Assembly: GCA_000703065.1 (NCBI GenBank)
Contig: JNLK01000001.1
Span: forward strand, 1,550,001 to 1,614,000
Source of the DNA: Lachnospiraceae bacterium AC2029
GTDB taxonomy: Bacteria; Bacillota; Clostridia; Lachnospirales; Lachnospiraceae
DNA length: 64,000 bases
Reading direction: 5' to 3'
In this document: positions 1 through 64,000 of the stretch, piece after piece
How the letters are laid out: every line of letters begins with the position of its first letter
Position numbering within the stretch: the stretch's first letter is position 1
Position numbers and translations under genes: made by a program
Notes under the pieces: generated by a model
What the model was told of the DNA's origin: nothing
The model's database searches: none
The model's input: the letters and a program-made list of their open reading frames with translations, nothing else

Positions 1-124
1 CCACACCGATGATCACAACAACTGCAAGACATATGGATATGATCAATATCCTTTTCTTCTTCTTGCTGAGTTTTGGTTTCTTTTCCTGTTCCACATAATC
101 GGGGATTACGGATTGTGTATACAT
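1..124 (-). CDS. N-terminal part of a membrane protein, cut by window edge
   Basis: The minus-strand frame opens with ATG at 124, preceded by a purine-rich AAAAAGGGAAC Shine-Dalgarno. It reads about 20 charged residues, a lysine cluster (LSKKKKR) and then a hydrophobic segment (ILIISICLAVVVIIGV) that runs off the window. This is the layout of a single-pass membrane protein with a short cytoplasmic N-terminus. It lies downstream of an LXG module, so it could belong to that cluster, but the visible 41 residues do not identify a family. Confidence 0.6.
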   Translation of the reverse strand, partial: MYTQSVIPDYVEQEKKPKLSKKKKRILIISICLAVVVIIGV

Positions 125-175
125 GTTCGTTCCCTTTTTCCTTTTTCGCTCCTGCCTGTCTTAAACACGCCAAAA

Positions 176-278
176 GTAGGGATTCCATGAAACTCATTTT
201 CCAAACGAAACCGCTGTCAGCGATCCGCTTGTGGTGATATCTTTCTGATATCAATCATTTCATGGCTTCCATCCCTAC
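176..278 (-). promoter_or_regulatory. Structured intergenic element (long interrupted hairpin)
   Basis: Positions 176-183 (gtagggat) pair with 271-278 (atccctac), and 185-192 (ccatgaaa) pair with 258-265 (tttcatgg), separated by a one-sided bulge. A small gatatc hairpin lies inside the loop. The element sits between the stop of the wall-repeat gene at 313 and the start of the membrane gene at 124, so on the minus strand it would be the leader of the latter. It could be a leader RNA, a degenerate terminator or a palindromic repeat; it matches no riboswitch I recognise. Confidence 0.35.
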
Positions 279-312
279 GATCAGCATTTATTATTCTACA
301 ACAGAATCCGGT

Positions 313-1641
313 TTATGGATTTAAACATACTCCATTTGAATTAAAACGATAGGTTTTATTCTTAATCACTTTTGTTCCTGTAACCATTACTCCTTCAGAG
401 TCAAAGTAATACCACTTGGATCCTGACTTCAACCAACCGGTCTTCATTGTGCCATCCGCCTTAAAGAAATACCAGTTTTTCCCTATTTTCAACCATCCGG
501 TCTGAAGTATACCGTTCTTAAAGTAGTACCACTTACCTCCGATCAGCCTCCATGTATTTGCCATGACTCCATTTGTGCCAAAGTAATACCATGCTCCGCC
601 AATCTTCTTCCATCCGGTTGTCATGAATCCGCTCGTCGGATCAAGATAATACCAATCCTTCCCGGAAGCGATCCATCCGGTCTTAATATATCCGTCACTT
701 AAAAAATAGTACCACTTCCCGGAGATCTGACGCCATCCCTTATCCGGAGTTGATCCGTCAGAATAACGATATCTCCAGCCCTTATTGTTCTTTGTCCAGC
801 CTGCAATAATACCCTCAGTATATATTTTATAACGTTGTGGTGATCCTGCAAACGATTTAGATCCGGAAGTTTTTAAAAAGTATGTTCCCTTTTTCAAATA
901 ACATGACTGATACTGAGGTTTTTCGAGTCCATTATTAGTCAAGTAATCAAAATCCTTTATAATATTACCGTTTTGGTCCAGAAGATCTAAATCAAAAAAA
1001 TCCGTTCCCTGTGCAGGTAATTCCGTGCCAAATCTCACCGTCTGATCTTTATTGACGGTAAATTTATAATAGTGATAACACCAACTATCACCTGATAAAG
1101 TATCATATATTGTCTGTCCGATATCCAACTGGGCTGCAGTAGCCAAATATATTTTTCCGGCTCCACCTATGCATACATTCTTCCCTGACCTAACCACTTC
1201 TGTCACAGTTATTTCATATGACTGTCCGCTGCTGCTGAGATCAATGTAGCTTATCCCCTTCTTCAGTGAAATATAGAACTCCCGGGATGGATACCCCCAA
1301 TTATTTGTATCCTGAATACACTGATAATCCATCTCATTTCCCGATTCATCTAAAAAATATAACCAAAAACAATTTCTATTTCCTACAACCGTTCCTTTTA
1401 TTTTAACCTTTACCAACATATTCGTCGGTAAATCAAGTTTGAAATAGATCCTCTCTGTATTCGAGCTTGGTGTCTGACCTCTCACGGTTTGTCCAAGAAC
1501 AATTTCCTCTGCTGTAGACAGATTCGTTCCTGCGGCAAATACATCCCACTTTCCAAATAAACAAATTCCAAAAAGAAAGCAGAACGCCAACCCTACAACA
1601 AGAATCCTTTTCTTCACATTCCCAAACAGCGAAAGCCTCAT
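313..1641 (-). CDS. Secreted protein with two PPC-like domains and C-terminal cell-wall-binding repeats
   Basis: 442 aa. A basic N-terminus and hydrophobic stretch ending near VFAAG (about residue 37) form a signal peptide. Residues about 38-150 and 158-275 are two beta-rich copies resembling bacterial pre-peptidase C-terminal domains (each has an LGQT..G or IGQTIYD..G strand and closes with a YEI or YKI strand). From about 280 to the end there are about eight 20-residue aromatic repeats (GW..I.GKWYYF..DG..), the CW_binding_1/choline-binding type that anchors proteins to wall polymers. The Shine-Dalgarno AAAGGAGGAG is ideal. It follows the LXG gene after a hairpin. The C-terminus ends GVCLNP, shared with two other proteins here. 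Domain assignment is by eye; the target is unknown. Confidence 0.8.
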   Translation of the reverse strand: MRLSLFGNVKKRILVVGLAFCFLFGICLFGKWDVFAAGTNLSTAEEIVLGQTVRGQTPSSNTERIYFKLDLPTNMLVKVKIKGTVVGNRNCFWLYFLDESGNEMDYQCIQDTNNWGYPSREFYISLKKGISYIDLSSSGQSYEITVTEVVRSGKNVCIGGAGKIYLATAAQLDIGQTIYDTLSGDSWCYHYYKFTVNKDQTVRFGTELPAQGTDFFDLDLLDQNGNIIKDFDYLTNNGLEKPQYQSCYLKKGTYFLKTSGSKSFAGSPQRYKIYTEGIIAGWTKNNKGWRYRYSDGSTPDKGWRQISGKWYYFLSDGYIKTGWIASGKDWYYLDPTSGFMTTGWKKIGGAWYYFGTNGVMANTWRLIGGKWYYFKNGILQTGWLKIGKNWYFFKADGTMKTGWLKSGSKWYYFDSEGVMVTGTKVIKNKTYRFNSNGVCLNP

Positions 1642-1686
1642 GATACTCCTCCTTTCAAATCGTCATTTTGTGTATGCTCAACAAAC

Positions 1687-1726
1687 AGCTGTTTCTCCGG
1701 CATCCCGTTGATGCCGGAGAACAGCT
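1687..1726 (-). terminator. Hairpin between LXG gene and wall-repeat gene
   Basis: A stem of about 17 bp (agctgttTCTCCGGCATC / GATGCCGGAGAacagct) with a five-base loop, followed on the minus strand by GTTTGTT, a weak U-tract. It probably attenuates or ends the LXG transcript. Confidence 0.5.
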
Positions 1727-1752
1727 TAATATTGCGAATGTCTATAATTATC

Positions 1753-3123
1753 TTAATTGCCGCTTTCAAAAATCTTACCAGCCACACCTGTAGCACCGTC
1801 TACGGCAAGTCCCGTCAGTTGTCCTGTGGATTTACTTACTATCTTGGCTGCTGTGCCTGAATACGGGCCCCACAGTCTTTGTGCCGATTCATGTAATACG
1901 TCTTTAGTTACCGTTTTCACTACCTCTTTGGTTCCATAACTTACAGTTCCTCTTACAAGACCCCTAGCGTCATATCCATATCCGCTCACTGACTTAACCA
2001 GACCTTTGCTGGCACTAAAGACCGAGTAGGATATAGAGAAAGCTTCTTTGCTAAAACTATAAGCATCTTCATTTCCCAAAAAGTAAAATTCCCGAACCGG
2101 ATTAAATCCTTTGGACTTTCTGTCACCACTCATAATTTTGCCTGCTTTTGAATATTCCTCGATTATTTCTGACCCTTGAAATGTAAGCTTTCCAGCACCC
2201 GTAACCAGTGTCGCATTTTCTAGAAACCCTAAAAGCCCGGTCGCTCCGGACGTCCCTCCGGTCGCAATAAACAGACCGGCCTCTGCCGCAAATACAGTTG
2301 TATCTATCATAGCTTCCAAAAATTTATCTACGCCATCCTGGAAATCTTTGACCTTCTGCAATTCAGCATTGTGCTTAGTAACTTCTCTGCAATAGGCTTC
2401 ATTCTGGGCAGCAATATCCTTATCAGAGATGTATTTCTCGGCCTCAGCCATATGTTCATAGAGAGATCGCATTGACTCTGTTGTAGAATAACCGGAGGAA
2501 CTGCGCCCCGGCACGGTGCCATCCACACTGACTTCTCCCGGAACCGCCATTTGCCACAGCATCGTTCGCGCATTATCTATATTTATCGCAACATTCTCCA
2601 GATTTGTCTGACCGAAGCTCTCGTCGTATTCCTTTATCCCTTCGCGCAATTCAGCCACTTTACGTTTATTGACTTCTAAGCATCCGATATATCGTTCTAT
2701 CGACAAGAGATTCCTGGATTCAATCAGATCAGCAATTTTAACCATACACTCATTTGCTTCACCTTGATTATCCTGTATGTGTTTTGAAAGCTCATCCAGG
2801 CTTCTTTCAATTTCAATAAAAAAATTCTCATCGTATATGGCATCAATAAACTCTTCAAATGTATCAAGCCCCTGTGAGAAAAGCGGTACTCTCATTTGAA
2901 ATTCGGCAGCGATCAGTTTTAGCAGTTTTATCACCGTCAGGTGTGTACCAAACAGATACTCCTTCATTGCTTCAGCGCCGTCCCCTTCAAAATCGGAACT
3001 GCCTATCAATGACTCCATCGACGCAGTCATCTTCTCAAGTGTCTGTTCAACCAGGGTCATCAGAGGACCGATCGTTTTTAAATATCTGGTATCAAAAACA
3101 TTTCTATCTATATGGTAAGTCAT
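1753..3123 (-). CDS. LXG-domain protein, putative type VII secretion cargo
   Basis: 456 aa. Residues 1-210 are a long helical domain starting MTYHIDRNVFDTRY, with alternating helices and an F.G.GAEAMKEYL turn, as in LXG domains of polymorphic toxins exported by the WXG100/ESX (T7SSb) machinery. Residues about 270-310 and 380-456 are glycine/alanine/serine rich, and no catalytic motif is visible there. The tail may be a pore-forming or unknown toxin domain, or the protein may be non-toxic. The three small genes just upstream are the type of helical partner that LXG proteins use for export. No immunity gene is obvious downstream; the next gene encodes a wall-anchored protein. Confidence 0.75.
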   Translation of the reverse strand: MTYHIDRNVFDTRYLKTIGPLMTLVEQTLEKMTASMESLIGSSDFEGDGAEAMKEYLFGTHLTVIKLLKLIAAEFQMRVPLFSQGLDTFEEFIDAIYDENFFIEIERSLDELSKHIQDNQGEANECMVKIADLIESRNLLSIERYIGCLEVNKRKVAELREGIKEYDESFGQTNLENVAINIDNARTMLWQMAVPGEVSVDGTVPGRSSSGYSTTESMRSLYEHMAEAEKYISDKDIAAQNEAYCREVTKHNAELQKVKDFQDGVDKFLEAMIDTTVFAAEAGLFIATGGTSGATGLLGFLENATLVTGAGKLTFQGSEIIEEYSKAGKIMSGDRKSKGFNPVREFYFLGNEDAYSFSKEAFSISYSVFSASKGLVKSVSGYGYDARGLVRGTVSYGTKEVVKTVTKDVLHESAQRLWGPYSGTAAKIVSKSTGQLTGLAVDGATGVAGKIFESGN

Positions 3124-3159
3124 CTCACACTTGCCTCCCAGTCATTTCCTGATTCAAAA

Positions 3160-3627
3160 TCAAAACGTTCCGCTGGTGCCGCCATGCACAGCAGGTTCAG
3201 CACTGCCGCCTCCGCCGTTACTTCCGCCCGTACTCGGCGCGGCTGTGTTTCCGGCATCAACGCCACCGGCAATATCCCCTGCCTGCTGAACAAGCAGTGA
3301 TGATAGTGCATCTGCATCCATTAAAGCATCTGCCATGCCCTTTAAGGAGTTTGCCGTATTGGTCAGCAAAGTGCCATAAGTAACAAACAGATCCAGGATC
3401 AGTCGATACAGTTCATTAATCTGATCTATCGAACAGGAGCGATTTACATCTATTCTCACATCCGTAAAAATATCTTTAAAAGCTGTATTAAAAGCTGCAT
3501 TAGTTTCCTGTAATGCATCATATTTTGAAATAGCCGAAGATGATATGCCGATCAATTCATTACTTAACTGAAGCAGTTCATCACAGCTCTTATGATATCC
3601 GGATTCAGATAATTGAATATTAGCCAT
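3160..3627 (-). CDS. Small helical LXG partner protein (WXG100-like)
   Basis: 155 aa. Residues 1-115 are predicted mainly helical (ANIQLSESGYHKSCDELLQL..., YRLILDLFVTYGTLL) with the size and rhythm of WXG100-superfamily partners encoded beside LXG toxins (Lap-type targeting proteins). Residues about 125-155 are Gly/Ala/Ser rich (GGSNGGGGSAEP) and look disordered. It ends 36 bases before the LXG start and begins 9 bases after the preceding gene, so it belongs to one transcript. Assignment rests on context and helical pattern rather than on a diagnostic motif. Confidence 0.65.
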   Translation of the reverse strand: MANIQLSESGYHKSCDELLQLSNELIGISSSAISKYDALQETNAAFNTAFKDIFTDVRIDVNRSCSIDQINELYRLILDLFVTYGTLLTNTANSLKGMADALMDADALSSLLVQQAGDIAGGVDAGNTAAPSTGGSNGGGGSAEPAVHGGTSGTF

Positions 3628-3636
3628 TTTGCCACC

Positions 3637-4068
3637 TTATCCTTCCAGCAGTTCTTTTTCTCTTTCATACTGATTGATATTCGACTGAGCTTCACTAATT
3701 TCACCGTCCATACCAGAAATCAGCTGCGACAACATTTCCCAGTCATATTGCATGTCCAGTCCAAGTTTTTCATACCCTTCCGTTTGATGGATGGCTACCA
3801 TGTCCTTACAGAAATCATCAAATTTCGGTCCTCTCCACCTTTGATCACATACCAACCGGTTGCAAAAATTCTCTTCATCGAATTGTGTCTGATAATAGTC
3901 ATGCTTGATTTGTCCGAGAGTCTCAAAGGCTGTCTGAAGTCTGGCCCTATCTTCGTTCAGCTTCTCAAGGCGTTTTTCTTCAGCCCTAATATCCCCATTT
4001 AACTGATTCAAGATTTTCTGCTTATCTTCATCGCTAATAACATCACTTATTCTATTGGTAATTCCCAT
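3637..4068 (-). CDS. Coiled-coil LXG-associated protein (DUF5082/YwqH-like)
   Basis: 143 aa, strongly charged and helical. An N-terminal coiled coil (LNGDIRAEEKRLEKLNEDRARL), a central W-R-G-P..FDDF segment and a C-terminal coiled coil (SNINQYEREKELLEG) give the antiparallel hairpin expected of DUF5082-type proteins that sit beside LXG genes in Firmicutes. WRGPKF may correspond to the WxG turn. It is likely a co-secreted or chaperone-like partner. Position in the operon and size fit; the exact family is inferred. Confidence 0.6.
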   Translation of the reverse strand: MGITNRISDVISDEDKQKILNQLNGDIRAEEKRLEKLNEDRARLQTAFETLGQIKHDYYQTQFDEENFCNRLVCDQRWRGPKFDDFCKDMVAIHQTEGYEKLGLDMQYDWEMLSQLISGMDGEISEAQSNINQYEREKELLEG

Positions 4069-4195
4069 CTCAAATCTCCCGTATTCTTTTCTCCAACCAT
4101 TATGGGTCAGGTCATACTGATACTCTTACTCCCATCGATCTCAGAAACAAATAGAGACTGAACGCATATCCGTCCAGTCTCTATTTAACAGGAAA

Positions 4196-4489
4196 CTATG
4201 CGTGAAAAGCGGAAGCAATATCCGAATCCGTCTGTTCCATGGTAGCTGCCACACTGTCAAGAGAAGTAGCGATCTCTTCAATCAGTTCCCGTGCCTTCAC
4301 GAAACTCGGCTTAAGTTCTTCATAACGGGCTGCATAGGACTCGCTGGCTGCGCCTTCCCACTCGTTCTGAAGTTCTCCAAGTAATGTGTCCATCTGGGAA
4401 ATGATACTGTCAAGGTTCCCTCCCTCTGTTCTGTAAGCAGTTGCCTTCTGTCTCATCTCATCCGGTGAAATACGAATCTGATTTGCCAT
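4196..4489 (-). CDS. WXG100 family protein (EsxA-like)
   Basis: 97 aa, the standard length. Two amphipathic helices flank the turn ELQNEWEGAAS, which carries the W-x-G motif. The C-terminal helix ends DSVAATMEQTDSDIASAF, where T..D replaces the usual Y-x-x-x-D/E export signal. The family is exported by FtsK/SpoIIIE-type EssC ATPases (T7SSb). A strong Shine-Dalgarno (CAAGGAGGTTT) and its own promoter at 4559-4587 suggest high expression. No EssC or other core machinery gene is in the window. Confidence 0.92.
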   Translation of the reverse strand: MANQIRISPDEMRQKATAYRTEGGNLDSIISQMDTLLGELQNEWEGAASESYAARYEELKPSFVKARELIEEIATSLDSVAATMEQTDSDIASAFHA

Positions 4490-4558
4490 TTTTGAAACCT
4501 CCTTGATTTAAAACATTTGATTTATGATTGATTGTATCTCTGCTACAACCTTGAACTA

Positions 4559-4587
4559 ATATTATCATACGGATTTTACCCGTTCAA
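4559..4587 (-). promoter_or_regulatory. Sigma-A promoter of the WXG100 gene
   Basis: Minus strand: -35 TTGAAC (4582-4587), 17-base spacer, -10 TAATAT (4559-4564) preceded by an extended TGA. It lies 70 bases upstream of the start codon. Confidence 0.65.
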
Positions 4588-4638
4588 TAACCCTGCCGCT
4601 CCAAAAATACCAATAACCATGACAAAAATTACATAGCC

Positions 4639-4998
4639 CTATTCGGCTTCAGTTTTTTCACTGTTTTCAGTGTTTTCGCCGCTTTCATTATTTGCATCAT
4701 TTCCGGTATTCTGCAAAGCCACGCGCAGCCATTCTCTTGTGGCATCCTGAATGATCTCATCATCCGAATCTGAATAGCCTTCGAAAACAACCTTATAGAT
4801 ATCCTCATGATTGAAGAAGATCAGCTTATCACCCACGAGTCCCTCCGGATAGAGCACGGCGCCATAGTCAAACACCTGCGTAGGCCCTTCCTCTCCGGTC
4901 ATGACTCCTCGAGCCACAACCATCAGCTTTTTCACCTTTCCCTTCATCACGATTATGCTTCCCAAAGGAAGAAGCTTCTCAGCTGTTCCTGCTCCCAT
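4639..4998 (-). CDS. DUF4176 domain protein, T7SS-associated
   Basis: 119 aa. LLPLGSIIVMKGKVKKLMVVARG and the FDYGAVLYPEGLV..D...FNHEDI pattern are characteristic of DUF4176, a small cytosolic beta-rich family found next to WXG100/LXG genes. Function in the family is unknown; linkage suggests a role in LXG effector handling. The last 20 residues are acidic and low complexity. It precedes the WXG100 gene, which has its own promoter in the 150-base gap. Confidence 0.8.
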   Translation of the reverse strand: MGAGTAEKLLPLGSIIVMKGKVKKLMVVARGVMTGEEGPTQVFDYGAVLYPEGLVGDKLIFFNHEDIYKVVFEGYSDSDDEIIQDATREWLRVALQNTGNDANNESGENTENSEKTEAE

Positions 4999-5094
4999 TT
5001 TCCGTACCGCCTTTCTTAGTTGTCAAATCGCCTGCCGCAAACAGCGGGCATCGCTCAGTTTCCTTCTGGTTTGTCTACCTCATTTCCCGTAAAA

Positions 5095-5140
5095 TAAAAC
5101 AAAAAGAAAGAACCATGAACAACTCAACAGTTCTTTCTTT
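5095..5140 (-). terminator. Terminator downstream of the radical SAM operon
   Basis: An 11-bp stem (AAAGAAAGAAC / GTTCTTTCTTT, 5103-5113 with 5130-5140) is followed on the minus strand by TTTTTGTTTT. It separates the 5344-8487 operon from the LXG module. The rest of the 4999-5343 gap holds a short perfect hairpin (ggaagtaa/ttacttcc near 5157-5177) and no gene. Confidence 0.65.
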
Positions 5141-5343
5141 GCGCACTAATCAACCGGAAGTAAGTTCATTACTTCCATGTCCGAATATATCAGAAAATCC
5201 TTCTCTGCAAGGATCAAATCCACTCATCATTCATCACCCCAATAACCGAAAACACCCTTATTGATGGTAACATATTTCATGAGTTTTTTCAACACCGCTC
5301 TTTCCGGAAACAACGGTCAACAACCCTCCCCGTATCACTGTTC

Positions 5344-6372
5344 TTAGCAGTTTCCGGTATATACATATTCCAGTTTTTGCCTTGCAACCTCCGCAAGACG
5401 ATAGACCTTCCTGACCTCCGTCGCCGGGCGGTCGGTCATGTGAAACCTCGGGAAGAATCTGGAAATATGAAGCGGAACCTGTCGTCCTATGAGCTTCCCA
5501 TGTCGGTCCCTAAGATTCGAAACCCAGGCTGTCAGTTCCTGCATTTCCCCCTCGGTGTCATTCTCACCGGGAATAATCAGCGTTGTCAGCTCCACATGGG
5601 TATCCTTCACAGCCCGTTCGATGAAGTTCATCACCATCTCCCGGTTTCCGCCCAGAACCTTCTCATAGTAACGGTCCGTAAAGCCCTTCAGATCCACATT
5701 CATGGCGTCTATGTAGGGAAGCAGCTTCTCCAGTACGGAGGTCTCTGCTGTTCCGTTGGTAACGAGCACATTTTTCAGACCCTTTGCATGAGCGAGCCTC
5801 GCCGTATCCAGTACGTACTCGTATCCGATCAGCGGTTCGTTGTAGGTGTAGGCGATCCCGATCACGCCCATCCACCTGTCCCGGATTGCAGATTCCACCA
5901 ACAGTTCCGGTGGCACGTAGCTATACAGCTCCGGGTGCGGCGGGTCATCCGGATTTATCGGCGGGGTGTAGCTGTGCAGTTTCTGATGCGGCAGATCTTC
6001 CTGCATTGTTGACGAAGCGTAGCCGCGCAGTTCCGGGATCGATGGCTCCTTCTCGTTTTCCATTGAGACTTCCCCTGTCAGTCTTCCAGCTACGGCCGCG
6101 GCCACTTCCATGGCTATGTCATCCCAGGAAATCTCATGATTCTGGCAGAAGGGGCAACGTAGGTTACATCCATAGCTTCCCACGGAAAGCACCTTGCTTC
6201 CCGGATAAAACCGGGCGATGGGTTTCTTCTCGATGGGATCGATATGTATCGCCGTGTGCCAGCCGTAATTTGCAGGCACTACCCGGCCGTCCTTACAGAT
6301 CCTGGCCTTGCAGAAACCGGCCTGACCTTCCTTTATCTCACAATGTCTGAAGCATACTTCGCATCTTGCCAT
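5344..6372 (-). CDS. Radical SAM enzyme, AmmeMemoRadiSam/PflA-activase-like
   Basis: 342 aa. An N-terminal Cys-rich segment (CEVCFRHCEIKEGQAGFC) precedes the radical SAM core, with CNLRCPFCQN binding the 4Fe-4S cluster that cleaves S-adenosylmethionine. Then GIAYTYNEPLIGYEY, NVLVTNG and NAMNVDLKGF strands follow, as in the AmrS/pyruvate-formate-lyase-activating-like family. The substrate is unknown. Between the cluster motif and the core there is an unusual insert of about 60 residues with two related segments (LHSYTPP and LYSYVPP). It is the third gene of an operon, 25 bases after the TetR gene. Confidence 0.85.
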   Translation of the reverse strand: MARCEVCFRHCEIKEGQAGFCKARICKDGRVVPANYGWHTAIHIDPIEKKPIARFYPGSKVLSVGSYGCNLRCPFCQNHEISWDDIAMEVAAAVAGRLTGEVSMENEKEPSIPELRGYASSTMQEDLPHQKLHSYTPPINPDDPPHPELYSYVPPELLVESAIRDRWMGVIGIAYTYNEPLIGYEYVLDTARLAHAKGLKNVLVTNGTAETSVLEKLLPYIDAMNVDLKGFTDRYYEKVLGGNREMVMNFIERAVKDTHVELTTLIIPGENDTEGEMQELTAWVSNLRDRHGKLIGRQVPLHISRFFPRFHMTDRPATEVRKVYRLAEVARQKLEYVYTGNC

Positions 6373-6397
6373 GCTGCACCTCCGGTAGTGAACAGCC

Positions 6398-6964
6398 CTA
6401 CGCCCGGAGGATCCCGCAGATCCACTCGGGATCCGGCGTCTTCATGTCGGGATTCATGGCCATTTCCTCCATAACACCCTGGACCGAAGCCCAGAATACC
6501 ATAGCCAGAAGCTTCGCATCTCCCTTCCGGAACACGCCGCTCTTCTGACCCTTCCGGATCATTTCCGCTGTGAAATCAATCTGGTTCACGTTCAGGGCGA
6601 TCTTCCTTGCCTCCTCCGGCATCCCCGGACGTCTCGCCTGGCTCATCAGGACAAACATCTGAAATACCCAGGGTTGCTCGGATGCATAGGCGAACAGCTG
6701 CTTCAGAAAGGCGGGGAGGTACATTTCCGGCGGGATATCCGGAGGAGTCTCCGGAGCCGAGGAGCTTGCGGCACCCATTTTCACCAGCTCCAGCAGAAGC
6801 TCCTCCTTCGACTCGAAGTAATGGAACATGAGTCCCACGCTCATGGGTACTGCCGCTGCGATGTCCGAAACCTTCGTTTCGTAATAGCCCCGCTCCACAA
6901 AGAGCTTCAGCCCCGTCATCAGGATCAGTTTCCGTCTTTCTTCTTTCTGCTCTTTTCTGGTCAT
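6398..6964 (-). CDS. TetR/AcrR family transcriptional regulator
   Basis: 188 aa. The N-terminal helix-turn-helix is typical (RRKLILMTGLKLFVERGYYETKVSDIAAAVPMS, then GLMFHYFESKEELL), followed by an all-helical ligand/dimer domain. It starts 11 bases after the oxidoreductase stop and ends 25 bases before the radical SAM start. Two palindromes around the operon promoter (8530-8546, 8596-8613) are the obvious binding sites, so it most likely represses its own operon. The ligand is unknown. Confidence 0.92.
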   Translation of the reverse strand: MTRKEQKEERRKLILMTGLKLFVERGYYETKVSDIAAAVPMSVGLMFHYFESKEELLLELVKMGAASSSAPETPPDIPPEMYLPAFLKQLFAYASEQPWVFQMFVLMSQARRPGMPEEARKIALNVNQIDFTAEMIRKGQKSGVFRKGDAKLLAMVFWASVQGVMEEMAMNPDMKTPDPEWICGILRA

Positions 6965-6975
6965 CTCTTATCCTC

Positions 6976-8487
6976 TCACGCTTTGGTGTCGATATTGATA
7001 TCTCTCTTCTGCTTCTTCAGGATCCGCTGCACCGCGAATTTGCCGCTGGCTGCTGCCACGGGAAGTCCGCCGGGGGCGCTGGTCCACTGGCCGGCAAGAT
7101 ACAGATTCTTGATTCCCTTCAGCTGACCCTTCAGGCGGACCGATTTTCCTGCCGGAGTGGTCACGAAGCTCATGTAGCTGCCGTGATATGCGTTGCAGTA
7201 TCTCTCATAGGTCAGCGGCGTCCAGGTATCCAGCCACTCCAGTTTCCCGCGCAGTGCGGGAAGGCTGTCCTCGATCCGTTTCGTCATGGCTGCGGTGAAC
7301 TGTTCCTTTGCTTCTCTGTACTCTTCCTCAGACAGGGATTTCCAAAATTCATAATCCTCGTCCGTCTGGGTGATGCAGGTCTGCAGAACCGTCTTCCCGT
7401 CCTTATTAAATATATCATCATATTCGTATGATTTCACGTACATTCTGTCAAATGTTCTTGCTCCGATCCGGATCGGCTCCACATCGATGAACAGGGTCTC
7501 GCCGGGTGCAAGCTCGATATCCACCGCATAAGCCACTTGGAAACCGCTGGTTGCGGGATATTTCTCCGGCGCATCGTAGGCTGCCTTCAGCTCCTTCGGC
7601 ATCATCTCTGCAGGGAGAAGTCTTCCGAAGAGCACATTTGTATCCACGGTGGGGATCACATAGTCGGAGCTGACGTGTGTTCCGTCCTCCAGAAGGATTC
7701 CCGTTGCCCGCTTCTTCTCCACCACGATCTTCTTTGCGGATCTGTTATAGAAGATCTTTCCGCCCAGATCCCTGAACCTCTTCTCCATCCGAAGGGACAT
7801 CTGAAAAGATGCACCCATGGGGATCTTCCCATTTCCGTCTGCCATGGTGGCGTAGGACACCAGGAAGGAGTATGCCGTATAAGAGGGAGGAAGATAGTCG
7901 CACATCAGCCGCTGCAGCAACGGGGATTTGAAGCGCTGTGAGAACTCCCGGAGGGAGATCTTGCCGTACTCCTTCATTACCTTCGGGAAATCCTTCATGT
8001 TCTTTCCCATGTTGATGTAGTCCTTGATTCCCCACATTTCCATGGGCTTGGCTGCCGGGAAGAGGCACTGCTTGGAATATTCCACATAGAGGATGAACTT
8101 TCGGATCTCCTCCTCATCCTCCGGAGAAAGAGCGATCAGCTCGTCCCGTGTCTTCTCCAGATCGTTCCAGAGAGTTGCGGTCTGTCCCTGATAGATTGCC
8201 GAGTAGAAGGCGTTGATCTCTGCATACTTCGTGTCGTCCGAAAGCGCACCGACCGTCTCCCAGACCCTGTACATTTCCGTATCCTTCCTTGTACCGGTCA
8301 GCCAGTGGATGCAGTTATCGATGTGATAACCCTTTCTGTTCCAGCCCACGCACTCGCCGCCGGGGATGCTGTTCTTCTCATAGATCTCCGCCTCGAAACC
8401 GGCCATCCTCGCATAGATGCCTGCCGTTAGACCCGCTACTCCGCCACCGATGATCACTACCTTTTCCTTCGTCATTTCTCTGTTCAT
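6976..8487 (-). CDS. FAD-dependent phytoene desaturase-like oxidoreductase
   Basis: 503 aa from ATG 8487, chosen because AAGGATGG lies at good spacing; an upstream in-frame ATG at 8580 would overlap the promoter. The N-terminus has the Rossmann GxGxxG motif (VVIIGGGVAGLTAGIYARMAG...EIYEKN) and the SVGG-like IPGGECVGW turn. The C-terminus has LYLAGQWTSAPGGLPVAAASGK, the FAD-binding strand of the carotenoid desaturase/CrtI-like family. Bacterial members act on carotenoids or other lipophilic substrates; no carotenoid synthesis genes are nearby, so the substrate is open. It is the first gene of the TetR-controlled operon. Confidence 0.88.
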   Translation of the reverse strand: MNREMTKEKVVIIGGGVAGLTAGIYARMAGFEAEIYEKNSIPGGECVGWNRKGYHIDNCIHWLTGTRKDTEMYRVWETVGALSDDTKYAEINAFYSAIYQGQTATLWNDLEKTRDELIALSPEDEEEIRKFILYVEYSKQCLFPAAKPMEMWGIKDYINMGKNMKDFPKVMKEYGKISLREFSQRFKSPLLQRLMCDYLPPSYTAYSFLVSYATMADGNGKIPMGASFQMSLRMEKRFRDLGGKIFYNRSAKKIVVEKKRATGILLEDGTHVSSDYVIPTVDTNVLFGRLLPAEMMPKELKAAYDAPEKYPATSGFQVAYAVDIELAPGETLFIDVEPIRIGARTFDRMYVKSYEYDDIFNKDGKTVLQTCITQTDEDYEFWKSLSEEEYREAKEQFTAAMTKRIEDSLPALRGKLEWLDTWTPLTYERYCNAYHGSYMSFVTTPAGKSVRLKGQLKGIKNLYLAGQWTSAPGGLPVAAASGKFAVQRILKKQKRDINIDTKA

Positions 8488-8529
8488 ATTGATATCCATC
8501 CTTTTCTGTGTTTGTGTATTTCTGTTTCT

Positions 8530-8546
8530 GTTGAATTTACATTCAC
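8530..8546. promoter_or_regulatory. TetR operator, downstream half-site pair
   Basis: GTTGAATTTACATTCAC is an imperfect palindrome matching the perfect one at 8596-8613 in 14 of its positions. It covers the expected transcription start region of the oxidoreductase operon. Confidence 0.6.
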
Positions 8547-8559
8547 TGAGTATGGATTC

Positions 8560-8588
8560 AATATAACACGACGTTTTCACCCTGTCAA
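8560..8588 (-). promoter_or_regulatory. Strong sigma-A promoter of the oxidoreductase operon
   Basis: Minus strand: consensus -35 TTGACA (8583-8588), 17-base spacer, -10 TATATT (8560-8565). It is bracketed by two TetR-type palindromes. Confidence 0.8.
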
Positions 8589-8595
8589 GGGTTTT

Positions 8596-8613
8596 GTTGA
8601 ATTTAAATTCAAC
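8596..8613. promoter_or_regulatory. TetR operator, perfect 18-bp palindrome
   Basis: GTTGAATTTAAATTCAAC is perfectly self-complementary and lies just upstream of the -35 box. With the site at 8530-8546 it brackets the promoter, suiting repression by the TetR protein encoded in the same operon. Confidence 0.7.
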
Positions 8614-8620
8614 TTTTTTT

Positions 8621-8750
8621 CAGGTCGGTTCCGTCAATCCGGGGACAGGTCTGATCGACCGGGGCGGTCGACCAGGGACGGTTCTGGTTTGATCAGAACC
8701 GTCCCCGGTGAAATGGGAGGGACGGTTCTGATCGAATCAGAACCGTCCCT
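8621..8750. repeat. REP-like palindrome array (units A and B)
   Basis: Unit A (8621-8650, caggtcggttccgtcaa... ending gggacaggt) is followed by two copies of palindrome B (8674-8706 and 8718-8750), which pairs AGGGACGGTTCTG with CAGAACCGTCCC. The same A and B units, and the same flanking TGCAATAC, occur inverted at 55082-55250. It lies between the operon promoter and the stop of the TSCPD gene and may act as its terminator. Confidence 0.75.
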
Positions 8751-8763
8751 GTATTGCACGCCC

Positions 8764-9093
8764 TTATTTTCCTAACTCCTGGTCGATGGCCTGTGCCAGC
8801 TGGTCGGCACAGGAGGTTCCGCGCCCCTGGCAGTCATTACCCCGGAGTACATTTGCGATCTCCGCCGCATCCTTGCCCTCGACCAGTCTTCCGATGGCCT
8901 TCAGGTTTCCGTTGCAGCCCCGGATATATACCAGGTTGTGGATCCTGCCCTCGGAATCCAGATCGAAGTCGATCTGAACGGAGCATACACCCTTCGGAAA
9001 GTACGTTACATGTTTTACATTCTCCTGTACCTTCACCTCCGGAAATGCAAGGTTTTCCGAATCAAAGGTTACCTGTAGTTTCTTCTCATCCAT
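8764..9093 (-). CDS. TSCPD domain protein (TIGR03905-type)
   Basis: 109 aa. FPKGVCSVQIDFDLDSEGRI, then V.YIRGCNGNLKAIGRLVEG and C-terminal CQGRGTSCADQLAQAI give the three conserved cysteine positions of the TSCPD family. The domain also occurs at the C-terminus of some ribonucleotide reductases, where cysteines may bind metal; the stand-alone protein has no established role. It starts 39 bases downstream of the gltS stop and may be the last gene of that transcript. Confidence 0.85.
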   Translation of the reverse strand: MDEKKLQVTFDSENLAFPEVKVQENVKHVTYFPKGVCSVQIDFDLDSEGRIHNLVYIRGCNGNLKAIGRLVEGKDAAEIANVLRGNDCQGRGTSCADQLAQAIDQELGK

Positions 9094-9132
9094 ATAAATC
9101 CTCCTCTATCATAGCCGCTTCGCACGCCACTG

Positions 9133-10320
9133 CTATACCATATTGATAAACATTGTGATCACCAGACTGTTAAGGAAATCCGCAAACATACTGCCCACGA
9201 TGGGAACCAGCAGATACGCCTTCACAGAGGGCCTGTACTTCTCGGTCACCGCCTGCATATTTGCCATGGCGTTGGGGGTCGCTCCCATACCGAAGCCGCA
9301 GATACCGGCGGAAAGCACCGCCGCATCATAATCTCTTCCCATCAGGATAAATACCACGTATCTTGCAAATACGAACATCAGCACTGTCTGCGCTACCAAC
9401 AGTATCACCAGCGGTAACGCCAGTTCCGCCAGCTGCCAGAGCTTCAGCGTGATCATCGCGATTCCCAGGAACAGTGACAGGGCGATCCCGCCCAGGTCGT
9501 TGATCTCTCCCATCTGGATGTGGATCCGCCTGGAATGCTCTCCGATGTTCCTCATAACAGCTGCCACGATCATGGCTCCGATGTAAACCGGAAATGTCAT
9601 GCCGGTCAGGGACAGCAGCCAGGAGATCACGGTTCCCAGTCCCATGGCGATGGCAAGCTGGTAGGTTGCCGCCGCATACTTCCCGGGTTCATGGTGATGC
9701 TTCATCTCCTCTGCCGCCAGCGCTTCTGCATCCTCCGAAATCTCCGTATCCATCAGATTCTTCTTCCTGATCAGGTGCTGTGCCACCGGTCCGCCCATCA
9801 GGGAACCGGCCACAAGTCCGAAGGTTGCCGCAGCCGTGCAGACAGTGGTCGCCCCTGCAAAACCGAAGTCCTCCAGGATCGGACCGAATGCTCCTGCGGT
9901 TCCATGCCCTCCGATCATGGGGATGGAGCCTGTGGAGAGACCCACCTTCAGATCAACGCCGATCAGCTTCGCGATCCCAAGTGCAAGACCGTTCTGGGCA
10001 AAGATCAGTCCGATCACGATGCCGAGAAAGATCAGAAGACTGAGACCTCCCTCCTTCAGGATCTTCACATTTGCCTGAAAACCGACAGAGGTGAAGAACA
10101 CGACCATGCAGATATTCTTTATGGTATCATCATATTCAAATTCAATTCCCGCCGCCGCGTAGAGCACGACCATCAGCAGGGCATAGAGCAGCCCGCCTAC
10201 CACCGGTGCGGGGATACAGAATTTCCGGAGGATCCCCACCTTATTTCGAAGCCAGGTTCCGAACAGCAGGACTACCGTTGCGATCCCGAGGGTCTGGTAC
10301 ATGTCAAATGAATGGCTCAT
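9133..10320 (-). CDS. gltS: Sodium/glutamate symporter GltS
   Basis: 395 aa, about ten to twelve hydrophobic segments. GTWLRNKVGILRKFCIPAPVVGGLLYALL at the N-terminus and the repeated glycine-rich hairpins (STGSIPMIGGHGTAGAFG and GICGFGMGATPNAMANMQAV) are the paired re-entrant signatures of the GltS (ESS) family, which imports glutamate with sodium. The ATG overlaps the stop of the upstream TAXI lipoprotein gene by four bases, so the two are translationally coupled. That pairing is unusual, because GltS normally works alone. Confidence 0.93.
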   Translation of the reverse strand: MSHSFDMYQTLGIATVVLLFGTWLRNKVGILRKFCIPAPVVGGLLYALLMVVLYAAAGIEFEYDDTIKNICMVVFFTSVGFQANVKILKEGGLSLLIFLGIVIGLIFAQNGLALGIAKLIGVDLKVGLSTGSIPMIGGHGTAGAFGPILEDFGFAGATTVCTAAATFGLVAGSLMGGPVAQHLIRKKNLMDTEISEDAEALAAEEMKHHHEPGKYAAATYQLAIAMGLGTVISWLLSLTGMTFPVYIGAMIVAAVMRNIGEHSRRIHIQMGEINDLGGIALSLFLGIAMITLKLWQLAELALPLVILLVAQTVLMFVFARYVVFILMGRDYDAAVLSAGICGFGMGATPNAMANMQAVTEKYRPSVKAYLLVPIVGSMFADFLNSLVITMFINMV

Positions 10321-11354
10321 TTTCCACCTCCCTCTGCATCCTGGCCGCCAAAGACCGTTTCGGAGTCCTTCGACTGTTCCACAGAGACGCTTACTCCCTG
10401 CTCCTGCAGGTACTCTGCAGCCCCCGGATGAAATGGGATCGTGACACCTTCTGTCGCCTCCTTCGGAGTCAATGCCCCGTCCGTGGCAATACTCTGATTC
10501 AACTCACCGGAGTTGGCCAGAATCTTCTCCGTCAGCTTCTTTATCTTTGCGTCATCCAATTGATTCGACGCCACCAGGACCGCACGGACCCCGATGGTTC
10601 GTATCTCCTCCGTCTGTCCGGCGTAGGTCTGTGCCGGGATCGTACACTCCCGATAATGCGGGTACAGATTCATTATGATCCGGCTCTGCTCCTCCAGTGA
10701 AAGGATCCGGATCTCCGTCTCCTTCGCCAGATCCGCAACCGCTCCCGTCGGCACACCGGCCACACAGAAGAATGCATCGATCTCTCCCTTCTTCAGGGCC
10801 TCCGCCGCATCAGTGAAGGAAAGATAGCTTACTTCAATATCCTTCTCGGTCATTCCGCTCATCCGGAGGATCTCCTGCGCGTTCTTCCGCACACCGGATT
10901 CCTGTTCGCCCACGGATACCCTGCGTCCCTTCAGATCTCCCGATGTCCTGATGTCGGAATCCTTCTTCACCACGATCTGCAGAGCTTCCGTATAAAGTGC
11001 GGTCACCGCGCTGTAGTTGGTTCCGTTGGCAAAGGCATCGCCTGAAAATGTCCCTTCTCCCTTATCTGCCGCCGCCAGTTCGTCACTCTGTACGATGGCA
11101 AGGTCCAGGAACCCCTTCTGCAGCAGCCGCAGATTCGCCTTGGATCCGGCCGTGGACTTCAGCTGAAAGGAGAAATCCTCCCCGAGGAGCCCTATCATTT
11201 TCTCCGTATACTGATAATAGGTTCCGCCCTCATCTCCTGTTCCCACACGAAAATCACCGGAACCTCCGCAGCCGGTCATCAGGAATAGCAGGCTGAGCAG
11301 CAGCGCGCAGCATCTGATCCTTCTGTGTTTCTTTCTGTCTCCAAATATGCTCAA
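10317..11354 (-). CDS. TAXI-family solute-binding lipoprotein
   Basis: 345 aa. The lipobox LLFLMTGC marks a lipoprotein. Mature residues begin FRVGTGDEGGTYYQYTEKM, the TAXI signature, followed by the NLRLLQKGFLDLAIVQSDELA and RRVSVGEQESGVR segments of the two-lobed periplasmic fold. Start is TTG at 11354 with GAGGAAGAG just upstream. TAXI proteins normally feed a fused TRAP membrane subunit; none is present here and the next, overlapping gene is GltS. The likely ligand is glutamate or a related dicarboxylate, by inference from the partner. Confidence 0.88.
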   Translation of the reverse strand: MSIFGDRKKHRRIRCCALLLSLLFLMTGCGGSGDFRVGTGDEGGTYYQYTEKMIGLLGEDFSFQLKSTAGSKANLRLLQKGFLDLAIVQSDELAAADKGEGTFSGDAFANGTNYSAVTALYTEALQIVVKKDSDIRTSGDLKGRRVSVGEQESGVRKNAQEILRMSGMTEKDIEVSYLSFTDAAEALKKGEIDAFFCVAGVPTGAVADLAKETEIRILSLEEQSRIIMNLYPHYRECTIPAQTYAGQTEEIRTIGVRAVLVASNQLDDAKIKKLTEKILANSGELNQSIATDGALTPKEATEGVTIPFHPGAAEYLQEQGVSVSVEQSKDSETVFGGQDAEGGGK

Positions 11355-11536
11355 AACTCTTCCTCACTCAGTTTTCTGTAATAACGACACGAAAATGTCG
11401 GTACATTCCGAAGATACAATTTACCACTGATATAACTATAATCCCGATCCTCCAAACAGTAAACATAAATTTCACGATACCCGCACCTGCCAGCTTGGCC
11501 GTTTCGAACGCAGCGTCCGCCCGGCCCCCTTATCGC

Positions 11537-11572
11537 ATAAAAAGACGAAGCCTTCACGGGAAAGGCTTCGTC
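11537..11572 (-). terminator. Rho-independent terminator of the 483-aa gene
   Basis: A perfect 11-bp stem GACGAAGCCTT / AAGGCTTCGTC (11544-11554 with 11562-11572) followed on the minus strand by TTTTTAT. It ends the 11598-13049 gene. Confidence 0.85.
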
Positions 11573-11597
11573 TGTATCATCCTGACAGTTATTTATT

Positions 11598-13049
11598 TTA
11601 CAATTGAGGTGCATCGTGATGTGCGGCCTGTGCAGCCCTGGCCGCCTTATTCTTCTGCTGCTGGGAAAGCATGGTATCCTTCAGGTGTGTCACCTTCTCT
11701 CTCGAAGCGGTTGCCTCGGCTCTCGGATCAAGCTCCTTCATTTTGTGTGCATCCACATATCCCGGTCTCACCTTCTTCACCCGGTGCATCAGTTCTTCAT
11801 TGTTGATACCCTTTCCATGCTTGCAATCTTCATTCACGGTTTTAAGGATCGATCTGCCGAAGTATCCCTTACGTTCTATAATCTCCTCTCCTGCTTCAAC
11901 AACATCCTTAGTTACATATCCTTCAGTCCTTCGATAGAAATGGAGCAGTGTCTCTTCCCCGGAGCGCCCATTCAGAACAATATTCTGAAGCTTCCAGTTA
12001 TTTCCGTCAAGTGAATCCATAAGATACATCGAACGCGCCACGGACCTCACATAATTCTTGCGATTGTCGGGCTGCGGCTTGCCCATTTCCTCTCTGACCT
12101 TATCTTCTTCAGTCAGCTTTGCCTCCAACCGAGGTCTTAACGTATATCTTGCTCTGTTGATGATCGCAGCCTTGCCGTACTCATAAGCGGGCTCCAGCAG
12201 TTCAAGAACATCCAGCGCCGCGTTAATCCGCGGCTGCTCACGTTTCTGCTTATCAGCATTCTCGATCCGGGCATTATTCTCATCGATCTGGGCTCTCTTA
12301 TAATCGATATAGTCTCTTACACTTTTGATACAGCCATGAAGTCTGTCATAGTAATTAACGATCTTTTCGAAGCTGACATTTCTGCCGGAAAGATTCTCCT
12401 TTGCATAATCATCCAACGATTTCAGGTTCTCGAGCATAGCCCTGAACTCAGGTGACCCCTTCTTGAACATGATAAAACTTACACTCTTGATCTTTTCATA
12501 GGAGGCCGTTGCAATCGTTTTCATCTTAGTTTTGCTGAAGGCCTTTTTCTCGATCTCCTCTGCCGCTGCCTTCTCCAGTTTCCCTGCGGTTTTGGAAGCG
12601 GATCTGATATCGCTGTGCTTTGACTTCGGCTTCTCCGCCTTTACCGGACCGTCCTCGGACTTCATGGCCTCTCTTGCGGCTTTCAGCTGCTGTGCCTGCT
12701 TCTGTCTCTCTTCCTGCTTTTTTAATTGCTCTGCCTCAACATTCCGGGACGCCATCTTCTCAAAGCTGTCTCTTAAGTCCTGGGGAATCTTATATGCGGG
12801 ATGAGAAAATGCCTTACGTAAATTCTCAATGACGGCATCACGGTCTTCCTTCTTCCGGCCGTCATATGCCTCCATGGATACCGCCGTAACGTCCAGCTCC
12901 ATAGGATCCGATTCCTTATCCGTACCCAGTGTTTGCAAATAATCATAGAGCTTCCCGAAGAATTCCCGCTCCTCCGGAGAATCCCAGTGCATCTCCGCAC
13001 ACTTCTCGACATAAGCTTCTCTTGTATAGGTATCATTTGTAATCGCCAT
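11598..13049 (-). CDS. Large charged coiled-coil protein of unknown function
   Basis: 483 aa, no signal peptide and no membrane segment. Residues about 100-130 are a Glu/Lys/Gln coiled coil (AEQLKKQEERQKQAQQLKAAREAM); the middle is helical with several YDRLHGCIKSVRDYIDYKR-type stretches, and residues about 310-400 contain KNYVRSVARSMYLMDSLDGNNWKLQNIVL. I recognise no family. It has its own transcript, with a direct-repeat box and promoter upstream and a strong terminator. The same box precedes the kinase-like gene at 17496-19850, so the two probably respond to the same signal. Confidence 0.75.
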   Translation of the reverse strand: MAITNDTYTREAYVEKCAEMHWDSPEEREFFGKLYDYLQTLGTDKESDPMELDVTAVSMEAYDGRKKEDRDAVIENLRKAFSHPAYKIPQDLRDSFEKMASRNVEAEQLKKQEERQKQAQQLKAAREAMKSEDGPVKAEKPKSKHSDIRSASKTAGKLEKAAAEEIEKKAFSKTKMKTIATASYEKIKSVSFIMFKKGSPEFRAMLENLKSLDDYAKENLSGRNVSFEKIVNYYDRLHGCIKSVRDYIDYKRAQIDENNARIENADKQKREQPRINAALDVLELLEPAYEYGKAAIINRARYTLRPRLEAKLTEEDKVREEMGKPQPDNRKNYVRSVARSMYLMDSLDGNNWKLQNIVLNGRSGEETLLHFYRRTEGYVTKDVVEAGEEIIERKGYFGRSILKTVNEDCKHGKGINNEELMHRVKKVRPGYVDAHKMKELDPRAEATASREKVTHLKDTMLSQQQKNKAARAAQAAHHDAPQL

Positions 13050-13133
13050 TTTGGTATCCTTTCCCAGTCTCTTTCAGGCTGTTGCAATACTTTCTCATTT
13101 CCCGAAACTCACGTTCCGTTCATCCATCAATCG

Positions 13134-13168
13134 CATAATATCACACCATTTGTCACAATATCATCACA
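13134..13168 (-). promoter_or_regulatory. Direct-repeat promoter box, copy 1
   Basis: Minus strand: TGTGAT, five bases, TGTGAC, six bases, TGTGATATTAT. The last element supplies an extended -10 (TGATATTAT). Repeat spacing of 11 bp is one helical turn, in the -35 region. It aligns closely with 27741-27775 and well with 19894-19924. Confidence 0.6.
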
Positions 13169-13170
13169 CT

Positions 13171-13216
13171 GACTAAAAACACGGGAAGCACCGTTCATTC
13201 CCGCGCTTCCCGTGTT
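13171..13216 (-). terminator. Rho-independent terminator of the subtilase gene
   Basis: Stem AACACGGGAAGC / GCTTCCCGTGTT (13178-13189 with 13205-13216), followed on the minus strand by TTTTTAG. Confidence 0.85.
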
Positions 13217-13263
13217 ATGCCCTGAGTAAAGGCAAGGACTTTCTTCATACCGGTCCTCCCGGA

Positions 13264-16200
13264 TCAGGGAATATAGTATCCCCTTGCATCGAACCGGTAC
13301 TTCACTCCGTCGATCGTCTGTCGGCTGTTCTTTGCATACCAGCCGGAGTCATCTCCGTACCACCAGCCCCGGGAATCCTTACGCCAGCGCGCCCTGTAGG
13401 GATAGGTGCAGAGGCAGTTCTTTTCATTCAGCCACCAGCCCTGTACGAACTCTCCATGGGCAGCATAGCCGGAAGCCGTGAAGTAGTACCAGCCTCCGTC
13501 GATCTTCTTCCAGCAGGTCTTAAGATAGGACTTTCCGGAGATAGAATACCACCAGCCCTTCGTATCCTGCTTCCAGCCGGCTGCCTGCGCCTTTCCGTCC
13601 CAGGCCCCGTTCGCACCCAGATACCATCCGTTTCGGTATGCGTTGCTCTCCATATATCCTTCCTTATCGAAGAAATACCATTTGCCGTCTATCTTCTGCC
13701 AGCGGTTTTTGGGATACCATCCCTTTGTATCCCCATACCGGTAACCCTTCTTGTCCTTTCTCCAGCTTCCCTGACCGGTATAGGTCTGGGAACCGTCCTT
13801 GTTGAACCATTTTCCGTGAACCCATTCATTCGAATACTGCGGAACGGGTTTTAAATCTTCATACTTGTAATCATCTGCCCTGAATATAAACTTCTTCTCG
13901 TCCATGAATGCGGTTGCGATCACAAAGATCTTCTCAGTCTGCATCAGAGAATGATTATCACGGACCGTAACGGCCACCCCGGTAACCCCTACGATCTTCT
14001 CATTAGCTGCCCGACCCCAGGAAATAAAAGAGGTTTCCCCGTTTCTCAGCAGAAATGTATCCGCGGAATTGTCAGCCGCGGTCGGCCCGATCAGCATAAC
14101 TCCGTCACTGACTGCAACAAGGGTCCCTCCATGCATGGAGCGATCCAGTTCATCCACAACTGAGGCAGTATCTCCGTAAATGATATCAGGGAGCTCCAGT
14201 TCTTTCAGCTCCGGATCCTCCTGAAGCCCGGTTACGACCCACGCCCGATAGTTCAGATCATCAAAGAGATACAGGTTATCTTCCGAGATTGCCACGATCG
14301 GATGGGACATCCCGATCTCTTCATCATCAAATGTGAACACCGACTCACCTGCACCTTCTTCCGGATCATATCGTCTTATCCGTCCGTCCCCGACAAGGTA
14401 CATCCTCTCTCCGTCCGAAACGAGCGTATCATTTATGCTGACACCTTTTGCTTTTGCTCTTAAGGGTTCAGGGTAGAACCCGTTATCTATTTTGTATTTT
14501 ATCACCTCTACCTCGGGCTCTTCGCTGTTAACAGGATACCCATTTACAACGTTCATGCCGGTCCCCTTGGTATACAGCCACCCGTCTTCTGTGACTGCAG
14601 CAGAGATATCCGACAGCGGATTCAAAAACTTAGCGGAGCCTTCCCACTGTTCATTTTCGAGATTAAATAAATAAATATGCTGGTATGCCGGATTCTCCTC
14701 CACCTTAACTTCCTTAGGGATAAAATACAGCCAGTCACCGCGTGTCAGCATAACTCCGTCAGTTTCCAGAGCCGCAAGTCGATCAAAATTGAATGGGTCA
14801 TTTATATTACATGTCTCATAATAATAATCATACATATAGGTACCGATACTATCATTGAACAGTCTGGTGATGCTGTCCGACTTATGACTTCGGGAAGACG
14901 TGAGTTCCGCACGCATTACACCATAGAAGAAATCCTGTTCCATTTCCAGCGTGACCGTAGTATCCGTCCAGGAAACGACGGAGCATGAGATCGCTTCAGA
15001 TCCTGCACCGGCCACCTCCTTTGTCAGTGAGACACTCCCCTGTTCCTCTCCGAAATTCAGGCCGGAAAGAACCACCTTATTTCCGCTATTGCTGATCGAG
15101 CGGATCACCGGGCCGCCGCTGACCGGATCCAGCGGAGTTACGGAAAGGTCCAGGATCCCTCCCGTCTCCGTCTTACCCGAAAGCGACGAAAGACTGCGAA
15201 CGCTCGACCTTACCATAGCCGCCAGGTCTTCCCCTTTTACCTCCGGATTCCGGGATGCGATCAGAGCCGCCGCACCGGACACTGCCGGACAGGCCATGGA
15301 GGTTCCGTCGTAAAAAGCATACGCCACACATTCCGATCCGATTCCCAGCGAATCAAAATAAACCTTTCCCTCAGTTACTCCATTCATAAAGAGAAGGACA
15401 ATTCTGAAGCGGAAATTACTGAGATCCGCTCCTTCCGGGATCGTAAGATCCGCGACAGCCCAATTGTCCCTGTCGACCTCCTTCACCGGGATCGTAGCAG
15501 GAACGGAGTCTCCTTCCGAATCTACACAGGCCGCTGCAACCACAAGGCATCCATCCGGAGCAGCTACGGCAAGCCCCAGATGATCCCCGGCTTCTACACC
15601 CGAACCGCTCATATCTCCGAGTTCAAACTCATAGTTATAACCCTTTCCGTATTCATATTCAAAGCATTCCTGATCCGGATCAAACTCGAACCGTAACACC
15701 TTTGTTCCGGAGAAGCCTATATCCTCACAAATGGAGGCATCTACTCCGGCATCCACCTTCTCCTTGTCCTCATTCAGCTGATATACTTTTATATCCGTCG
15801 ACGTCTCGAAGCCTTCATAGTACTTGTTCTCAACCGCGTCCGGAATATAACTTGCACTGCCTGTATATACCGTGGACAGGATCCCCGAGCCCGGCGCTCC
15901 CATGGTGACAGACTGTCTGCCGTAATTGCTGAAGTCGGAAAGCTCCCCGAAGGCGTTCGTTGATGCAACGGTGATCACATAGGGATTATCAAATACACTT
16001 GCCGCGCTGTAGTTCAGCTGATCTATACATGTTCTTTCGTTTCCGGCAGCCAGGACGGTAAGTATCCCGTATTTCTCTCCAAGGTATCTGACCGCCGTAT
16101 CAAAGGCCCTGCAGTTCTGGGTAAGTCCCCATGAATTACTGGTAATGCGGATCCCCACACCCATTTCATTCGCCCGGTCAACAAACTCCATTCCCCGAAG

Positions 16201-17175
16201 GAGCGAAGCCAGGGATGTGGTCGTATCCACCTCGGACAGCTGTATGGAAATGAGCTTCACATTTGAAGCCACACCGCTGATCCCGTGGTTGTCCCAGGAT
16301 GCACCGATGATCCCCGCACAATGAGTACCATGATCACCGCCCTTAAAATAAACCATCTTCCCGTCATTATTGCTCCACGAAGCATTATATCCGTGCCGGT
16401 CACAGCCCAGAGCTTCCTGCTGCTCAGGAGTAAAGGTATAGGCAACATCCTTAAGATCCGGATGAGAGAAATCGATCGGCATATCAAATACCGCGATCAC
16501 TACGGGATCTCCCTCCATGTTGCTTCCCCCGGCACCAAAGTCCGGAACATGGATCGTCACATCCTCATCACTGAAATGAAGGGCTGCCTCATCTGTATAA
16601 CCCCACTGCAGACCGGTAAGATCCTCTGCAGTAACAACGGTTTCCGGAGGCGCGATCGGCGATCCCGTTGCCTCTGTCCCCTCTGTATCTGCATCCATTC
16701 CAAGACGTTCACGGATCCTCGCAAGATCCTCCTCGGACAGCACACTCGCATCTTCCGCCGACTGTTCCGTTACAATATAATTGGGCTCGGCGAAAACAAC
16801 GCTGCCGTCCTCCGCCAGCTCACGAAGGATCTCCTCCGTTGTCATATCATCGCGCCGGATCAGCGTGATGCTGACATTTTCCGTCTCCGGCGACACCTCC
16901 AAAGCCCCGTCGACAGAAGCGGCATCACTGTCCACCTCCATCAGCTCAACGGTTTCATCGGAAACCACTTCATTCTTCTTCTCCGCTGCGATCCCCGCTA
17001 CGACCACACCCTCTTCATACTCGCCGGCCGAAAGCATCTCAGGTATCGACTCGTACCAGGGCGCCGCCTCCTCATTTGCAGCCGTCACCGCAGCAAAGGA
17101 CGGCGCTCCACATTGTAACGTCAGCGCCAGTCCAAGCAGGATTCCCGTCAGTTTTCTGAATCTTCTTCCGATCAT
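13264..17175 (-). CDS. Giant secreted subtilisin-like protease with wall-binding repeats
   Basis: 1303 aa from ATG 17175 (GGGGGA Shine-Dalgarno). Signal peptide 1-28; propeptide about 29-140 with an I9-like SVVFAEPNYIV end. Peptidase S8 catalytic residues are Asp231 (FDMPIDFSHPDL), His282 (GGDHGTHCAG), Asn379 (AAGNE) and Ser626 (DGTSMACPAVSG). About 170 residues lie between Asn and Ser, more than usual, and look like an inserted beta-sandwich. An IPT/TIG-like strand set (VIRSISNSGNKVVLSGLNFG) and a propeller-like stretch follow. The final 190 residues are aromatic wall-binding repeats (WYPKNRWQKIDGKWYFF). It is presumably anchored at the wall and processes surface or host proteins. It is transcribed alone, between a long hairpin and a terminator. 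Confidence 0.92.
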   Translation of the reverse strand: MIGRRFRKLTGILLGLALTLQCGAPSFAAVTAANEEAAPWYESIPEMLSAGEYEEGVVVAGIAAEKKNEVVSDETVELMEVDSDAASVDGALEVSPETENVSITLIRRDDMTTEEILRELAEDGSVVFAEPNYIVTEQSAEDASVLSEEDLARIRERLGMDADTEGTEATGSPIAPPETVVTAEDLTGLQWGYTDEAALHFSDEDVTIHVPDFGAGGSNMEGDPVVIAVFDMPIDFSHPDLKDVAYTFTPEQQEALGCDRHGYNASWSNNDGKMVYFKGGDHGTHCAGIIGASWDNHGISGVASNVKLISIQLSEVDTTTSLASLLRGMEFVDRANEMGVGIRITSNSWGLTQNCRAFDTAVRYLGEKYGILTVLAAGNERTCIDQLNYSAASVFDNPYVITVASTNAFGELSDFSNYGRQSVTMGAPGSGILSTVYTGSASYIPDAVENKYYEGFETSTDIKVYQLNEDKEKVDAGVDASICEDIGFSGTKVLRFEFDPDQECFEYEYGKGYNYEFELGDMSGSGVEAGDHLGLAVAAPDGCLVVAAACVDSEGDSVPATIPVKEVDRDNWAVADLTIPEGADLSNFRFRIVLLFMNGVTEGKVYFDSLGIGSECVAYAFYDGTSMACPAVSGAAALIASRNPEVKGEDLAAMVRSSVRSLSSLSGKTETGGILDLSVTPLDPVSGGPVIRSISNSGNKVVLSGLNFGEEQGSVSLTKEVAGAGSEAISCSVVSWTDTTVTLEMEQDFFYGVMRAELTSSRSHKSDSITRLFNDSIGTYMYDYYYETCNINDPFNFDRLAALETDGVMLTRGDWLYFIPKEVKVEENPAYQHIYLFNLENEQWEGSAKFLNPLSDISAAVTEDGWLYTKGTGMNVVNGYPVNSEEPEVEVIKYKIDNGFYPEPLRAKAKGVSINDTLVSDGERMYLVGDGRIRRYDPEEGAGESVFTFDDEEIGMSHPIVAISEDNLYLFDDLNYRAWVVTGLQEDPELKELELPDIIYGDTASVVDELDRSMHGGTLVAVSDGVMLIGPTAADNSADTFLLRNGETSFISWGRAANEKIVGVTGVAVTVRDNHSLMQTEKIFVIATAFMDEKKFIFRADDYKYEDLKPVPQYSNEWVHGKWFNKDGSQTYTGQGSWRKDKKGYRYGDTKGWYPKNRWQKIDGKWYFFDKEGYMESNAYRNGWYLGANGAWDGKAQAAGWKQDTKGWWYSISGKSYLKTCWKKIDGGWYYFTASGYAAHGEFVQGWWLNEKNCLCTYPYRARWRKDSRGWWYGDDSGWYAKNSRQTIDGVKYRFDARGYYIP

Positions 17176-17416
17176 TCTGTTCCCCCATTTCCCTGAGTAA
17201 CCCAAATCTCAAAAACCTCTGATGATGCCGGGGCGAAAGTCATTTTGCCCCAACTGATGTCAGTATATCACAGACCTCCGTCTATTACAGTGTGAAAAAT
17301 GAAAAATACTCTCACGAATATCAGGAAAATCGGTTCAGGGTCCTGCTCCCGGCCAGGGTGCAGGAAAAGGGCACACAGTTAAGAAGGGCCCGTCCAAGTA
17401 GTCGAATTACCATCAA

Positions 17417-17486
17417 TTCACGTAAACAAAAACACTTGCAGTCTGGCGTACATGTACGCGGCTGCAAGTGTTTTTGTTTACGTGAA
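17417..17486. repeat. 25-bp perfect inverted repeat, probable terminator
   Basis: Positions 17417-17441 and 17462-17486 are perfectly complementary, and the loop itself contains the palindrome GCGTACATGTACGC. On the minus strand it follows the stop of the kinase-like gene (17496) and contains a TTTTTGTTT run, so it can end that transcript. The rest of the 17176-17495 gap holds a possible extended -10 (TGATATACT near 17262-17272) for the subtilase and no gene. Confidence 0.7.
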
Positions 17487-17495
17487 CACTTATAA

Positions 17496-19850
17496 TTACT
17501 TTGTCCTCCCTGTCTTCTTTACCGGATGATTAACGGTATTTACCTTCTTGGCCGGATTTCTCGGAAACTTGGGTCCTGCTGCGGGGCTGTCGGGATTCTT
17601 CGCGATGGCACGCGCCACCTCTTCAACCGCCTTACGATGATTTGCCTTCAGGGTTGCCTCTTCCTCCGGTGTTCTTTCCTTTGCATCCTTGATGAACGCA
17701 TGGATGTCCGCCACAGATCCGACCTCACGACGGGTGAGTGCATTTCCTGCCACATTATCCTCTTTGCCCGGTACTACATTTCTGTCCGAGTAGTATTTTG
17801 TAACGCTGTCCCGGATCTTCTCTTCGGATTTCCGGATCTTCTCCAGATCGTCCTTCGTTACATACTGATCAAAGTACTCACCTGTCTCAGCTGTATCATT
17901 CTTAACCTTCTTTTTGCAATCCTCCATCCTGGTTGCGATCTTCGAAAGAAGATTTTCATGCTCTTTCAGTGCCTTTGCCACATCTTCGTAACTCTCCGGA
18001 GTATCAGCCGACTTCCATTTCAATTGCGAACGCAGTTTCTTCGTCATATTCAGCCGGGAGATGACACCGGCTTCTTCAGCACGGTTCACCGTTTCGGCAG
18101 AAGCATAATCCACTTCATCCACCGGCTTCCTGGAAAAATTACCGAAATCATCCAGGGTTTCCGTTGCTTCCACGAATATATTCTTAACCTCATGCTTCGG
18201 ATTGAGCAGCTTATCCATTCTTACACGGCTCCAGTCCTTATCTTCGATCTCGCGAAGAGCGCCTTTCGGACCATACGAAATGTTTATTCCTTTTTGGTCC
18301 AATTTAGGGTGCGTCTTCTTATAGTCTGCTACCTTCTCGCGGCTGACCGTGATCGCTGTCTTCATATTTTCCAGACGGAACTGTGCAGCCTCTACTTCCT
18401 TCTTGTCCAGGATCCCGTACAAAGCGTAAGCGAATTCCTCGGAATCCAGAGCCAGGATCCGATCAGCTGTTCCCTTGGAAATGGCACCCATATGCTCCGG
18501 CGCCATCAAAAATCCCACATTTCCCCTGGTGGTCTTCAGACCGCCGAAGGAAAGATCATTATCGATCCCCTGAATACCGATCAGCTGGCCGTCCTCATTA
18601 AATTCAAAGAAAAGATTTCCTCCGTGACGGTCGGGATTTCCGCAGATATAATCCAGAACCTGCAGATCTGCCAGCTGTTTCAGGCAGTGACGGTCTCCCT
18701 GCTGCAGCTGATTTCCGTTAACCGCACTATACTTAGATCCCGGGCTGTTGGGATCCACGCCCCTGGCCTTCTCCATGAAAATGCCGTCAACCACATTTCC
18801 GTCCTTATCCTTCAGCTTCATCATCCGTGCTTCGCACACGATGCCATCCATTCCCAGGAGATGAGCCACATTGCTCATAGCCACATTTCGGGTATCCAGT
18901 CTGGATTTCGGGGCAATCTCCGTGGCGCGCATATTTAACGAAGTGTTCCATGCTTTTCCGACTTCAACCGCAATCTCAGTCTGGGTATTCCGGCCGAATA
19001 TCATTTTCATTTCAAATTCACTTGCGGGAACCTGACCAATCGGAAAGCCCGTGATCTCTGACGCCTTCTGGGCTCCGATCTTATCCAGCATCTGTGAATA
19101 GAGATTAAAGAACTTCGGCACATTGCTAACCGGAGTGTTATTACGTGCTACCTCCCCGACTGCATCCAGCACCTTATACAGTGTCTCAGGCTCCTTATCT
19201 TCACCAATTCCCTTGGTCCGGCAGTATGCCTTGAAGACATCCGAGAAGCTCGTCAGCAGCGCCTTCTCCTCCTTCTTTCTTGCCTGGCCGGCCGCCTTGT
19301 TCAGAGCGGACTGCACATCGGAAAGCGGATCATTATAGACCGCCTTGGTGAAGAAGCCATCCATTTCACTGCCACTCTTCTTCGTCACCTTCATGGCCAT
19401 ACGTGAGGAATTGGCACCGCCACGGACATCCACGTTCTTATTATTGAGGGAGACCGTATGTACTCTGGCTTCCTCAAAGAGCGAGGGCAGGGACATGGGG
19501 TTCTCCTCCATCTCCGAACGATATTTTCTCATGGTATCCATATCGCCTGCAAAGAAATGCCGGAAAGCATTGCATACGTCCCAGAGTACCTTATCTTCCT
19601 TCTTGGTACTATCCTTGGTCTCATGCAGGAAATTGCTGAGGTGCTTTGCGGTCTTCAGATATTTTTCGTACAGGGGAACGAAGGTGTCCGAATCCAGAAG
19701 CTTCCAGCCTTCTTTTCCCGGCTTCATCAGCTCATCGATGTTGTGATTCAGATCGGTCAGAGATTCCTTGAATTTCTTGTAACTGTCATTCTCCGATGCT
19801 GTATTCTCAATCTCCTGCAAAAGCTCTTCTTTCGTTCTCGGATCAGCCAT
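17496..19850 (-). CDS. Large protein with PI3/4-kinase- or HipA-like catalytic core
   Basis: 784 aa from ATG 19850 (GGGAGGATAAAATC). No signal peptide. Residues 1-130 are helical. Around 150-170, SSRMAMKVTKK..GFFTK resembles the nucleotide-binding beta hairpin of HipA/PI-kinase-like proteins; RNVAMSNVAHLLG (321-333) resembles the following helix. Residues 400-435, LDYICGNPDRHGGNLFF then IGIQGIDNDLSFG, carry the D407-R-H-x-x-N412 catalytic loop and D430 metal-binding motif seen in PI3/4 kinases, actin-fragmin kinase and HipA. The C-terminal 330 residues are charged helices. I infer a protein or lipid kinase; substrate and destination are unknown. The promoter box matches that of the 483-aa gene. 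Confidence 0.7.
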   Translation of the reverse strand: MADPRTKEELLQEIENTASENDSYKKFKESLTDLNHNIDELMKPGKEGWKLLDSDTFVPLYEKYLKTAKHLSNFLHETKDSTKKEDKVLWDVCNAFRHFFAGDMDTMRKYRSEMEENPMSLPSLFEEARVHTVSLNNKNVDVRGGANSSRMAMKVTKKSGSEMDGFFTKAVYNDPLSDVQSALNKAAGQARKKEEKALLTSFSDVFKAYCRTKGIGEDKEPETLYKVLDAVGEVARNNTPVSNVPKFFNLYSQMLDKIGAQKASEITGFPIGQVPASEFEMKMIFGRNTQTEIAVEVGKAWNTSLNMRATEIAPKSRLDTRNVAMSNVAHLLGMDGIVCEARMMKLKDKDGNVVDGIFMEKARGVDPNSPGSKYSAVNGNQLQQGDRHCLKQLADLQVLDYICGNPDRHGGNLFFEFNEDGQLIGIQGIDNDLSFGGLKTTRGNVGFLMAPEHMGAISKGTADRILALDSEEFAYALYGILDKKEVEAAQFRLENMKTAITVSREKVADYKKTHPKLDQKGINISYGPKGALREIEDKDWSRVRMDKLLNPKHEVKNIFVEATETLDDFGNFSRKPVDEVDYASAETVNRAEEAGVISRLNMTKKLRSQLKWKSADTPESYEDVAKALKEHENLLSKIATRMEDCKKKVKNDTAETGEYFDQYVTKDDLEKIRKSEEKIRDSVTKYYSDRNVVPGKEDNVAGNALTRREVGSVADIHAFIKDAKERTPEEEATLKANHRKAVEEVARAIAKNPDSPAAGPKFPRNPAKKVNTVNHPVKKTGRTK

Positions 19851-19893
19851 GATTTTATCCTCCCTGTGTTCGATGTCTTGTTTTTTAACTACA

Positions 19894-19924
19894 ATAATAC
19901 ACATTGTATCACAAAACTGTCACA
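19894..19924 (-). promoter_or_regulatory. Direct-repeat promoter box, copy 2
   Basis: Minus strand: TGTGAC, five bases, TGTGAT, four bases, TGTGTATTAT, where TATTAT is the likely -10. It lies about 45 bases upstream of the kinase-like start. Same 11-bp period as copies at 13134 and 27741. Confidence 0.55.
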
Positions 19925-19961
19925 CAAAGAAGCCTGTCCAAATCCTCCGCCCTCGTACCGA

Positions 19962-19990
19962 TTGCATGCACCGGATTTTTGCAGTATAGT
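19962..19990 (+). promoter_or_regulatory. Promoter of the CstA-family gene
   Basis: -35 TTGCAT (19962-19967), 17-base spacer, -10 TATAGT (19985-19990), 62 bases before the start codon. Confidence 0.6.
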
Positions 19991-20052
19991 TATATCATCC
20001 AGGAATCAAATCCCATGGAGAACAGTATTATCAGACGACAGGGGGAGGGAAT

Positions 20053-21483
20053 ATGATTTCATTATTTTGTTCATTTGCAGTTCTGATACTTGGGTATATC
20101 TTCTACGGACGGCTTGTTTCGAAGGTGATCGAACCGGATGACCGGATCACTCCGGCCTTCGCAAAGGAGGACGGCGTTGACTTCGTCCCCATGAAAACCT
20201 GGAAAGCCTTTCTTGTACAGCTTCTCAACATTGCCGGAACCGGTCCGATCTTCGGAGCGCTTATGGGTGCCTGCTTCGGTCCGGTGGTATTCCTCTGGAT
20301 CGTATTCGGTGCCATCCTCGGCGGAGGAGTCCATGACTTCATGTCCGGAATGATCTCCGAACGTCATGACGGCGCATCCATCGCAGAGCTTACCGGAATC
20401 TATCTGGGACCTACGGTAAAATGGATCATGCGGATCTTCTCCGTATTGCTGCTCCTTCTCACCGGTACGGTTTTCGTTACCAGTCCTGCCGCGCTTCTGT
20501 CGAAGCTGACGCCGGATTTTCTGAACACCAACGGCTGGCTGATCGTGATCCTGATTTATTACGTCCTTGCGACTCTGCTTCCCATCGATAAGATCATCGG
20601 TCGCCTCTATCCCGTCTTCGGTGCTGTTCTGATCCTGATGGCCGTAAGCATTCTCGTCGGCATCTTCAGTGGCGGATATTCCATACCTGAGATCACTCTC
20701 TCGAATCTGCATCCGGAAGGGCTTCCTGTCTGGCCGTACATGTTTGTCACAGTGGCCTGCGGTGCCATCTCGGGCTTCCATTCCACACAGGCTCCGCTGA
20801 TCGCCAAATGCATCACCTCGGAGAAGGTCGGGCGCAAGGTTTTCTATGGTGCCATGCTTTCCGAAAGTATTATCGCTCTGGTCTGGGCTGCTGCCGGCGT
20901 TGCATTTTACGGTGTGACCGGCGGATTGTTCGAAGCACTGTCGGATCAGGGACAGTCAGGCGTGGTATATGATATCGCACACGGCATGCTGGGTAACTTC
21001 GGCGGAATTCTGGCCATCATCGGAGTTGTCGCCTGCCCCATCACCTCCGGCGATACTGCCTTCCGTTCCGCAAGACTGATCCTTGCCGAGGTCTTCCGGC
21101 TGGATCAGAAGAAGCTGAAAAACCGTCTGATCATCACCATTCCGCTGCTTGGTCTGGGGGCATTGCTGACCCAGCTGGATTTCAACGTCCTCTGGCGTTA
21201 TTTCTCCTGGAGCAATCAGACTCTGGCGATGATCGCACTATGGCTCGCAACCATGTATCTGATCAAAACCAAGGAGCATAAGATCTACTCCCTTCTTACC
21301 GCCCTGCCTGCGGCCTTTATGTCCGCCGTCAGTATGACCTATATCCTGATGGCAAAGGAAGGCTTCGGGATCAGCCAGGAGATCGCCTACCCCATCGGCA
21401 TCGCCTTTGCGTTGCTGCATTTTATCTGCTACATGCTGCTGGAGCATAGAAAGCAGAAGGAAGGCGAGGTAATGATAAACTAA
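20053..21483 (+). CDS. cstA: CstA-family carbon-starvation transporter
   Basis: 476 aa with about 12-14 membrane segments. YGRLVSKVIEPDD, then QLLNIAGTGPIFGALMGACFGPVVFLWIV and GGGVHDFMSGMISERHDGASI are hallmark CstA stretches. Family members import peptides or pyruvate during carbon limitation; this is the shorter Firmicutes form, below the 700-residue E. coli protein. GGGGGAGGGAAT precedes the ATG. It stands alone between the divergent kinase-like gene and a bidirectional terminator. Confidence 0.9.
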   Translation: MISLFCSFAVLILGYIFYGRLVSKVIEPDDRITPAFAKEDGVDFVPMKTWKAFLVQLLNIAGTGPIFGALMGACFGPVVFLWIVFGAILGGGVHDFMSGMISERHDGASIAELTGIYLGPTVKWIMRIFSVLLLLLTGTVFVTSPAALLSKLTPDFLNTNGWLIVILIYYVLATLLPIDKIIGRLYPVFGAVLILMAVSILVGIFSGGYSIPEITLSNLHPEGLPVWPYMFVTVACGAISGFHSTQAPLIAKCITSEKVGRKVFYGAMLSESIIALVWAAAGVAFYGVTGGLFEALSDQGQSGVVYDIAHGMLGNFGGILAIIGVVACPITSGDTAFRSARLILAEVFRLDQKKLKNRLIITIPLLGLGALLTQLDFNVLWRYFSWSNQTLAMIALWLATMYLIKTKEHKIYSLLTALPAAFMSAVSMTYILMAKEGFGISQEIAYPIGIAFALLHFICYMLLEHRKQKEGEVMIN

Positions 21484-21495
21484 AACCAAAATCAT

Positions 21496-21528
21496 AAGAG
21501 GCGCTTTCCACATCGGAAAGCGCCTCTT
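21496..21528. terminator. Bidirectional terminator between converging genes
   Basis: A 14-bp perfect stem AAGAGGCGCTTTCC / GGAAAGCGCCTCTT with a five-base loop lies between the stop of cstA and the stop of the converging EFR1 gene. Confidence 0.8.
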
Positions 21529-21545
21529 GCTTTATACCTGCGTTC

Positions 21546-22322
21546 TCACCGCAGGCACTCTTTTTTCACGTAATGCCGGATATTATATTTCTCTCTGTCC
21601 TGTGTGATGTCCCCGTACTCAATAGCTTCGAAAGGACAGTTACCTATGCAGGCCATGCAGTGGGCACAGGGTTTCTTCCATACCGGATGACGATCCTTAA
21701 TTTCGATATTGTTCAACGGGCACAGCCTTGCACATTTCCCGCAGCCGATACATTTCTCCGTGGTATAGAAAGGCTCGGACTTCTGCATAATTCTCGTCCA
21801 CACCGGAACAAAGGGATAAGTCACCAGTTTTTCAAACAGGAAAATGTACCGCCCCCGCAGCTTGCCTCCGTTTCTAATAACATGCGCGATCCGCGGGATC
21901 TGTTTCACCGCTTCATGAAGCCGCCTCCTTGACTCCTCCGGTGGATTCATCTTGTACAGGGTCCCGGCGATGTAATTTCTGGGCATCTTTACCTCTGCCC
22001 GTCCCATATATACCATTCTCTTCCGGCGTGCCAGATTCCTCATGATCGTCGAACTGATCCCGGCGTATCCTCCGCTGGTAAAGACGAAGTATATCTGCCG
22101 GTTCCCGGCGAGTTTTACCTTCTTCAGATATTTCACCAGAAATACCGGGGGTTCACAGACATAAACCGGTGAAAAGACCACGAAGGGTTTCTCCGAACGG
22201 ATCTCGGAATAGTCCTTCGTCCGGATCCGCTCCAGCAGATCCAGAGTCTCATCTCCCAGCCGCTTCGCTATCTGCTTTGCCATGAATTCCGTATTTCCCG
22301 TTGCCGAATAATAAAGTACCAT
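21546..22322 (-). CDS. EFR1-type flavodoxin/ferredoxin fusion protein
   Basis: 258 aa. The N-terminal flavodoxin-like domain opens VLYYSATGNTEFMAKQIA (FMN phosphate loop SATGNT). The C-terminal 2x[4Fe-4S] ferredoxin has CIGCGKCARLCPLNNIE and CAHCMACIGNCPFEAIEYG. The EFR1 family is widespread in anaerobes; electron partners are unknown. It is followed on the same strand by nothing but a shared terminator. The upstream TIGR04076 gene starts 25 bases away and is probably co-transcribed. Confidence 0.9.
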   Translation of the reverse strand: MVLYYSATGNTEFMAKQIAKRLGDETLDLLERIRTKDYSEIRSEKPFVVFSPVYVCEPPVFLVKYLKKVKLAGNRQIYFVFTSGGYAGISSTIMRNLARRKRMVYMGRAEVKMPRNYIAGTLYKMNPPEESRRRLHEAVKQIPRIAHVIRNGGKLRGRYIFLFEKLVTYPFVPVWTRIMQKSEPFYTTEKCIGCGKCARLCPLNNIEIKDRHPVWKKPCAHCMACIGNCPFEAIEYGDITQDREKYNIRHYVKKECLR

Positions 22323-22346
22323 TGTATCCTCCCGTCCTGAACCGGC

Positions 22347-22712
22347 TTATACTGTTTCATCCGGATAATCCCAAAATCCTCCTGTATGGAAATTTGCATT
22401 TCCGAGCGGAGTAGCTGTCAGTTTGAAGATCACACATCCGTCCGGACATACGATCGTTTTCGAATACTTTCCGTCCCCGCCAAGGTTCGTCAGATCTCCG
22501 CCGCTCCGAACTGCTTCCATCAAAGGATACAGCATCATCATGGTCTTGGAGCAGATTCCGTATCCGTCCTGATTGATCGGACACCCGTATGTGCAGGTGT
22601 ACTTATCCCCGATCTCCTCGCCATTGCGACAGTACCGTTCCGTGTGATCTCCATGCAGGAAACCTGTCACCTCTATTGTAAACTCATATTCTTCGTCATA
22701 CCATTTTTTCAT
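22347..22712 (-). CDS. TIGR04076 family small protein
   Basis: 121 aa, soluble. Four conserved cysteines in YTCTYGCPINQDGYGIC and IVCPDGCVIF, plus LYPLMEAVRSGGDL, fit the TIGR04076 family of uncharacterised Cys-rich anaerobe proteins. It lies immediately upstream of the EFR1 flavodoxin/ferredoxin gene, suggesting a shared redox setting, but no activity is known. Confidence 0.75.
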   Translation of the reverse strand: MKKWYDEEYEFTIEVTGFLHGDHTERYCRNGEEIGDKYTCTYGCPINQDGYGICSKTMMMLYPLMEAVRSGGDLTNLGGDGKYSKTIVCPDGCVIFKLTATPLGNANFHTGGFWDYPDETV

Positions 22713-22776
22713 TGAGCATTACCCCCATTCTCTGTTCAACTTCTCCCGGATTTGCAACATACCGGTTTAGCCTCTC

Positions 22777-23247
22777 TCAATCCTTCTCATAAAATACGAT
22801 GTCCATCCTGTCATTAATCTTCTCGACTTTTCCGGTCTGATGATACCCCATTTTCTCGTACAGATACAGATTTCCTTTCTCCTGCAGGATCGTATCCAGA
22901 CACCAGTTTTCTGAACCGTAGAGTTCCTCTGCTTTCCGGATTGCCTGCTGTGCATATCCGTGTCCCCGATACGCAGGCATGATCCAGATCGGGGATATCC
23001 TTTTCCTGCTCCCGTCCTTCCTGTCTATGATACGGATCACACCAACCCTTTCCTGTCCGTCCACAATGAAATAATAGACAGAATCCGGCTGATCATACCT
23101 TTCCCGAATCCGGTCAACCCCTTCAGACGCCGGGTTTGTATCATAATCCTGATACCTGTCCAGAAGCTCCTGAAAGGCTTCCACCTGCATCTTCCATATC
23201 TCTTCAATATCCTCTTTTTCAGCCGGAATCAGTTCTATATTCATCAT
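22777..23247 (-). CDS. GNAT family N-acetyltransferase
   Basis: 156 aa from the paired ATGs at 23247/23244, with AGGAACGGG upstream. ELIPAEKEDIEEIWKMQVEAF, IWIMPAYRGHGYAQQAIRKAEEL (acetyl-CoA loop R-G-H-G-Y-A) and YLYEKMGYHQTGKVEKI are the GNAT motifs. The substrate is not predictable. It starts 14 bases after the stop of the large wall-repeat gene and probably shares its transcript. Confidence 0.88.
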   Translation of the reverse strand: MMNIELIPAEKEDIEEIWKMQVEAFQELLDRYQDYDTNPASEGVDRIRERYDQPDSVYYFIVDGQERVGVIRIIDRKDGSRKRISPIWIMPAYRGHGYAQQAIRKAEELYGSENWCLDTILQEKGNLYLYEKMGYHQTGKVEKINDRMDIVFYEKD

Positions 23248-23261
23248 CTTAAAACCCGTTC

Positions 23262-26200
23262 CTATGGATTCAAGCATACTCCATTTGCATCAAAGCGATA
23301 GCTCTTTCCACCGATTTTTCTGGTCCCGGTTGTGATATAACCCTTTTCATCAAAGAAATACCACTTACCATCAATCTTCTGCCATTGATTTTGGGCATAC
23401 CATTTCCCGTCGCCATACCACCAACCGATTTTATCCTTTTTCCACTTTGCTTTTCTCTTGTATGTCCAGGTACCATTCTTATTCAGCCAATAGCCCTTGC
23501 ACCACTCATTTGAAGCCATGTACCCATCTGCCTTGAAATAATACCATTTTCCGTCAATTTTCTGCCATTGGTTCTTCGGGTACCAACCCTTGGTATCAAC
23601 AATCCACCAGCCCTTTTTATCACTCCTCCATTTCATTGTATATTTATAGGTCTGAGTGCCATCCTTGTTGTACCACTTTCCTTTGACCCATTCGCAGGAA
23701 TACTTTGTATTATTTTCCTCTGACTTTTCCAGCTTTGGAATAATCCCTGTGTATTGTTCACCACATGTGCAGGTATATACTATACGTCCTTCAGCGGTTT
23801 CCGTTGGTTTTTTTATTACAACACCCGCATCCCATCTATGAACATGATCGGGATCTTTCTTTGAAGAGATCACCCTGCCGGAATCATCCACAGTATAAAT
23901 CTTCCCGTTATACTTCACTGTTCCCTTTTTAATATAACCATTTTCATCAAATAGATACTCGGAACCTCCGATTTTTTGGACTCCAACCAGAAGCTGGCCA
24001 TCTTTATTCAGGTAGAACTTATTTCCACCGGTATCCGACTTCCACCCCGTTTCGCACTTCATCGGCAGGTTATATGGTTCGACATAACAGAATACCGGTG
24101 CAGAATCATATGTAAAATAATCAACTGTCCATCCAATATAATTCCCATCCCCGTCGTATGTCTGCACTTCTTCAGGAACTGTCCTGCCTGTATAATACCA
24201 TACAACATATCCATCATCGCTCATGATCGGCTGACAATCGGAAAGCCGTCCTAACATGCTTCCCGTTTCAGAACAGATATTTCCGTCCGCATCCACCAAA
24301 ACCATGCGAATAACCGTTGTTTCTTTTTTAGTATTATACTCCTCCCACAAGACAAGGAAATGATCATCATTTACTTTGACAAGCTGGGGGGGTTTCCCCG
24401 TCAAACTCCCATTTTCAGAATAGTGAGAAAGCTGTATCCGTTTTGAATACTTTAGCTTTCTATCCGTGATACTTAAATACACATTTCTGTTCATATATGG
24501 CTTATTTATGTCCAGGTTATATGCAATAAGGCAGGCATCCGAACATACTTCAGCTCCCCCAATTGAGTACCCGTCGTAATTATATGGTCCATCACTGGCA
24601 TATTCATATGGGACGGCATTCTTCTCAAAGGTAAAGGGATCTGCATTAAAGACACTGATTATTGGTCCAACCTCCACAAATCCATCCAAATGGTCAACCA
24701 TATACATTTTTCCTTCAAAGAGGGAAATGAACTGATTAAATGAATGACTGACATCAGAATAATCCATATACGCATGCGACAGATCACTTTCATTAAAAAT
24801 ATAGGTCCCGCTGGATTGATGATGTTTTCCGGCACTATCTACATATCCATTATTACTTGTACGTATATACAATTTCTCGTTGTATTCCTCCATTCGGAGG
24901 CTTCCCCAGTTCGTAATGTTATATATATCTTTCCCTGTCACGGATCCTCGGGCTATTTCATTCCATTTTTTATCATACTTTACGACAGAAAGTACATCAT
25001 CCGCCTCGGACTTACTATGATCCCAAGTAACGAAAGCCAGATAAAAAGCATCCTTTCCCTTAAAGAATCCACCAGCCTGTGAACACTGTTCCTGAATTGT
25101 CCTGGTCTTCTGAACAAAGACACCTTCCAGCGTATACTTTTCTATTTCAACTGTCACTTCACCATAATTGCAAAAACTCTCCAAACGGTAGAGATATCCA
25201 CCCTCTTCATACAGAAAAGATGTCATCAATGCTGTATGGACTAAATAATCATTTTCACCGGCATTTCTCGACTGTTTACCTTTAGAATTATAAACGTTCG
25301 TCCGATCACCAGATACTGATCCCTCATCTACCTCCAGCACGATCGTATCAGAAACACCCGTTCCATATTTAGCGGTGATGGTCACACTTCCCTTGCTGAC
25401 GCCATAGACGCACCCTCCCTTCGTTACGGTAGCAATCCGGGGATTCGATGTACTCCATTCAGGCTCCTCTTCCTTATCCTCCGTATCATCCACCACAGAA
25501 AGCTGAAGCATATCGCCAACATATAGATTCTTTCTGTCCGATCTGATTTTCAAATCCGTAGCAATCTTTATGGAGGCGGATTCCATCAGGTATTTCCCAT
25601 CATCATCGATTTCCAGAGTAAGGACCTGATCCCCGACGCGAAGCATCGAATAAATGTGTTCTGTCGTCTCCATAACAGAAGCAACTTGGTCGCCTTTCAG
25701 ATTCACATCAATCACATGACGATCATCCGTAGTTACAAGAAAAGATTTACTTTTCGGGTTGTATGAAGCCCGATTTCCAAATACATATTCTATACTTCCA
25801 CTGACTTCATCACTTCGTTCCAATGAAAAACAGATTGGCAGTTCATTGTCATCCGTATCTTCATCAACCTCAGCCGGATCATATTGATTGGAATCTATGA
25901 CGTACAAGGTATCATAACTATTCCCAGAAAAAACCAGATACCTTTCATCCTCCAATGACGTAACTCCCTGGTTTGCCGTTCGCCAATACAGAGAATTCAC
26001 TGACTTCCACTGCGCAGCGGAAAAATCATCATTTGCCGGTACCCTGCCAACCCAGAGATCCGGATACATCATGCCTTTTCTTTCACCTTCAAAATATATA
26101 TTTCCGTTAATCGGATCAAACGCAACAAAATGATACACTCTGACCGTAGATTCGCTTGTATCTATAAGCTGACCGTTTTCATCAAAGCGATATATCGTTT

Positions 26201-26726
26201 CTCCCTTATTTTTATCAAACGAATCATTTTTCGCTGTATAGATCCGACCTTTCTGATCAACTCCAAGCTTCGAAAAAGAAATATTGGAACTCAGTTTAAA
26301 TTTAGATTCCAGCTCCCATGTGGCAAGGTCATAAATCCATATAGTCATGGGACGCTCCGGATCATCCTCATCATACTTTCGTGTCATGAGATAGATCTTT
26401 TCTCCCTGACAGAATGAACATGTAAGAGTAGTGTTATACTCACTGTCATCAAACACCTTTTCAAGCTTACCTGTGTCAGCTGACAAAAACCATATCTTCT
26501 CATCAGCCCCATCTCTTCCGGCAATATACAATCCGTTTCGTTCCTCGCAGGGAATGACCATGCTGATATTGTAGGGTTCGCAGAGTCCATCCTCAACATA
26601 TATCGGCTCTTTCCCGTTCTTATTCGAATCCGGCTCAGCATAACTGGTTCCTGAGATTCCAAAAAGCATGATCCCAAACACGAACAGAGCCATAACCCGA
26701 ATTATGTTCCGTACACTTTTTTTCAT
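23262..26726 (-). CDS. Large secreted protein: propeller, BIG2 domain, wall-binding repeats
   Basis: 1154 aa. Signal peptide 1-30 (GIMLFGISGTSYAEP). Residues about 45-390 and 480-890 have repeated short beta blades (YRFDENGQLIDT, YLVFSGNSYDTLYVID), suggesting two beta-propellers. Residues about 395-470 are an Ig-like BIG2 domain (YVGDMLQLSV...WSTSNPRIATVTKGGCVYG). Near 990-1040 is a C-x-C-G module (YTCTCGEQYTG). The last 120 residues are aromatic wall-binding repeats closely related to those of the subtilase (EWVKGKWYNKDGTQTY) and the tail ends GVCLNP. It is likely a surface adhesin or sensor; function unknown. Confidence 0.85.
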   Translation of the reverse strand: MKKSVRNIIRVMALFVFGIMLFGISGTSYAEPDSNKNGKEPIYVEDGLCEPYNISMVIPCEERNGLYIAGRDGADEKIWFLSADTGKLEKVFDDSEYNTTLTCSFCQGEKIYLMTRKYDEDDPERPMTIWIYDLATWELESKFKLSSNISFSKLGVDQKGRIYTAKNDSFDKNKGETIYRFDENGQLIDTSESTVRVYHFVAFDPINGNIYFEGERKGMMYPDLWVGRVPANDDFSAAQWKSVNSLYWRTANQGVTSLEDERYLVFSGNSYDTLYVIDSNQYDPAEVDEDTDDNELPICFSLERSDEVSGSIEYVFGNRASYNPKSKSFLVTTDDRHVIDVNLKGDQVASVMETTEHIYSMLRVGDQVLTLEIDDDGKYLMESASIKIATDLKIRSDRKNLYVGDMLQLSVVDDTEDKEEEPEWSTSNPRIATVTKGGCVYGVSKGSVTITAKYGTGVSDTIVLEVDEGSVSGDRTNVYNSKGKQSRNAGENDYLVHTALMTSFLYEEGGYLYRLESFCNYGEVTVEIEKYTLEGVFVQKTRTIQEQCSQAGGFFKGKDAFYLAFVTWDHSKSEADDVLSVVKYDKKWNEIARGSVTGKDIYNITNWGSLRMEEYNEKLYIRTSNNGYVDSAGKHHQSSGTYIFNESDLSHAYMDYSDVSHSFNQFISLFEGKMYMVDHLDGFVEVGPIISVFNADPFTFEKNAVPYEYASDGPYNYDGYSIGGAEVCSDACLIAYNLDINKPYMNRNVYLSITDRKLKYSKRIQLSHYSENGSLTGKPPQLVKVNDDHFLVLWEEYNTKKETTVIRMVLVDADGNICSETGSMLGRLSDCQPIMSDDGYVVWYYTGRTVPEEVQTYDGDGNYIGWTVDYFTYDSAPVFCYVEPYNLPMKCETGWKSDTGGNKFYLNKDGQLLVGVQKIGGSEYLFDENGYIKKGTVKYNGKIYTVDDSGRVISSKKDPDHVHRWDAGVVIKKPTETAEGRIVYTCTCGEQYTGIIPKLEKSEENNTKYSCEWVKGKWYNKDGTQTYKYTMKWRSDKKGWWIVDTKGWYPKNQWQKIDGKWYYFKADGYMASNEWCKGYWLNKNGTWTYKRKAKWKKDKIGWWYGDGKWYAQNQWQKIDGKWYFFDEKGYITTGTRKIGGKSYRFDANGVCLNP

Positions 26727-26811
26727 CTGTCTTCCTCCATCCTACTCAGATTCCAATGTTCCCTTGGTTCCCGATTCTGTCTTTCTGTCATAAATCAGGA
26801 AGCTGTCCGGA

Positions 26812-27438
26812 TTAAAACCCGTTCCAGTGTATCCTGTCTTCTGTTCGTATTTCCTTTTGTTTAACAACCGGTGCATCCTTCTTCGGAACACCGATCCCGA
26901 TAAAGCACGGCATGAAATAATCATCCGGAAAGCCCAGGATCTCTCTTGCATGATCCGCCTCATTTCCGAGAGGGATCCGAAGATTACACCCGTATCCTTC
27001 TGCCGTTGCTGCCAGAAAGAGATTCTCGATGCTGCACCAAATGGATGCAAATCCATTCAAATGTGACACATTCTCCGGATGAAGGATATCCACCTTCTGC
27101 GCGAGAAGCGGAACGATGATCCGGGACGCATCAAACAGCATCCGATACTGCTTCGGAACCGCATCCCTGTAGCACTCCTGCTGAAGCGAATCACTTAGGT
27201 TCCAGTCGAGGATCAGCTGATCCATATCCTCGTCAGATATCCCCCTGGGAACGATATCCAGGAGCTTTGCAGCCACAGCCTTGTCACTGATCACAATATA
27301 ATGCCAGTCTCTCATGTGATCATTGGTCGGCGCCTTGAGTGCTGCCGAAAGAATCCTTGTTATAGCCTCGTCCGGTATCTCCTCCTGTTCAAAATCCCGG
27401 ATCGTTCTTCTCTTCTCGATCACCTCATAAAAATCCAT
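26812..27438 (-). CDS. Nitroreductase family protein
   Basis: 208 aa from ATG 27438 (GGAAGGGGGTTGGATC). MDFYEVIEKRRTIRDFEQEEIP is the classic N-terminal FMN-binding segment (RRTIRDF); SAALKAPTNDHMRDWHYIVI and IENLFLAATAEGYGCNLRIPLG complete the FMN site. It reduces nitro or quinone compounds, or a similar substrate, with NAD(P)H. Its stop is 85 bases upstream of the large wall-repeat gene. Confidence 0.88.
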   Translation of the reverse strand: MDFYEVIEKRRTIRDFEQEEIPDEAITRILSAALKAPTNDHMRDWHYIVISDKAVAAKLLDIVPRGISDEDMDQLILDWNLSDSLQQECYRDAVPKQYRMLFDASRIIVPLLAQKVDILHPENVSHLNGFASIWCSIENLFLAATAEGYGCNLRIPLGNEADHAREILGFPDDYFMPCFIGIGVPKKDAPVVKQKEIRTEDRIHWNGF

Positions 27439-27643
27439 GATCCAACCCCCTTCCACATTTGCTGTATACTATTTACAGACATATTGTCATATATTCCGAA
27501 ATACAGGTTCCCTCCTCCTTACGGCGGATACATCTTGATTTTATCATCCTTCTTGGAAAAGCGCAGTATAATTCTCCTGTTTTCTCTTGCTTTCTATGGT
27601 ATACACGCACTATAAGTAATATCTCATTTTCGATTATAACACA

Positions 27644-27688
27644 ACAAAAACACCGGCCCGTCAATCCGCTGCGATGATGGGCCGGTGT
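27644..27688 (-). terminator. Rho-independent terminator
   Basis: Stem ACACCGGCCC / GGGCCGGTGT (27650-27659 with 27679-27688) followed on the minus strand by TTTTTG. It ends the candidate small RNA and any read-through from the YwaF-like gene. Confidence 0.85.
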
Positions 27689-27735
27689 CTTTAGTAAATT
27701 AGGGGAAGGTTTTAGGGTGTACATTTCTTATGTAC
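27644..27735 (-). ncRNA. Candidate small RNA (~90 nt)
   Basis: A promoter box (27741-27775) and a strong terminator (27644-27688) on the minus strand enclose about 90 bases with no plausible gene. The transcript would begin near 27735, contain a small TGTACA...TGTACA hairpin and end in a GC-rich hairpin with a U-run. An 83-aa frame opening at 27724 runs through the terminator and is rejected. Alternatively the terminator simply serves the upstream YwaF gene. Confidence 0.45.
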
Positions 27736-27740
27736 ATCTG

Positions 27741-27775
27741 CATGATATCATACCTTTTGTCACAGTACTGTCACA
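27741..27775 (-). promoter_or_regulatory. Direct-repeat promoter box, copy 3
   Basis: Minus strand: TGTGAC, five bases, TGTGAC, six bases, TATGATATCAT. It aligns base for base with copy 1 at 13134-13168 except at about nine positions. It begins directly after the stop of the YwaF-like gene and faces the candidate small RNA. Confidence 0.6.
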
Positions 27776-27776
27776 G

Positions 27777-28559
27777 TCATGCTTCCTCCGGAACCGCCTT
27801 CTCCCGCCGTTTTCTTTTTCGGCGATCGATCAGATACCAGACTCCATAGAGAATGTGGAACAGAAGGAGCATGATGGCCGAATAAATAACGATCCTCCAG
27901 CCATAGGAATCCGGGAAAAAGGAAATATCCTGTCGAAGATACAGGTAATTTGCATCGTCATACTTCATGTTAAGCAGGGTCGCGGGTATCGTCAGCAATA
28001 GCATGGCGAAGTAGGATATCCATATATAACGGTATTTCGGTTTCTTATCATGCACGATCATGACATAGATCACCGCAAAGATCGAAAGCAGATGCTCTCC
28101 CCAGAAATGATAGTAGCGGAAATATCCCGGGCCGCAGGTTGAGATGACCGTCTGCGGAAAGAGTACGGCGATACCGGCACCGATCAGAGTGATAAAGAAA
28201 TTCAGCCCGAACAGGGTGTCACTTAGGGATGTGATCATGAAGATGGCGCAGTATGCACCGAACTCACAGAGCTGAAACGGCAGCTTCGTCATCAGTGACT
28301 TCCCGGTATTTTCATTTCCGACATACAATACCCGCCAGTAATAGGACATCTCGATGATCATCATGGTAAAACCAATGACAAATCGGAGCGTCTTTTCTCC
28401 TTTCCATGCCTTCAGCTTATCCTTTTTTAAAACCGTAAATACCACGGCCGCGACAAAAAGCAGTATCGGTATGAAGAAAGCAAGTCCGTATGCCTTAAAA
28501 TCACCTTCTTTTCCGTAGCCGAAAAAGCCGTCGCTGTAAAATTCATACTCAAAATCCAT
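27777..28559 (-). CDS. YwaF/TIGR02206 family membrane protein
   Basis: 260 aa from ATG 28559 (GGGAGGTGAAGG upstream). Six or seven membrane segments; MSYYWRVLYVG, LPFQLCEFGAYCAI and HFWGEHLLSIFAVIYV match the TIGR02206/YwaF integral membrane family, which is related to eukaryotic TMEM164 acyltransferases. Activity in bacteria is not established. The C-terminus is a basic RRKRKRREK tail on the cytoplasmic side. It starts 22 bases after the stop of a small membrane protein gene. Confidence 0.85.
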   Translation of the reverse strand: MDFEYEFYSDGFFGYGKEGDFKAYGLAFFIPILLFVAAVVFTVLKKDKLKAWKGEKTLRFVIGFTMMIIEMSYYWRVLYVGNENTGKSLMTKLPFQLCEFGAYCAIFMITSLSDTLFGLNFFITLIGAGIAVLFPQTVISTCGPGYFRYYHFWGEHLLSIFAVIYVMIVHDKKPKYRYIWISYFAMLLLTIPATLLNMKYDDANYLYLRQDISFFPDSYGWRIVIYSAIMLLLFHILYGVWYLIDRRKRKRREKAVPEEA

Positions 28560-28581
28560 ACAGCCTTCACCTCCCTGTTCT

Positions 28582-29070
28582 CTAAAAATCAAACAACTTC
28601 AGCTCATCCTTGATCCTGATCATTCTGATCGTAAGCCCCACATAAGGTTCTATTCTTGGGGTAGTTACGTAATCAAGATCCTGATCCTCCAGTCCGCGAA
28701 CCTTATATCCCTTATCTGTTTTGTTGACAATACTACCCAAATAAAAGTCATAATCCTTCTTACGAAATGTGTTTGCAGTAGAGATTATACAGTATATCGA
28801 ATAAAAAGGAAATGCGATCAACAACAAATAAAGCAAAAGAATTTTTACACTGTAGATAATAACATGTGCATATGTAACAAGTGCAAATACAATGGCAATA
28901 CCGATCGCCAAAGCAATGATCGATCCCGCAAGCATCTTTAGATTCGATTTCTGCGAATACGACCGAAGGATTTTGATCGTGTTCTCATCTACCGTTGTCC
29001 TGCCGATCATTCCCTGCTCTTCGGCCTCTTTCAGCGCCCATTTGATATCTCTGGCCATAATCTCTTTCAT
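28582..29070 (-). CDS. Small two-helix membrane protein, unknown
   Basis: 162 aa. An N-terminal soluble helix region (RDIKWALKEAEEQGMIGRTTVDENTIKILRSYSQKSNLK) is followed by two membrane segments (LAGSIIALAIGIAIVFALV and VKILLLYLLLIAFPFYSIYCI) and a beta-rich C-terminal domain (DYDFYLGSIVNKTDKGYKVRG...TPRIEPYVGLTIRMIRIKDELKLFDF). The start may be 29070 or the in-frame ATG at 29058. No family recognised; co-directional with the YwaF-like gene. Confidence 0.65.
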   Translation of the reverse strand: MKEIMARDIKWALKEAEEQGMIGRTTVDENTIKILRSYSQKSNLKMLAGSIIALAIGIAIVFALVTYAHVIIYSVKILLLYLLLIAFPFYSIYCIISTANTFRKKDYDFYLGSIVNKTDKGYKVRGLEDQDLDYVTTPRIEPYVGLTIRMIRIKDELKLFDF

Positions 29071-29116
29071 TCCCCTAACGTTCTATTTCCCTCATTTTCT
29101 ATCCAAACGCAAAATA

Positions 29117-29398
29117 TTATTTTGTCCTGAAGTAGCATGTGCTTTTGCCGCTGCCTTCACGTTTAAGTTCGCCAGTGGCTACCAACTTTCGCAGTGCGCC
29201 CTCTACGGAACTGACGCTGAGCGACGGGCAAAGCTCCCGGATGTCCTGTTTGGTAAACCGTCCGATTTTATTCTTTGTGGCAAGACACACCGTATCCAAT
29301 GCGGAGCGTTTGGTCTCCACCAGCGCAAAACGGTCTTCAAAATCCCTGTATGCCGCGAGGATCGTCCCAAGCAGGTATTGAAGAGAGCATCTTTCCAA
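29117..29398 (-). pseudogene. C-terminal remnant of a Fic family protein
   Basis: 93 aa. YLLGTILAAYRDFEDRFALV, then RFTKQDIRELCPSLSVSSVEGALRKLVATGELKREGSGKSTCYF, is the winged-helix end found at the C-terminus of many Clostridial Fic (AMPylation) proteins. The HPFxxGNG catalytic part is absent and stop codons (TAATAG) lie just upstream, so only the tail survives. It could be expressed as a small DNA-binding protein, but decay is the simpler reading. Confidence 0.65.
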
Positions 29399-29566
29399 AC
29401 ATTCTATTAGTCGTCATACAAATCACGTCCATTTTCTACATATGCGACACTCAATAGCTTCCGCACATACATCGTCTTTCTTTCTCCCATTTTACCTTTG
29501 TTTTGGGAGAAATCAATGCCATTTGGGAGAAAACCGGCGAAAACCATGTCAAAAACTGTGTCAGGA

Positions 29567-30082
29567 TCAAACCCTCCAGACACCCTTATTGATCATATAA
29601 ACTCCATCGTGATACATGCCTTCTCCGGTAAAGAAGGTCTGAAAACCACACTTCTCCAATACTCGTCCGGATGCGACATTTTCCAAAAGCCGTATCCCAT
29701 ACACTTCGGAAATACCAACCCGCTTTGCTATTACAGGCAGAAATGCCTTCACCGCTTCTGTTGCATACCCTTTCCCTGTGAATGCTTTTGCGACATGATA
29801 TCCGATTTCCCATTTGCCCTCTCCTATGGGAACCAGCTGGACATAACCGATGTTTTTATCCTCATCTTTTGTAATCATTGCGTAGACCAGCGGGCCTTCC
29901 GCAAATCCATACTGAGATATAAGAAACTCAATCGTTTCTTTTGCATCTTCCAAGGTCTCGAAAACTTCATCCGGCACAAATCTTCTTGTATCTTCATCCA
30001 ATGAATTCTTATGGACATCCATCGCCATGTCCATCGTCATTTCAATTATTATCAATCTATCTGTTTCCAACAATACACTCAT
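29567..30082 (-). CDS. RimJ/RimL-type GNAT acetyltransferase
   Basis: 171 aa. LLETDRLIIIEMTMDMA, WEIGYHVAKAFTGKGYATEAVKAFLP (acetyl-CoA loop) and GIRLLENVASGRVLEKCGF are typical of the RimJ/RimL branch, which acetylates protein N-termini or small amines. The substrate is unknown. The next gene on the strand (ADA-like) ends 30 bases upstream, so the two may form an operon. The 170-base gap downstream to the Fic remnant holds fragments only. Confidence 0.88.
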   Translation of the reverse strand: MSVLLETDRLIIIEMTMDMAMDVHKNSLDEDTRRFVPDEVFETLEDAKETIEFLISQYGFAEGPLVYAMITKDEDKNIGYVQLVPIGEGKWEIGYHVAKAFTGKGYATEAVKAFLPVIAKRVGISEVYGIRLLENVASGRVLEKCGFQTFFTGEGMYHDGVYMINKGVWRV

Positions 30083-30112
30083 TTTTTCAACCTCATCATT
30101 TCTTCAACTAAT

Positions 30113-31072
30113 CTATAAGCACTTTTTCAATCCATTTTCCCGGATATCGTCCAACTCCTCCGCATCCAGACAACCACATTGATATAGCCGTAAATACTCT
30201 TTGGATACATCTGAATCAAAAATCAACACATCATCCGAATTGATCGTGACATCAACACCACTGCGATAAAGCCGGGCAATGGGATGTGCATTTAAGTCTT
30301 TGACTCTGCCCAGAAGATAGTTGCTGGAAGGCGTTATATTTAGCCGGATGTGATTATCCACCAGGAACTGGATCACGGAAGGATCATCTGCCGCTGCTAT
30401 GCCATGCTGTACCTCATCCAGTTCAAGACACTCTACCGCACGGCGTGCATCATCGGCTGTCCCCCATTCGCCGACATGCGCTTTTAACCTGAGTCCTTCC
30501 TCCTTCGCCCGTCGATAAATGGATTTGAAATTCTCTATCGGCTGTGCAAGCTCATCTCCATAGAGATCAATGGAATAAAAAGCCCTGCATCCCCAAAAAT
30601 GAGAAAGGCAGTCCTCCAAATAAGCGATATCACAATGTCGGGACATCCCAATCTGAAGCCGGAGTTCAATCTCCGGAGCAATCTCGAGGTGAGCTGTTTC
30701 AAATGCATCTACAAGTTCTTCTATATTTCCATGAAAAAACTCTTCCAGTCCCCAAACATCTTCGCCTATTTCAAGAATCGTAACACCATCTTCCTTCGCC
30801 TGCACAAACGCAGCCCGGATCAGCATCCTGCGGCCTTCGGACGAATCAAAAGTATCACCCATATTCTGATGATTCCAGGCATGCATTTCATCCATGGAAT
30901 GAATCGGCCTTTTGATCGGTTGAATGTCCTTACCCGTATGTTTCAGGAGATACTGCCGACTGCCACCCAACACAAAATGGTTATGCAGATCAGCTTTTGG
31001 GGATCTGCGTATAGCCTCAAGATCATTCTGTTTGAGCGCATCTGTAAATTCTGTTACAACTTCATCTATCAT
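30113..31072 (-). CDS. Adenosine deaminase-like metal-dependent hydrolase
   Basis: 319 aa from ATG 31072 (GGGG upstream; a GTG/ATG four codons earlier is poorer). The amidohydrolase TIM-barrel metal ligands are visible: H-x-H in KADLHNHFVLGGS, H-x-G-E in LKAHVGEWG, His in DEVQHGIAAADD and Asp in VTINSDDVLIF. LNITPSSNYLLGRV is close to the ADA family consensus. Family members deaminate adenosine, adenine or related nucleosides; the exact substrate is undetermined. Confidence 0.85.
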   Translation of the reverse strand: MIDEVVTEFTDALKQNDLEAIRRSPKADLHNHFVLGGSRQYLLKHTGKDIQPIKRPIHSMDEMHAWNHQNMGDTFDSSEGRRMLIRAAFVQAKEDGVTILEIGEDVWGLEEFFHGNIEELVDAFETAHLEIAPEIELRLQIGMSRHCDIAYLEDCLSHFWGCRAFYSIDLYGDELAQPIENFKSIYRRAKEEGLRLKAHVGEWGTADDARRAVECLELDEVQHGIAAADDPSVIQFLVDNHIRLNITPSSNYLLGRVKDLNAHPIARLYRSGVDVTINSDDVLIFDSDVSKEYLRLYQCGCLDAEELDDIRENGLKKCL

Positions 31073-31151
31073 ACAAAACCCCATTTTCCCATGAAAATAT
31101 ATATCGATAGTATATCACACGCAAATTCTGGATTCCATATTTCAAAAAGAT

Positions 31152-31204
31152 CTACCGATTTTTCTTCCCAATTCTGTCAGAACAATTTTCAAATAGGGCT
31201 TGAT
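31152..31204. repeat. 52-bp repeat R1, copy 1
   Basis: Nearly identical to 33582-33633, same orientation. Read on the minus strand both copies encode ALF(E/D)NCSD(R/S)IG(K/E)KNR followed by a stop, so this is probably the tail of a once-repeated coding sequence rather than a control site. Confidence 0.6.
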
Positions 31205-31254
31205 GCAAAACCATCATTTCAGGGGAGTTTTTAAGAGCAGAATTCCGGCATTTC

Positions 31255-31500
31255 AAAATGCCCGCGAGCCCGACGCGCTCTCCGGACGCTTCGCGGTCGC
31301 GCCTACCGGCTTGGTCGACTCGACGCTTAACGCAGCACACCGTGCTGCAGCGTCCGTCGATGTCGCGCCCCTCGGCGAATACATGTGCCAAAGGCACATG
31401 GCGCATACAGGAAAGAGCATGGCTTTGTGCAAGCACAGCCATGCTCTTTCCTGTATACGCACATGCTTCGCATGTGCTCGCCTCGGGGAAACGCGCAAAA
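31255..31500. other. GC-rich nested-palindrome region
   Basis: A 20-bp stem (ATACAGGAAAGAGCATGGCT near 31401-31421, pairing with 31437-31458) has short hairpins on both sides (catgtgccaaaggcacatg; cacatgcttcgcatgtg) and sits in a 200-base CpG-rich tract quite unlike its AT-rich surroundings. No convincing reading frame. It may be a structured RNA, a large palindromic repeat or an imported fragment. It fills most of the gap 31073-31544. Confidence 0.5.
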
Positions 31501-31544
31501 GGAAGATGGACAGTCTCTCAGGACAATACTATGAACCGAGAATA

Positions 31545-32663
31545 CTACTCTGCCTTATAGACTACATCATCATTATAAATAATCGAATCAATCTTTTCAG
31601 GCTCTACAAGTCGATTAAAAACAATCTCAACGCCATTAATCTTTCCTAAAGATGTGTAATAATTCTTGGTTTCCACATCACATTCATGGGTAACACCCTG
31701 AAAGTCATAATTCCTCTCCTCTACCAGATATGAGGTTCCGTCCTTATAAACAATTTCCAGTCGATACATACCGTCCAACAAACTGATCATCTCATCTTCC
31801 GAGTCTGCCTTTAGAAACATGGAGATTGGAGATACAGTTATTTTTGCCCCATCTGCACTTCGTAGTTCCTTCTCTTCGAGCGGTTCCGGTAAAGATATGG
31901 TCATCGGATCTCCAATGTAGGTCCCATCCAAACCATCCACCAGAAGTACCGGTTCACGTTGATCACCAGCGCCAATGTCATCTCCGTCATAAATCATATA
32001 AACATAGCAATACAGGCAATCCTTCGTACTTTTTTCTTCATCCACATAGATATAATCATAGTAATTTTCGAATACCACACGGAAATCATCAAAATAAGAT
32101 GCGCCCTTTCCAATCTGTGTACTCCAATCATATATAAGACAGTCCACTCCTCCTGGTTTTTCAAGCGTATACTCCATCACCACCGCATTCTGATCACAGA
32201 CCGCGTTCTTTATCGTAAGAAGTGTTCCATCCGGGAGTGTCAATTTCTGTACTTCCGGTGAAATGTTATCGCCTACCAGTTCACTTGCCTTCTCCGGTTC
32301 CGGCTCCACATACTCTCTCTTTGGGTAGGTATAGGTATACTCCCTTCCGATCTCTTCATCCTTCACGGTCAGTTCTGTGGATTCTACATTCTCACGTCCT
32401 GATGTCCCCCACAGTCTAGAGAACAGTTCTCCATCCATTGCGGCATTTACCACCAACGGCGTACCGACAATCGTAATACCCGCAGCCGCAACAGCTGTTT
32501 TCCACGTTCCAGTTCTAACCACACGGCCCTCATTCCTATATTCCTTCATTATGCGTTTCTTATTGCGCTTATACTCTTTTGAGAATTCATGTTGAGTATT
32601 CATCTGATCGAATTCTTCAACCGTTATATCGAGTGAATCTGTACTGATTCCCTTCATACTCAT
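31545..32663 (-). CDS. DUF4179-like anti-sigma factor
   Basis: 372 aa. A short cytoplasmic N-terminus (FSKEYKRNKKRIMKEYRNEGR) precedes one membrane segment (TAVAAAGITIVGTPLVVNAAM) and a long extracellular beta domain containing LTLPDGTLLTIKNAVCDQNAVVMEYTLEKPGG, as in DUF4179 anti-sigma proteins. Its start lies inside the upstream ECF sigma gene (overlap 41-47 bases, depending on use of the ATG at 32663 or 32657), so the pair is translationally coupled. It presumably holds the sigma factor at the membrane until an envelope signal releases it. Confidence 0.8.
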   Translation of the reverse strand: MSMKGISTDSLDITVEEFDQMNTQHEFSKEYKRNKKRIMKEYRNEGRVVRTGTWKTAVAAAGITIVGTPLVVNAAMDGELFSRLWGTSGRENVESTELTVKDEEIGREYTYTYPKREYVEPEPEKASELVGDNISPEVQKLTLPDGTLLTIKNAVCDQNAVVMEYTLEKPGGVDCLIYDWSTQIGKGASYFDDFRVVFENYYDYIYVDEEKSTKDCLYCYVYMIYDGDDIGAGDQREPVLLVDGLDGTYIGDPMTISLPEPLEEKELRSADGAKITVSPISMFLKADSEDEMISLLDGMYRLEIVYKDGTSYLVEERNYDFQGVTHECDVETKNYYTSLGKINGVEIVFNRLVEPEKIDSIIYNDDVVYKAE

Positions 32664-33219
32664 CCTCTCCCTTCCCTGTTTTCTTTTGGTGTTCTGGTAT
32701 TTCTTCCCGCATCTGAATCAGTTTTTTCTTTGCCCGTTCATATCTTTTTCGGACATTCGCCTCCGAAATCCCAAGGTGTTTCGCGGTTTCTCTTACTGAC
32801 ATATTTCGTCCGGCGATACATAGGACTACCCTCCGATAATCCTCGGACAACTGTTCCATATGATCCACCAGCCATTCATGTTCTTCCGTCCCCTGTTCAG
32901 ATTCGTCCAATACAACCTGTTCAAAAACCTCATCATCATCCGACAGATAGATAATTTCCTGTGATTTTCGGCGTTCATTGAAGAGATCAATGGCTGCATT
33001 TCGAACCACGGTAATGATATACTTTTTGCACTCTTCGGATTCCGGATCCTGAAAAAAAGCCTCCCGTTTCATCAGCCGCAGGAAAGAATTCTGGACCGCG
33101 TCCTCAGCCAACCCTGAATCCTTCAAGATGTGATAAGCATAACCATACATTTTCTGTTCATATAGCTTGTAACAGCTTTCGATGAATCGTATGGATTCTT
33201 TTTTATGCTTCATGTCCAT
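32617..33219 (-). CDS. ECF-type RNA polymerase sigma factor
   Basis: 200 aa. Sigma region 2 (MYGYAYHILKDSGLAEDAVQNSFLRLM) and region 4 (LSEDYRRVVLCIAGRNMSVRETAKHLGISEANVRKRYERAKKKL) are clear. A GAGGGAGG Shine-Dalgarno precedes ATG 33219. It is followed by its overlapping anti-sigma gene. The upstream stretch contains GGTTTTC and CGGTC spaced like an ECF promoter, suggesting possible autoregulation, but I cannot confirm it. Confidence 0.9.
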   Translation of the reverse strand: MDMKHKKESIRFIESCYKLYEQKMYGYAYHILKDSGLAEDAVQNSFLRLMKREAFFQDPESEECKKYIITVVRNAAIDLFNERRKSQEIIYLSDDDEVFEQVVLDESEQGTEEHEWLVDHMEQLSEDYRRVVLCIAGRNMSVRETAKHLGISEANVRKRYERAKKKLIQMREEIPEHQKKTGKGEDEYEGNQYRFTRYNG

Positions 33220-33281
33220 GCCTCCCTCTAGTTATCCATATCTATATGACCGATCAAAAAGAGAAAACCCTGAAGCGCTCC

Positions 33282-33575
33282 CTAAATAGTCTTCTCATTG
33301 ATAAAGACTAAAAATCTGACCTGATTGTGACACCTTCCCCCAAAAAGGTCAAAAGAATATGGAAGATGGACAGCCACTTTCGTGACTGCCCATCGCAGGA
33401 GTGGTATTTTATTACTTAAGGGACAACGCTCCCGGGAGTTTCGTCCTGTGCCTTCTTTTTCCGTCCTTTTTTCGAAAACTGTGTCAGGATTGAGAACCAT
33501 CTCCTTTTTTTTCCAGTATCCATAGCGTTTTCCACCAATACGTTCAACACGTCCTGTTTCCTTCAAAAGGTTCAA
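33282..33575 (-). pseudogene. Degenerate reading frame with winged-helix stub
   Basis: About 97 codons. The first 40 (LLKETGRVERIGGKRYGYWKKK) look like the terminal winged helix of divergent-AAA or Fic-type regulators. The rest (SNKIP..RWAVT.VAVHLP) recurs near 48351-48415 as a repeat, so it is probably not functional protein. The 33220-33707 gap contains only this stub and repeat R1 copy 2. Confidence 0.45.
33355..33420. repeat. Repeat R2, copy 1
   Basis: ggaagatggacagccactt, then cgtgactgcccatc and ggtattttattacttaagg, match 48351-48415 with few changes; a 5' piece also occurs at 31499-31515. The core forms a hairpin (gatgg.cag / ctg.ccatc). Possibly a miniature element or remnant. Confidence 0.55.
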
Positions 33576-33581
33576 AAGGTT

Positions 33582-33633
33582 CTACCGATTTTTCTCCCCG
33601 ATGCTGTCAGAACAATTATCAAATAGGGCTTGA
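33582..33633. repeat. 52-bp repeat R1, copy 2
   Basis: See 31152-31204. Here the frame reads ALFDNCSDSIGEKNR then stop on the minus strand. Confidence 0.6.
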
Positions 33634-33707
33634 TAATCAGATTGACTTTTTTCCTTTACCATAGTATTATGTTTGCAAAGGAAATGGGTTTTTTGTCTGG
33701 TAAGCGA

Positions 33708-34092
33708 TTATTCGCTGAGAGAGTTGCTCGTTTCTTTTTTTATGTCTATAACATCATACAAATATAATTTTCCATCGTTCGAATGACGTACCAACATAGA
33801 TGCATGAAAAATATTATATCTTTCTAGTTCACCTTTATCATCATAAACAGGGAGTGCAAATCGTGAATCATATCTATACCATCCGTTTTTTGCATCTCTT
33901 TTATGCTTTTCCTCGTGATTCTCTCTAAAATGTTTACCAACGGCTATTTCTATCATTTCCGGAATCCCTGTTGCCGCATTCGCTTTTGCCTTTGCATTTG
34001 TCCCTTTAAGATTATTCGTATAATTTGATCCACTATATTCCTTCGGAAGGTATACCCCCGGTATTCGACAAGTGTTTTGCAGGGGTTGTCAC
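33708..34092 (-). pseudogene. Remnant of a large polyvalent protein (LPD3-like domain)
   Basis: The frame is open from an in-frame stop near 34093 to 33708 but lacks a start with a Shine-Dalgarno; an ATG exists at 33956. It reads NNLKGTNAKAKANAATGIPEM, then GKHFRENHEEKHKRDAKNGWYRYDSRFALPVYD and LYLYDVIDIKKETSNSLS, closely recalling the LPD3-type nuclease-fold domain at the end of giant phage/ICE polyvalent proteins. The upstream thousands of residues are missing. The adjoining 34093-34310 stretch holds no recognisable gene; a 61-codon plus frame there is unconvincing. Confidence 0.55.
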
Positions 34093-34310
34093 TGTCAGGT
34101 AAGCGTTGGCACGATTCCCATCACATAAAATTTCCTCGGCGCTTTTGTCTGGCCACAGATGCCTTTTCAGCGCCTCGTCGAATAGTCAGGAAAATCCCGG
34201 GGCGGAGCGAATTCTGAAGGTCTATCTCAATGTCACCACCTCCGGCTTTGCTGCCGCAGTTTATGAAGAATTGATCATCCTGCTTGGATAAATGCCGAAA
34301 TCCTGGGAAA

Positions 34311-34343
34311 ACGTGACAATGGGGACTGTCCCCTTTGTCACGT
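34311..34343. repeat. Palindrome C, copy 1
   Basis: acgtgacaa-t-ggggac-t-gtcccc-t-ttgtcacgt is a near-perfect 33-base palindrome immediately upstream of the EAL gene promoter. A second copy lies at 36610-36638 across the stop codon of the same gene. Confidence 0.75.
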
Positions 34344-34346
34344 TTG

Positions 34347-34355
34347 TGGTATAAT
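34347..34355 (+). promoter_or_regulatory. Extended -10 promoter of the EAL gene
   Basis: TGGTATAAT is a consensus extended -10; no good -35 is visible because the palindrome occupies that place. A run of eight G (34385-34392) forms the Shine-Dalgarno, four bases before the ATG at 34397. Confidence 0.55.
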
Positions 34356-34396
34356 GAAATTGTATTTGTTAGTTCAGTCGTGTAGGGGGGGGCTGC

Positions 34397-36613
34397 ATGT
34401 TAGGTTACACCTCTTCTTCCATCATGAATTTCAGGAAATTCAAACGATTTCTCATCGTTTTTCTTTGTGTGTTCCTTATGCTGATTCCGGCGTTTTCATC
34501 CAAGGCCGCTACGGAAGACAATCCTGGCGAGGCACTCACGGTTGGTGTGCCCGCGGACCGCTGTCCTATCTTCTACGAGGATGCGGATACCGGGGAGATC
34601 GTTGGGATCGGCGTTGATCTCATGCGCACTGCGGCTAAGAAGGCCGGCTACAACGCTACATTCAAGGCTATAGAAGAAGCCACCCTGAAGGATGCGCTGG
34701 ACAATCCCGCCTATGACGTGATCCTGCCCTTCGGCAGCGCCATCACCAGCACCGGCGGCCAGGCCAGCATCGTCTCCGAGAATCTCATTCAGACACCGTT
34801 TACGCTGGTGACCGAGGGCCAGCACGACATGCCGCCCATAAATGAGCTGAAGATCGGTATGCTCCATTCCCTCAGCGGCGCGGCGGACACGGTGCATCAG
34901 CTTTATCCCGAGATCCAGATCACCATGTACGAAACCATGCAGGAATGCGTGCAGGCTCTTCGTTCCGACGAGGTAAATGCGCTGCTGCACAATTCCTACG
35001 TCTGGAGCTATGTCCTGCAGAAGCCCTCCTATTCGGATCTTACGGTTCAGCCCTCTTCCATGTTCTCCATGGATTTCCGTGTCGGGGCTGCGGATACCGA
35101 GAAAGGTCGCGACATCATCCAGCGTCTGAACGGCGGAATCGCCTCTCTGACGGATACGGAGCGGCAGGCCGTGATCCTGGATTACACCTCCCGCCGTCTG
35201 TATCGGATGGACTTCGGTGATTTTCTATACAAATATGGCGTTTTCATCCTTCTCATTCTCCTTCTCTTTGTGGCTCTGATCATCATCGGCGTGCAAAGGG
35301 TTCACTCCATTCGAAAAAAGAACGAAGAAAACCTCCAGCAGATGATCGATCACGATCCCCTGACCGGAGTTCTCAGCATGCGCGGCTTCCGGAAAAGAGT
35401 CGTGGAGCTTCTCAGCACCCATCCGGACACCCCGTACCTTCTGGCCTACGTAAATATCAAGAATTTCAAATATATCAATGACAGTCTGGGCTGGGATTCC
35501 GGTGACGATCTCCTGTGCTTCTGGGCGGATAAGACAAAGAAAACCCTGTCGAATCAGGAGACCATGTGCCGGATCAATGCCGACCGTTTCGCAGTCCTCC
35601 GCTGTGTCGGCGGCGAAGAGAAACTGAATTTCGATGACCATGAAGTAGTTGACTCCGTGCGGAATTATTTTCTGGATCAGGGTAAAGAAACCCGGGTCCA
35701 GATCTGCGGTGGCTTGTACGTCCTGACGCCGGAGGATTACCAGGAAATGGACGTGGACCACATGCTGGATCTTGCGCGTGTGGCTGAAAAGAAAGTCAGG
35801 GAAATGCGCAGCGACGGCTACGAATTCTACAACCCGCAGCAGTGGGAAAAGGGAAAACACATCGCCGAAGTCACCAACCGCCTTCCGGCAGCGCTGGAAG
35901 CCGGGGATATCCAGGTATGGTACCAGCCCCAGGTGGACTATGAAACCGGTAAGATCACCGGTGCAGAAGCCCTCTGCCGCTGGGATCATAAGAAGCTGGG
36001 CTGGCTGCAGCCCACGGACTTCATCTCCACCCTGGAAGAATCCGGCCTGATCTTCGACCTGGACAAATATGTCTGGGACAAGGTCTGCCAGGACCTCCAC
36101 CGCTGGAATGAGCAGGGCCATCGGCGTTTTATCTCCGTAAATGTCTCGCGCTGCGACATTCGCGAGGACCGCGACATACCGAAACATTTTCATGACCTGA
36201 TCAAACAATACGATCTGGACCCGGAGCAGCTTCGGATCGAGATCACCGAAACCGCCTACGCCGAGAACTCCGCCCTGCTGATCCGCACCACGGAGCAGCT
36301 GCGCGAATACGGCTTCCAGGTGGAAATGGATGACTTCGGCAGCGGCTACTCCTCCCTCCACATGCTGAAGGAAGTGCCCGTAGACCGGATCAAGCTGGAT
36401 CTCCGCTTCCTCACCGACGCCGGCGACCCCGAACGCGGCCGCATCATCATCGGCTACATGATCCGCATGATCCGCTCCCTGGGCATGCAGATGATCACCG
36501 AAGGCGTCGAAACCAAAGAACAAGCCGACTTCCTCTTCAGCCAGGGCAGCACCGAGATGCAGGGCTACTACTTCCACCGCCCCATGCCCGTCCAAGACTA
36601 CGAACAACTGTGA
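34397..36613 (+). CDS. Membrane-bound c-di-GMP phosphodiesterase with SBP sensor (SBP-GGDEF-EAL)
   Basis: 738 aa. N-terminal signal/membrane segment, then an extracytoplasmic SBP_bac_3-like sensor (about 45-255; LTVGVPADRCPIFYEDADTGEIVGIGVDLM), one membrane helix (about 270-295), a degenerate GGDEF domain (DPLTGVLSMRGF present, but NADRF in place of GGDEF) and an EAL domain (about 485-735). Catalytic EAL motifs are intact: GAEALCRW, SVNVSR, EITETAY, MDDFGSGYSS, ITEGVET and QGYYFHRP. It should hydrolyse c-di-GMP in response to a bound amino-acid-like ligand. GC-rich, monocistronic and flanked by two copies of palindrome C. Confidence 0.9.
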   Translation: MLGYTSSSIMNFRKFKRFLIVFLCVFLMLIPAFSSKAATEDNPGEALTVGVPADRCPIFYEDADTGEIVGIGVDLMRTAAKKAGYNATFKAIEEATLKDALDNPAYDVILPFGSAITSTGGQASIVSENLIQTPFTLVTEGQHDMPPINELKIGMLHSLSGAADTVHQLYPEIQITMYETMQECVQALRSDEVNALLHNSYVWSYVLQKPSYSDLTVQPSSMFSMDFRVGAADTEKGRDIIQRLNGGIASLTDTERQAVILDYTSRRLYRMDFGDFLYKYGVFILLILLLFVALIIIGVQRVHSIRKKNEENLQQMIDHDPLTGVLSMRGFRKRVVELLSTHPDTPYLLAYVNIKNFKYINDSLGWDSGDDLLCFWADKTKKTLSNQETMCRINADRFAVLRCVGGEEKLNFDDHEVVDSVRNYFLDQGKETRVQICGGLYVLTPEDYQEMDVDHMLDLARVAEKKVREMRSDGYEFYNPQQWEKGKHIAEVTNRLPAALEAGDIQVWYQPQVDYETGKITGAEALCRWDHKKLGWLQPTDFISTLEESGLIFDLDKYVWDKVCQDLHRWNEQGHRRFISVNVSRCDIREDRDIPKHFHDLIKQYDLDPEQLRIEITETAYAENSALLIRTTEQLREYGFQVEMDDFGSGYSSLHMLKEVPVDRIKLDLRFLTDAGDPERGRIIIGYMIRMIRSLGMQMITEGVETKEQADFLFSQGSTEMQGYYFHRPMPVQDYEQL

Positions 36614-36638
36614 CAATGGGGACTGTCCCCGTTGTCAC
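36610..36638. repeat. Palindrome C, copy 2
   Basis: gtgacaa-t-ggggac-t-gtcccc-g-ttgtcac overlaps the TGA stop of the EAL gene and differs from copy 1 at one central base. Confidence 0.75.
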
Positions 36639-36661
36639 GCTGGCGAGGCCCACCGTCTCAC

Positions 36662-37237
36662 CTACGGATTCAGGCACACTCCTGATTTGTTGAATTTACA
36701 CGTCTTCTTCCTTATCTTCAGCGTTCCTGTAACCATCTGTCCTAAGGTCTTCGTCTTAGGACTCAGATAATACTTCTTCTTGTCAATGGTCTGCCATCCG
36801 GTCTGCATCTGACCAAGAGTCTTATTCTTATCGCTGAAGAAGTACCACACCTTACCAACTTTAATCTTTCCGGTCTTCATCTCTCCGGTCTTCTTATCGA
36901 GGTAATATGTTTGTCCTTCCTTCTTTGTGAGGTTCACACCGGAACGGGAATCTACGAGCCGTTCTCTGTACTGGCGATCAGCTGCCTGGGCGTTGTAGTC
37001 ATACTTCGTTTGGATAGAACAGCGGCTACGTGCTTTATCACAACCGTTGCAGACATAAGGTGCACGTTTGATCTGCCTACATTCTTCTCTTTCAAAGCGA
37101 GGACAGACAGAGTTACATCTCAGGCAAGACTTACAGTACCTGTCACAGATTTCAATCTTATTGCAGGCATTGATCTTTTTGCACCGAAAACGGTGGACAC
37201 AGAAGTTGTGTGGATTGATGAGTACTATAATGAACAC
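36662..37237 (-). pseudogene. Chimeric frame: IS30 transposase fragment fused to wall-binding repeats
   Basis: 191 codons. The first ~105 are the Cys-rich N-terminal region of IS30-family transposases (RYCKSCLRCNSVCPRFE..., APYVCNGCDKARSRC, AADRQYRERLVDSRSGVNL) lacking both the HTH start and the DDE domain. The remaining ~85 are aromatic wall-binding repeats (KIGKVWYFFSD, TGWQTIDKKKYYL) ending SGVCLNP. The two parts join in frame at about NLTKKE-GQTYYL. This looks like the debris of an IS30 copy and a surface-protein gene fused by deletion; without a signal peptide the repeats cannot be exported. Confidence 0.75.
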
Positions 37238-37255
37238 ATACAGGAGGATAGTAAA

Positions 37256-37765
37256 ATGGAAATAAAAAAACCTAAAAAAGTATTTCTAGTGATCCAGTCA
37301 GTCCTTACAATAATCGGAGCCATATCTTCTGTGTTAATGTTAAATACTGTATTTTTTCTTGGCGTATTCGTCTATATTATGGTTTATGGACTTCACCTCT
37401 ATAAAAAAGGGGACAAATTTTTTATTCACGCATTGAATGCATATGCATCCTTACTTGGCCTGGGACTGGTTTATTCCAGCTATTTTGTTCATGAGATGGG
37501 TTTATCGCAAGGAAAAGTATTATTAATAATCATTTTCAATTTAATTGCTTTCGGAAACACAACAAAAGCCGGTGCTTTACTGGATAATAAAAAAGAATGT
37601 GTTTTTTATTTAGCTTTTGCCAATGGCGCTAAGTTTGCGGTAGAACTTTATCAAATTTTTATTTCTCTTCCAAATGTGGATGTTTTACAAATCTTGACCT
37701 CATTATCCGTTCCTGTTTTAGGAACAACCGTGTTAATAGCTTATTTTAATCGCTATGGTGACTAA
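37256..37765 (+). CDS. Small AT-rich membrane protein, unknown
   Basis: 169 aa from ATG 37256 with an excellent AGGAGGATAGTAAA; an upstream extension to 36911 is antisense to the IS30 fragment and is rejected. About five membrane helices (VFLVIQSVLTIIGAISSVLMLN, GVFVYIMVYGLHLY, ...VPVLGTTVLIAYFN). Codon use is AT-rich compared with core genes, suggesting transfer. No family recognised. The region to 37967 holds only a hairpin. Confidence 0.65.
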   Translation: MEIKKPKKVFLVIQSVLTIIGAISSVLMLNTVFFLGVFVYIMVYGLHLYKKGDKFFIHALNAYASLLGLGLVYSSYFVHEMGLSQGKVLLIIIFNLIAFGNTTKAGALLDNKKECVFYLAFANGAKFAVELYQIFISLPNVDVLQILTSLSVPVLGTTVLIAYFNRYGD

Positions 37766-37914
37766 GTAATTTATAAAACAGGATACACCGGTAACATGCT
37801 GAGAAAGAAAATACTAACGCCTTCAAGGAAAAGCATGAACCAGTCGAAGATTATCCATGACGAGTCTGTAAAAAAAACACAATCCTGTATCACCAGAACA
37901 ACACGAGGCGTCTT

Positions 37915-37939
37915 CCTATCACAAATTGGAAAACGCCTC
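37915..37939. terminator. Hairpin between converging small genes
   Basis: gaggcgt.ttcc / ggaa.acgcctc with an 11-base loop, weak T-tracts either side; plausible shared terminator for the 37256-37765 gene and the minus-strand peptide cluster. Confidence 0.4.
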
Positions 37940-37967
37940 AACTTCTTCTATCTGCAGTTTTACATTT

Positions 37968-38063
37968 TTACTTAAACGGGTTCCCACAGAAATAAACGTA
38001 ACCCATATATCCAAACTCTGCCACGAAAAGCGTAGCCCCAATTGCCATAAATGCTGTAAACAT
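37968..38063 (-). CDS. Tiny membrane peptide P5 (31 aa)
   Basis: ATG 38063 is preceded by AAAGGAG eight bases away. The peptide opens MFTAFMAIGATLFVAEFGY and ends CGNPFK: a single hydrophobic helix with an aromatic tail. Before the IS21 insertion its start lay 21 bases after the stop of P4, so the two were co-transcribed. See P1-P4 for the cluster. Confidence 0.55.
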   Translation of the reverse strand: MFTAFMAIGATLFVAEFGYMGYVYFCGNPFK

Positions 38064-38257
38064 ATGCATTTCTCCTTTCTCACATTAACCAAAAAGTACT
38101 ACTGTACGGGTCGGGTGAAAAAGGCCACACCCGGAGTCGCATAGAAAGGGCCATTTTCAGTCGGATAGAAACGGCCAAATAACAAAAAGAGAGGTCACTA
38201 CGCGTTCATCTCCTTGTATAATGATGGGTGCTAACGCATCAACATAGAAGGAGGACA

Positions 38258-39571
38258 ATGAACGATAAAGAACGTAATGACCTTCAACTTACTATATCAC
38301 ATGCGCTGCAAGAAATGGAAGCAGAAGCAGGTGACAAATTCGACTTATCGAAGGTCAATCTTGAAGAACTTAGACGCAGGACAGGGATTTCCCGAAAGAA
38401 GCTGCGCCTTATCAAGCAGAATGGATTTATAGTCAAACCTCACGGCCTGTCTGGCGCGAGGAAAAAGGATACCGTTCTTTCCGGTTATACAGAAACGATA
38501 GATACCCTTCTGCGTAGCGGAGTTTCTAATTCTATCGTTATCAAAGATCGAATCGAGGGTGATGGGTATGCAGGAGGACTCACACAGGTTAAGGATTATA
38601 TCTTGACCCATAAAGACTTGATTCCAGCTAAACGACACGCCGTGGCAGCTCAAGGTAACAGAGGAAGGCGGTATACATCAGAGCCTGGAGAATCCTTTCA
38701 GATGGATTGGGGATTCGTCAATGTCGATCATCCATCCGGAAACACCCAACAGGTCGCTTGTTTTGCGATGATCTGTCATCATTGTGGAGAACGGTATGTG
38801 GAGTTCTTTCCTAATGCAAAGCAGGAAAACCTGTTTATCGGTATGATACACGCGTTTAAGCGGATGGGAGTACCTCATCATGTGCTTACGGACAATATGA
38901 AAAGTGTTGTTGTTTGTCGCAACTCAGAAGGTCATCCGGTTTGGAACAACGAGTATGAGTCTTTTATGGTTGCAGTCGGTTTTGAAACCAGACTGTGTAA
39001 GCCACGGCATCCGTTCACAAAGGGTGCTGTAGAGCGGTTGGTAAAGTTTGTCAAAGATAACTTCATGGCAGGACGAACCTTTGGAACGATCACTGATTTA
39101 AATTATGAGGTTCTTCGTTGGTGTGACAGGCAGAATAATCGTTACCATGACGGCGTAGCCTGTGTTCCTCATGATGAGCATCAAAAGCACTGTTTTCCAG
39201 CTATAGAGGAACTTGATCTAAACAATACTGTCCGTCTCTATCTCTGGCCGGAGCGTCGCATTTCCTTCGATGGATTTGTAAACTATGAAGGACGTAGATT
39301 TGGAGTGCCTTATCGATACGCTGGTAGAGTTTGCCGTGTATCCAGACAAGATTTCACGCTTTATATCTACACACCTGATCTCAAGCAGAAACTGGCCGAG
39401 CATAATGTGACATGGAGCCGACGCGACAGCTTTTGTGAAGACCAGTATGCGACTGAACAACCGGAAGAATATCCATCCCAGACTGTGACTACAATCATTC
39501 ATCAGAACGATCCACCGGAGAACAAAGAAAATTTTGAGTTGTTCAACTTTGATCGGGAGGTGGAGCTGTGA
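38258..39571 (+). CDS. istA: IS21 transposase IstA
   Basis: 437 aa from ATG 38258 (GAAGGAGGACA). N-terminal HTH region, then a DDE integrase core: Asp in FQMDWGFV, Asp in HHVLTDNMKS, Glu in PFTKGAVERLVKFVKDNF. The protein catalyses cut and strand transfer of the element. Its TGA overlaps the istB ATG by one base, typical of IS21. No frameshift seen, so the element may be active. Confidence 0.95.
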   Translation: MNDKERNDLQLTISHALQEMEAEAGDKFDLSKVNLEELRRRTGISRKKLRLIKQNGFIVKPHGLSGARKKDTVLSGYTETIDTLLRSGVSNSIVIKDRIEGDGYAGGLTQVKDYILTHKDLIPAKRHAVAAQGNRGRRYTSEPGESFQMDWGFVNVDHPSGNTQQVACFAMICHHCGERYVEFFPNAKQENLFIGMIHAFKRMGVPHHVLTDNMKSVVVCRNSEGHPVWNNEYESFMVAVGFETRLCKPRHPFTKGAVERLVKFVKDNFMAGRTFGTITDLNYEVLRWCDRQNNRYHDGVACVPHDEHQKHCFPAIEELDLNNTVRLYLWPERRISFDGFVNYEGRRFGVPYRYAGRVCRVSRQDFTLYIYTPDLKQKLAEHNVTWSRRDSFCEDQYATEQPEEYPSQTVTTIIHQNDPPENKENFELFNFDREVEL

Positions 39572-40368
39572 TGGAACAATCCGTGTATGACCTGATTGAC
39601 ACGTATTGCAAGACATTGAAGGTGGATTTATCATCAGCTGAAATGGCAACCTTTACGGAAAACCATTCATTAACAAAGGAACAGATCACAGCTATTTCAA
39701 AGTTGTTTCAGTACCTTGGAAAGAAGAAACACCAAACCATTATCGACACTCTGCTCAAGCTCAGCAGACTTCCCCTTAAGGTCCCGAAAACCTTTGAGGG
39801 ATACGATTTCAGCCGTATCCATAGTAAGGATTCGGCAGCTGTTGAAAATCTTCCCATGCTTTCAGAAATACATGCTGGAAAGAACATTGCACTGATCGGC
39901 CCGCCCGGAGTAGGAAAAACTCATCTTGCAGAAGCGTATGGACGCGCCTGCTGTATGGAAGGGTTGAAAGCTTATTTTCTAAAGGCATCCGAACTGAAAG
40001 AAAAGTTTATGGTTGCAAGAAAATTCGGTCGAGAAGCAAATGTAATCAACGGTTTGGTGAAACCTTCATGTCTTATCATCGACGAAATCGGACGTTGTGT
40101 TTTTGACCGTGAAGCAACAAGTATGTTCTTTGATATGATAGACCGTCGTTACGAAAAAGAAGGTGCTAACTGCATGATTTTTACAAGTAACAAACAGCCA
40201 AACGGCTGGCAGGAATTCTTTCGATGTGACGATGATCTTCGAGCGGCACTTGATCGTTTATTTGACAACGCAAAAGTTATCACCTTCAAGGGTGAAAGCT
40301 ATCGTGGTCGCAAGAGAGAAGTCCTGGCAGTTGAAGCTGGTACTTCGGTCGCATCAAGAACGAATTAA
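39571..40368 (+). CDS. istB: IS21 helper ATPase IstB
   Basis: About 265 aa from ATG 39571 (a GTG one codon earlier is also possible). DnaA/DnaC-like AAA+ protein: Walker A GPPGVGKTHLAEAYG, Walker B LIIDEIGR, sensor FTSNKQP. It selects target DNA and stimulates IstA. Confidence 0.95.
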   Translation: MEQSVYDLIDTYCKTLKVDLSSAEMATFTENHSLTKEQITAISKLFQYLGKKKHQTIIDTLLKLSRLPLKVPKTFEGYDFSRIHSKDSAAVENLPMLSEIHAGKNIALIGPPGVGKTHLAEAYGRACCMEGLKAYFLKASELKEKFMVARKFGREANVINGLVKPSCLIIDEIGRCVFDREATSMFFDMIDRRYEKEGANCMIFTSNKQPNGWQEFFRCDDDLRAALDRLFDNAKVITFKGESYRGRKREVLAVEAGTSVASRTN

Positions 40369-40471
40369 CGCATAATAAAAATGTTAATGTTGATGCGTTG
40401 GCCCTTTTAACCCGGCTGGAATTGGCCCTTTTTACCCGACTCTGAATGGCCCTTTCCGCCCGGCCCTAACA

Positions 40472-40526
40472 CTACTACTGCCAGAGCAATCGCAATCGAT
40501 GTTGCAACAACCATTCCAGTTACCAT
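40472..40526 (-). pseudogene. Tiny membrane peptide P4, interrupted by IS21
   Basis: ATG 40526 with AAGGAGG nine bases upstream reads MVTGMVVATSIAIALAV and then enters the IS21 right end. The missing end is at 38085-38102 across the element: removing the IS and one CTAC copy restores a 22-aa frame ending VVVLFG and stop. The peptide was a single hydrophobic helix with no charged residue. Confidence 0.6.
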
Positions 40527-40594
40527 ATTGTCGTTCCTCCTTATCTTCGTATATCATCTCGTTTCTGTATATTATCATGAAACTCTTGTCATTC

Positions 40595-40675
40595 TTACTT
40601 GCTAAAAGCGCTGATGAGTGCTGATCCCCATATAATGCCGAGCGACACTCCGCCAACAATCAATACTGCTGTCAT
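40595..40675 (-). CDS. Tiny membrane peptide P3 (26 aa)
   Basis: ATG 40675 preceded by AAAGGAGG at seven bases. The peptide opens MTAVLIVGGVSLGIIWG and ends SAFSK: one hydrophobic helix with a C-terminal lysine. P4 starts 68 bases after its stop. The 183-base stretch between P2 and P3 shows a GTAAAA/TTTTAC hairpin and a weak basic frame (MKRLRNPISG) that I do not call. Confidence 0.6.
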   Translation of the reverse strand: MTAVLIVGGVSLGIIWGSALISAFSK

Positions 40676-40858
40676 GGTAATTCCTCCTTTCCTGAGAGTA
40701 AAATCTATCTTTTACGATGTTGATTCATTTTTCATCCCTGAAATCGGATTCCTCAACCGTTTCATCAACCACCTGCCATACCCACCGTATAACCTGCGAT
40801 CGTTACTCAGACTGTGTTATCTGAATCCTTTATGTCAGGTATTAGCTGTACATTTTTT

Positions 40859-40933
40859 TTAGGATTCTGTCTTCCTGCTCTTCACATACATCACGATTAT
40901 GGATAAGACGATTGCTATAATTGTTGTATACAT
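40859..40933 (-). CDS. Tiny membrane peptide P2 (24 aa)
   Basis: ATG 40933 with AGGAGG eight bases upstream. The peptide opens MYTTIIAIVLSIIVMYV and ends KSRKTES: one hydrophobic helix followed by a basic tail, the orientation of an N-out single-pass peptide. It has its own promoter (40997-41025) with a leader related to that of P1. Confidence 0.6.
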   Translation of the reverse strand: MYTTIIAIVLSIIVMYVKSRKTES

Positions 40934-40996
40934 ATTAAGTACCTCCTATCTGTGTACTTCCCCTGCCGTTCTGGGGTTTTCTTATGTTCTGTACGC

Positions 40997-41025
40997 AGTA
41001 TAGCAAAGCCACAACAACAAACTCA
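40997..41025 (-). promoter_or_regulatory. Promoter of peptide P2
   Basis: Minus strand extended -10 TGCTATACT (-10 at 40997-41002) with a poor -35. The bases that follow (CAGAACA.A.GAAAAC) match the leader behind the P1 promoter, so the two upstream regions are duplicates. Confidence 0.5.
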
Positions 41026-41106
41026 CAACAAGACGAAAATCTTTTTCAAAAAAAGATCCTGGCGGCGTACCTGCCGTCAGGAATCCTCATATTATCCATC
41101 TTCTTT

Positions 41107-41175
41107 TTAAAGTACAGTCACATACACTACCATGATTCCTACTAAACATGCTGCGCAAATTCCACATAACAACAT
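41107..41175 (-). CDS. Tiny membrane peptide P1 (22 aa)
   Basis: ATG 41175 with GGGAGG eight bases upstream. The peptide opens MLLCGICAACLVG and ends VYVTVL: one hydrophobic helix with three cysteines and no charge. First gene of the cluster, with a 70-base leader from the promoter at 41246-41274. A longer frame to 41289 crosses that promoter and lacks a Shine-Dalgarno, so the short form is preferred. Confidence 0.6.
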   Translation of the reverse strand: MLLCGICAACLVGIMVVYVTVL

Positions 41176-41245
41176 AAGCTTGTCCTCCCTTCGAATTTTG
41201 GTTTCCGGTTCCTTTTTCCCGGGTGTTTTCCTTTGTTCTGATTGC

Positions 41246-41274
41246 AGTATATCAAGGCTTAAAGGAATGGGTAA
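41246..41274 (-). promoter_or_regulatory. Promoter of peptide P1
   Basis: Minus strand -10 TATACT (41246-41251) in the extended form TGATATACT, 17-base spacer, weak -35 TTACCC (41269-41274). Confidence 0.5.
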
Positions 41275-41296
41275 AAAGTAACATCTCATAACTCCG

Positions 41297-41334
41297 GGCT
41301 CCCTGCATTTCCCTTTGATGCAGGGAGCCTTTTT
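41297..41334 (+). terminator. Plus-strand terminator without a matching gene
   Basis: Perfect 12-bp stem GGCTCCCTGCAT / ATGCAGGGAGCC followed by TTTTT on the plus strand. The nearest plus-strand gene is istB, 930 bases away, so it would end either IS21 read-through or an RNA antisense to the peptide genes. Confidence 0.75.
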
Positions 41335-41342
41335 GTAGAACC

Positions 41343-41378
41343 AAAAAAAGACCCCAGTTCAATCGAACCGAGGCCTTT
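41343..41378 (-). terminator. Terminator of the DUF4097 operon
   Basis: Stem AAAG.CCTC.GTTC / GAAC.GGGG.CTTT followed on the minus strand by seven T. It insulates the peptide cluster from the genes upstream. Confidence 0.75.
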
Positions 41379-41396
41379 AGGATCACTTTTTTTCTT

Positions 41397-42167
41397 CTAT
41401 ACGAACTGAATTTTGATTGACCCGCTGGTAACTTTTACATTCAGTTCCTTACCGCCATTTCGGGAATTCGTCAGGTTATTCATACCGGTTTTTGTACCTG
41501 CCAGAATAGAGTAATCCTCTTCTTTTCCAATGATCGATCCTTTAACAGAACCACTGGTAGATTTGAGATGAATACTCCCACCCGTCTTCAGGTTTTCAAA
41601 ATGAATTCCCCCGGATGTATTCCCGGAGAGAAATGCCCCTTCTGTTTGAAGATCGTTCACTCTGATCAGACCGGACTTATTCATGACACTGACGTCTTTG
41701 GTTGCTTTGACCTCAGAAAGCTTTATGGAGCCACTTTTATTATCAATCGTGATATTCCCCTGCGACACAACATCGGACAACCGGATTAAGCCGGAGGTGC
41801 ATCCGATCGAGATATTCTCTGTATGGATATCGGTAAGTTCTATCTTCCCACTTGTACATTTCACATCCATCGAACCTGCGAAATCCCGCGGAACAACCAC
41901 TTCAATGGTTGTGTTTTTAAATGTATAGTGTATTCCACCCAGAATGCCTCTGCTCATGTCGAATGCAAGTGTCAGCTTCCCATCCGCTTCGGTGCAGCTA
42001 TACTCATACTTTCCCGGATTTTCCCAGTAAGAGATTCTCACACGCATCACATCTCCGCTGGTTATACGGATATCATCTGTCTTAGAATCAATCCTCAACT
42101 GGTCTATACGTTCACTGCATTCATATTCGCGTTTTACATACTTTGACTTCATCAAACCGTCCATCAT
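41397..42167 (-). CDS. DUF4097 family beta-helix protein
   Basis: 256 aa; the second ATG (42164) has better spacing to GGGGGA. Residues about 110-256 are repeated 20-residue beta rungs (SGLIRLSDV, SGSIKLSEV, SGLIRVNDL, SGGIHFENL, SGSVKGSII, SGSIKIQFV), the right-handed helix of DUF4097 'putative adhesin' proteins. No signal peptide, so probably cytoplasmic or membrane-peripheral. Firmicutes members sit in envelope-stress operons (LiaG-like). Co-transcribed with the small membrane protein upstream (12-base gap). Confidence 0.8.
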   Translation of the reverse strand: MMDGLMKSKYVKREYECSERIDQLRIDSKTDDIRITSGDVMRVRISYWENPGKYEYSCTEADGKLTLAFDMSRGILGGIHYTFKNTTIEVVVPRDFAGSMDVKCTSGKIELTDIHTENISIGCTSGLIRLSDVVSQGNITIDNKSGSIKLSEVKATKDVSVMNKSGLIRVNDLQTEGAFLSGNTSGGIHFENLKTGGSIHLKSTSGSVKGSIIGKEEDYSILAGTKTGMNNLTNSRNGGKELNVKVTSGSIKIQFV

Positions 42168-42179
42168 TTCCCCCTGTCA

Positions 42180-42542
42180 TTAATCCTTCTTCTCATCATA
42201 TTTCCTGCAGAGATCATTTACTTCTTTTTCGCTGTAGGTGCTGTAACGATGTCCGCTCCACCACTCGGATGCGCAGTCACCGGCGGTCTCCATCACACGG
42301 TTTACCCTGGAGAGATCATCCTTGCCTGCAAAGCTGTACTTCACTCCAAAGAATAACGATACAGCCATGGCTACCAAAACTGCCCCATGAAGAAGAAGGA
42401 ACAGAAGGACAAATGTGAAGATGGATACCTTGAATTTCGTCACTCCTTCATGAGATACAACGATATAATTCTCCAGGCTTTTCTTAATGATATTTCCAAC
42501 GCCCTGCCAGAATGTGCTTTTTCTTTCTCTCGTCTCGTTCAT
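42180..42542 (-). CDS. Small membrane protein, DUF4342-like
   Basis: 120 aa. A cytoplasmic start (FWQGVGNIIKKSLENYIVVSHEGVTKFKV) runs into one or two membrane segments (IFTFVLLFLLLHGAVLVAMAVSLFFGVKYSF) and a charged tail (EKEVNDLCRKYDEKKD). The pattern resembles DUF4342 proteins that accompany DUF4097 genes. Function unknown; the pair probably acts in envelope homeostasis. Family call is tentative. Confidence 0.6.
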   Translation of the reverse strand: MNETRERKSTFWQGVGNIIKKSLENYIVVSHEGVTKFKVSIFTFVLLFLLLHGAVLVAMAVSLFFGVKYSFAGKDDLSRVNRVMETAGDCASEWWSGHRYSTYSEKEVNDLCRKYDEKKD

Positions 42543-42663
42543 AATCTTCCTCCGATCTGTTACCGGACTGTTTATCCGTTGTCGTCCTTACAATGTGCAT
42601 ACTATCAGAGAAAAATGAATTCATCTTTGAACGAAGATTAAAAAAACATTAATCATTTTGATA

Positions 42664-42692
42664 TTGAACGTATGTTCGATATGTGGTATATT
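42664..42692 (+). promoter_or_regulatory. Promoter with LexA (SOS) box
   Basis: -35 TTGAAC (42664-42669), 17-base spacer, -10 TATATT (42687-42692). GAAC-GTAT-GTTC (42666-42677) matches the Gram-positive LexA consensus GAAC-N4-GTTC and overlaps the -35, so LexA binding would block it. It faces the truncated HAD frame at 42770. Confidence 0.6.
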
Positions 42693-42769
42693 TGTTTTGC
42701 GACGGACCGTCCATACGTATATCAGAAGTATATCAGATCGATTTTACAAATGGAATAGGAGATGATTTT

Positions 42770-42817
42770 ATGAACCACAGGATCATCGCCGTGGACTTTG
42801 ATGGAACCCTTTGCTAA
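42770..42817 (+). pseudogene. N-terminal stump of a HAD hydrolase
   Basis: ATG 42770 with AATAGGAGATGATTTT upstream reads HRIIAVDFDGTLC and then a stop. VDFDGTL is motif I (nucleophile Asp) of HAD phosphatases. Only 15 codons remain; the promoter and Shine-Dalgarno are intact. Confidence 0.7.
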
Positions 42818-42856
42818 GGATATGGTATAAAAATGCCACCCCGCCCATTCTTTTTG

Positions 42857-42885
42857 TTTCAAAAAGAAGCCCGGCATGTTACAAT
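42857..42885 (+). promoter_or_regulatory. Promoter of the fructose PTS operon
   Basis: -35 TTTCAA (42857-42862), 17-base spacer, -10 TACAAT (42880-42885) in the extended form TGTTACAAT; 42 bases before the fruK start. Confidence 0.5.
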
Positions 42886-42927
42886 GATAATTGGGGTAGT
42901 AAAAAACAGAAAGAGGGGTGGTAGTCT

Positions 42928-43833
42928 ATGATCTACACAGTGACTTTCAATCCGTCTCTGGATTATATCGTAACTGTGGATGATTTTCGTTTCGGCATGA
43001 CCAACCGGACCACTTCGGAGCTTATGCTTCCCGGTGGAAAGGGGATCAATGTATCTATCGTTTTATCCAACCTGGGAATTGAAAATACTGCATTTTATTT
43101 TGCCGCAGGCTTTGTGGGAGATGAGATCACCCGCCGTGTCACGGAGAGCGGGATCCGCGCGGAGGCGATCCCTGTCGGGGACGGATGCTCCCGGATCAAC
43201 CTGAAGCTGAAATCCATCGACGGCACGGAGATCAACGGCATCGGACCGGGGATCACGGACCGCCATGTGGAGGAGCTTCTCGGCAAGCTGGACGGGCTGA
43301 AGGAGGGAGACACCCTGGTTCTTGCGGGGAGTATACCATCCTCCATGCCAAGCACGATCTACAGTGATATCATGCATCGGCTGCAGGGAAAGGGGATCCG
43401 TATCGTGGTGGATGCGACGAGGGAGCTTCTGTTAAATGTGCTGCAGTTCCATCCGTTCCTGGTGAAGCCCAATAATCATGAGCTGGGAGAGATCTTCGAT
43501 GTGGAGCTCCGGACCCGGGTAAGTGTCGTGCCCTATGCGAAGAAGCTGCAGGAACAGGGCGCACAGAATGTCATCGTTTCCATGGCGGGAGAGGGCGCAG
43601 TCCTGGTGGCTGCGGACGGAACCGTCTCCATGCACGAGGCACCGAAGGGAACCCTTGTGAACGGCGTGGGAGCCGGTGATTCCATGGTGGCAGGCTTCCT
43701 GGCCGGATGGGCGGAGAAGGCGGATTATGAACATGCATTCCGGATGGGGCTGGCTGCCGGCAGCGCCAGTGCATTTTCGGAATACCTTGCTACAAAAGAA
43801 GAAGTACGGTCGGTCTATGACAGCATCCGTTGA
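42928..43833 (+). CDS. fruK: 1-phosphofructokinase
   Basis: 301 aa, PfkB/ribokinase fold. MIYTVTFNPSLDYIVTVDDF and LPGGKGINVSIVLSNLG bind the sugar; NGVGAGDSMVAGFLAGW holds the catalytic Asp and anion hole. It converts fructose 1-phosphate made by the fructose PTS to fructose 1,6-bisphosphate. The Shine-Dalgarno AGAGGGGTGG is good. fruA follows within 97 bases. The usual DeoR-type FruR gene is absent upstream, where a HAD stump lies instead. Confidence 0.93.
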   Translation: MIYTVTFNPSLDYIVTVDDFRFGMTNRTTSELMLPGGKGINVSIVLSNLGIENTAFYFAAGFVGDEITRRVTESGIRAEAIPVGDGCSRINLKLKSIDGTEINGIGPGITDRHVEELLGKLDGLKEGDTLVLAGSIPSSMPSTIYSDIMHRLQGKGIRIVVDATRELLLNVLQFHPFLVKPNNHELGEIFDVELRTRVSVVPYAKKLQEQGAQNVIVSMAGEGAVLVAADGTVSMHEAPKGTLVNGVGAGDSMVAGFLAGWAEKADYEHAFRMGLAAGSASAFSEYLATKEEVRSVYDSIR

Positions 43834-43930
43834 TCACGGATGAGGACCGGGCAGATCTGACCCCGAAATGAATGAGTCACCCGTTAATACAGGCAACTAC
43901 GTGTTTACTAAAGGAGAAGGAGGGCAGTGT

Positions 43931-45964
43931 ATGAGGATTACGGACCTGCTCGATCGAAAAAGCGTTGACCTGACGGCGAAGCCACAGGACAAGAAGCAGG
44001 CCATGGATATGGCGGTCGAGTTGATGGCAAAAGGTGGACGGCTGAAGGATAAGGAAGCGTATCGGAAGCTGGTATATGCCCGCGAGGAGGAAAGTACCAC
44101 CGGCGTGGGCGGAGGTATTGCGATCCCGCACGGAAAGGGCGACTGTGTTGCCAAGGCAGGACTTGCGGCGATGGTGATCAAGGAAGGCGTGGATTATGAA
44201 GCGCTGGATGATGAACCCGTGGATCTGCTGTTCCTGATCGCGGCACCGGATACCAAGGACAATGTGCATCTGGATGTGCTTTCCAAGCTGTCCATGATGC
44301 TGATGGATGAAGAATTCAAAGAGAAACTGATGAATGCGGGCTCCGTGGATGACTTCCTGAAGATCATCGACGAAGCGGATGAAGAGAAGAAGAGCGTGGA
44401 TGACAGTCTCGCGGATACAGCCCTGACGGGAGATGGTATCAAGATCGTAGCCGTTACCTCCTGCCCTACGGGTATCGCTCATACCTATATGGCGGCAGAG
44501 GGTCTGGAGAAGGCAGCGAAGAAGGCGGGAGTTCAGATCAAGATCGAGACCCGGGGATCCTCGGGAGCGAAGAATCAGCTGACGGCTGAGGATATCAAGG
44601 CCGCGGATGCAGTCATCGTCACGGCAGATGCCAAGGTTCCCATGGAGCGGTTCAACGGAAAGCCGGTGATCCAGCGGAAGGTAGCCGACGGTATCAACAA
44701 GGCGGACGAACTGATCGACCTTGCGGTAAATGGGAAAGCGCCGATCTTCACGGCGGAGAGCAGCAGCGAGAGCAGTGCCTCCTCTTCGGCATCCGAGGGC
44801 AAGGGCGGTGCCCATAAGGTATATACCCAGCTGATGAGCGGTGTATCCCACATGCTTCCCTTCGTCATCGGCGGCGGTCTGCTGAAGGCCATCGCGTTCC
44901 TGATCGATACGCTGGCAGGCTATGGTGAGACCGGAGGAAGCAACTTCGGTTCCATGACACCGTTCTCTGCATTGCTGATGTATATCGGCGGGCTGGTCAT
45001 GGATCTGATGATCCCGGTACTGGCCGGTTATATCGCATATGCCATCGCTGACCGTCCCGGTCTTGTGGTCGGTTTTGCGGGCGGTCTTCTGGCGGCTCAC
45101 GGAAATGCGGTTCTTGCAGCCTATACGCAGTTTGCGGACAAGGATAATATCATAACGAAATTCGCCTTTACGGGCGAGGGCGTGAATACGGTCTCCGGTT
45201 TCCTGGGCGGTATCCTGGCCGGTTTCCTGGCGGGGTACATCGTGCTCTTCCTGATGAAGATATTTGCGCATCTGCCACAGGCATTGGATGGTATAAAACC
45301 CACGCTGATCTATCCGCTGCTGGGTGTGTTTATCATCGGCATCCTGATGTGCTTCATCTTCAACCCGCTGATCGGTGTTGTAAATGATGCGCTGTCCAGC
45401 GGACTTTCCAAGCTGGCGGATGCGGATATGCTTTGGCTGCTGGGTCTGATCCTGGGAGGCATGATGGCCATCGATATGGGCGGTCCCATCAACAAGGCGG
45501 CGTATGCAACGGGCGTCGGTCTTCTGGCGACGGCCAACGGGCTTGCAGCCTCCGATCCGAAGGCGCAGGCATGCTACATCGCCATGGCAGCCATCATGGT
45601 CGGCGGTATGGTTCCGCCGGTAGGCATCGCGCTTGCATGCTGGTTCTTCCCGAAGAAATTCACCAAGGCAGAACGCGGCTCTGCGGTATCCAATGTGGTC
45701 ATGGGTGCATCCTTTATCACAGAGGGCGCGATCCCGTTTGCGGCTGCGGATCCGCTGCATGTCATTCCATGTACACTGGCCGGCTCAGCGGTGGCAGGCC
45801 TTTTATCCGCAATCTTTGAATGTACGCTGATGGCTCCTCACGGAGGCGTCTTCGTATTCGCTACGGTAGGTAAACCCTTCCTTTACATCCTGGCATGGCT
45901 CATCGGTTCCGCAGTGACCTGTGTGATGCTGGGGCTGCTGAAGAAGGATGCGATGGAAGTTTAG
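43931..45964 (+). CDS. fruA: Fructose PTS transporter EIIABC
   Basis: 677 aa from ATG 43931 (GGAGAAGGAGGG); an upstream ATG at 43868 lacks a site. Domain order EIIA-EIIB-EIIC: EIIA His67 in GGGIAIPHGKGD, EIIB Cys178 in VAVTSCPTGIAHTYMAAEG, linker rich in Ser/Glu (SSSESSASSSAS), then an EIIC domain of about nine membrane segments. It imports fructose as fructose 1-phosphate. Operon with fruK, HPr and EI. Confidence 0.95.
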   Translation: MRITDLLDRKSVDLTAKPQDKKQAMDMAVELMAKGGRLKDKEAYRKLVYAREEESTTGVGGGIAIPHGKGDCVAKAGLAAMVIKEGVDYEALDDEPVDLLFLIAAPDTKDNVHLDVLSKLSMMLMDEEFKEKLMNAGSVDDFLKIIDEADEEKKSVDDSLADTALTGDGIKIVAVTSCPTGIAHTYMAAEGLEKAAKKAGVQIKIETRGSSGAKNQLTAEDIKAADAVIVTADAKVPMERFNGKPVIQRKVADGINKADELIDLAVNGKAPIFTAESSSESSASSSASEGKGGAHKVYTQLMSGVSHMLPFVIGGGLLKAIAFLIDTLAGYGETGGSNFGSMTPFSALLMYIGGLVMDLMIPVLAGYIAYAIADRPGLVVGFAGGLLAAHGNAVLAAYTQFADKDNIITKFAFTGEGVNTVSGFLGGILAGFLAGYIVLFLMKIFAHLPQALDGIKPTLIYPLLGVFIIGILMCFIFNPLIGVVNDALSSGLSKLADADMLWLLGLILGGMMAIDMGGPINKAAYATGVGLLATANGLAASDPKAQACYIAMAAIMVGGMVPPVGIALACWFFPKKFTKAERGSAVSNVVMGASFITEGAIPFAAADPLHVIPCTLAGSAVAGLLSAIFECTLMAPHGGVFVFATVGKPFLYILAWLIGSAVTCVMLGLLKKDAMEV

Positions 45965-45997
45965 GTTTATTATTATAAATTAGAGAGGACGATTCAT

Positions 45998-46255
45998 ATG
46001 GTTTCATTTGATTACACGATCAAGGATGTTCACGGGATTCACGCAAGACCGGCTACGGATCTTTTCAAGATGACGAAGCAGTACGGTTCCATTGTAAAGG
46101 TTAAGAAGGGTGAGAAGGAAGTTCCCTTCAAGGGAGTTATGGGGATCATGGCTCTGGGAGCAAAGCAGGGCGATACGGTGACCTTCTCCTTCGACGGTCC
46201 GGATGAAGCGGAAGAGCTGGAGGCTGTAAAGGCTTTCATGGAAGCTAATCTGTAA
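45998..46255 (+). CDS. ptsH: HPr phosphocarrier with Gly at position 46
   Basis: 85 aa. The active-site His15 is in DVHGIHARPAT. The regulatory segment reads VPFKGVMGIMALG, so residue 46, normally the serine phosphorylated by HPr kinase, is glycine. The protein can pass phosphate from EI to EIIA but should not act in CcpA-type catabolite repression. It sits 33 bases after fruA and 69 before ptsI, a dedicated sugar-uptake set. Confidence 0.93.
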   Translation: MVSFDYTIKDVHGIHARPATDLFKMTKQYGSIVKVKKGEKEVPFKGVMGIMALGAKQGDTVTFSFDGPDEAEELEAVKAFMEANL

Positions 46256-46324
46256 GACAGGGTTGCAGCGCAGTGACTTATATGGGGAGCCACTGCGCTG
46301 TTTTACATGGAGAGGAGACTTTAT

Positions 46325-47971
46325 ATGGTCATATACGAAGGGAAAGCAGTATTTGAAGGGGTTGCAATCGGAAAGCTTTCGGTGTATAAAAAGAACGAAG
46401 AAACCGTTAAGCGGGAAAAGGTGACGGATGTGGAAGCTGAGGTTGCCCGTTATGCCGCGGCGCGGGAGACTGCGACAGAGCAGCTGCAGGCGCTCTATGA
46501 AAAGGCCGTGAAGGAAGTGGGTGAGGCCGGAGCGGAGATCTTCGAGGCCCATCAGATGATGGTGGAGGACGGAGATTTCATCGACTCGGCGGAGAATATC
46601 ATCCGCACCCAGTCCGTGAATGCGGAATTCGCGGTAGCGGAGACCGGAGACAATTTCAAGAAAATGTTCGAGGAAATGGATGATGAGTATTTCCGCGGAA
46701 GAGCCGCTGACGTCAAGGATATCTCGGAGCGGATCATCCGGATCCTGCAGGGCAGCGGAAATGCGGGGATCCAGACGGATGAGCCGGTGATCGTTGTAGC
46801 GGATGACCTGGCACCCTCCGAGACGGTACAGATGGATAAGGATAAGATCCTGTCCTTTGTGACCGTGCATGGTTCTGCCAATTCCCATACATCCATTCTC
46901 GCGAAGACCATGAATATCCCGGCCATCATCGGCTGTGATATCCCTCTGTCGGATGAGGTGGACGGCAGGGAAGCCATCGTGGACGGCTTTGAGGGCAAGG
47001 TCTATGTGGATCCCGAGCCGGAGATCCTGGAAGCAAAGAAGAAGATCCTTTCGGCAGAGCTGGAGAAGAAGGAGCTTCTGGGACAGCTGAAGGGTAAGGA
47101 AAATGTGACACTGGACGGGCAGCGGATCAATCTGTATGCCAATATCGGCAACACCAAGGATCTGGGACTCGTATTAAAGAATGATGCCGGCGGGATCGGA
47201 CTCTTCCGTTCCGAATTCATCTATCTGGGCTCGGAGGATTATCCCACCGAGGATGAACAGTTTGCGATCTATAAGCAGGTGGCGGAGACCCTGGCAGGAA
47301 AGAAGGTCATCATCCGGACCCTGGACATCGGCGCGGATAAGCAGGCAGATTATTTCAAACTGCCACAGGAAGAGAATCCGGCCATGGGACTTCGGGCGAT
47401 CCGGATCTGTCTCACCAGACCGGAGGTCTTCAAGACGCAGCTTCGTGCGATCCTTCGCGCGTCTGCTTTCGGTAAGATCTCCATCATGTTCCCGATGATC
47501 ATTTCCGTGGATGAGGTGCAAAAGATCAAACAGATCCTCGCGGAGGTGAAGGCGGAGCTGGATACAGAGGGGATCCCCTACGACAAGGCCATCGAAACGG
47601 GCATCATGATCGAGACGCCCGCAGCAGTCATGATGGCGGAAGAGCTGGCACAGGAGGTGGACTTCTTCAGTGTGGGAACCAATGACCTGACCCAGTATAC
47701 ACTGGCCATCGACCGCCAGAACCAGTCACTGGATGACTTCTATGATTCACATCATCCGGCGATCCTGAAGATGCTGAAGATCATAGTCGACAGTGCGCAT
47801 AAGTACGGCAAATGGGCCGGTATCTGCGGTGAGCTGGGAGCGGATCTGACGCTGACCAGGGAATTCCTGGCGATGGGCTTTGATGAACTGTCCGTTTCAC
47901 CGGGACGCATCCTTCCGCTCCGTAAGATCGTAAGAGAGACGGATGTAGCTGCTTATAAAGCGGGAAAGTAA
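46325..47971 (+). CDS. ptsI: PTS enzyme I
   Basis: 548 aa from ATG 46325 (GAGAGGAGACTT). Active-site His lies in VHGSANSHTSILAKTM; the PEP-binding C-terminal barrel shows LFRSEFIYLGSEDYPTEDEQF, GTNDLTQYTLAIDRQN and GICGELGADLTLTREF with the catalytic Cys. It transfers phosphate from PEP to HPr. A fourth gene of the fruK operon, ended by the terminator at 48078-48124. Confidence 0.96.
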   Translation: MVIYEGKAVFEGVAIGKLSVYKKNEETVKREKVTDVEAEVARYAAARETATEQLQALYEKAVKEVGEAGAEIFEAHQMMVEDGDFIDSAENIIRTQSVNAEFAVAETGDNFKKMFEEMDDEYFRGRAADVKDISERIIRILQGSGNAGIQTDEPVIVVADDLAPSETVQMDKDKILSFVTVHGSANSHTSILAKTMNIPAIIGCDIPLSDEVDGREAIVDGFEGKVYVDPEPEILEAKKKILSAELEKKELLGQLKGKENVTLDGQRINLYANIGNTKDLGLVLKNDAGGIGLFRSEFIYLGSEDYPTEDEQFAIYKQVAETLAGKKVIIRTLDIGADKQADYFKLPQEENPAMGLRAIRICLTRPEVFKTQLRAILRASAFGKISIMFPMIISVDEVQKIKQILAEVKAELDTEGIPYDKAIETGIMIETPAAVMMAEELAQEVDFFSVGTNDLTQYTLAIDRQNQSLDDFYDSHHPAILKMLKIIVDSAHKYGKWAGICGELGADLTLTREFLAMGFDELSVSPGRILPLRKIVRETDVAAYKAGK

Positions 47972-48077
47972 TGTAAAGGATCAATAACCAACTGTACATA
48001 AGACGAAACACTATAAACCCATATAAAATCTGACGAAACGCGGATTACCCCTCGAAAAAAGTAAACAAAATTAGAAA

Positions 48078-48124
48078 ACCCGGAGAAAATGTCATAAAAA
48101 ACTGACATTTCCTCCGGGCTTTAT
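48078..48124 (+). terminator. Terminator of the PTS operon
   Basis: Stem CCCGGAG.AAATGTCA / TGACATTT.CTCCGGG followed by CTTTAT. Confidence 0.75.
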
Positions 48125-48350
48125 CTATGATTATTATCGTCTGAAATCCCCGTGAAATATGGATTTTGTACGCCAAAAACAAATTATTCAAACATCCGTT
48201 CAGCAAAAGTATCAAAATTCTGCACTTCCCGAATTGTACTCTTTGATCTGGAAAAGTGAGTCAAAAGTGAGTCAAACCATTTTTTCGGCCAAAAAATCTG
48301 TTGGATTTTCCGCCTCCCCCAACACCCCGCAATCCCAGTATTTATGCAGA

Positions 48351-48415
48351 AAGGAAGATGGACAGCCACTTGCGTGACTGCCCATCTTGGAGAAGGTATT
48401 TTGTTACTTATGGGG
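48351..48415. repeat. Repeat R2, copy 2, in a gene-free gap
   Basis: ggaagatggacagccactt...cgtgactgcccatc matches 33355-33420. The surrounding gap 48125-48558 has no gene; it also holds a long-range 10-bp stem (gtgcccaaag 48481-48490 / ctttgggcac 48534-48543) downstream of ftsH that may help end that transcript. Confidence 0.55.
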
Positions 48416-48558
48416 TGTAGCAAAAAACTATAATGTATTGGGGGTTACAAGTGTTATTATACGCAAAACCGTTTCGAAGTGTGCCCAAAGATGAAATTTT
48501 TTTCAAGTTTTTTTTAGTAAATGTGCCAACGTGCTTTGGGCACTTTGTCGGGTTTTGG

Positions 48559-50427
48559 CTATTCTGATACAGTTTCGACCCCTGTTTTGTCAGTTTTGAA
48601 CAAGGATACGAACTCTTCCCCGGTGATCTTCTCCTTTTCCAGTAGCAATTCTGCTGTTTGATGAAGAACATCCATATGATCTACGATGATCTTCTTTGCC
48701 TTTTCATAGCATTCGTCGATGATCCGCTTTACTTCCGAATCGATCAGGGACTTCACGGCCTCGCTGTAATGAGCTTCATGACCGATGTCACGGCCGACGA
48801 AGACTTCATCATCCTCTGCGGTCTCATAATTGATCATGCCGACCTTTTCGGAGAATCCGTAGCGAACCACCATATCCCGTGCGGTCTTGGATGCCTGACG
48901 GATATCCTGGGATGCGCCGGTGGTAACATCATGGAAGATCAGCTCCTCTGCGATCCGTCCGCCGAAATCCACCTGGATCTCCTGCAGCATCTTCTCTTTG
49001 GTATTAAATACGTTGTCATTTTCGGGCAGAGGCATGGTATATCCCGCTGCGCCGATTCCCGTCGGAATGATGGATACGGTGTAGACCGGACCCATTTCCG
49101 GAAGAACATGGAATAAAATAGCGTGTCCTGCCTCGTGATAGGCTGTGATCCGTCGTTCCTTCTCGGGTACCAGACGTGATTTCTTCTCCGTTCCGATCCC
49201 TACCCTGACAAATGCTCTGTCCACATCTTCTTTCTTAATGAACTCACGGTCATTACGGGTTGCATTGATGGCCGATTCGTTCATCAGATTCTCCAGATCT
49301 GCGCCGGAGAAACCGGATGTGGTGCGTGCGATGGCGTGCAGATCCACATCCTCCGCCAACGGCTTATTTCTGGTATGTACCTGCAGGATCTCCTCGCGGC
49401 CCTTTACATCAGGACGGCCTACGGCACATTTCCGGTCGAAACGGCCCGGTCGCATGATGGCGGGATCCAGAATATCCACTCGGTTGGTTGCTGCCATAAC
49501 GATGATTCCCTCGTTCTCACCGAAACCATCCATCTCTACCAGCAGCTGGTTCAGAGTCTGCTCGCGCTCGTCATGACCGCCGCCCAGACCGGCACCACGC
49601 CGACGGGCCACGGCATCGATCTCATCGATAAAGACAAGACACGGTGCATTTGCTTTTGCATCATCGAAGAGGTCCCGGACACGGGAGGCTCCCACACCGA
49701 CGAACATTTCCACGAAATCCGATCCGGAGATGGAGAAGAAGGGCACATCCGCCTCGCCGGAAATGGCCTTCGCCAGCAGGGTCTTACCTGTTCCCGGAGG
49801 GCCTACAAGCAGGATTCCCTTGGGGATCCGCGCGCCCATTTTCGTGTACTTTTCAGGCTCCTTCAGGAAATCAACGATCTCCGCCAGTTCTTCCTTTTCC
49901 TCTACCAGGCCGGCCACATCCTTAAATGTGATCCCGGTCTTTACATCCTTCTTCGCCCGGCTCTTGCCGAAGTTCATGAGCTTGCTGTTGGCTCCACCGC
50001 CGGCACCGCCGCCTGCGCCGATCTGCTGGCTCACAATGAAGAAGACAACGATCATTGCCAGCAGTACCGCAAACACATAGGGCAGAAGCTTCATCCAGAT
50101 GCTGGGGCGCTCCACGTCACTGACCTTGTAGGGTACCTGATTCTTCGCGTTGTCCAGAACCTTGATGGTGTCGCTGACATCCGGGGTGAAGTAGACCAGA
50201 TCCCCCTTCGTACGAACAACGGTGACCGTACCTGTAGGTACCTCGGCGTTCTGTTTGATCTCCACACGAAGGACGTCCTCCGACTTCAGTTCACTCTTCA
50301 GAGATTCATTCGTGTAATCTGTCTGTACATTTCCCTGACGGTTCAGGATCGTATTCGCGATCCCGAGCAGCAGCAGGAGCAGGAGGATATAGACAAATAT
50401 TCCTCCGACTCTTGACCTTCTTTCCAT
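48559..50427 (-). CDS. ftsH: ATP-dependent zinc metalloprotease FtsH
   Basis: 622 aa. Two N-terminal membrane segments (about 7-25 and 110-135) flank an extracytoplasmic domain; AAA+ domain with Walker A GPPGTGKT, Walker [11 protein letters not shown] and SRH; protease motif HEAGH ([11 protein letters not shown]). It degrades misfolded membrane and regulatory proteins. Start ATG 50427 with GAGGACTTAAA. Last gene of the hup-to-ftsH block. Confidence 0.97.
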
Positions 50428-50489
50428 TTTAAGTCCTCGTTTCTACATTTGTATTCATTCTAAATGAGCTTCGGGTCACCCCGTCTGTC

Positions 50490-51011
50490 TCATTCTATCA
50501 CTCCGATATACGGGAGATTTCTGTAATTCTGAGCATAGTCCAGTCCGTAACCCACCACGAACCTGTCCGGGATGGTGAAGCCCGTCATCCAGGGCTCAAT
50601 ACTCACCAGACGGCGCGACGGCTTGTCCAGGAGAGTGATGACCTTCAGACTCGCAGGCTTTCTCTCCTGCAGCACATCCATCAGGAAGGACAGAGTCCGT
50701 CCCGTATCCATGATGTCCTCCACCAGGATCACATCCAGCCCTTCGATGGACTCATCCAGATCCTTATTGAAATGGATCACTCCTGTGGAGGAGGTTCCGT
50801 TTCCATAGCTCGATACCGACAGGAAATCCAGAGTTACCGGCGTCTTCATCCGCTTGGTAAGCTCACACAGGAAATATACGCTTCCCTTCAGGATACCGAC
50901 CATCCGGAGCTCCTTTCCGGCATAGACCCGGTCCAGCTCCTCTGCCATCTCCTGAATCCTCTTCTCAAGATCCTCCTGGCTGATCAGTTCTTCAATCTGT
51001 AATTCCATCAT
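50490..51011 (-). CDS. hpt: Hypoxanthine phosphoribosyltransferase
   Basis: 173 aa. The PRPP-binding signature VILVEDIMDTGRTLSFLM and the flexible-loop SSYGNGTSSTG are intact. It salvages hypoxanthine and guanine. ATGATG tandem start at 51011/51008 with AAAGGCAGG. Between tilS (24-base gap) and ftsH, as in many Firmicutes. Confidence 0.96.
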   Translation of the reverse strand: MMELQIEELISQEDLEKRIQEMAEELDRVYAGKELRMVGILKGSVYFLCELTKRMKTPVTLDFLSVSSYGNGTSSTGVIHFNKDLDESIEGLDVILVEDIMDTGRTLSFLMDVLQERKPASLKVITLLDKPSRRLVSIEPWMTGFTIPDRFVVGYGLDYAQNYRNLPYIGVIE

Positions 51012-51035
51012 TCGCCTGCCTTTCTGCCGGCGGGG

Positions 51036-52463
51036 TCACCCCCGGACGACCTCTATCTCATAAACCTCTGTGGTTTGTTCCGTCACCTTACAATGCTCGC
51101 TGAGCCTCAGTCCGACCACCCAAAGGATCCCGGCGTCATCTGCCACTACAGGATAGTCCTTCCGCTGCTCCGCCGGAACCTTTCGGTCCGTAAAGAATCT
51201 TGCCAGCGGTTTCTTCCCGCCGTTCATGTGAATGGTCAGCATGTCGCCCTGTTTTGGTTTACGTAATATTAGTTCTCCCTGTACTGCCGCTGCATCCAGG
51301 AGTACCCGCTCCACCCCGTCCGGAATCTCTTCCCCCGGAGAATAGTTACGTTTCACAACGGAGATCCGAACCGGCTTCCTGAAAAGCATCGGTTCATTTT
51401 CATCCGAAGAAGCTTCTGCCCCTGCTCCGTCATCTGCCAGAGACCGGTCTTCCCGGTCCTTCCGCAGTTCAACACCCTCATAGGTCCGGATCGCCGTCAT
51501 GCCATAGGGCAGATCCAGACGCTTTCCGGTCTCTCTTCCGAAGAGTTCCCGGACAGCGGAAATGTGCTTCCGCGTCAGATCCTTCCGCTGTCCGGCCAGG
51601 CGCTCCATTTCCCGGAGGATCAGTTCGCCGAGGACAGTGTTCTCACCGTCCGTCAGTTCTCCCAACTGATTCGAAAGAACCACCGTTTCCGGTTCCCCGG
51701 AACTCCGACAGATACAGTCTTTTCGAAGTTCTTCGACCTTCGTTTCCTGTATATCATACAATTCTTCCGCTTCCTTCGCAAGTGAAAGAAAATGTTCGTC
51801 CACACCGGCGTTGATCTCCCGAAGCTCGGGGAGGATCCGGTTCCTGAGTTTATTTCTGCTGTAATCCGACTCCAGGTTCGTGGAATCCGTGCAGAAGCCT
51901 ATGCCCTGCTCCGCAAGCCAGATCTCGATCTCCCCTCGGCTCACCTCCAGTAACGGCCGGATCCTGTCTCCCTGTATGGGACGGATCCCCCGGAGTCCGC
52001 GAAGTCCGGTTCCCCGCAACAGGTGGAACAACACCGTCTCCACCTGGTCCTCCCGCTGATGTGCCAGGGCGATCCAGTCGGCTCCTGTTTCTTCCTTATA
52101 TTCTTCCAGACAGGAATACCTTGCCTTCCGCCCGGCCTCCTCCAGCGACAGGCCTTCCTCCTTTGCCAGGGCAGGCACGTCCCTTTCACAGATCCTGCAG
52201 GTGATCCCCAGTCTTTCTGCCTCCTGCCTTACATATTCCGCGTCCCGCTCCGCTTCTTCTCCGCGGATCCCGTGCATCACGTGACAGACGGAGATCCCCG
52301 TATTCAGGGTTTCCGACAGCCGGGACAGTATATGCAGAAGGCAAATGGAGTCCGCTCCCCCGGACACCGCCACGATTCCCGTGGTGCCGGGAGCGATCAT
52401 CTTCTGATCAAGGATATAATTCAGGACCCTCTGTTCCAGGCCCGTGAATACGCTGTCTGCCAT
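51036..52463 (-). CDS. tilS: tRNA(Ile)-lysidine synthase TilS
   Basis: 475 aa from ATG 52463, chosen for CAGGAGGCAGGT; the frame stays open further upstream. PP-loop motif VAVSGGADSICLLHIL, then HGIRGEEAERDAEYV and LAHQREDQVETVLFHLLRG. It modifies the wobble C of tRNA-Ile(CAU) to lysidine, essential for AUA decoding. A C-terminal substrate-binding domain is present (LTIHMNGGKKPLARFFTDRKVP). Confidence 0.95.
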   Translation of the reverse strand: MADSVFTGLEQRVLNYILDQKMIAPGTTGIVAVSGGADSICLLHILSRLSETLNTGISVCHVMHGIRGEEAERDAEYVRQEAERLGITCRICERDVPALAKEEGLSLEEAGRKARYSCLEEYKEETGADWIALAHQREDQVETVLFHLLRGTGLRGLRGIRPIQGDRIRPLLEVSRGEIEIWLAEQGIGFCTDSTNLESDYSRNKLRNRILPELREINAGVDEHFLSLAKEAEELYDIQETKVEELRKDCICRSSGEPETVVLSNQLGELTDGENTVLGELILREMERLAGQRKDLTRKHISAVRELFGRETGKRLDLPYGMTAIRTYEGVELRKDREDRSLADDGAGAEASSDENEPMLFRKPVRISVVKRNYSPGEEIPDGVERVLLDAAAVQGELILRKPKQGDMLTIHMNGGKKPLARFFTDRKVPAEQRKDYPVVADDAGILWVVGLRLSEHCKVTEQTTEVYEIEVVRG

Positions 52464-52532
52464 ACCTGCCTCCTGCGCCGCAGTGCGCATGTGTAAAAAA
52501 GAGCAGTGCCGATCTGGCACTGCCCGTTTCAT

Positions 52533-52832
52533 TTAATCTCCTTTGCTGGGTCGGATCACGATCTCATCCGGATATACGAGACCCAGTTTATTTTTTGCCT
52601 CGTCTTCGATATACTTCTTCGTCTGCATGTATTTTTCGCGGTTCTCCAGCTCCTCGGCCTTTGTCTCAGCCGCCTGGATCTGGGCTTCCAGCTGACGCTC
52701 CGTCACCGCGAGTTCTTCGCTCTTCTCATGCAGACTCATGGCCCGCATACTGCTGATAGCGATAACTACCAGAACTACGATCAGGACCAGAATCAGACCG
52801 CTCTTCGATTTTCTTCTCGTTGCTCGACCCAT
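52533..52832 (-). CDS. divIC: Septum formation initiator, DivIC/FtsB family
   Basis: 99 aa: basic N-terminus (GRATRRKSKS), one membrane helix (LILVLIVVLVVIAIS) and an extracytoplasmic coiled coil (ERQLEAQIQAAETKAEELENREKY) ending YIEDEAKNKLGLVYPDEIVI, the DivIC/FtsB signature. Part of the divisome FtsL-DivIC-DivIB complex. Confidence 0.9.
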   Translation of the reverse strand: MGRATRRKSKSGLILVLIVVLVVIAISSMRAMSLHEKSEELAVTERQLEAQIQAAETKAEELENREKYMQTKKYIEDEAKNKLGLVYPDEIVIRPSKGD

Positions 52833-52910
52833 ACGGACTCCTCGTTTAGTCTACATAAAATGAGAATACATTTTATTTTTGCACATTTCCAATGAATATG
52901 CAAGGCTTTT

Positions 52911-53150
52911 TTAGAGGATTTTGAACATTTCTCCCGCTTCTTCCTTTCGGATGGCCTCCGTTACCTTGGTAACCTCCGCCTTAACGGTCTTATTTCCGAA
53001 TGTGATCTCAATCACATCCCCGACCTTTACGTCGTAGGATGCCCGGGCCGGCTTGCCGTTCACGGCTACACGCCCCGCATCACAGGCCTCATTGGCCACG
53101 GTCCGCCGCTTGATCAGCCGCGATACCTTCAGATACTTATCCAGTCTCAT
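52911..53150 (-). CDS. rqcP: S4-domain RNA-binding protein RqcP
   Basis: 79 aa. MRLDKYLKVSRLIKRRTVANEACDAGRVAVNG is the S4 fold found in RqcP (YabO/Hsp15 family), which binds the 50S-peptidyl-tRNA complex in ribosome quality control with RqcH. Its ATG overlaps the TAA of the HU gene by one base (TAATG), so the two are translationally coupled. Confidence 0.92.
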   Translation of the reverse strand: MRLDKYLKVSRLIKRRTVANEACDAGRVAVNGKPARASYDVKVGDVIEITFGNKTVKAEVTKVTEAIRKEEAGEMFKIL

Positions 53151-53425
53151 TAGCTGTTCACTTCTTCCTTCAGTCCGCGTCCTGCCTTGAACTTCGGTGC
53201 CTTGGAAGCCGGAATGGTCATGGTCTTGCCGGTTCTCGGATTTCTTCCCTCTCTGGCTTCTCTCTCCAGTACCTCAAATGTACCGAAGCCTACCAGGGAC
53301 ACCTTCTCGCCCTTACGCAGGGTCTCTGCCACTACCTCTGTGAAGCCCTTTACGGCCTTCTCGGCCTCAGTCTTCTTCATACCTGTCTTTTCAGCAAGTG
53401 CTGCTACAAATTCTGCCTTATTCAT
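53150..53425 (-). CDS. hup: HU family DNA-binding protein
   Basis: 91 aa from ATG 53425 (AGGAGGGA, long spacing). MNKAEFVAALAEKTGMKKTEAEKAVKGF and EREAREGRNPRTGKTMTIPASKAPKFKAGRGLK are the HU histone-like signature; the arm binds and bends DNA. First gene of the block, with a consensus promoter at 53524-53552. Confidence 0.97.
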   Translation of the reverse strand: MNKAEFVAALAEKTGMKKTEAEKAVKGFTEVVAETLRKGEKVSLVGFGTFEVLEREAREGRNPRTGKTMTIPASKAPKFKAGRGLKEEVNS

Positions 53426-53523
53426 ATCGAAATATTCCCTCCTAATTTGAATCAATTCTGCATCGATCCGGTATCTTTTTCACGTCCCTTCGCCCGCGCC
53501 GGCGAAAAAGGCGCACGAACATA

Positions 53524-53552
53524 TTTATATCGGGAAATCCGCGTTTTGTCAA
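53524..53552 (-). promoter_or_regulatory. Consensus promoter of hup
   Basis: Minus strand: TTGACA (53547-53552), 17-base spacer, TATAAA (53524-53529). The leader contains a TTCGCC/GGCGAA hairpin. Confidence 0.8.
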
Positions 53553-53616
53553 GGGAATTGTGCGCTTTTCACATGTTTTCCGTGACATTTCGTCCACCAT
53601 TTTCACATTCTTTCCA

Positions 53617-53645
53617 TTGAATTTTCGAAATGACACTTGTATAAT
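53617..53645 (+). promoter_or_regulatory. Promoter of the polysaccharide deacetylase
   Basis: TTGAAT (53617-53622), 17-base spacer, TATAAT (53640-53645), divergent from the hup promoter. Confidence 0.75.
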
Positions 53646-53673
53646 GAGTGCCATAGGAGGTTGGTTTACCATA

Positions 53674-55074
53674 ATGAAAAACCTTATTCGTGTTCTTGTC
53701 TTAGTAGCCCTGGTTGTCGTCGGCTACATTATCATAGATTCCATCATCACAAAAAGTGACAAAACGAAAATGCCGGAACTTGCGTCGGCATCCGCCGAAT
53801 ACGGAGCCCTGGCCGAAGTGGACCTGGAGGAGAAGCAGTATAGCGTTCATAAAGAAACTCTTACCTCAATCGATGCCATCGACAAGGAAGTCAACGGACA
53901 GATCGAAGCCGATATCAAGGCCCTGACCGATGCAGCAGTCGCTGCAGAGCCGTCAGCTGACGAACCAAAGGCCGCTTATATCAATGCAATTGATACATAT
54001 AAAGTAAATGACAGGATCGTGAGTGTCCGTGTGACCTCCATGACGAGAAAGCCGACCATGACTACATTTGACAAGACTGTCAATGTATATAACTACGACA
54101 TTTCCACAGGAAAAAAGGTAACCCTGGACGAGATCTTCAATGCAGATGTGAAGTCGGCGATCCCGGGCTACAGCGAGAAATACCTTCTCGGGAAGACCAA
54201 GATCGAATTCTATACCGGAGATAAGACCTCTTCGGCAACCTATAATTCCGTAAAATCCTTTCTGAAGAGTGATCTTCTGACCAAGGATAATCTGGAGGTC
54301 TCCCAGTCGGAGTACAACCTGATCCTCACAGGCGAGGCAGGCACGCCGGAGAAGAAGACCGAAGCCAAGACGGATACAGCGGACACAACGGCAACCTCCG
54401 AGGAAGGCGCCTCCGATACGGAAACCGCGTCCGCAAAGACAACGGAATCCAAGAATCCGCCGCAGTCCGGCGACAAGATGGTGGCCTTCACCTTTGACGA
54501 CGGTCCGCACAAGACCAACACCGACAAGATCCTGGATATCCTGAAGAAATACGGTGTTCACGCAACCTTCTTCATGCAGGGTGTGAATGCTTCCTACTAT
54601 CCCGACGTGGTAAAGCGGATCTATGAAGAGGGCAATGAGCTGGGTAATCATACCTGGGATCATAAGAATCTGAAGAATCTCTCGGAAGCCGAGATCCGTG
54701 CAGAGATCGATGACGCAGCAGATGTCATAGAAGAAGCGGCCGGCGCAAGGCCGATGGTGGTACGTCCTCCCTACGGAGGATACAATGACACCGTAAAGGC
54801 AGTGGTACAGGAGCCCCTGATCCGATGGAGCGTGGATTCCGAGGACTGGGATTCCCGCGATCCGGACGTGATCGTACCTCATGTACTGGAGGATGTGGAG
54901 GACGGTGACATCATCCTCTTCCACGATGTCCACGAAACAACAACCCCCGCCATCGAGCGGCTGGTTCCCGAGCTTCAGAAGCAGGGCTACCAGATCGTGA
55001 CGGTCAGCGAGCTGATCGCCGCAAAGGGATTCGATATCAATTCGCAGGACCTGTGGTTCCATGCGAAGCCATGA
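53674..55074 (+). CDS. Membrane-anchored polysaccharide/peptidoglycan deacetylase
   Basis: 466 aa from ATG 53674 (AGGAGG 13 bases away). One N-terminal membrane segment (LIRVLVLVALVVVGYIIIDSII), a RsiV/DUF3298-like beta domain (about 80-220; TVNVYNYDISTGKKVTLDEIF), a Thr/Glu-rich linker and a NodB domain (about 265-455): TFDDGPHKTNT, NHTWDHKNL (metal His pair), RPPYGGYND, SEDWDSRDPD and ILFHDVHETT. This is the PgdA/PdaC architecture, which de-N-acetylates wall glycans and gives lysozyme resistance. Confidence 0.9.
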   Translation: MKNLIRVLVLVALVVVGYIIIDSIITKSDKTKMPELASASAEYGALAEVDLEEKQYSVHKETLTSIDAIDKEVNGQIEADIKALTDAAVAAEPSADEPKAAYINAIDTYKVNDRIVSVRVTSMTRKPTMTTFDKTVNVYNYDISTGKKVTLDEIFNADVKSAIPGYSEKYLLGKTKIEFYTGDKTSSATYNSVKSFLKSDLLTKDNLEVSQSEYNLILTGEAGTPEKKTEAKTDTADTTATSEEGASDTETASAKTTESKNPPQSGDKMVAFTFDDGPHKTNTDKILDILKKYGVHATFFMQGVNASYYPDVVKRIYEEGNELGNHTWDHKNLKNLSEAEIRAEIDDAADVIEEAAGARPMVVRPPYGGYNDTVKAVVQEPLIRWSVDSEDWDSRDPDVIVPHVLEDVEDGDIILFHDVHETTTPAIERLVPELQKQGYQIVTVSELIAAKGFDINSQDLWFHAKP

Positions 55075-55081
55075 CGTGCAA

Positions 55082-55250
55082 CGTGCAATACAGGGACGGT
55101 TCTGATCTGATCAGAACCGTCCCTGGTCGTTCACACCTGTCCCCGGTTTGACGGAACCGACCTGTCCCGGTCAATTGGGGGACGGTTCTGGTTTGATCAG
55201 AACCGTCCCTGGCTGATCACACCTGTCCCCGGTTTGACGGAACCGACCTG
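55082..55250. repeat. REP-like palindrome array (B-A-B-A)
   Basis: Palindrome B at 55092-55124 (a 16-bp perfect stem AGGGACGGTTCTGATC) and 55178-55210, unit A at 55135-55164 and 55221-55250. Inverted relative to 8621-8760 and sharing the flank GTGCAATACAGGGACGG. It lies between converging genes. Confidence 0.8.
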
Positions 55251-55254
55251 GGAA

Positions 55255-55291
55255 TGAAAAAAAGAATGAGCACCTCGCGGTGCTCATTCTT
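55255..55291 (-). terminator. Terminator of glmM
   Basis: Stem AAGAATGAGCACC / GGTGCTCATTCTT (55262-55274 with 55279-55291) followed on the minus strand by TTTTTC. Confidence 0.85.
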
Positions 55292-55296
55292 CTGTA

Positions 55297-56682
55297 TTAT
55301 ACGGCGTATCCTTTGGCTTTGATCACATCCACCACGGAGTCCACATACTCCTTGCAAACTTCCTCGGTGGGTGCTTCCACCATGACGCGGACTACCGGTT
55401 CGGTACCGGACTCGCGGACCAGGATCCGGCCGGTGTCGCCCAGCTTTTCCTCGACTTCTTTTACCTTTGCCTGCACGTCCGCATCCTCCTGTGCTTCCTT
55501 CTTGTCGCTGACACGTACATTTACCAGTACCTGCGGGAAGATCTTCAGGGGTGCTACCAGCTCGGACAGCTTCTGCTTCTTGGCCAGCATGGCTTCCATG
55601 ATCTTCAGGGAGGTCAGGATGCCGTCACCGGTGGTGGCGTACTTGGAGTAAATGATGTGTCCGGACTGCTCTCCGCCGACACGGCAGCCATACTGCTGCA
55701 TGTACTCGTATACGTACTTGTCGCCGACTGCGGTCTTCGCATACTGGATCCCCAGTTCGTCAAATGCCTTGTAGAGTCCGAAGTTGGACATAACGGTAGT
55801 TACTACCGTATTGTTCATCAGTTCGCCGCGTTCCTTCATGTAAACGCCGGAGAGATAGAGGATATGGTCTCCCGTGATCACCTCGCCCTTATCGTCGACT
55901 GCAAGACAGCGGTCTGCGTCACCATCATAGGCAAAGCCTGCATCCAGTCCATTGTCCACAACAAACTTCTGCAGTCCCTCGATGTGGGTGGAGCCTGCGT
56001 CGCGGTTGATGTTGGTTCCGTTGGGCTCCGCATTGATCAGGTAGGTCTTTGCGCCCAATGCATCAAATACGGACTTGGCGATGTTCCACGCCGCACCGTT
56101 TGCACAGTCCAGCGCGATCCTCTTATCCTTGAAGGAATACTGTCCCAGGGAGATCAGGTAACCCACATAGCGGTTACGTCCGGATACATAATCCACGGTG
56201 CATCCGATCTTCTCACGCTTCGCCAGCGGAAGCTCTGTCCAGGTCTGGTCAAAGAGTGTGACCGAACCATCCAGGAAATCCTCAATCAGAGCGATGGTCG
56301 ACTCTTCCATCTTCTCGCCGGAGCCGTTCAGCAGCTTGATCCCGTTGTCATAGTACGGATTGTGGCTTGCAGAGATCATGATCCCGCAGTCAAAGCCGTC
56401 CATACGTGTCACGTAAGCAACCGAAGGGGTCGTCGTAACGTGAAGCATGTATGCATCCGCACCGGAAGCTACGATCCCGCCTACCAGTGCATACTCAAAC
56501 ATGTAGCTGGAGCGGCGTGTGTCCTTTCCGATCACGATCCGGGGCATCTCGTCCCGTCCGTTCTGCCGTTTCAGTTCTCCGTAATACCATCCGAGAAAAC
56601 GACCGATCTTATACGCATGATCCGAAGTAAGATCGCAGTTTGCCTCTCCGCGGAAACCATCTGTTCCGAAGTATCTTCCCAT
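55297..56682 (-). CDS. glmM: Phosphoglucosamine mutase GlmM
   Basis: 461 aa. GRYFGTDGFRGEAN start, catalytic phosphoserine Ser106 in ISASHNPYYDNGIK, metal loop YDGDADRCLAVD, sugar loop and C-terminal RESGTEPVVRVMVEA. It converts glucosamine 6-phosphate to glucosamine 1-phosphate for UDP-GlcNAc and wall synthesis. Slightly longer than the usual ~448 aa. Promoter TTGCTT-16-TATAAT at 56835-56862 (minus). Confidence 0.93.
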   Translation of the reverse strand: MGRYFGTDGFRGEANCDLTSDHAYKIGRFLGWYYGELKRQNGRDEMPRIVIGKDTRRSSYMFEYALVGGIVASGADAYMLHVTTTPSVAYVTRMDGFDCGIMISASHNPYYDNGIKLLNGSGEKMEESTIALIEDFLDGSVTLFDQTWTELPLAKREKIGCTVDYVSGRNRYVGYLISLGQYSFKDKRIALDCANGAAWNIAKSVFDALGAKTYLINAEPNGTNINRDAGSTHIEGLQKFVVDNGLDAGFAYDGDADRCLAVDDKGEVITGDHILYLSGVYMKERGELMNNTVVTTVMSNFGLYKAFDELGIQYAKTAVGDKYVYEYMQQYGCRVGGEQSGHIIYSKYATTGDGILTSLKIMEAMLAKKQKLSELVAPLKIFPQVLVNVRVSDKKEAQEDADVQAKVKEVEEKLGDTGRILVRESGTEPVVRVMVEAPTEEVCKEYVDSVVDVIKAKGYAV

Positions 56683-56834
56683 GATTTTCTTCCTTTCCTT
56701 CTATTCATTTTATGTATCTGATCCACGTACCTTCAATACGATCATGACCCATTCCACATTCTTCGCACAGGTCACGCCATCGGCACCTGTGTCCATGATG
56801 AATCGTAATTCTCATGACGACACAGTACCTCACT

Positions 56835-56862
56835 ATTATACACACTTCGCCGCATAAAGCAA
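56835..56862 (-). promoter_or_regulatory. Promoter of glmM
   Basis: Minus strand: TTGCTT (56857-56862), 16-base spacer, TATAAT (56835-56840). Confidence 0.6.
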
Positions 56863-56906
56863 AGCCCCTAATCCGCCGGCCTCTGACCGGACCCATGGCA
56901 GCATAT

Positions 56907-57797
56907 TTAATCCGCCGGCCTCTGATAGAACCGGCCCAGCACCCTCTCCGTCTTGATCACATTTACAAATGCCTCCGGATCCACCTTCTTCACCAGAGTC
57001 GTGACTCGTCCGGACTCCGCGGAGGACACCACGGAATAGACCACATAACGCTCGCAGTGCTCGTATGCGCCCTCGCCTTCCAAAACCGTCGCGCCGTGAT
57101 TGCTGATATCGTAAATGGCTTCGCAGACCTCCTTCGGTTTATTGGTCACGATGAAGAGCGTCGCCTTCTGATATTTCCGGTAAAGCACCCGGATCGCGAT
57201 CGTGGAAGCATACTGGAAAATGATGGAATACAGCGCCTTGTTCCAGTCAAAGAGAAGTCCGGCTGCCGCCAGGATACAGGCGTTGATGATCAGCGCGATG
57301 TTGAAGGAATCCACGCCCCGCCGCTCGGACAGGAATATGGAAATGAAGTCCGTACCGCCGCTGGTGGAATCCGCCAGAAGACACAGGCTGATGGCGCCGC
57401 CGTTGATAAGACCTCCGAAAATGCTGATCAGAAGCGGATCTCTCGTCACCACATAGGGCGGAAGGAGATCCGTAAGAATACTGGTAAGAAGGATGACCCA
57501 GCAGGACAGCAGGGTGAACTTCCTGCCGATGAACCGGAATCCGATATAGACCGGAACCGCATTGATCAGGATGTTGACCACGGTGTAGGGAACCGTGATG
57601 GCAAAATACTTCTTGAAGATCTCCTGGATCAGAAGCGTAAGACCGCTGGCCCCGCCGGGGATCAGACCGCCGGTATGGACGAAGGTCTTGATATTCATGG
57701 CCATAACAAGCGATGCAAAGGACACAACGATGATCCGGAGGACAAGACCTCCGAACTCCTTCCCCTTCTTCGCATCTCGCTGTTTTGCAACACCCAT
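56907..57797 (-). CDS. YitT family membrane protein (DUF2179)
   Basis: 296 aa from ATG 57797 (GGAAGGAGAAGCGC). Five or six membrane segments with FVHTGGLIPGGASGLTLLIQEI and GGTDFISIFLSERRGV signatures, then a soluble C-terminal DUF2179 domain. Family function is unclear. The last codons (RPAD stop) are repeated as an 18-bp direct duplication at 56869-56887. Last gene of the two-component operon. Confidence 0.9.
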   Translation of the reverse strand: MGVAKQRDAKKGKEFGGLVLRIIVVSFASLVMAMNIKTFVHTGGLIPGGASGLTLLIQEIFKKYFAITVPYTVVNILINAVPVYIGFRFIGRKFTLLSCWVILLTSILTDLLPPYVVTRDPLLISIFGGLINGGAISLCLLADSTSGGTDFISIFLSERRGVDSFNIALIINACILAAAGLLFDWNKALYSIIFQYASTIAIRVLYRKYQKATLFIVTNKPKEVCEAIYDISNHGATVLEGEGAYEHCERYVVYSVVSSAESGRVTTLVKKVDPEAFVNVIKTERVLGRFYQRPAD

Positions 57798-57836
57798 GCG
57801 CTTCTCCTTCCGCACACCGGAGCCGCCTCCGGAGTA

Positions 57837-58778
57837 CTAAGACTCGGTCTTTCTGATATTTGAATCAAGCAGACGGTTGAAGCCCAGCCATCCGGGCGTT
57901 CCGTCGCTTGCCTCAAGTGCTTCCTTAAAGGTTTCCAACTTCGCGTCAAGGTTATCCGCGAAGGACAGTGCCAGTGCCTCGATCAGTGCCGGCTTCTTCG
58001 GTGAACCGTACTCGTATTCCCCGTGATGCGCCAGGATACAGTGGATCAGCTCGTCCCGGAGCTTCTTCGGGAAGCCCTCGATGGCGTCGCATTTCTCTCC
58101 GATCCACATGGCTCCGATCACGATATGTCCCAAAAGCTGACCCTCATCGGTATAGTCATTCTCCGGGAAGTCCGAGATCTCCTTCAGCTTGCCCACGTCA
58201 TGCAGGATCGCCGCCGTCACCAGAAGATCACGGTTCAGAACCGGATACTGCTTTGCCAGGAACTCACAGGTCTTCGCCACAAAAAGACTGTGGTGCAGAA
58301 GCCCTCCGATAAATGCGTGATGCACGGCCTTCGCCGCACTGTGGCCTTTGAAATTCTTTATAAATGAGTCGTCCTCGATGAAGAAACCGGACAGCAGCTG
58401 GTGCAGGTACGGATTCTTCGTATCCGCGATCATCCGGAGCAGGGAATCATACATCTCCTCCGTCTTATAGGGGGAACAGGGCATGTACTCGGACACCGTG
58501 TACTCTCCCTCCCGCGCCTTGCGGATCCGGGACACATTTAACTGCAGCTGATTGTTGAAGCTGGTCACCTGTGCTTCCACGAAAATGTAGTCCATCGCCT
58601 CGAAATGATCGATCCCGCCCGAAAGGTTCCAGACCTTTGCATCAATGGTTCCCGTTCTGTCCTGCAGCGTCAGACTGTAGTAAGTCTTATCCGCCTTGGT
58701 CTTTGCCACTACCTTCGTCTTGCAGAAATAAATCTCCGAGACATTTTCTCCTTCATATAACTCCTTGATGTATCTCAA
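57837..58778 (-). CDS. yhaM: 3'-5' exoribonuclease YhaM-type HD protein
   Basis: 313 aa. N-terminal OB fold (YYSLTLQDRTGTIDAKVWNLS) and an HD domain: HHAFIGGLLHHSLFVA, AAILHDVGKLKEI, HCILAHHGEYEYGSPK. YhaM degrades RNA and DNA 3'-5' with manganese. It starts 12 bases after the histidine kinase stop. Confidence 0.92.
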   Translation of the reverse strand: MRYIKELYEGENVSEIYFCKTKVVAKTKADKTYYSLTLQDRTGTIDAKVWNLSGGIDHFEAMDYIFVEAQVTSFNNQLQLNVSRIRKAREGEYTVSEYMPCSPYKTEEMYDSLLRMIADTKNPYLHQLLSGFFIEDDSFIKNFKGHSAAKAVHHAFIGGLLHHSLFVAKTCEFLAKQYPVLNRDLLVTAAILHDVGKLKEISDFPENDYTDEGQLLGHIVIGAMWIGEKCDAIEGFPKKLRDELIHCILAHHGEYEYGSPKKPALIEALALSFADNLDAKLETFKEALEASDGTPGWLGFNRLLDSNIRKTES

Positions 58779-58790
58779 TGTTCAAACTCC

Positions 58791-60281
58791 TTACTTCGTT
58801 GTTGTCGATGTGCTGGCCTTGCTCAGGGTAAACACGAACTCGGTTCCCTCATCCACCTTACTGTTCACGGTGATCACCTCGTGATGCGCCTTAATGATCT
58901 CCTTTGTGATGGCAAGTCCGAGACCCGTTCCGGTCTTGTCCTTACCGCGGGAAGAATCGCCCTTGTAGAACCGGATGAAGACCTTCTTCTGCATCTCCTC
59001 ATCCATGCCCATACCTTCATCCTTGATGGAGATATGAAGCTTGTCGTCCTTCTCCTTATCGGTAACGGTCACAAAGATCCTCTTGCCCTTGGGGGTGAAT
59101 TTCAGAGCGTTGTCGATCAGATTGTAGATCACCTGCTGGATCTTGGTCTTATCCGCCATGACCACGGTCTCTTCCGCATGGTTGTTCAGGTAGATGGCGA
59201 CTCCCTTCTCGATACATTTGATCTCAAAGGTATTCAGCGTGGAATTGATGATATCGATGATATCGAAGCTCGTCAGCTTCAGATAAGGACCGTAATTCTC
59301 CAGATTGTTCAGGTCCAGCAGCCCCTGGGTCAGCTTCGTCAGACGCTGGGTCTCATTCAGCACGATATCCAGGTAACGGTCCTGCTTCTCCGGAGGGATG
59401 GTCCCATCCTTCATCGCCTCGATATATCCCTTGATGGAGGTCAGCGGTGAACGGAAATCATGGGAAATGTTGGACACGAAATCGCGCCGGTACTCCTCCA
59501 GCTTCGACAGCTCCGCGGCCATGTACTCCATGGATTCCGCCAGCTGACCGATCTCATCCGTGGAGTGGATCTCCGTCCGCACATCCAGATTCCCCTTGGA
59601 ATACTCATTTGCCACAACCGACAGCTTCTTAACCGAGGTCAGGACCTTCTTGGATACGACCGCCAGGAACACGAAGGCGATAACGATGATGACCAGACAC
59701 GGGATCAGGACGATACTGTAAATGTTCCGCAGAAGCTCATTGATCTGGGATACGGTGGCATGCAGGATCAGAGCACCTCTGTGCTCCGTGGTCACCACCT
59801 TACCGGTGGCATCCATCTGATCCAGATGAACCGGTACATTTACCGAGATCATATCATTCTTATACAGGCCGTAGAAATCACCCGTCAGAGAATGCTCCGC
59901 GTCGATCCTGTAATCCGGATCCAACTGATAAATGTTCGTTGGAATCTTCCCCACCTGCTCCGGAGCCTCGGTCCCGGATTCGCTGGCCCGTGCGGTTGCA
60001 ATGACCCGTCCGTACTCGTCGATGTACCAAACATCTGCCTCCAGTGCGGTTGCATAATAACGAAACAGATACTCCAGGCCGGGCTTATCGTATCGTCCTG
60101 CAAGATAACCCGCTACTGTCTGGGACGCGATCAGCGACGCCTCATTTGACAGAGTACCTGTCTTCTCGGACACCAGGGATCTTCTGGTCATGAAGGACGT
60201 AAAAACGATCAGCACGCCGAAGGACACGATCAGGATGGCCAGGAACGCTATGTAGATTCGGTCCAATATGGAATGCTGCAT
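58791..60281 (-). CDS. Sensor histidine kinase
   Basis: 496 aa. Membrane helix (IAFLAILIVSFGVLIVFTSF), extracytoplasmic PAS-like sensor (about 35-180; VWYIDEYGRVIATARASES), second helix, HAMP, HisKA with phospho-acceptor His in VSNISHDFRSPLTSIKG, and HATPase with QVIYNLIDNALKFT (N box) and KDKTGTGLGLAITKEII (G2). Domain layout recalls ResE/PhoR-type kinases. It starts 3 bases after its response regulator. Confidence 0.95.
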   Translation of the reverse strand: MQHSILDRIYIAFLAILIVSFGVLIVFTSFMTRRSLVSEKTGTLSNEASLIASQTVAGYLAGRYDKPGLEYLFRYYATALEADVWYIDEYGRVIATARASESGTEAPEQVGKIPTNIYQLDPDYRIDAEHSLTGDFYGLYKNDMISVNVPVHLDQMDATGKVVTTEHRGALILHATVSQINELLRNIYSIVLIPCLVIIVIAFVFLAVVSKKVLTSVKKLSVVANEYSKGNLDVRTEIHSTDEIGQLAESMEYMAAELSKLEEYRRDFVSNISHDFRSPLTSIKGYIEAMKDGTIPPEKQDRYLDIVLNETQRLTKLTQGLLDLNNLENYGPYLKLTSFDIIDIINSTLNTFEIKCIEKGVAIYLNNHAEETVVMADKTKIQQVIYNLIDNALKFTPKGKRIFVTVTDKEKDDKLHISIKDEGMGMDEEMQKKVFIRFYKGDSSRGKDKTGTGLGLAITKEIIKAHHEVITVNSKVDEGTEFVFTLSKASTSTTTK

Positions 60282-60284
60282 ATA

Positions 60285-60992
60285 TTATTTCACCTCAAAT
60301 TTGTACCCGACACGCCATACGGTCACGATCGACCATGGGAAATTCCCCTCCAGCTTCTCACGGAGACGCTTGATATGTACATCCACCGTACGGGTATCAC
60401 CCATGAAGTCATAGCCCCACAGCTGGTTCAGCAGCTGCTCGCGGGTGAACACCTGATTCGGCTGGCTGGCAAGGAAATACAGCAGCTCCAGCTCCTTCGG
60501 CGGCATATCGATATTTCGACCGCAGAAGGTAACCGTGTAATTCGAAATATTGACGATCAGATTCTCATACTCCACATAATCGCCCTTCCGCTCTGCGCGC
60601 TCTGTCGGAGACGGCTCCTCCGCCTTTCTGGTACGGCGCAGCACCGCACGGACACGGGCTACCATTTCATTTGAGTCAAACGGCTTGATGATGTAGTCGT
60701 CCGCACCCATTTTCAGCCCCAGGACCTTATCGAATACCTCACCCTTTGCGGAAAGCATGATGATGGGAGTCTCCTTCGTCCGGCGGATCTGCTGGCAGAC
60801 CTCGTAGCCGTCCATGCCCGGAAGCATCAGATCCAGAAGAATCAGATCCGGGTTGTAGCTGTCCACTACCTGGAGCGCGGTCTCGCCGTCGCCGGCGATC
60901 TCGGTGTCGAAGCACTCCTTATTCAGATAGAGGGAAATGAGTTCGGCGATGTTCTCGTCGTCGTCAACTATAAGGATTCTTGGTTTATCCAT
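60285..60992 (-). CDS. OmpR/PhoB-family response regulator
   Basis: 235 aa. Receiver domain with DDDEN acidic pair, phospho-Asp in DLILLDLMLPGMDG and Lys in YIIKPFDSNEM; C-terminal winged helix (PPKELELLYFLASQPNQVFTREQLLNQLWGYDFMGDTRTVDVHIKRLREKLE). First gene of an operon with the kinase, yhaM and yitT. AAGGTGAGAAG Shine-Dalgarno. Confidence 0.96.
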   Translation of the reverse strand: MDKPRILIVDDDENIAELISLYLNKECFDTEIAGDGETALQVVDSYNPDLILLDLMLPGMDGYEVCQQIRRTKETPIIMLSAKGEVFDKVLGLKMGADDYIIKPFDSNEMVARVRAVLRRTRKAEEPSPTERAERKGDYVEYENLIVNISNYTVTFCGRNIDMPPKELELLYFLASQPNQVFTREQLLNQLWGYDFMGDTRTVDVHIKRLREKLEGNFPWSIVTVWRVGYKFEVK

Positions 60993-61133
60993 CTTCTCAC
61001 CTTTTCTTCCTTAGAAATGTGTAAATAATAACCTAATATACCAATCTTAAATATAACATAAATCTCATATTTTTGCTACTGACGTTTGAGACGATTCCTG
61101 CCCGCTCGGATGCACTGCCGTGCTTCGGACAGA

Positions 61134-61167
61134 TACCCCAAGGGACCCGCAATGATCCCTTGGGGCA
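61134..61167. repeat. Hairpin in the mutS2-regulator gap
   Basis: taccccaaggga / tcccttgggg(c)a with a nine-base loop, no U-run on either side. With the terminator at 61222-61254 it fills the 60993-61414 gap, which holds no gene. Confidence 0.45.
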
Positions 61168-61221
61168 TCTTCCTCGCCCGTTGCAGGCACCCTTCGCGGA
61201 GGAATCTGTCCCCACCAAGGC

Positions 61222-61254
61222 AAAAATAAACCGCAGATGTGTTATATCTGCGGT
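61222..61254 (-). terminator. Terminator of mutS2
   Basis: Stem ACCGCAGAT / ATCTGCGGT (61230-61254) followed on the minus strand by TTATTTTT. Confidence 0.7.
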
Positions 61255-61414
61255 GTCTTATCAGGTTGTTTTGCCATTAAAACAAAGGAATAAAAGCAGG
61301 TGTTACGAAATCGGATAAACCTGCGGTTTGTTTTTCGGGTACAGGCCGCATAGCGGCTGTAAAGAGACATGGCCATGGCTCACAGTCGCAATGCGGCCGT
61401 CACTAATTTACAAA

Positions 61415-63778
61415 TCACAGTTTAACGACAGTAACACCGGCATCGCCTTCTCCGAACTCGCCCAGGCGGTACTCCTTGACGAAACGGAGGGTGCGGAGAC
61501 GTTCATGGATGGCCTTGCGCAGCGCACCTGTCCCCTTGCCGTGAACGATACGGACGGTTGCCGCATGGGCAAGCAGCGCGTCATCCAGGAATTTGTCAAG
61601 ATTTGCAAGGGCTTCGTCCACGGTCTGTCCCAGCAGGTTCAGCTCCGGCCTGAAGCTGTAGCCCTTATGGATATTACCCTCTCCGGCGGCACGGACCTTC
61701 GGTGCGGACACCTTCTCCTCCTCCAGGATCAGCAGGTCCGACGCAGGAAAGCGGGAGGTGAGGATTCCCATCTCCACGGTGAAAAGCCCCTTCGAATCCG
61801 CCAGGGCGATAATGTGTCCTTCCGTATCCAGACTGAGTACCTTCACCCGGTCTCCGATCCGAAAGTCACTTGTCTTCTGGCCGGATACCTGTTTCTTCTT
61901 CTCGGTTTTGTCCGTCAGCGCATCCTTCTTCTTCCGGAGAGCGGCACGCTGTTCCTCCATCCGGCGGGCGTCGGCCGCTGCCGGATTCTTCAGCCATTTC
62001 TGGTAGTCACGGATGGCTGCGTCTGCGGTATCCTTGGCGTCCTCCACGATCTCCCTGGCTTCGGCTCTGGCCTTTGCCAGGATCTCCTCCCGCTTCTCCG
62101 ACATTTTCTTTTCCTGTGCGGACAGGCGCTGTCTCAGGGCCTCGGCTTCCTTCCGGTAATGCTCCAGCTCTTCCTGATCCTTCTCCATGGTCCGACGGGT
62201 CTGCTCCAGCTCGGTCAGGATCTGGTCCATGCTGATAGCGTCAGCATCCAGACGTCCGCGGGCACTCTCGATGATCGTCTCGGGAAGACCCAGTCTCCGG
62301 GAGATGGCAAATGCGTTCGAGCTTCCGGGTACGCCGATCATCAGCCGGTAGGTGGGACGAAGCGAAGCCACATCAAATTCACAGGACGCATTTTCCACAC
62401 CGGGCTCGGAAAGAGCGTAGGTCTTCAGCTCCGTATAGTGAGTGGTGGCCATGACACGCGCCCCGCGGCTCTTCAGCTCAGACAGAATGGAGACTGCCAG
62501 CGCAGCACCCTCCACCGGATCGGTACCGCCGCCGGGCTCATCGAAGAGACAAAGGGTGTCTCTGTCGGCATGTTGGATTATGTAAACTATATTGCTCATA
62601 TGGGATGAGAAGGTGGAAAGACTCTGCTCGATACTCTGCTCATCTCCGATATCCGCGAATACATCCTGGAAGACAGCCAGCTTCGACCCATACATGGCGG
62701 GAATATGAAGCCCCGCCTGTCCCATCAGGGTCAGAAGTCCCAGGGTCTTCAGTGATACGGTCTTACCGCCGGTATTCGGTCCCGTGATGATCAGAACGGA
62801 ATACTCTTCGCCGAGCGTTATGTCAACCGGAACGGCTGTGGACCTCTCCAGCAGAGGATGTACCGCCCGCTTCAGCTCGATGATCCCATCCGTATTGAAC
62901 TGCGGCTCCGCTGCATCGATGGCCTTGGCAAACTTTGCCTTGGCAAAGATGAAGTCCAGCTCCGTGAGGAGGGTCATATCCGTATGGATCTCGTCCTTTA
63001 CGGAGGCTGCCATTTCCGAAAGACCTGCCAGGATCGCCTCGATCTCCAGATGCTCCTCTGCCTCCAGCTCCTTGATCTTATTGTTCAGATTTACGATCTC
63101 CATGGGCTCGATGAATACGGTGCTTCCCGTCTGGGACTGATCATGGATCATGCCCGGGAATTTGGAACGGTATTCGGCCTTCACCGGAATACAGTAACGT
63201 CCCCCGCGTATGGTGATCAGGGCATCCTGAAGTGTACCTTTGTCAGCTTCCCTTTTCACGATCTTCTCCAGCTGCTGATGGAGCTGGCTTCCGCAGTTCA
63301 GGATCTCCTTCCGGATCCTCTTCAGATTGCCGGAAGCATCATCCGCCATGTCCTCTTCCGACAGGATACAGCGGCGGATCTCCGTGGACACATCCCGCAC
63401 CGGAAGCAGGGAGGAAAACCGCTCTGTCAGACTGTCCGGCTCCGGCGCTTCTCTTCTCGCACCATAGCCCTGCACCTGATCTGCGGTCTCCAGAAGTGCT
63501 GCGATATCCAGCAGCTCTCTCTGATCTAGCGGGGAACCAACCTCCAGAAGCCGGAGCACCTCTGCCAGCTCCCGAACGCCGGAGAACCCTACATTTCCGT
63601 ATTCCTCCAGACGTCTCGAAGCATCCCGGGTCTCCTCCTGAAGACGTACGATCTCCACCGGATCCCGCCTCGGACTCAGCCGGAGGCATCTCTTCTTCGC
63701 ACCCTGGGATACCGCATGTCCCGCAAGCATTTCCAGGATCTTTTCAAATTCAAGTACTCTGATCGTTCGTTTGTTCAA
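61415..63778 (-). CDS. mutS2: Endonuclease MutS2
   Basis: 787 aa. MutS core and clamp, ATPase with Walker A IITGPNTGGKTVSLKTLG and Walker B CLFDEPGGGTDPVEGAAL, a long coiled coil (about 515-600) and a C-terminal Smr nuclease domain (VRIVHGKGTGALRKAIHERL). MutS2 acts in recombination control and in rescue of collided ribosomes. It is the last gene before the terminator. Confidence 0.96.
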   Translation of the reverse strand: MNKRTIRVLEFEKILEMLAGHAVSQGAKKRCLRLSPRRDPVEIVRLQEETRDASRRLEEYGNVGFSGVRELAEVLRLLEVGSPLDQRELLDIAALLETADQVQGYGARREAPEPDSLTERFSSLLPVRDVSTEIRRCILSEEDMADDASGNLKRIRKEILNCGSQLHQQLEKIVKREADKGTLQDALITIRGGRYCIPVKAEYRSKFPGMIHDQSQTGSTVFIEPMEIVNLNNKIKELEAEEHLEIEAILAGLSEMAASVKDEIHTDMTLLTELDFIFAKAKFAKAIDAAEPQFNTDGIIELKRAVHPLLERSTAVPVDITLGEEYSVLIITGPNTGGKTVSLKTLGLLTLMGQAGLHIPAMYGSKLAVFQDVFADIGDEQSIEQSLSTFSSHMSNIVYIIQHADRDTLCLFDEPGGGTDPVEGAALAVSILSELKSRGARVMATTHYTELKTYALSEPGVENASCEFDVASLRPTYRLMIGVPGSSNAFAISRRLGLPETIIESARGRLDADAISMDQILTELEQTRRTMEKDQEELEHYRKEAEALRQRLSAQEKKMSEKREEILAKARAEAREIVEDAKDTADAAIRDYQKWLKNPAAADARRMEEQRAALRKKKDALTDKTEKKKQVSGQKTSDFRIGDRVKVLSLDTEGHIIALADSKGLFTVEMGILTSRFPASDLLILEEEKVSAPKVRAAGEGNIHKGYSFRPELNLLGQTVDEALANLDKFLDDALLAHAATVRIVHGKGTGALRKAIHERLRTLRFVKEYRLGEFGEGDAGVTVVKL

Positions 63779-63872
63779 GTTTCAACTCCTCTTAGTCTTA
63801 GAATATGTTGTTACCTTTTCTCTATACTCATTTAATGAGCAACTCAATCGCTTTATCGATTATGGAACAAAA

Positions 63873-64000
63873 CTACCAGGTATTTTTCAGAACCTCACCC
63901 TTACGATAGACGGTTCCCTTCACCTCTTCCCGGACCGGTGTCAGCTGGTTCTGCTTCACCATGTAGGCCAGATTCTGCCTTGCGCATTCAAGCAATGCGC
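63873..64000 (-). CDS. C-terminal end of an unidentified protein, cut by window edge
   Basis: The minus frame from the window edge to TAG at 63873 reads LECARQNLAYMVKQNQLTPVREEVKGTVYRKGEVLKNTW. It precedes mutS2 by about 94 bases on the same strand. Too short to name. Confidence 0.55.
   Translation of the reverse strand, partial: ALLECARQNLAYMVKQNQLTPVREEVKGTVYRKGEVLKNTW

What the first reader, a model, noticed from the sequence alone, without database searches (positions are those of the whole stretch)
37968..41175. Cluster of five tiny hydrophobic peptides (22-31 aa), split by an IS21 element
On the minus strand, five consecutive mini-genes (41107-41175, 40859-40933, 40595-40675, the interrupted 40472-40526/38085-38102, and 37968-38063) each begin with ATG 7-9 bases after a near-perfect Shine-Dalgarno and encode a single hydrophobic helix with almost no charge. 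They are not repeats of one sequence, so it is a set, not a tandem duplication, although the P1 and P2 leaders are related (TGNTATACTGC, then CAGAACA..GAAAAC). IS21 landed in P4; deleting it and one CTAC copy restores a clean 22-codon frame. Possible roles: type I toxin array, small-subunit regulators of a membrane complex, multi-peptide leaderless bacteriocin or envelope-stress peptides (a DUF4097 operon is adjacent). I know of no described family with this layout.
Basis: partly seen in the sequence, partly recalled or inferred. Interest (0 to 1): 0.82.

Follow-up and report, generated by a model that had tools for sequence, protein, structure and literature searches.

The report
Two-component-controlled array of tiny membrane peptides
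A gut bacterium carries a row of extremely short genes, each predicted to make a single greasy helix, behind the same kind of switch that precedes similar mini-genes and other proteins elsewhere in its genome and in related species; they look like real genes of an undescribed membrane-peptide set whose job is still unknown.

Summary
The five mini-ORFs are present as described, and no other ORF in the 64-kb window fits the same criteria. They look like real genes. P2 (then P3, P4, P5) sits behind a promoter with two box copies 11 bp apart, the second starting about 17 nt before a -10. Models of this promoter led to further tiny hydrophobic genes just behind it in two other species of the genus, one a 31-codon, 52%-identical counterpart of P5. 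A four-peptide array in a third species, G010, lies beside a histidine kinase and response regulator; a further set, T1-T3, lies near the related HK1/RR1 pair in the own genome. The promoter layout resembles that published for SARP activators, but the regulator's output domain could not be assigned. DUF4097 is incidental: relatives carry other genes at this site. Antisense promoter-like sites were not in excess, leaders not unusually folded, no exporter noticed, no known family matched. Most likely these are membrane-acting output peptides of a two-component system; that function is inferred. Seen so far in 4 of 61 genus genomes, a lower bound.

The parts
41107..41175 (-). P1, 22-aa hydrophobic mini-gene, GGAGG Shine-Dalgarno
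41226..41291 (-). P1 promoter remnant: -10, start region and leader match the set, but the DNA upstream of the -10 is the tail of a former flavodoxin gene, so the two boxes are missing (by eye)
   Evidence: R2 match 5.0e-8 (P1 was in the training set); window 41256-41483 99% identical to G019 L006 over 228 bp; flavodoxin by Pfam
40859..40933 (-). P2, 24-aa mini-gene
40977..41051 (-). promoter of P2 and, it is inferred, of P3-P5: TGTTGT-N5-TGTTGT-N11-TATACT, then CAGAACA
   Evidence: R1 1.1e-17, R2 8.5e-14, P2 being in the training set of both; 11-bp period
40595..40675 (-). P3, 26-aa mini-gene; similar peptides T3 (own genome), G035:C195 and Q3 (G010)
40472..40526 (-). P4, start part of a mini-gene cut by IS21; similar to the G019:C95 peptide
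   Evidence: G019 peptide
38085..38102 (-). P4, end part beyond the IS21 element, including one copy of the 4-bp target duplication
   Evidence: read by eye
38103..40471 (+). IS21-family element, istA 38228-39571 and istB 39568-40368
   Evidence: ends read by eye
37968..38063 (-). P5, 31-aa mini-gene with a 31-codon counterpart in G035 behind the same type of promoter
37905..37939 (-). hairpin after P5, without a run of T; possible transcript end
   Evidence: read by eye; not listed by the terminator scan

Best explanation
The cluster is a set of five real mini-genes: P1 alone, and P2-P3-P4-P5 probably as one transcript, now cut by IS21. They belong to a regulon run by a paralogous group of two-component systems. 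Proposed chain: a membrane histidine kinase senses an unknown signal (inferred); its receiver-type response regulator binds two boxes 11 bp apart that overlap the -35 region (the boxes are shown; the binding and which regulator binds are inferred); a short transcript is made in which every mini-gene has its own strong ribosome site (ribosome sites shown, transcript inferred); several different single-helix, unprocessed peptides are made together and enter the membrane (hydrophobicity shown, location inferred). Most likely job, inferred: output peptides acting on membranes, the cell's own or a neighbour's, co-induced with apparently secreted proteins. The confidence given covers 'real genes, controlled by this two-box promoter and a two-component system of this group'. 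For the membrane-effector role alone I would give about 0.35.
For: Rarity: five qualifying ORFs in 64 kb, all in this cluster; 499 of 500 shuffles held none. Promoter: over all 37 strong sites the 7-nt box repeats itself with a mean of 6.05 of 7 matches at a shift of 11 and 1.6-2.7 at other shifts from 6 to 20; 31 of 37 sites have at least 6 of 7 at shift 11 (a hand-picked 28 gave 6.25). Predictions not trained on: R1 led to a tiny hydrophobic gene in G019:C95 and a P5 counterpart in G035:C186; R2 led to one in G035:C195. Linkage to regulators: the Q1-Q4 array lies directly behind an RR-HK pair in G010:C14, and a 30-aa peptide directly before an HK-RR pair in G010:C21 (HK domains, RR); T1 starts 1.7 kb beyond HK1-RR1 in the own genome. 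Over 893,476 bases fetched, 31 such ORFs occur on both strands; 12 lie within 500 nt behind one of 37 promoter sites, stretches that make up 1% of the strand-bases (partly circular, since six of the seven peptide promoters were in the training set of R2). P5 versus G035: same length, 16 of 31 residues identical, differences by codon position 11/5/15. Published SARP promoters have direct repeats 11 or 22 bp apart, the last one 8 bp from the -10 (PMC10936776, passages).
Against: The regulator's output domain matched nothing in the PDB by profile and Trans_reg_C only at E 0.079, below its cut-off, in one of three homologues. G035 holds two peptide genes with such promoters, but its only regulator match at E 1e-30 is 34% identical. 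No HK1 or RR1 relative lies in the window or in the stretches fetched around the G035 and G019 peptides. 30 of 37 promoter sites have no such peptide within 500 nt, so peptides are a minor part of the regulon. The P5 codon pattern is suggestive only (31 differences; chi-square about 4.9 on 2 df, hand calculation; 15 of 22 changed codons are non-synonymous). Peptides were seen in only 4 of 61 genus genomes; the P5 profile hit none of the other 391 sampled genomes of the order. No evidence of expression was available. Small-xxx-small motifs are not enriched (329 of 2000 shuffles reach the count).
Confidence: 0.62

Rival explanations
1. The peptides are feedback or accessory subunits that bind their neighbouring histidine kinases (or another membrane complex) and tune them, like known small regulators of sensor kinases (MgrB-PhoQ, recalled).
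For: An array or single peptide lies next to HK/RR pairs at G010:C14 and G010:C21 and T1 near HK1-RR1; single uncharged helices suit helix-helix contacts in the membrane.
Against: No relative of HK1 or RR1 was found by tblastn at E 1e-3 in the window or in the stretches around G035:C186, G035:C195 and G019:C95; four different peptides in one array fit a single partner poorly (inference); small-xxx-small motifs not enriched.
Confidence: 0.22
2. They are type-I-like toxic peptides that depolarise the producer's own membrane when induced.
For: Size and hydrophobicity match short membrane type I toxins such as IbsC (19 aa) and ShoB (26 aa) as described in PMC8309996 (passages).
Against: That review defines type I systems by an antisense RNA; promoter-like sites on both strands are no more frequent than in shuffles (4 found against a mean of 6.6, two of them on the opposite strand; 2 against 1.9, none on the opposite strand), no Rfam match in the window, and the leaders of eight genes show no clearly unusual folding (z from -1.81 to 0.80). 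Several peptides seem to be made from one message with strong ribosome sites (inference).
Confidence: 0.15
3. They are peptide signals: exported or trimmed peptides sensed by the neighbouring kinases.
For: Linkage to HK/RR pairs; short hydrophobic peptide signals exist in streptococci (PMC7564271, start of abstract in the listing).
Against: No exporter or protease gene noticed beside the arrays (no dedicated search); many different peptides per array; streptococcal SHPs act through Rgg regulators rather than kinases (same abstract).
Confidence: 0.08
4. The frames are chance or decayed sequence, or non-functional leftovers of moved promoters.
For: The P1 promoter is truncated and P4 is split; narrow distribution.
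Against: Shuffle test, a counterpart with frame and length kept in G035, repeated finds behind the promoter.
Confidence: 0.03

Closest known systems
psm-alpha operon of staphylococci under AgrA (recalled; search listing only)
   Same: several short unprocessed peptides, each with its own ribosome site, behind a promoter controlled by a two-component response regulator
   Different: the peptides here have low hydrophobic moments (0.03-0.29, no yardstick run) and are nearly uncharged; the promoter is a two-box type with 11-bp spacing; no dedicated exporter noticed
SARP-type activators and their promoters (AfsR, DnrI)
   Same: direct repeats one DNA turn (11 bp) apart, close to the -10 (PMC10936776 passages)
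   Different: here the regulator is a receiver-domain two-component regulator; its output domain could not be assigned; the organism is not an actinomycete
Ibs/ShoB and other membrane type I toxins
   Same: short single hydrophobic helices, poorly conserved (PMC8309996 passages)
   Different: no antisense partner seen; several peptides in a row, apparently in one transcript; activator-type promoter
Leaderless bacteriocins (e.g. aureocin A70, recalled)
   Same: several short peptides without leader
   Different: net charge only -1 to +2, no immunity or export genes noticed beside them

Membership tests
SARP-type promoter/activator | direct repeats 11 (or 22) bp apart, close to the -10 | tested here: met
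   shift 11 gives 6.05 of 7 matches over 37 sites; second box starts about 17 nt before the -10
SARP-type promoter/activator | regulator with OmpR-type DNA-binding domain plus BTA domain | tested here: inconclusive
   Trans_reg_C E 0.079 (below cut-off) in one of three homologues; no PDB profile hit
Type I toxin-antitoxin | antisense RNA antitoxin | tested here: inconclusive
   promoter-like sites not above shuffles; expression data needed
Type I toxin-antitoxin | hydrophobic peptide under 60 aa with one membrane helix | tested here: met
   (hydropathy only, no membrane predictor run)
Phenol-soluble modulins | amphipathic helix | tested here: not met
   whole-peptide moments 0.03-0.29 over 16 peptides; no yardstick peptide used
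Phenol-soluble modulins | short unprocessed peptides under direct response-regulator control | not testable with these tools
   architecture fits; binding needs an experiment
Leaderless bacteriocin | cationic peptide with neighbouring export/immunity genes | tested here: inconclusive
   net charge -1 to +2; no such genes noticed next to the G010 array, by gene calls only

The most novel reading that the evidence does not exclude
A new class of multi-peptide system: rapidly changing arrays of leaderless single-helix micro-peptides that form the membrane-acting output of a family of duplicated two-component systems, each paralogue using its own box word at the same 11-bp spacing, so that arrays can be moved and rewired between regulators.
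Probability: 0.35. Interest if true: 0.78.

Novelty: new variant of a known kind. Interest (0 to 1): 0.62.

Why it matters
Genes of 20-31 codons are easily missed by annotation. Here a promoter signature, not the peptide sequence, finds them, which gives a handle for discovering fast-evolving micro-peptides. It also suggests receiver-type regulators with SARP-like promoters outside actinomycetes, with a family of duplicated kinase/regulator pairs and distinct box words: a natural test bed for how regulator and box change together. If the peptides act on membranes, they would be a multi-peptide counterpart of the staphylococcal modulins in gut anaerobes.

Tried and rejected
Rfam on the window: no match at gathering scores. 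P5 against plasmid and phage records: one chance-level hit (E 8) and none. P1-P4 DNA against both collections: no match. Ten peptides to Pfam (two weak hits, E 0.14 and 0.55), three to NCBIfam and two to PADLOC (none). Small-xxx-small motif as a packing signal: not enriched. A link to DUF4097: rejected. Neighbourhoods fetched for more distant regulators (five from other genera, fifteen from the genus, own genome included): three ORFs of the tiny type, two overlapping longer genes and one with poor spacing, none behind one of the 37 promoter sites. R2 hits at E 1e-5 in other genera (3 genomes, 4 places): three precede frames of 187-292 aa, one nothing recognisable; no tiny peptides. The P3-like profile A9 recovered three of its four own rows and missed the fourth, Q3 in G010, so negative counts from such short profiles are lower bounds. 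NCBIfam gave the 550-aa protein behind one promoter weak hits to coiled-coil families and to two alpha-pore-forming families (E 0.013 and 0.022, far below cut-offs): not used.
Full report
What is there. The window is bases 1,550,001-1,614,000 of a 3.86-Mb one-contig genome. The five minus-strand frames exist at the stated places. Under one fixed set of criteria the whole window has five such ORFs and they are these five; 499 of 500 dinucleotide shuffles of the 1,012-bp cluster DNA have none and one has one, against four observed at the stricter setting used there. IS21 sits in P4 (istA/istB by Pfam), with a 4-bp target duplication read.

The key: a shared promoter. The same element recurs in the genome before other genes. 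A sequence model R1 built from seven copies found 22 places at E up to 10 in the own genome; the six best, at E below 1e-11, are all from its training set. In the genus 18 of 61 genomes, own one included, had a match at E 0.001; of the 26 places outside the own genome I read the DNA behind 21. A second model R2 from 15 copies matched 46 of 61 genus genomes at E 0.02, many of them weakly. Anatomy: a box such as TGTTGT, TGTAAG or TTGCAAAG, the same box again 11 bp on, a -10 about 17 nt after the second box starts, and in many sites a start region like CAGAAC. Over all 37 sites that reach E 1e-5 in the fetched DNA, the box agrees with itself at a shift of 11 in 6.05 of 7 positions on average, against 1.6-2.7 at other shifts; 31 of 37 reach at least 6 of 7. 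A hand-picked 28 of them gave 6.25. A published description of SARP activators gives repeats separated by 11 or 22 bp with the last one 8 bp from the -10 (PMC10936776, passages seen).

What else the promoter precedes. In the own genome it stands before proteins with signal-peptide-like starts, judged by eye (for example 2,550,463-2,552,115 and 1,205,510-1,204,806), and before T1. Next to the 2.55-Mb sites lie HK1 (His_kinase and HATPase domains) and RR1 (receiver domain, 261 aa). A paralogous pair, HK3/RR3, lies about 16 kb away beside a promoter whose box GTRACA is repeated four times at 11 bp (read by eye from L036). RR1 has matches in 43 of 61 genus genomes at E 1e-30, six in the own genome. 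The C-terminal domain of RR1 was not assigned: one of three homologues showed Trans_reg_C at E 0.079, and a PDB profile search gave nothing.

More tiny peptides. Behind promoters found by R1: in G019:C95 a 23-aa peptide resembling P4; in G035:C186 a 31-aa peptide matching P5 in 16 of 31 positions. DNA differences between P5 and its counterpart fall 11/5/15 on codon positions 1/2/3, with 7 synonymous and 15 non-synonymous changed codons, which is coding-like but not strong. Behind an R2 site: a 26-aa P3-like peptide in G035:C195. By scanning neighbourhoods of RR1 relatives: four tandem peptides of 20-26 aa, each with AAGGAGG or GGAGG, directly after an RR-HK pair in G010:C14, with two boxes and a -10 in front, and a 30-aa peptide just before an HK-RR pair in G010:C21, with two boxes seen by eye. 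In the own genome T1 (23 aa) and, beyond an inserted AbiE-type pair, T3 (27 aa); T2 (30 aa, weaker ribosome site) was read by eye. Across 77 fetched stretches (893,476 bases; L177 left out as an overlap) 31 ORFs fit the criteria, and 12 of them lie within 500 nt behind 7 of 37 promoter sites. Six of those seven promoters had been used to build R2, so the tiny probability printed there overstates the case; the three finds not trained on are the cleaner evidence. Of the 19 others, P5, T3 and the G010:C21 peptide belong to the set by context, and ten of the remaining 16 were flagged as overlapping longer frames.

Conservation limits. P5-type: 2 of 61 genus genomes and 1 of 392 sampled order genomes, that one being the own genome. 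P3-type: three places in two genomes at E below 1e-10, all rows of the query; its fourth row was missed. R2 at E 1e-5 in a family sample: 4 of 299 genomes including the own one, with no tiny peptides behind the four foreign sites. In neighbourhoods of 20 more distant regulators no array was seen. The whole genomes could not be scanned for tiny ORFs, so 4 of 61 genomes with peptides is a lower bound.

Origin of the window cluster. Upstream of the P1 -10, the DNA is the 3' end of a flavodoxin gene that G019 has complete (Flavodoxin_4), followed there by the same terminator and the last part of the DUF4097 gene; 228 bp are 99% identical, window 41256-41483. P1 thus sits at a junction: it kept the -10 and leader but lost both boxes; a -35-like TTTACC at 18 nt may replace them. 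The stretch from the terminator into the P2 promoter is 87% identical over about 55 bp to DNA before the gene at 2.55 Mb, which suggests that the cluster was copied or moved from the RR1 neighbourhood. In the near relative L020 (DUF4097 99% identical) the same place holds a small peptide gene and a radical-SAM/SPASM gene. The DUF4097 neighbour is therefore incidental.

What the peptides are like. Sixteen peptides: net charge -1 to +2, GRAVY 0.79 to 2.60, hydrophobic moment 0.03 to 0.29. This suggests membrane-spanning rather than surface-lying helices. Ten were compared with Pfam (two weak hits, E 0.14 and 0.55) and three with NCBIfam (none). Leaders of eight genes are not clearly unusual in folding (z -1.81 to 0.80). 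Promoter-like sites are not above shuffles.

Mechanism and verdict. Shown: rarity, ribosome sites, two-box promoter, recurrence in relatives, linkage of some arrays to kinase/regulator pairs. Inferred: that this group of regulators binds the boxes, that P2-P5 share a transcript, that the peptides enter the membrane, and that they act as output on membranes. Against it: peptides are behind only 7 of 37 sites, G035 has no close RR1 relative, and no kinase or regulator of this type lies beside the window cluster. Literature seen: PMC10936776 and PMC8309996 (passages); PMC7564271 and others in search listings only. Searches for a description of such a set were made; none of the listed titles or abstract starts describes it. 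Statements about psm operons, MgrB and aureocin are recalled.

Noticed in passing
L020:1317-3062 (MAG of sheep-rumen Eubacterium sp.): At the same site beside DUF4097 this near relative has an 80-aa peptide gene with a double-glycine-like motif (no Pfam match; Nif11-like by recall) followed by a radical-SAM/SPASM gene: looks like a modified-peptide operon.
   Followed up: partly
G000:C1:2557500-2558778 (L048 end / L049:131-775): An AbiE-type pair (AbiEii by PADLOC E 2e-80; partner by recall) sits between T2 and T3, as if inserted into the T array.
   Followed up: partly
G000:C1:2130842-2133200 (L046): A histidine kinase-like gene next to an unusual regulator that by eye carries an XRE-type helix-turn-helix in front of a receiver domain, near a TTGCAAAG-type promoter.
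   Followed up: no
G000:C1:1209653-1210831, 2555424-2556668, 2561272-2562516: Three related proteins (27-38% identical, each with an HxxxDG motif; condensation or acyltransferase-like by recall) lie near promoter sites of this regulon; Pfam and NCBIfam gave nothing for the one tested.
   Followed up: partly
window 40700-40830 and L007/L081 (G024:C259): The stretch before P3 is 77% identical over 86 bp to DNA behind a promoter of this type in G024, with a shared reading frame without an ATG (by eye); nature unknown.
   Followed up: partly
L048:18923-18975: A second, weak promoter match (E 0.073) inside the T1 leader, followed by a TTG frame that by eye resembles the end of P5: possibly a decayed member.
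   Followed up: no
L058, L060, L071: Related two-box promoters (TGTTGCAC or TGTTACAC words) precede small membrane proteins with signal-like starts in other species, suggesting a wider family of such regulators.
   Followed up: no
L258, L259, L260 (other genera): Two-box promoters with words like TGTTGGACA (TGCTGGACA, TGTTGGACA) at the same 11-bp spacing by eye, before larger proteins or nothing recognisable.
   Followed up: no
window 34397-36613: A protein with solute-binding, GGDEF and EAL domains, and a choline-binding-repeat fragment at 36662-37237 next to it.
   Followed up: no
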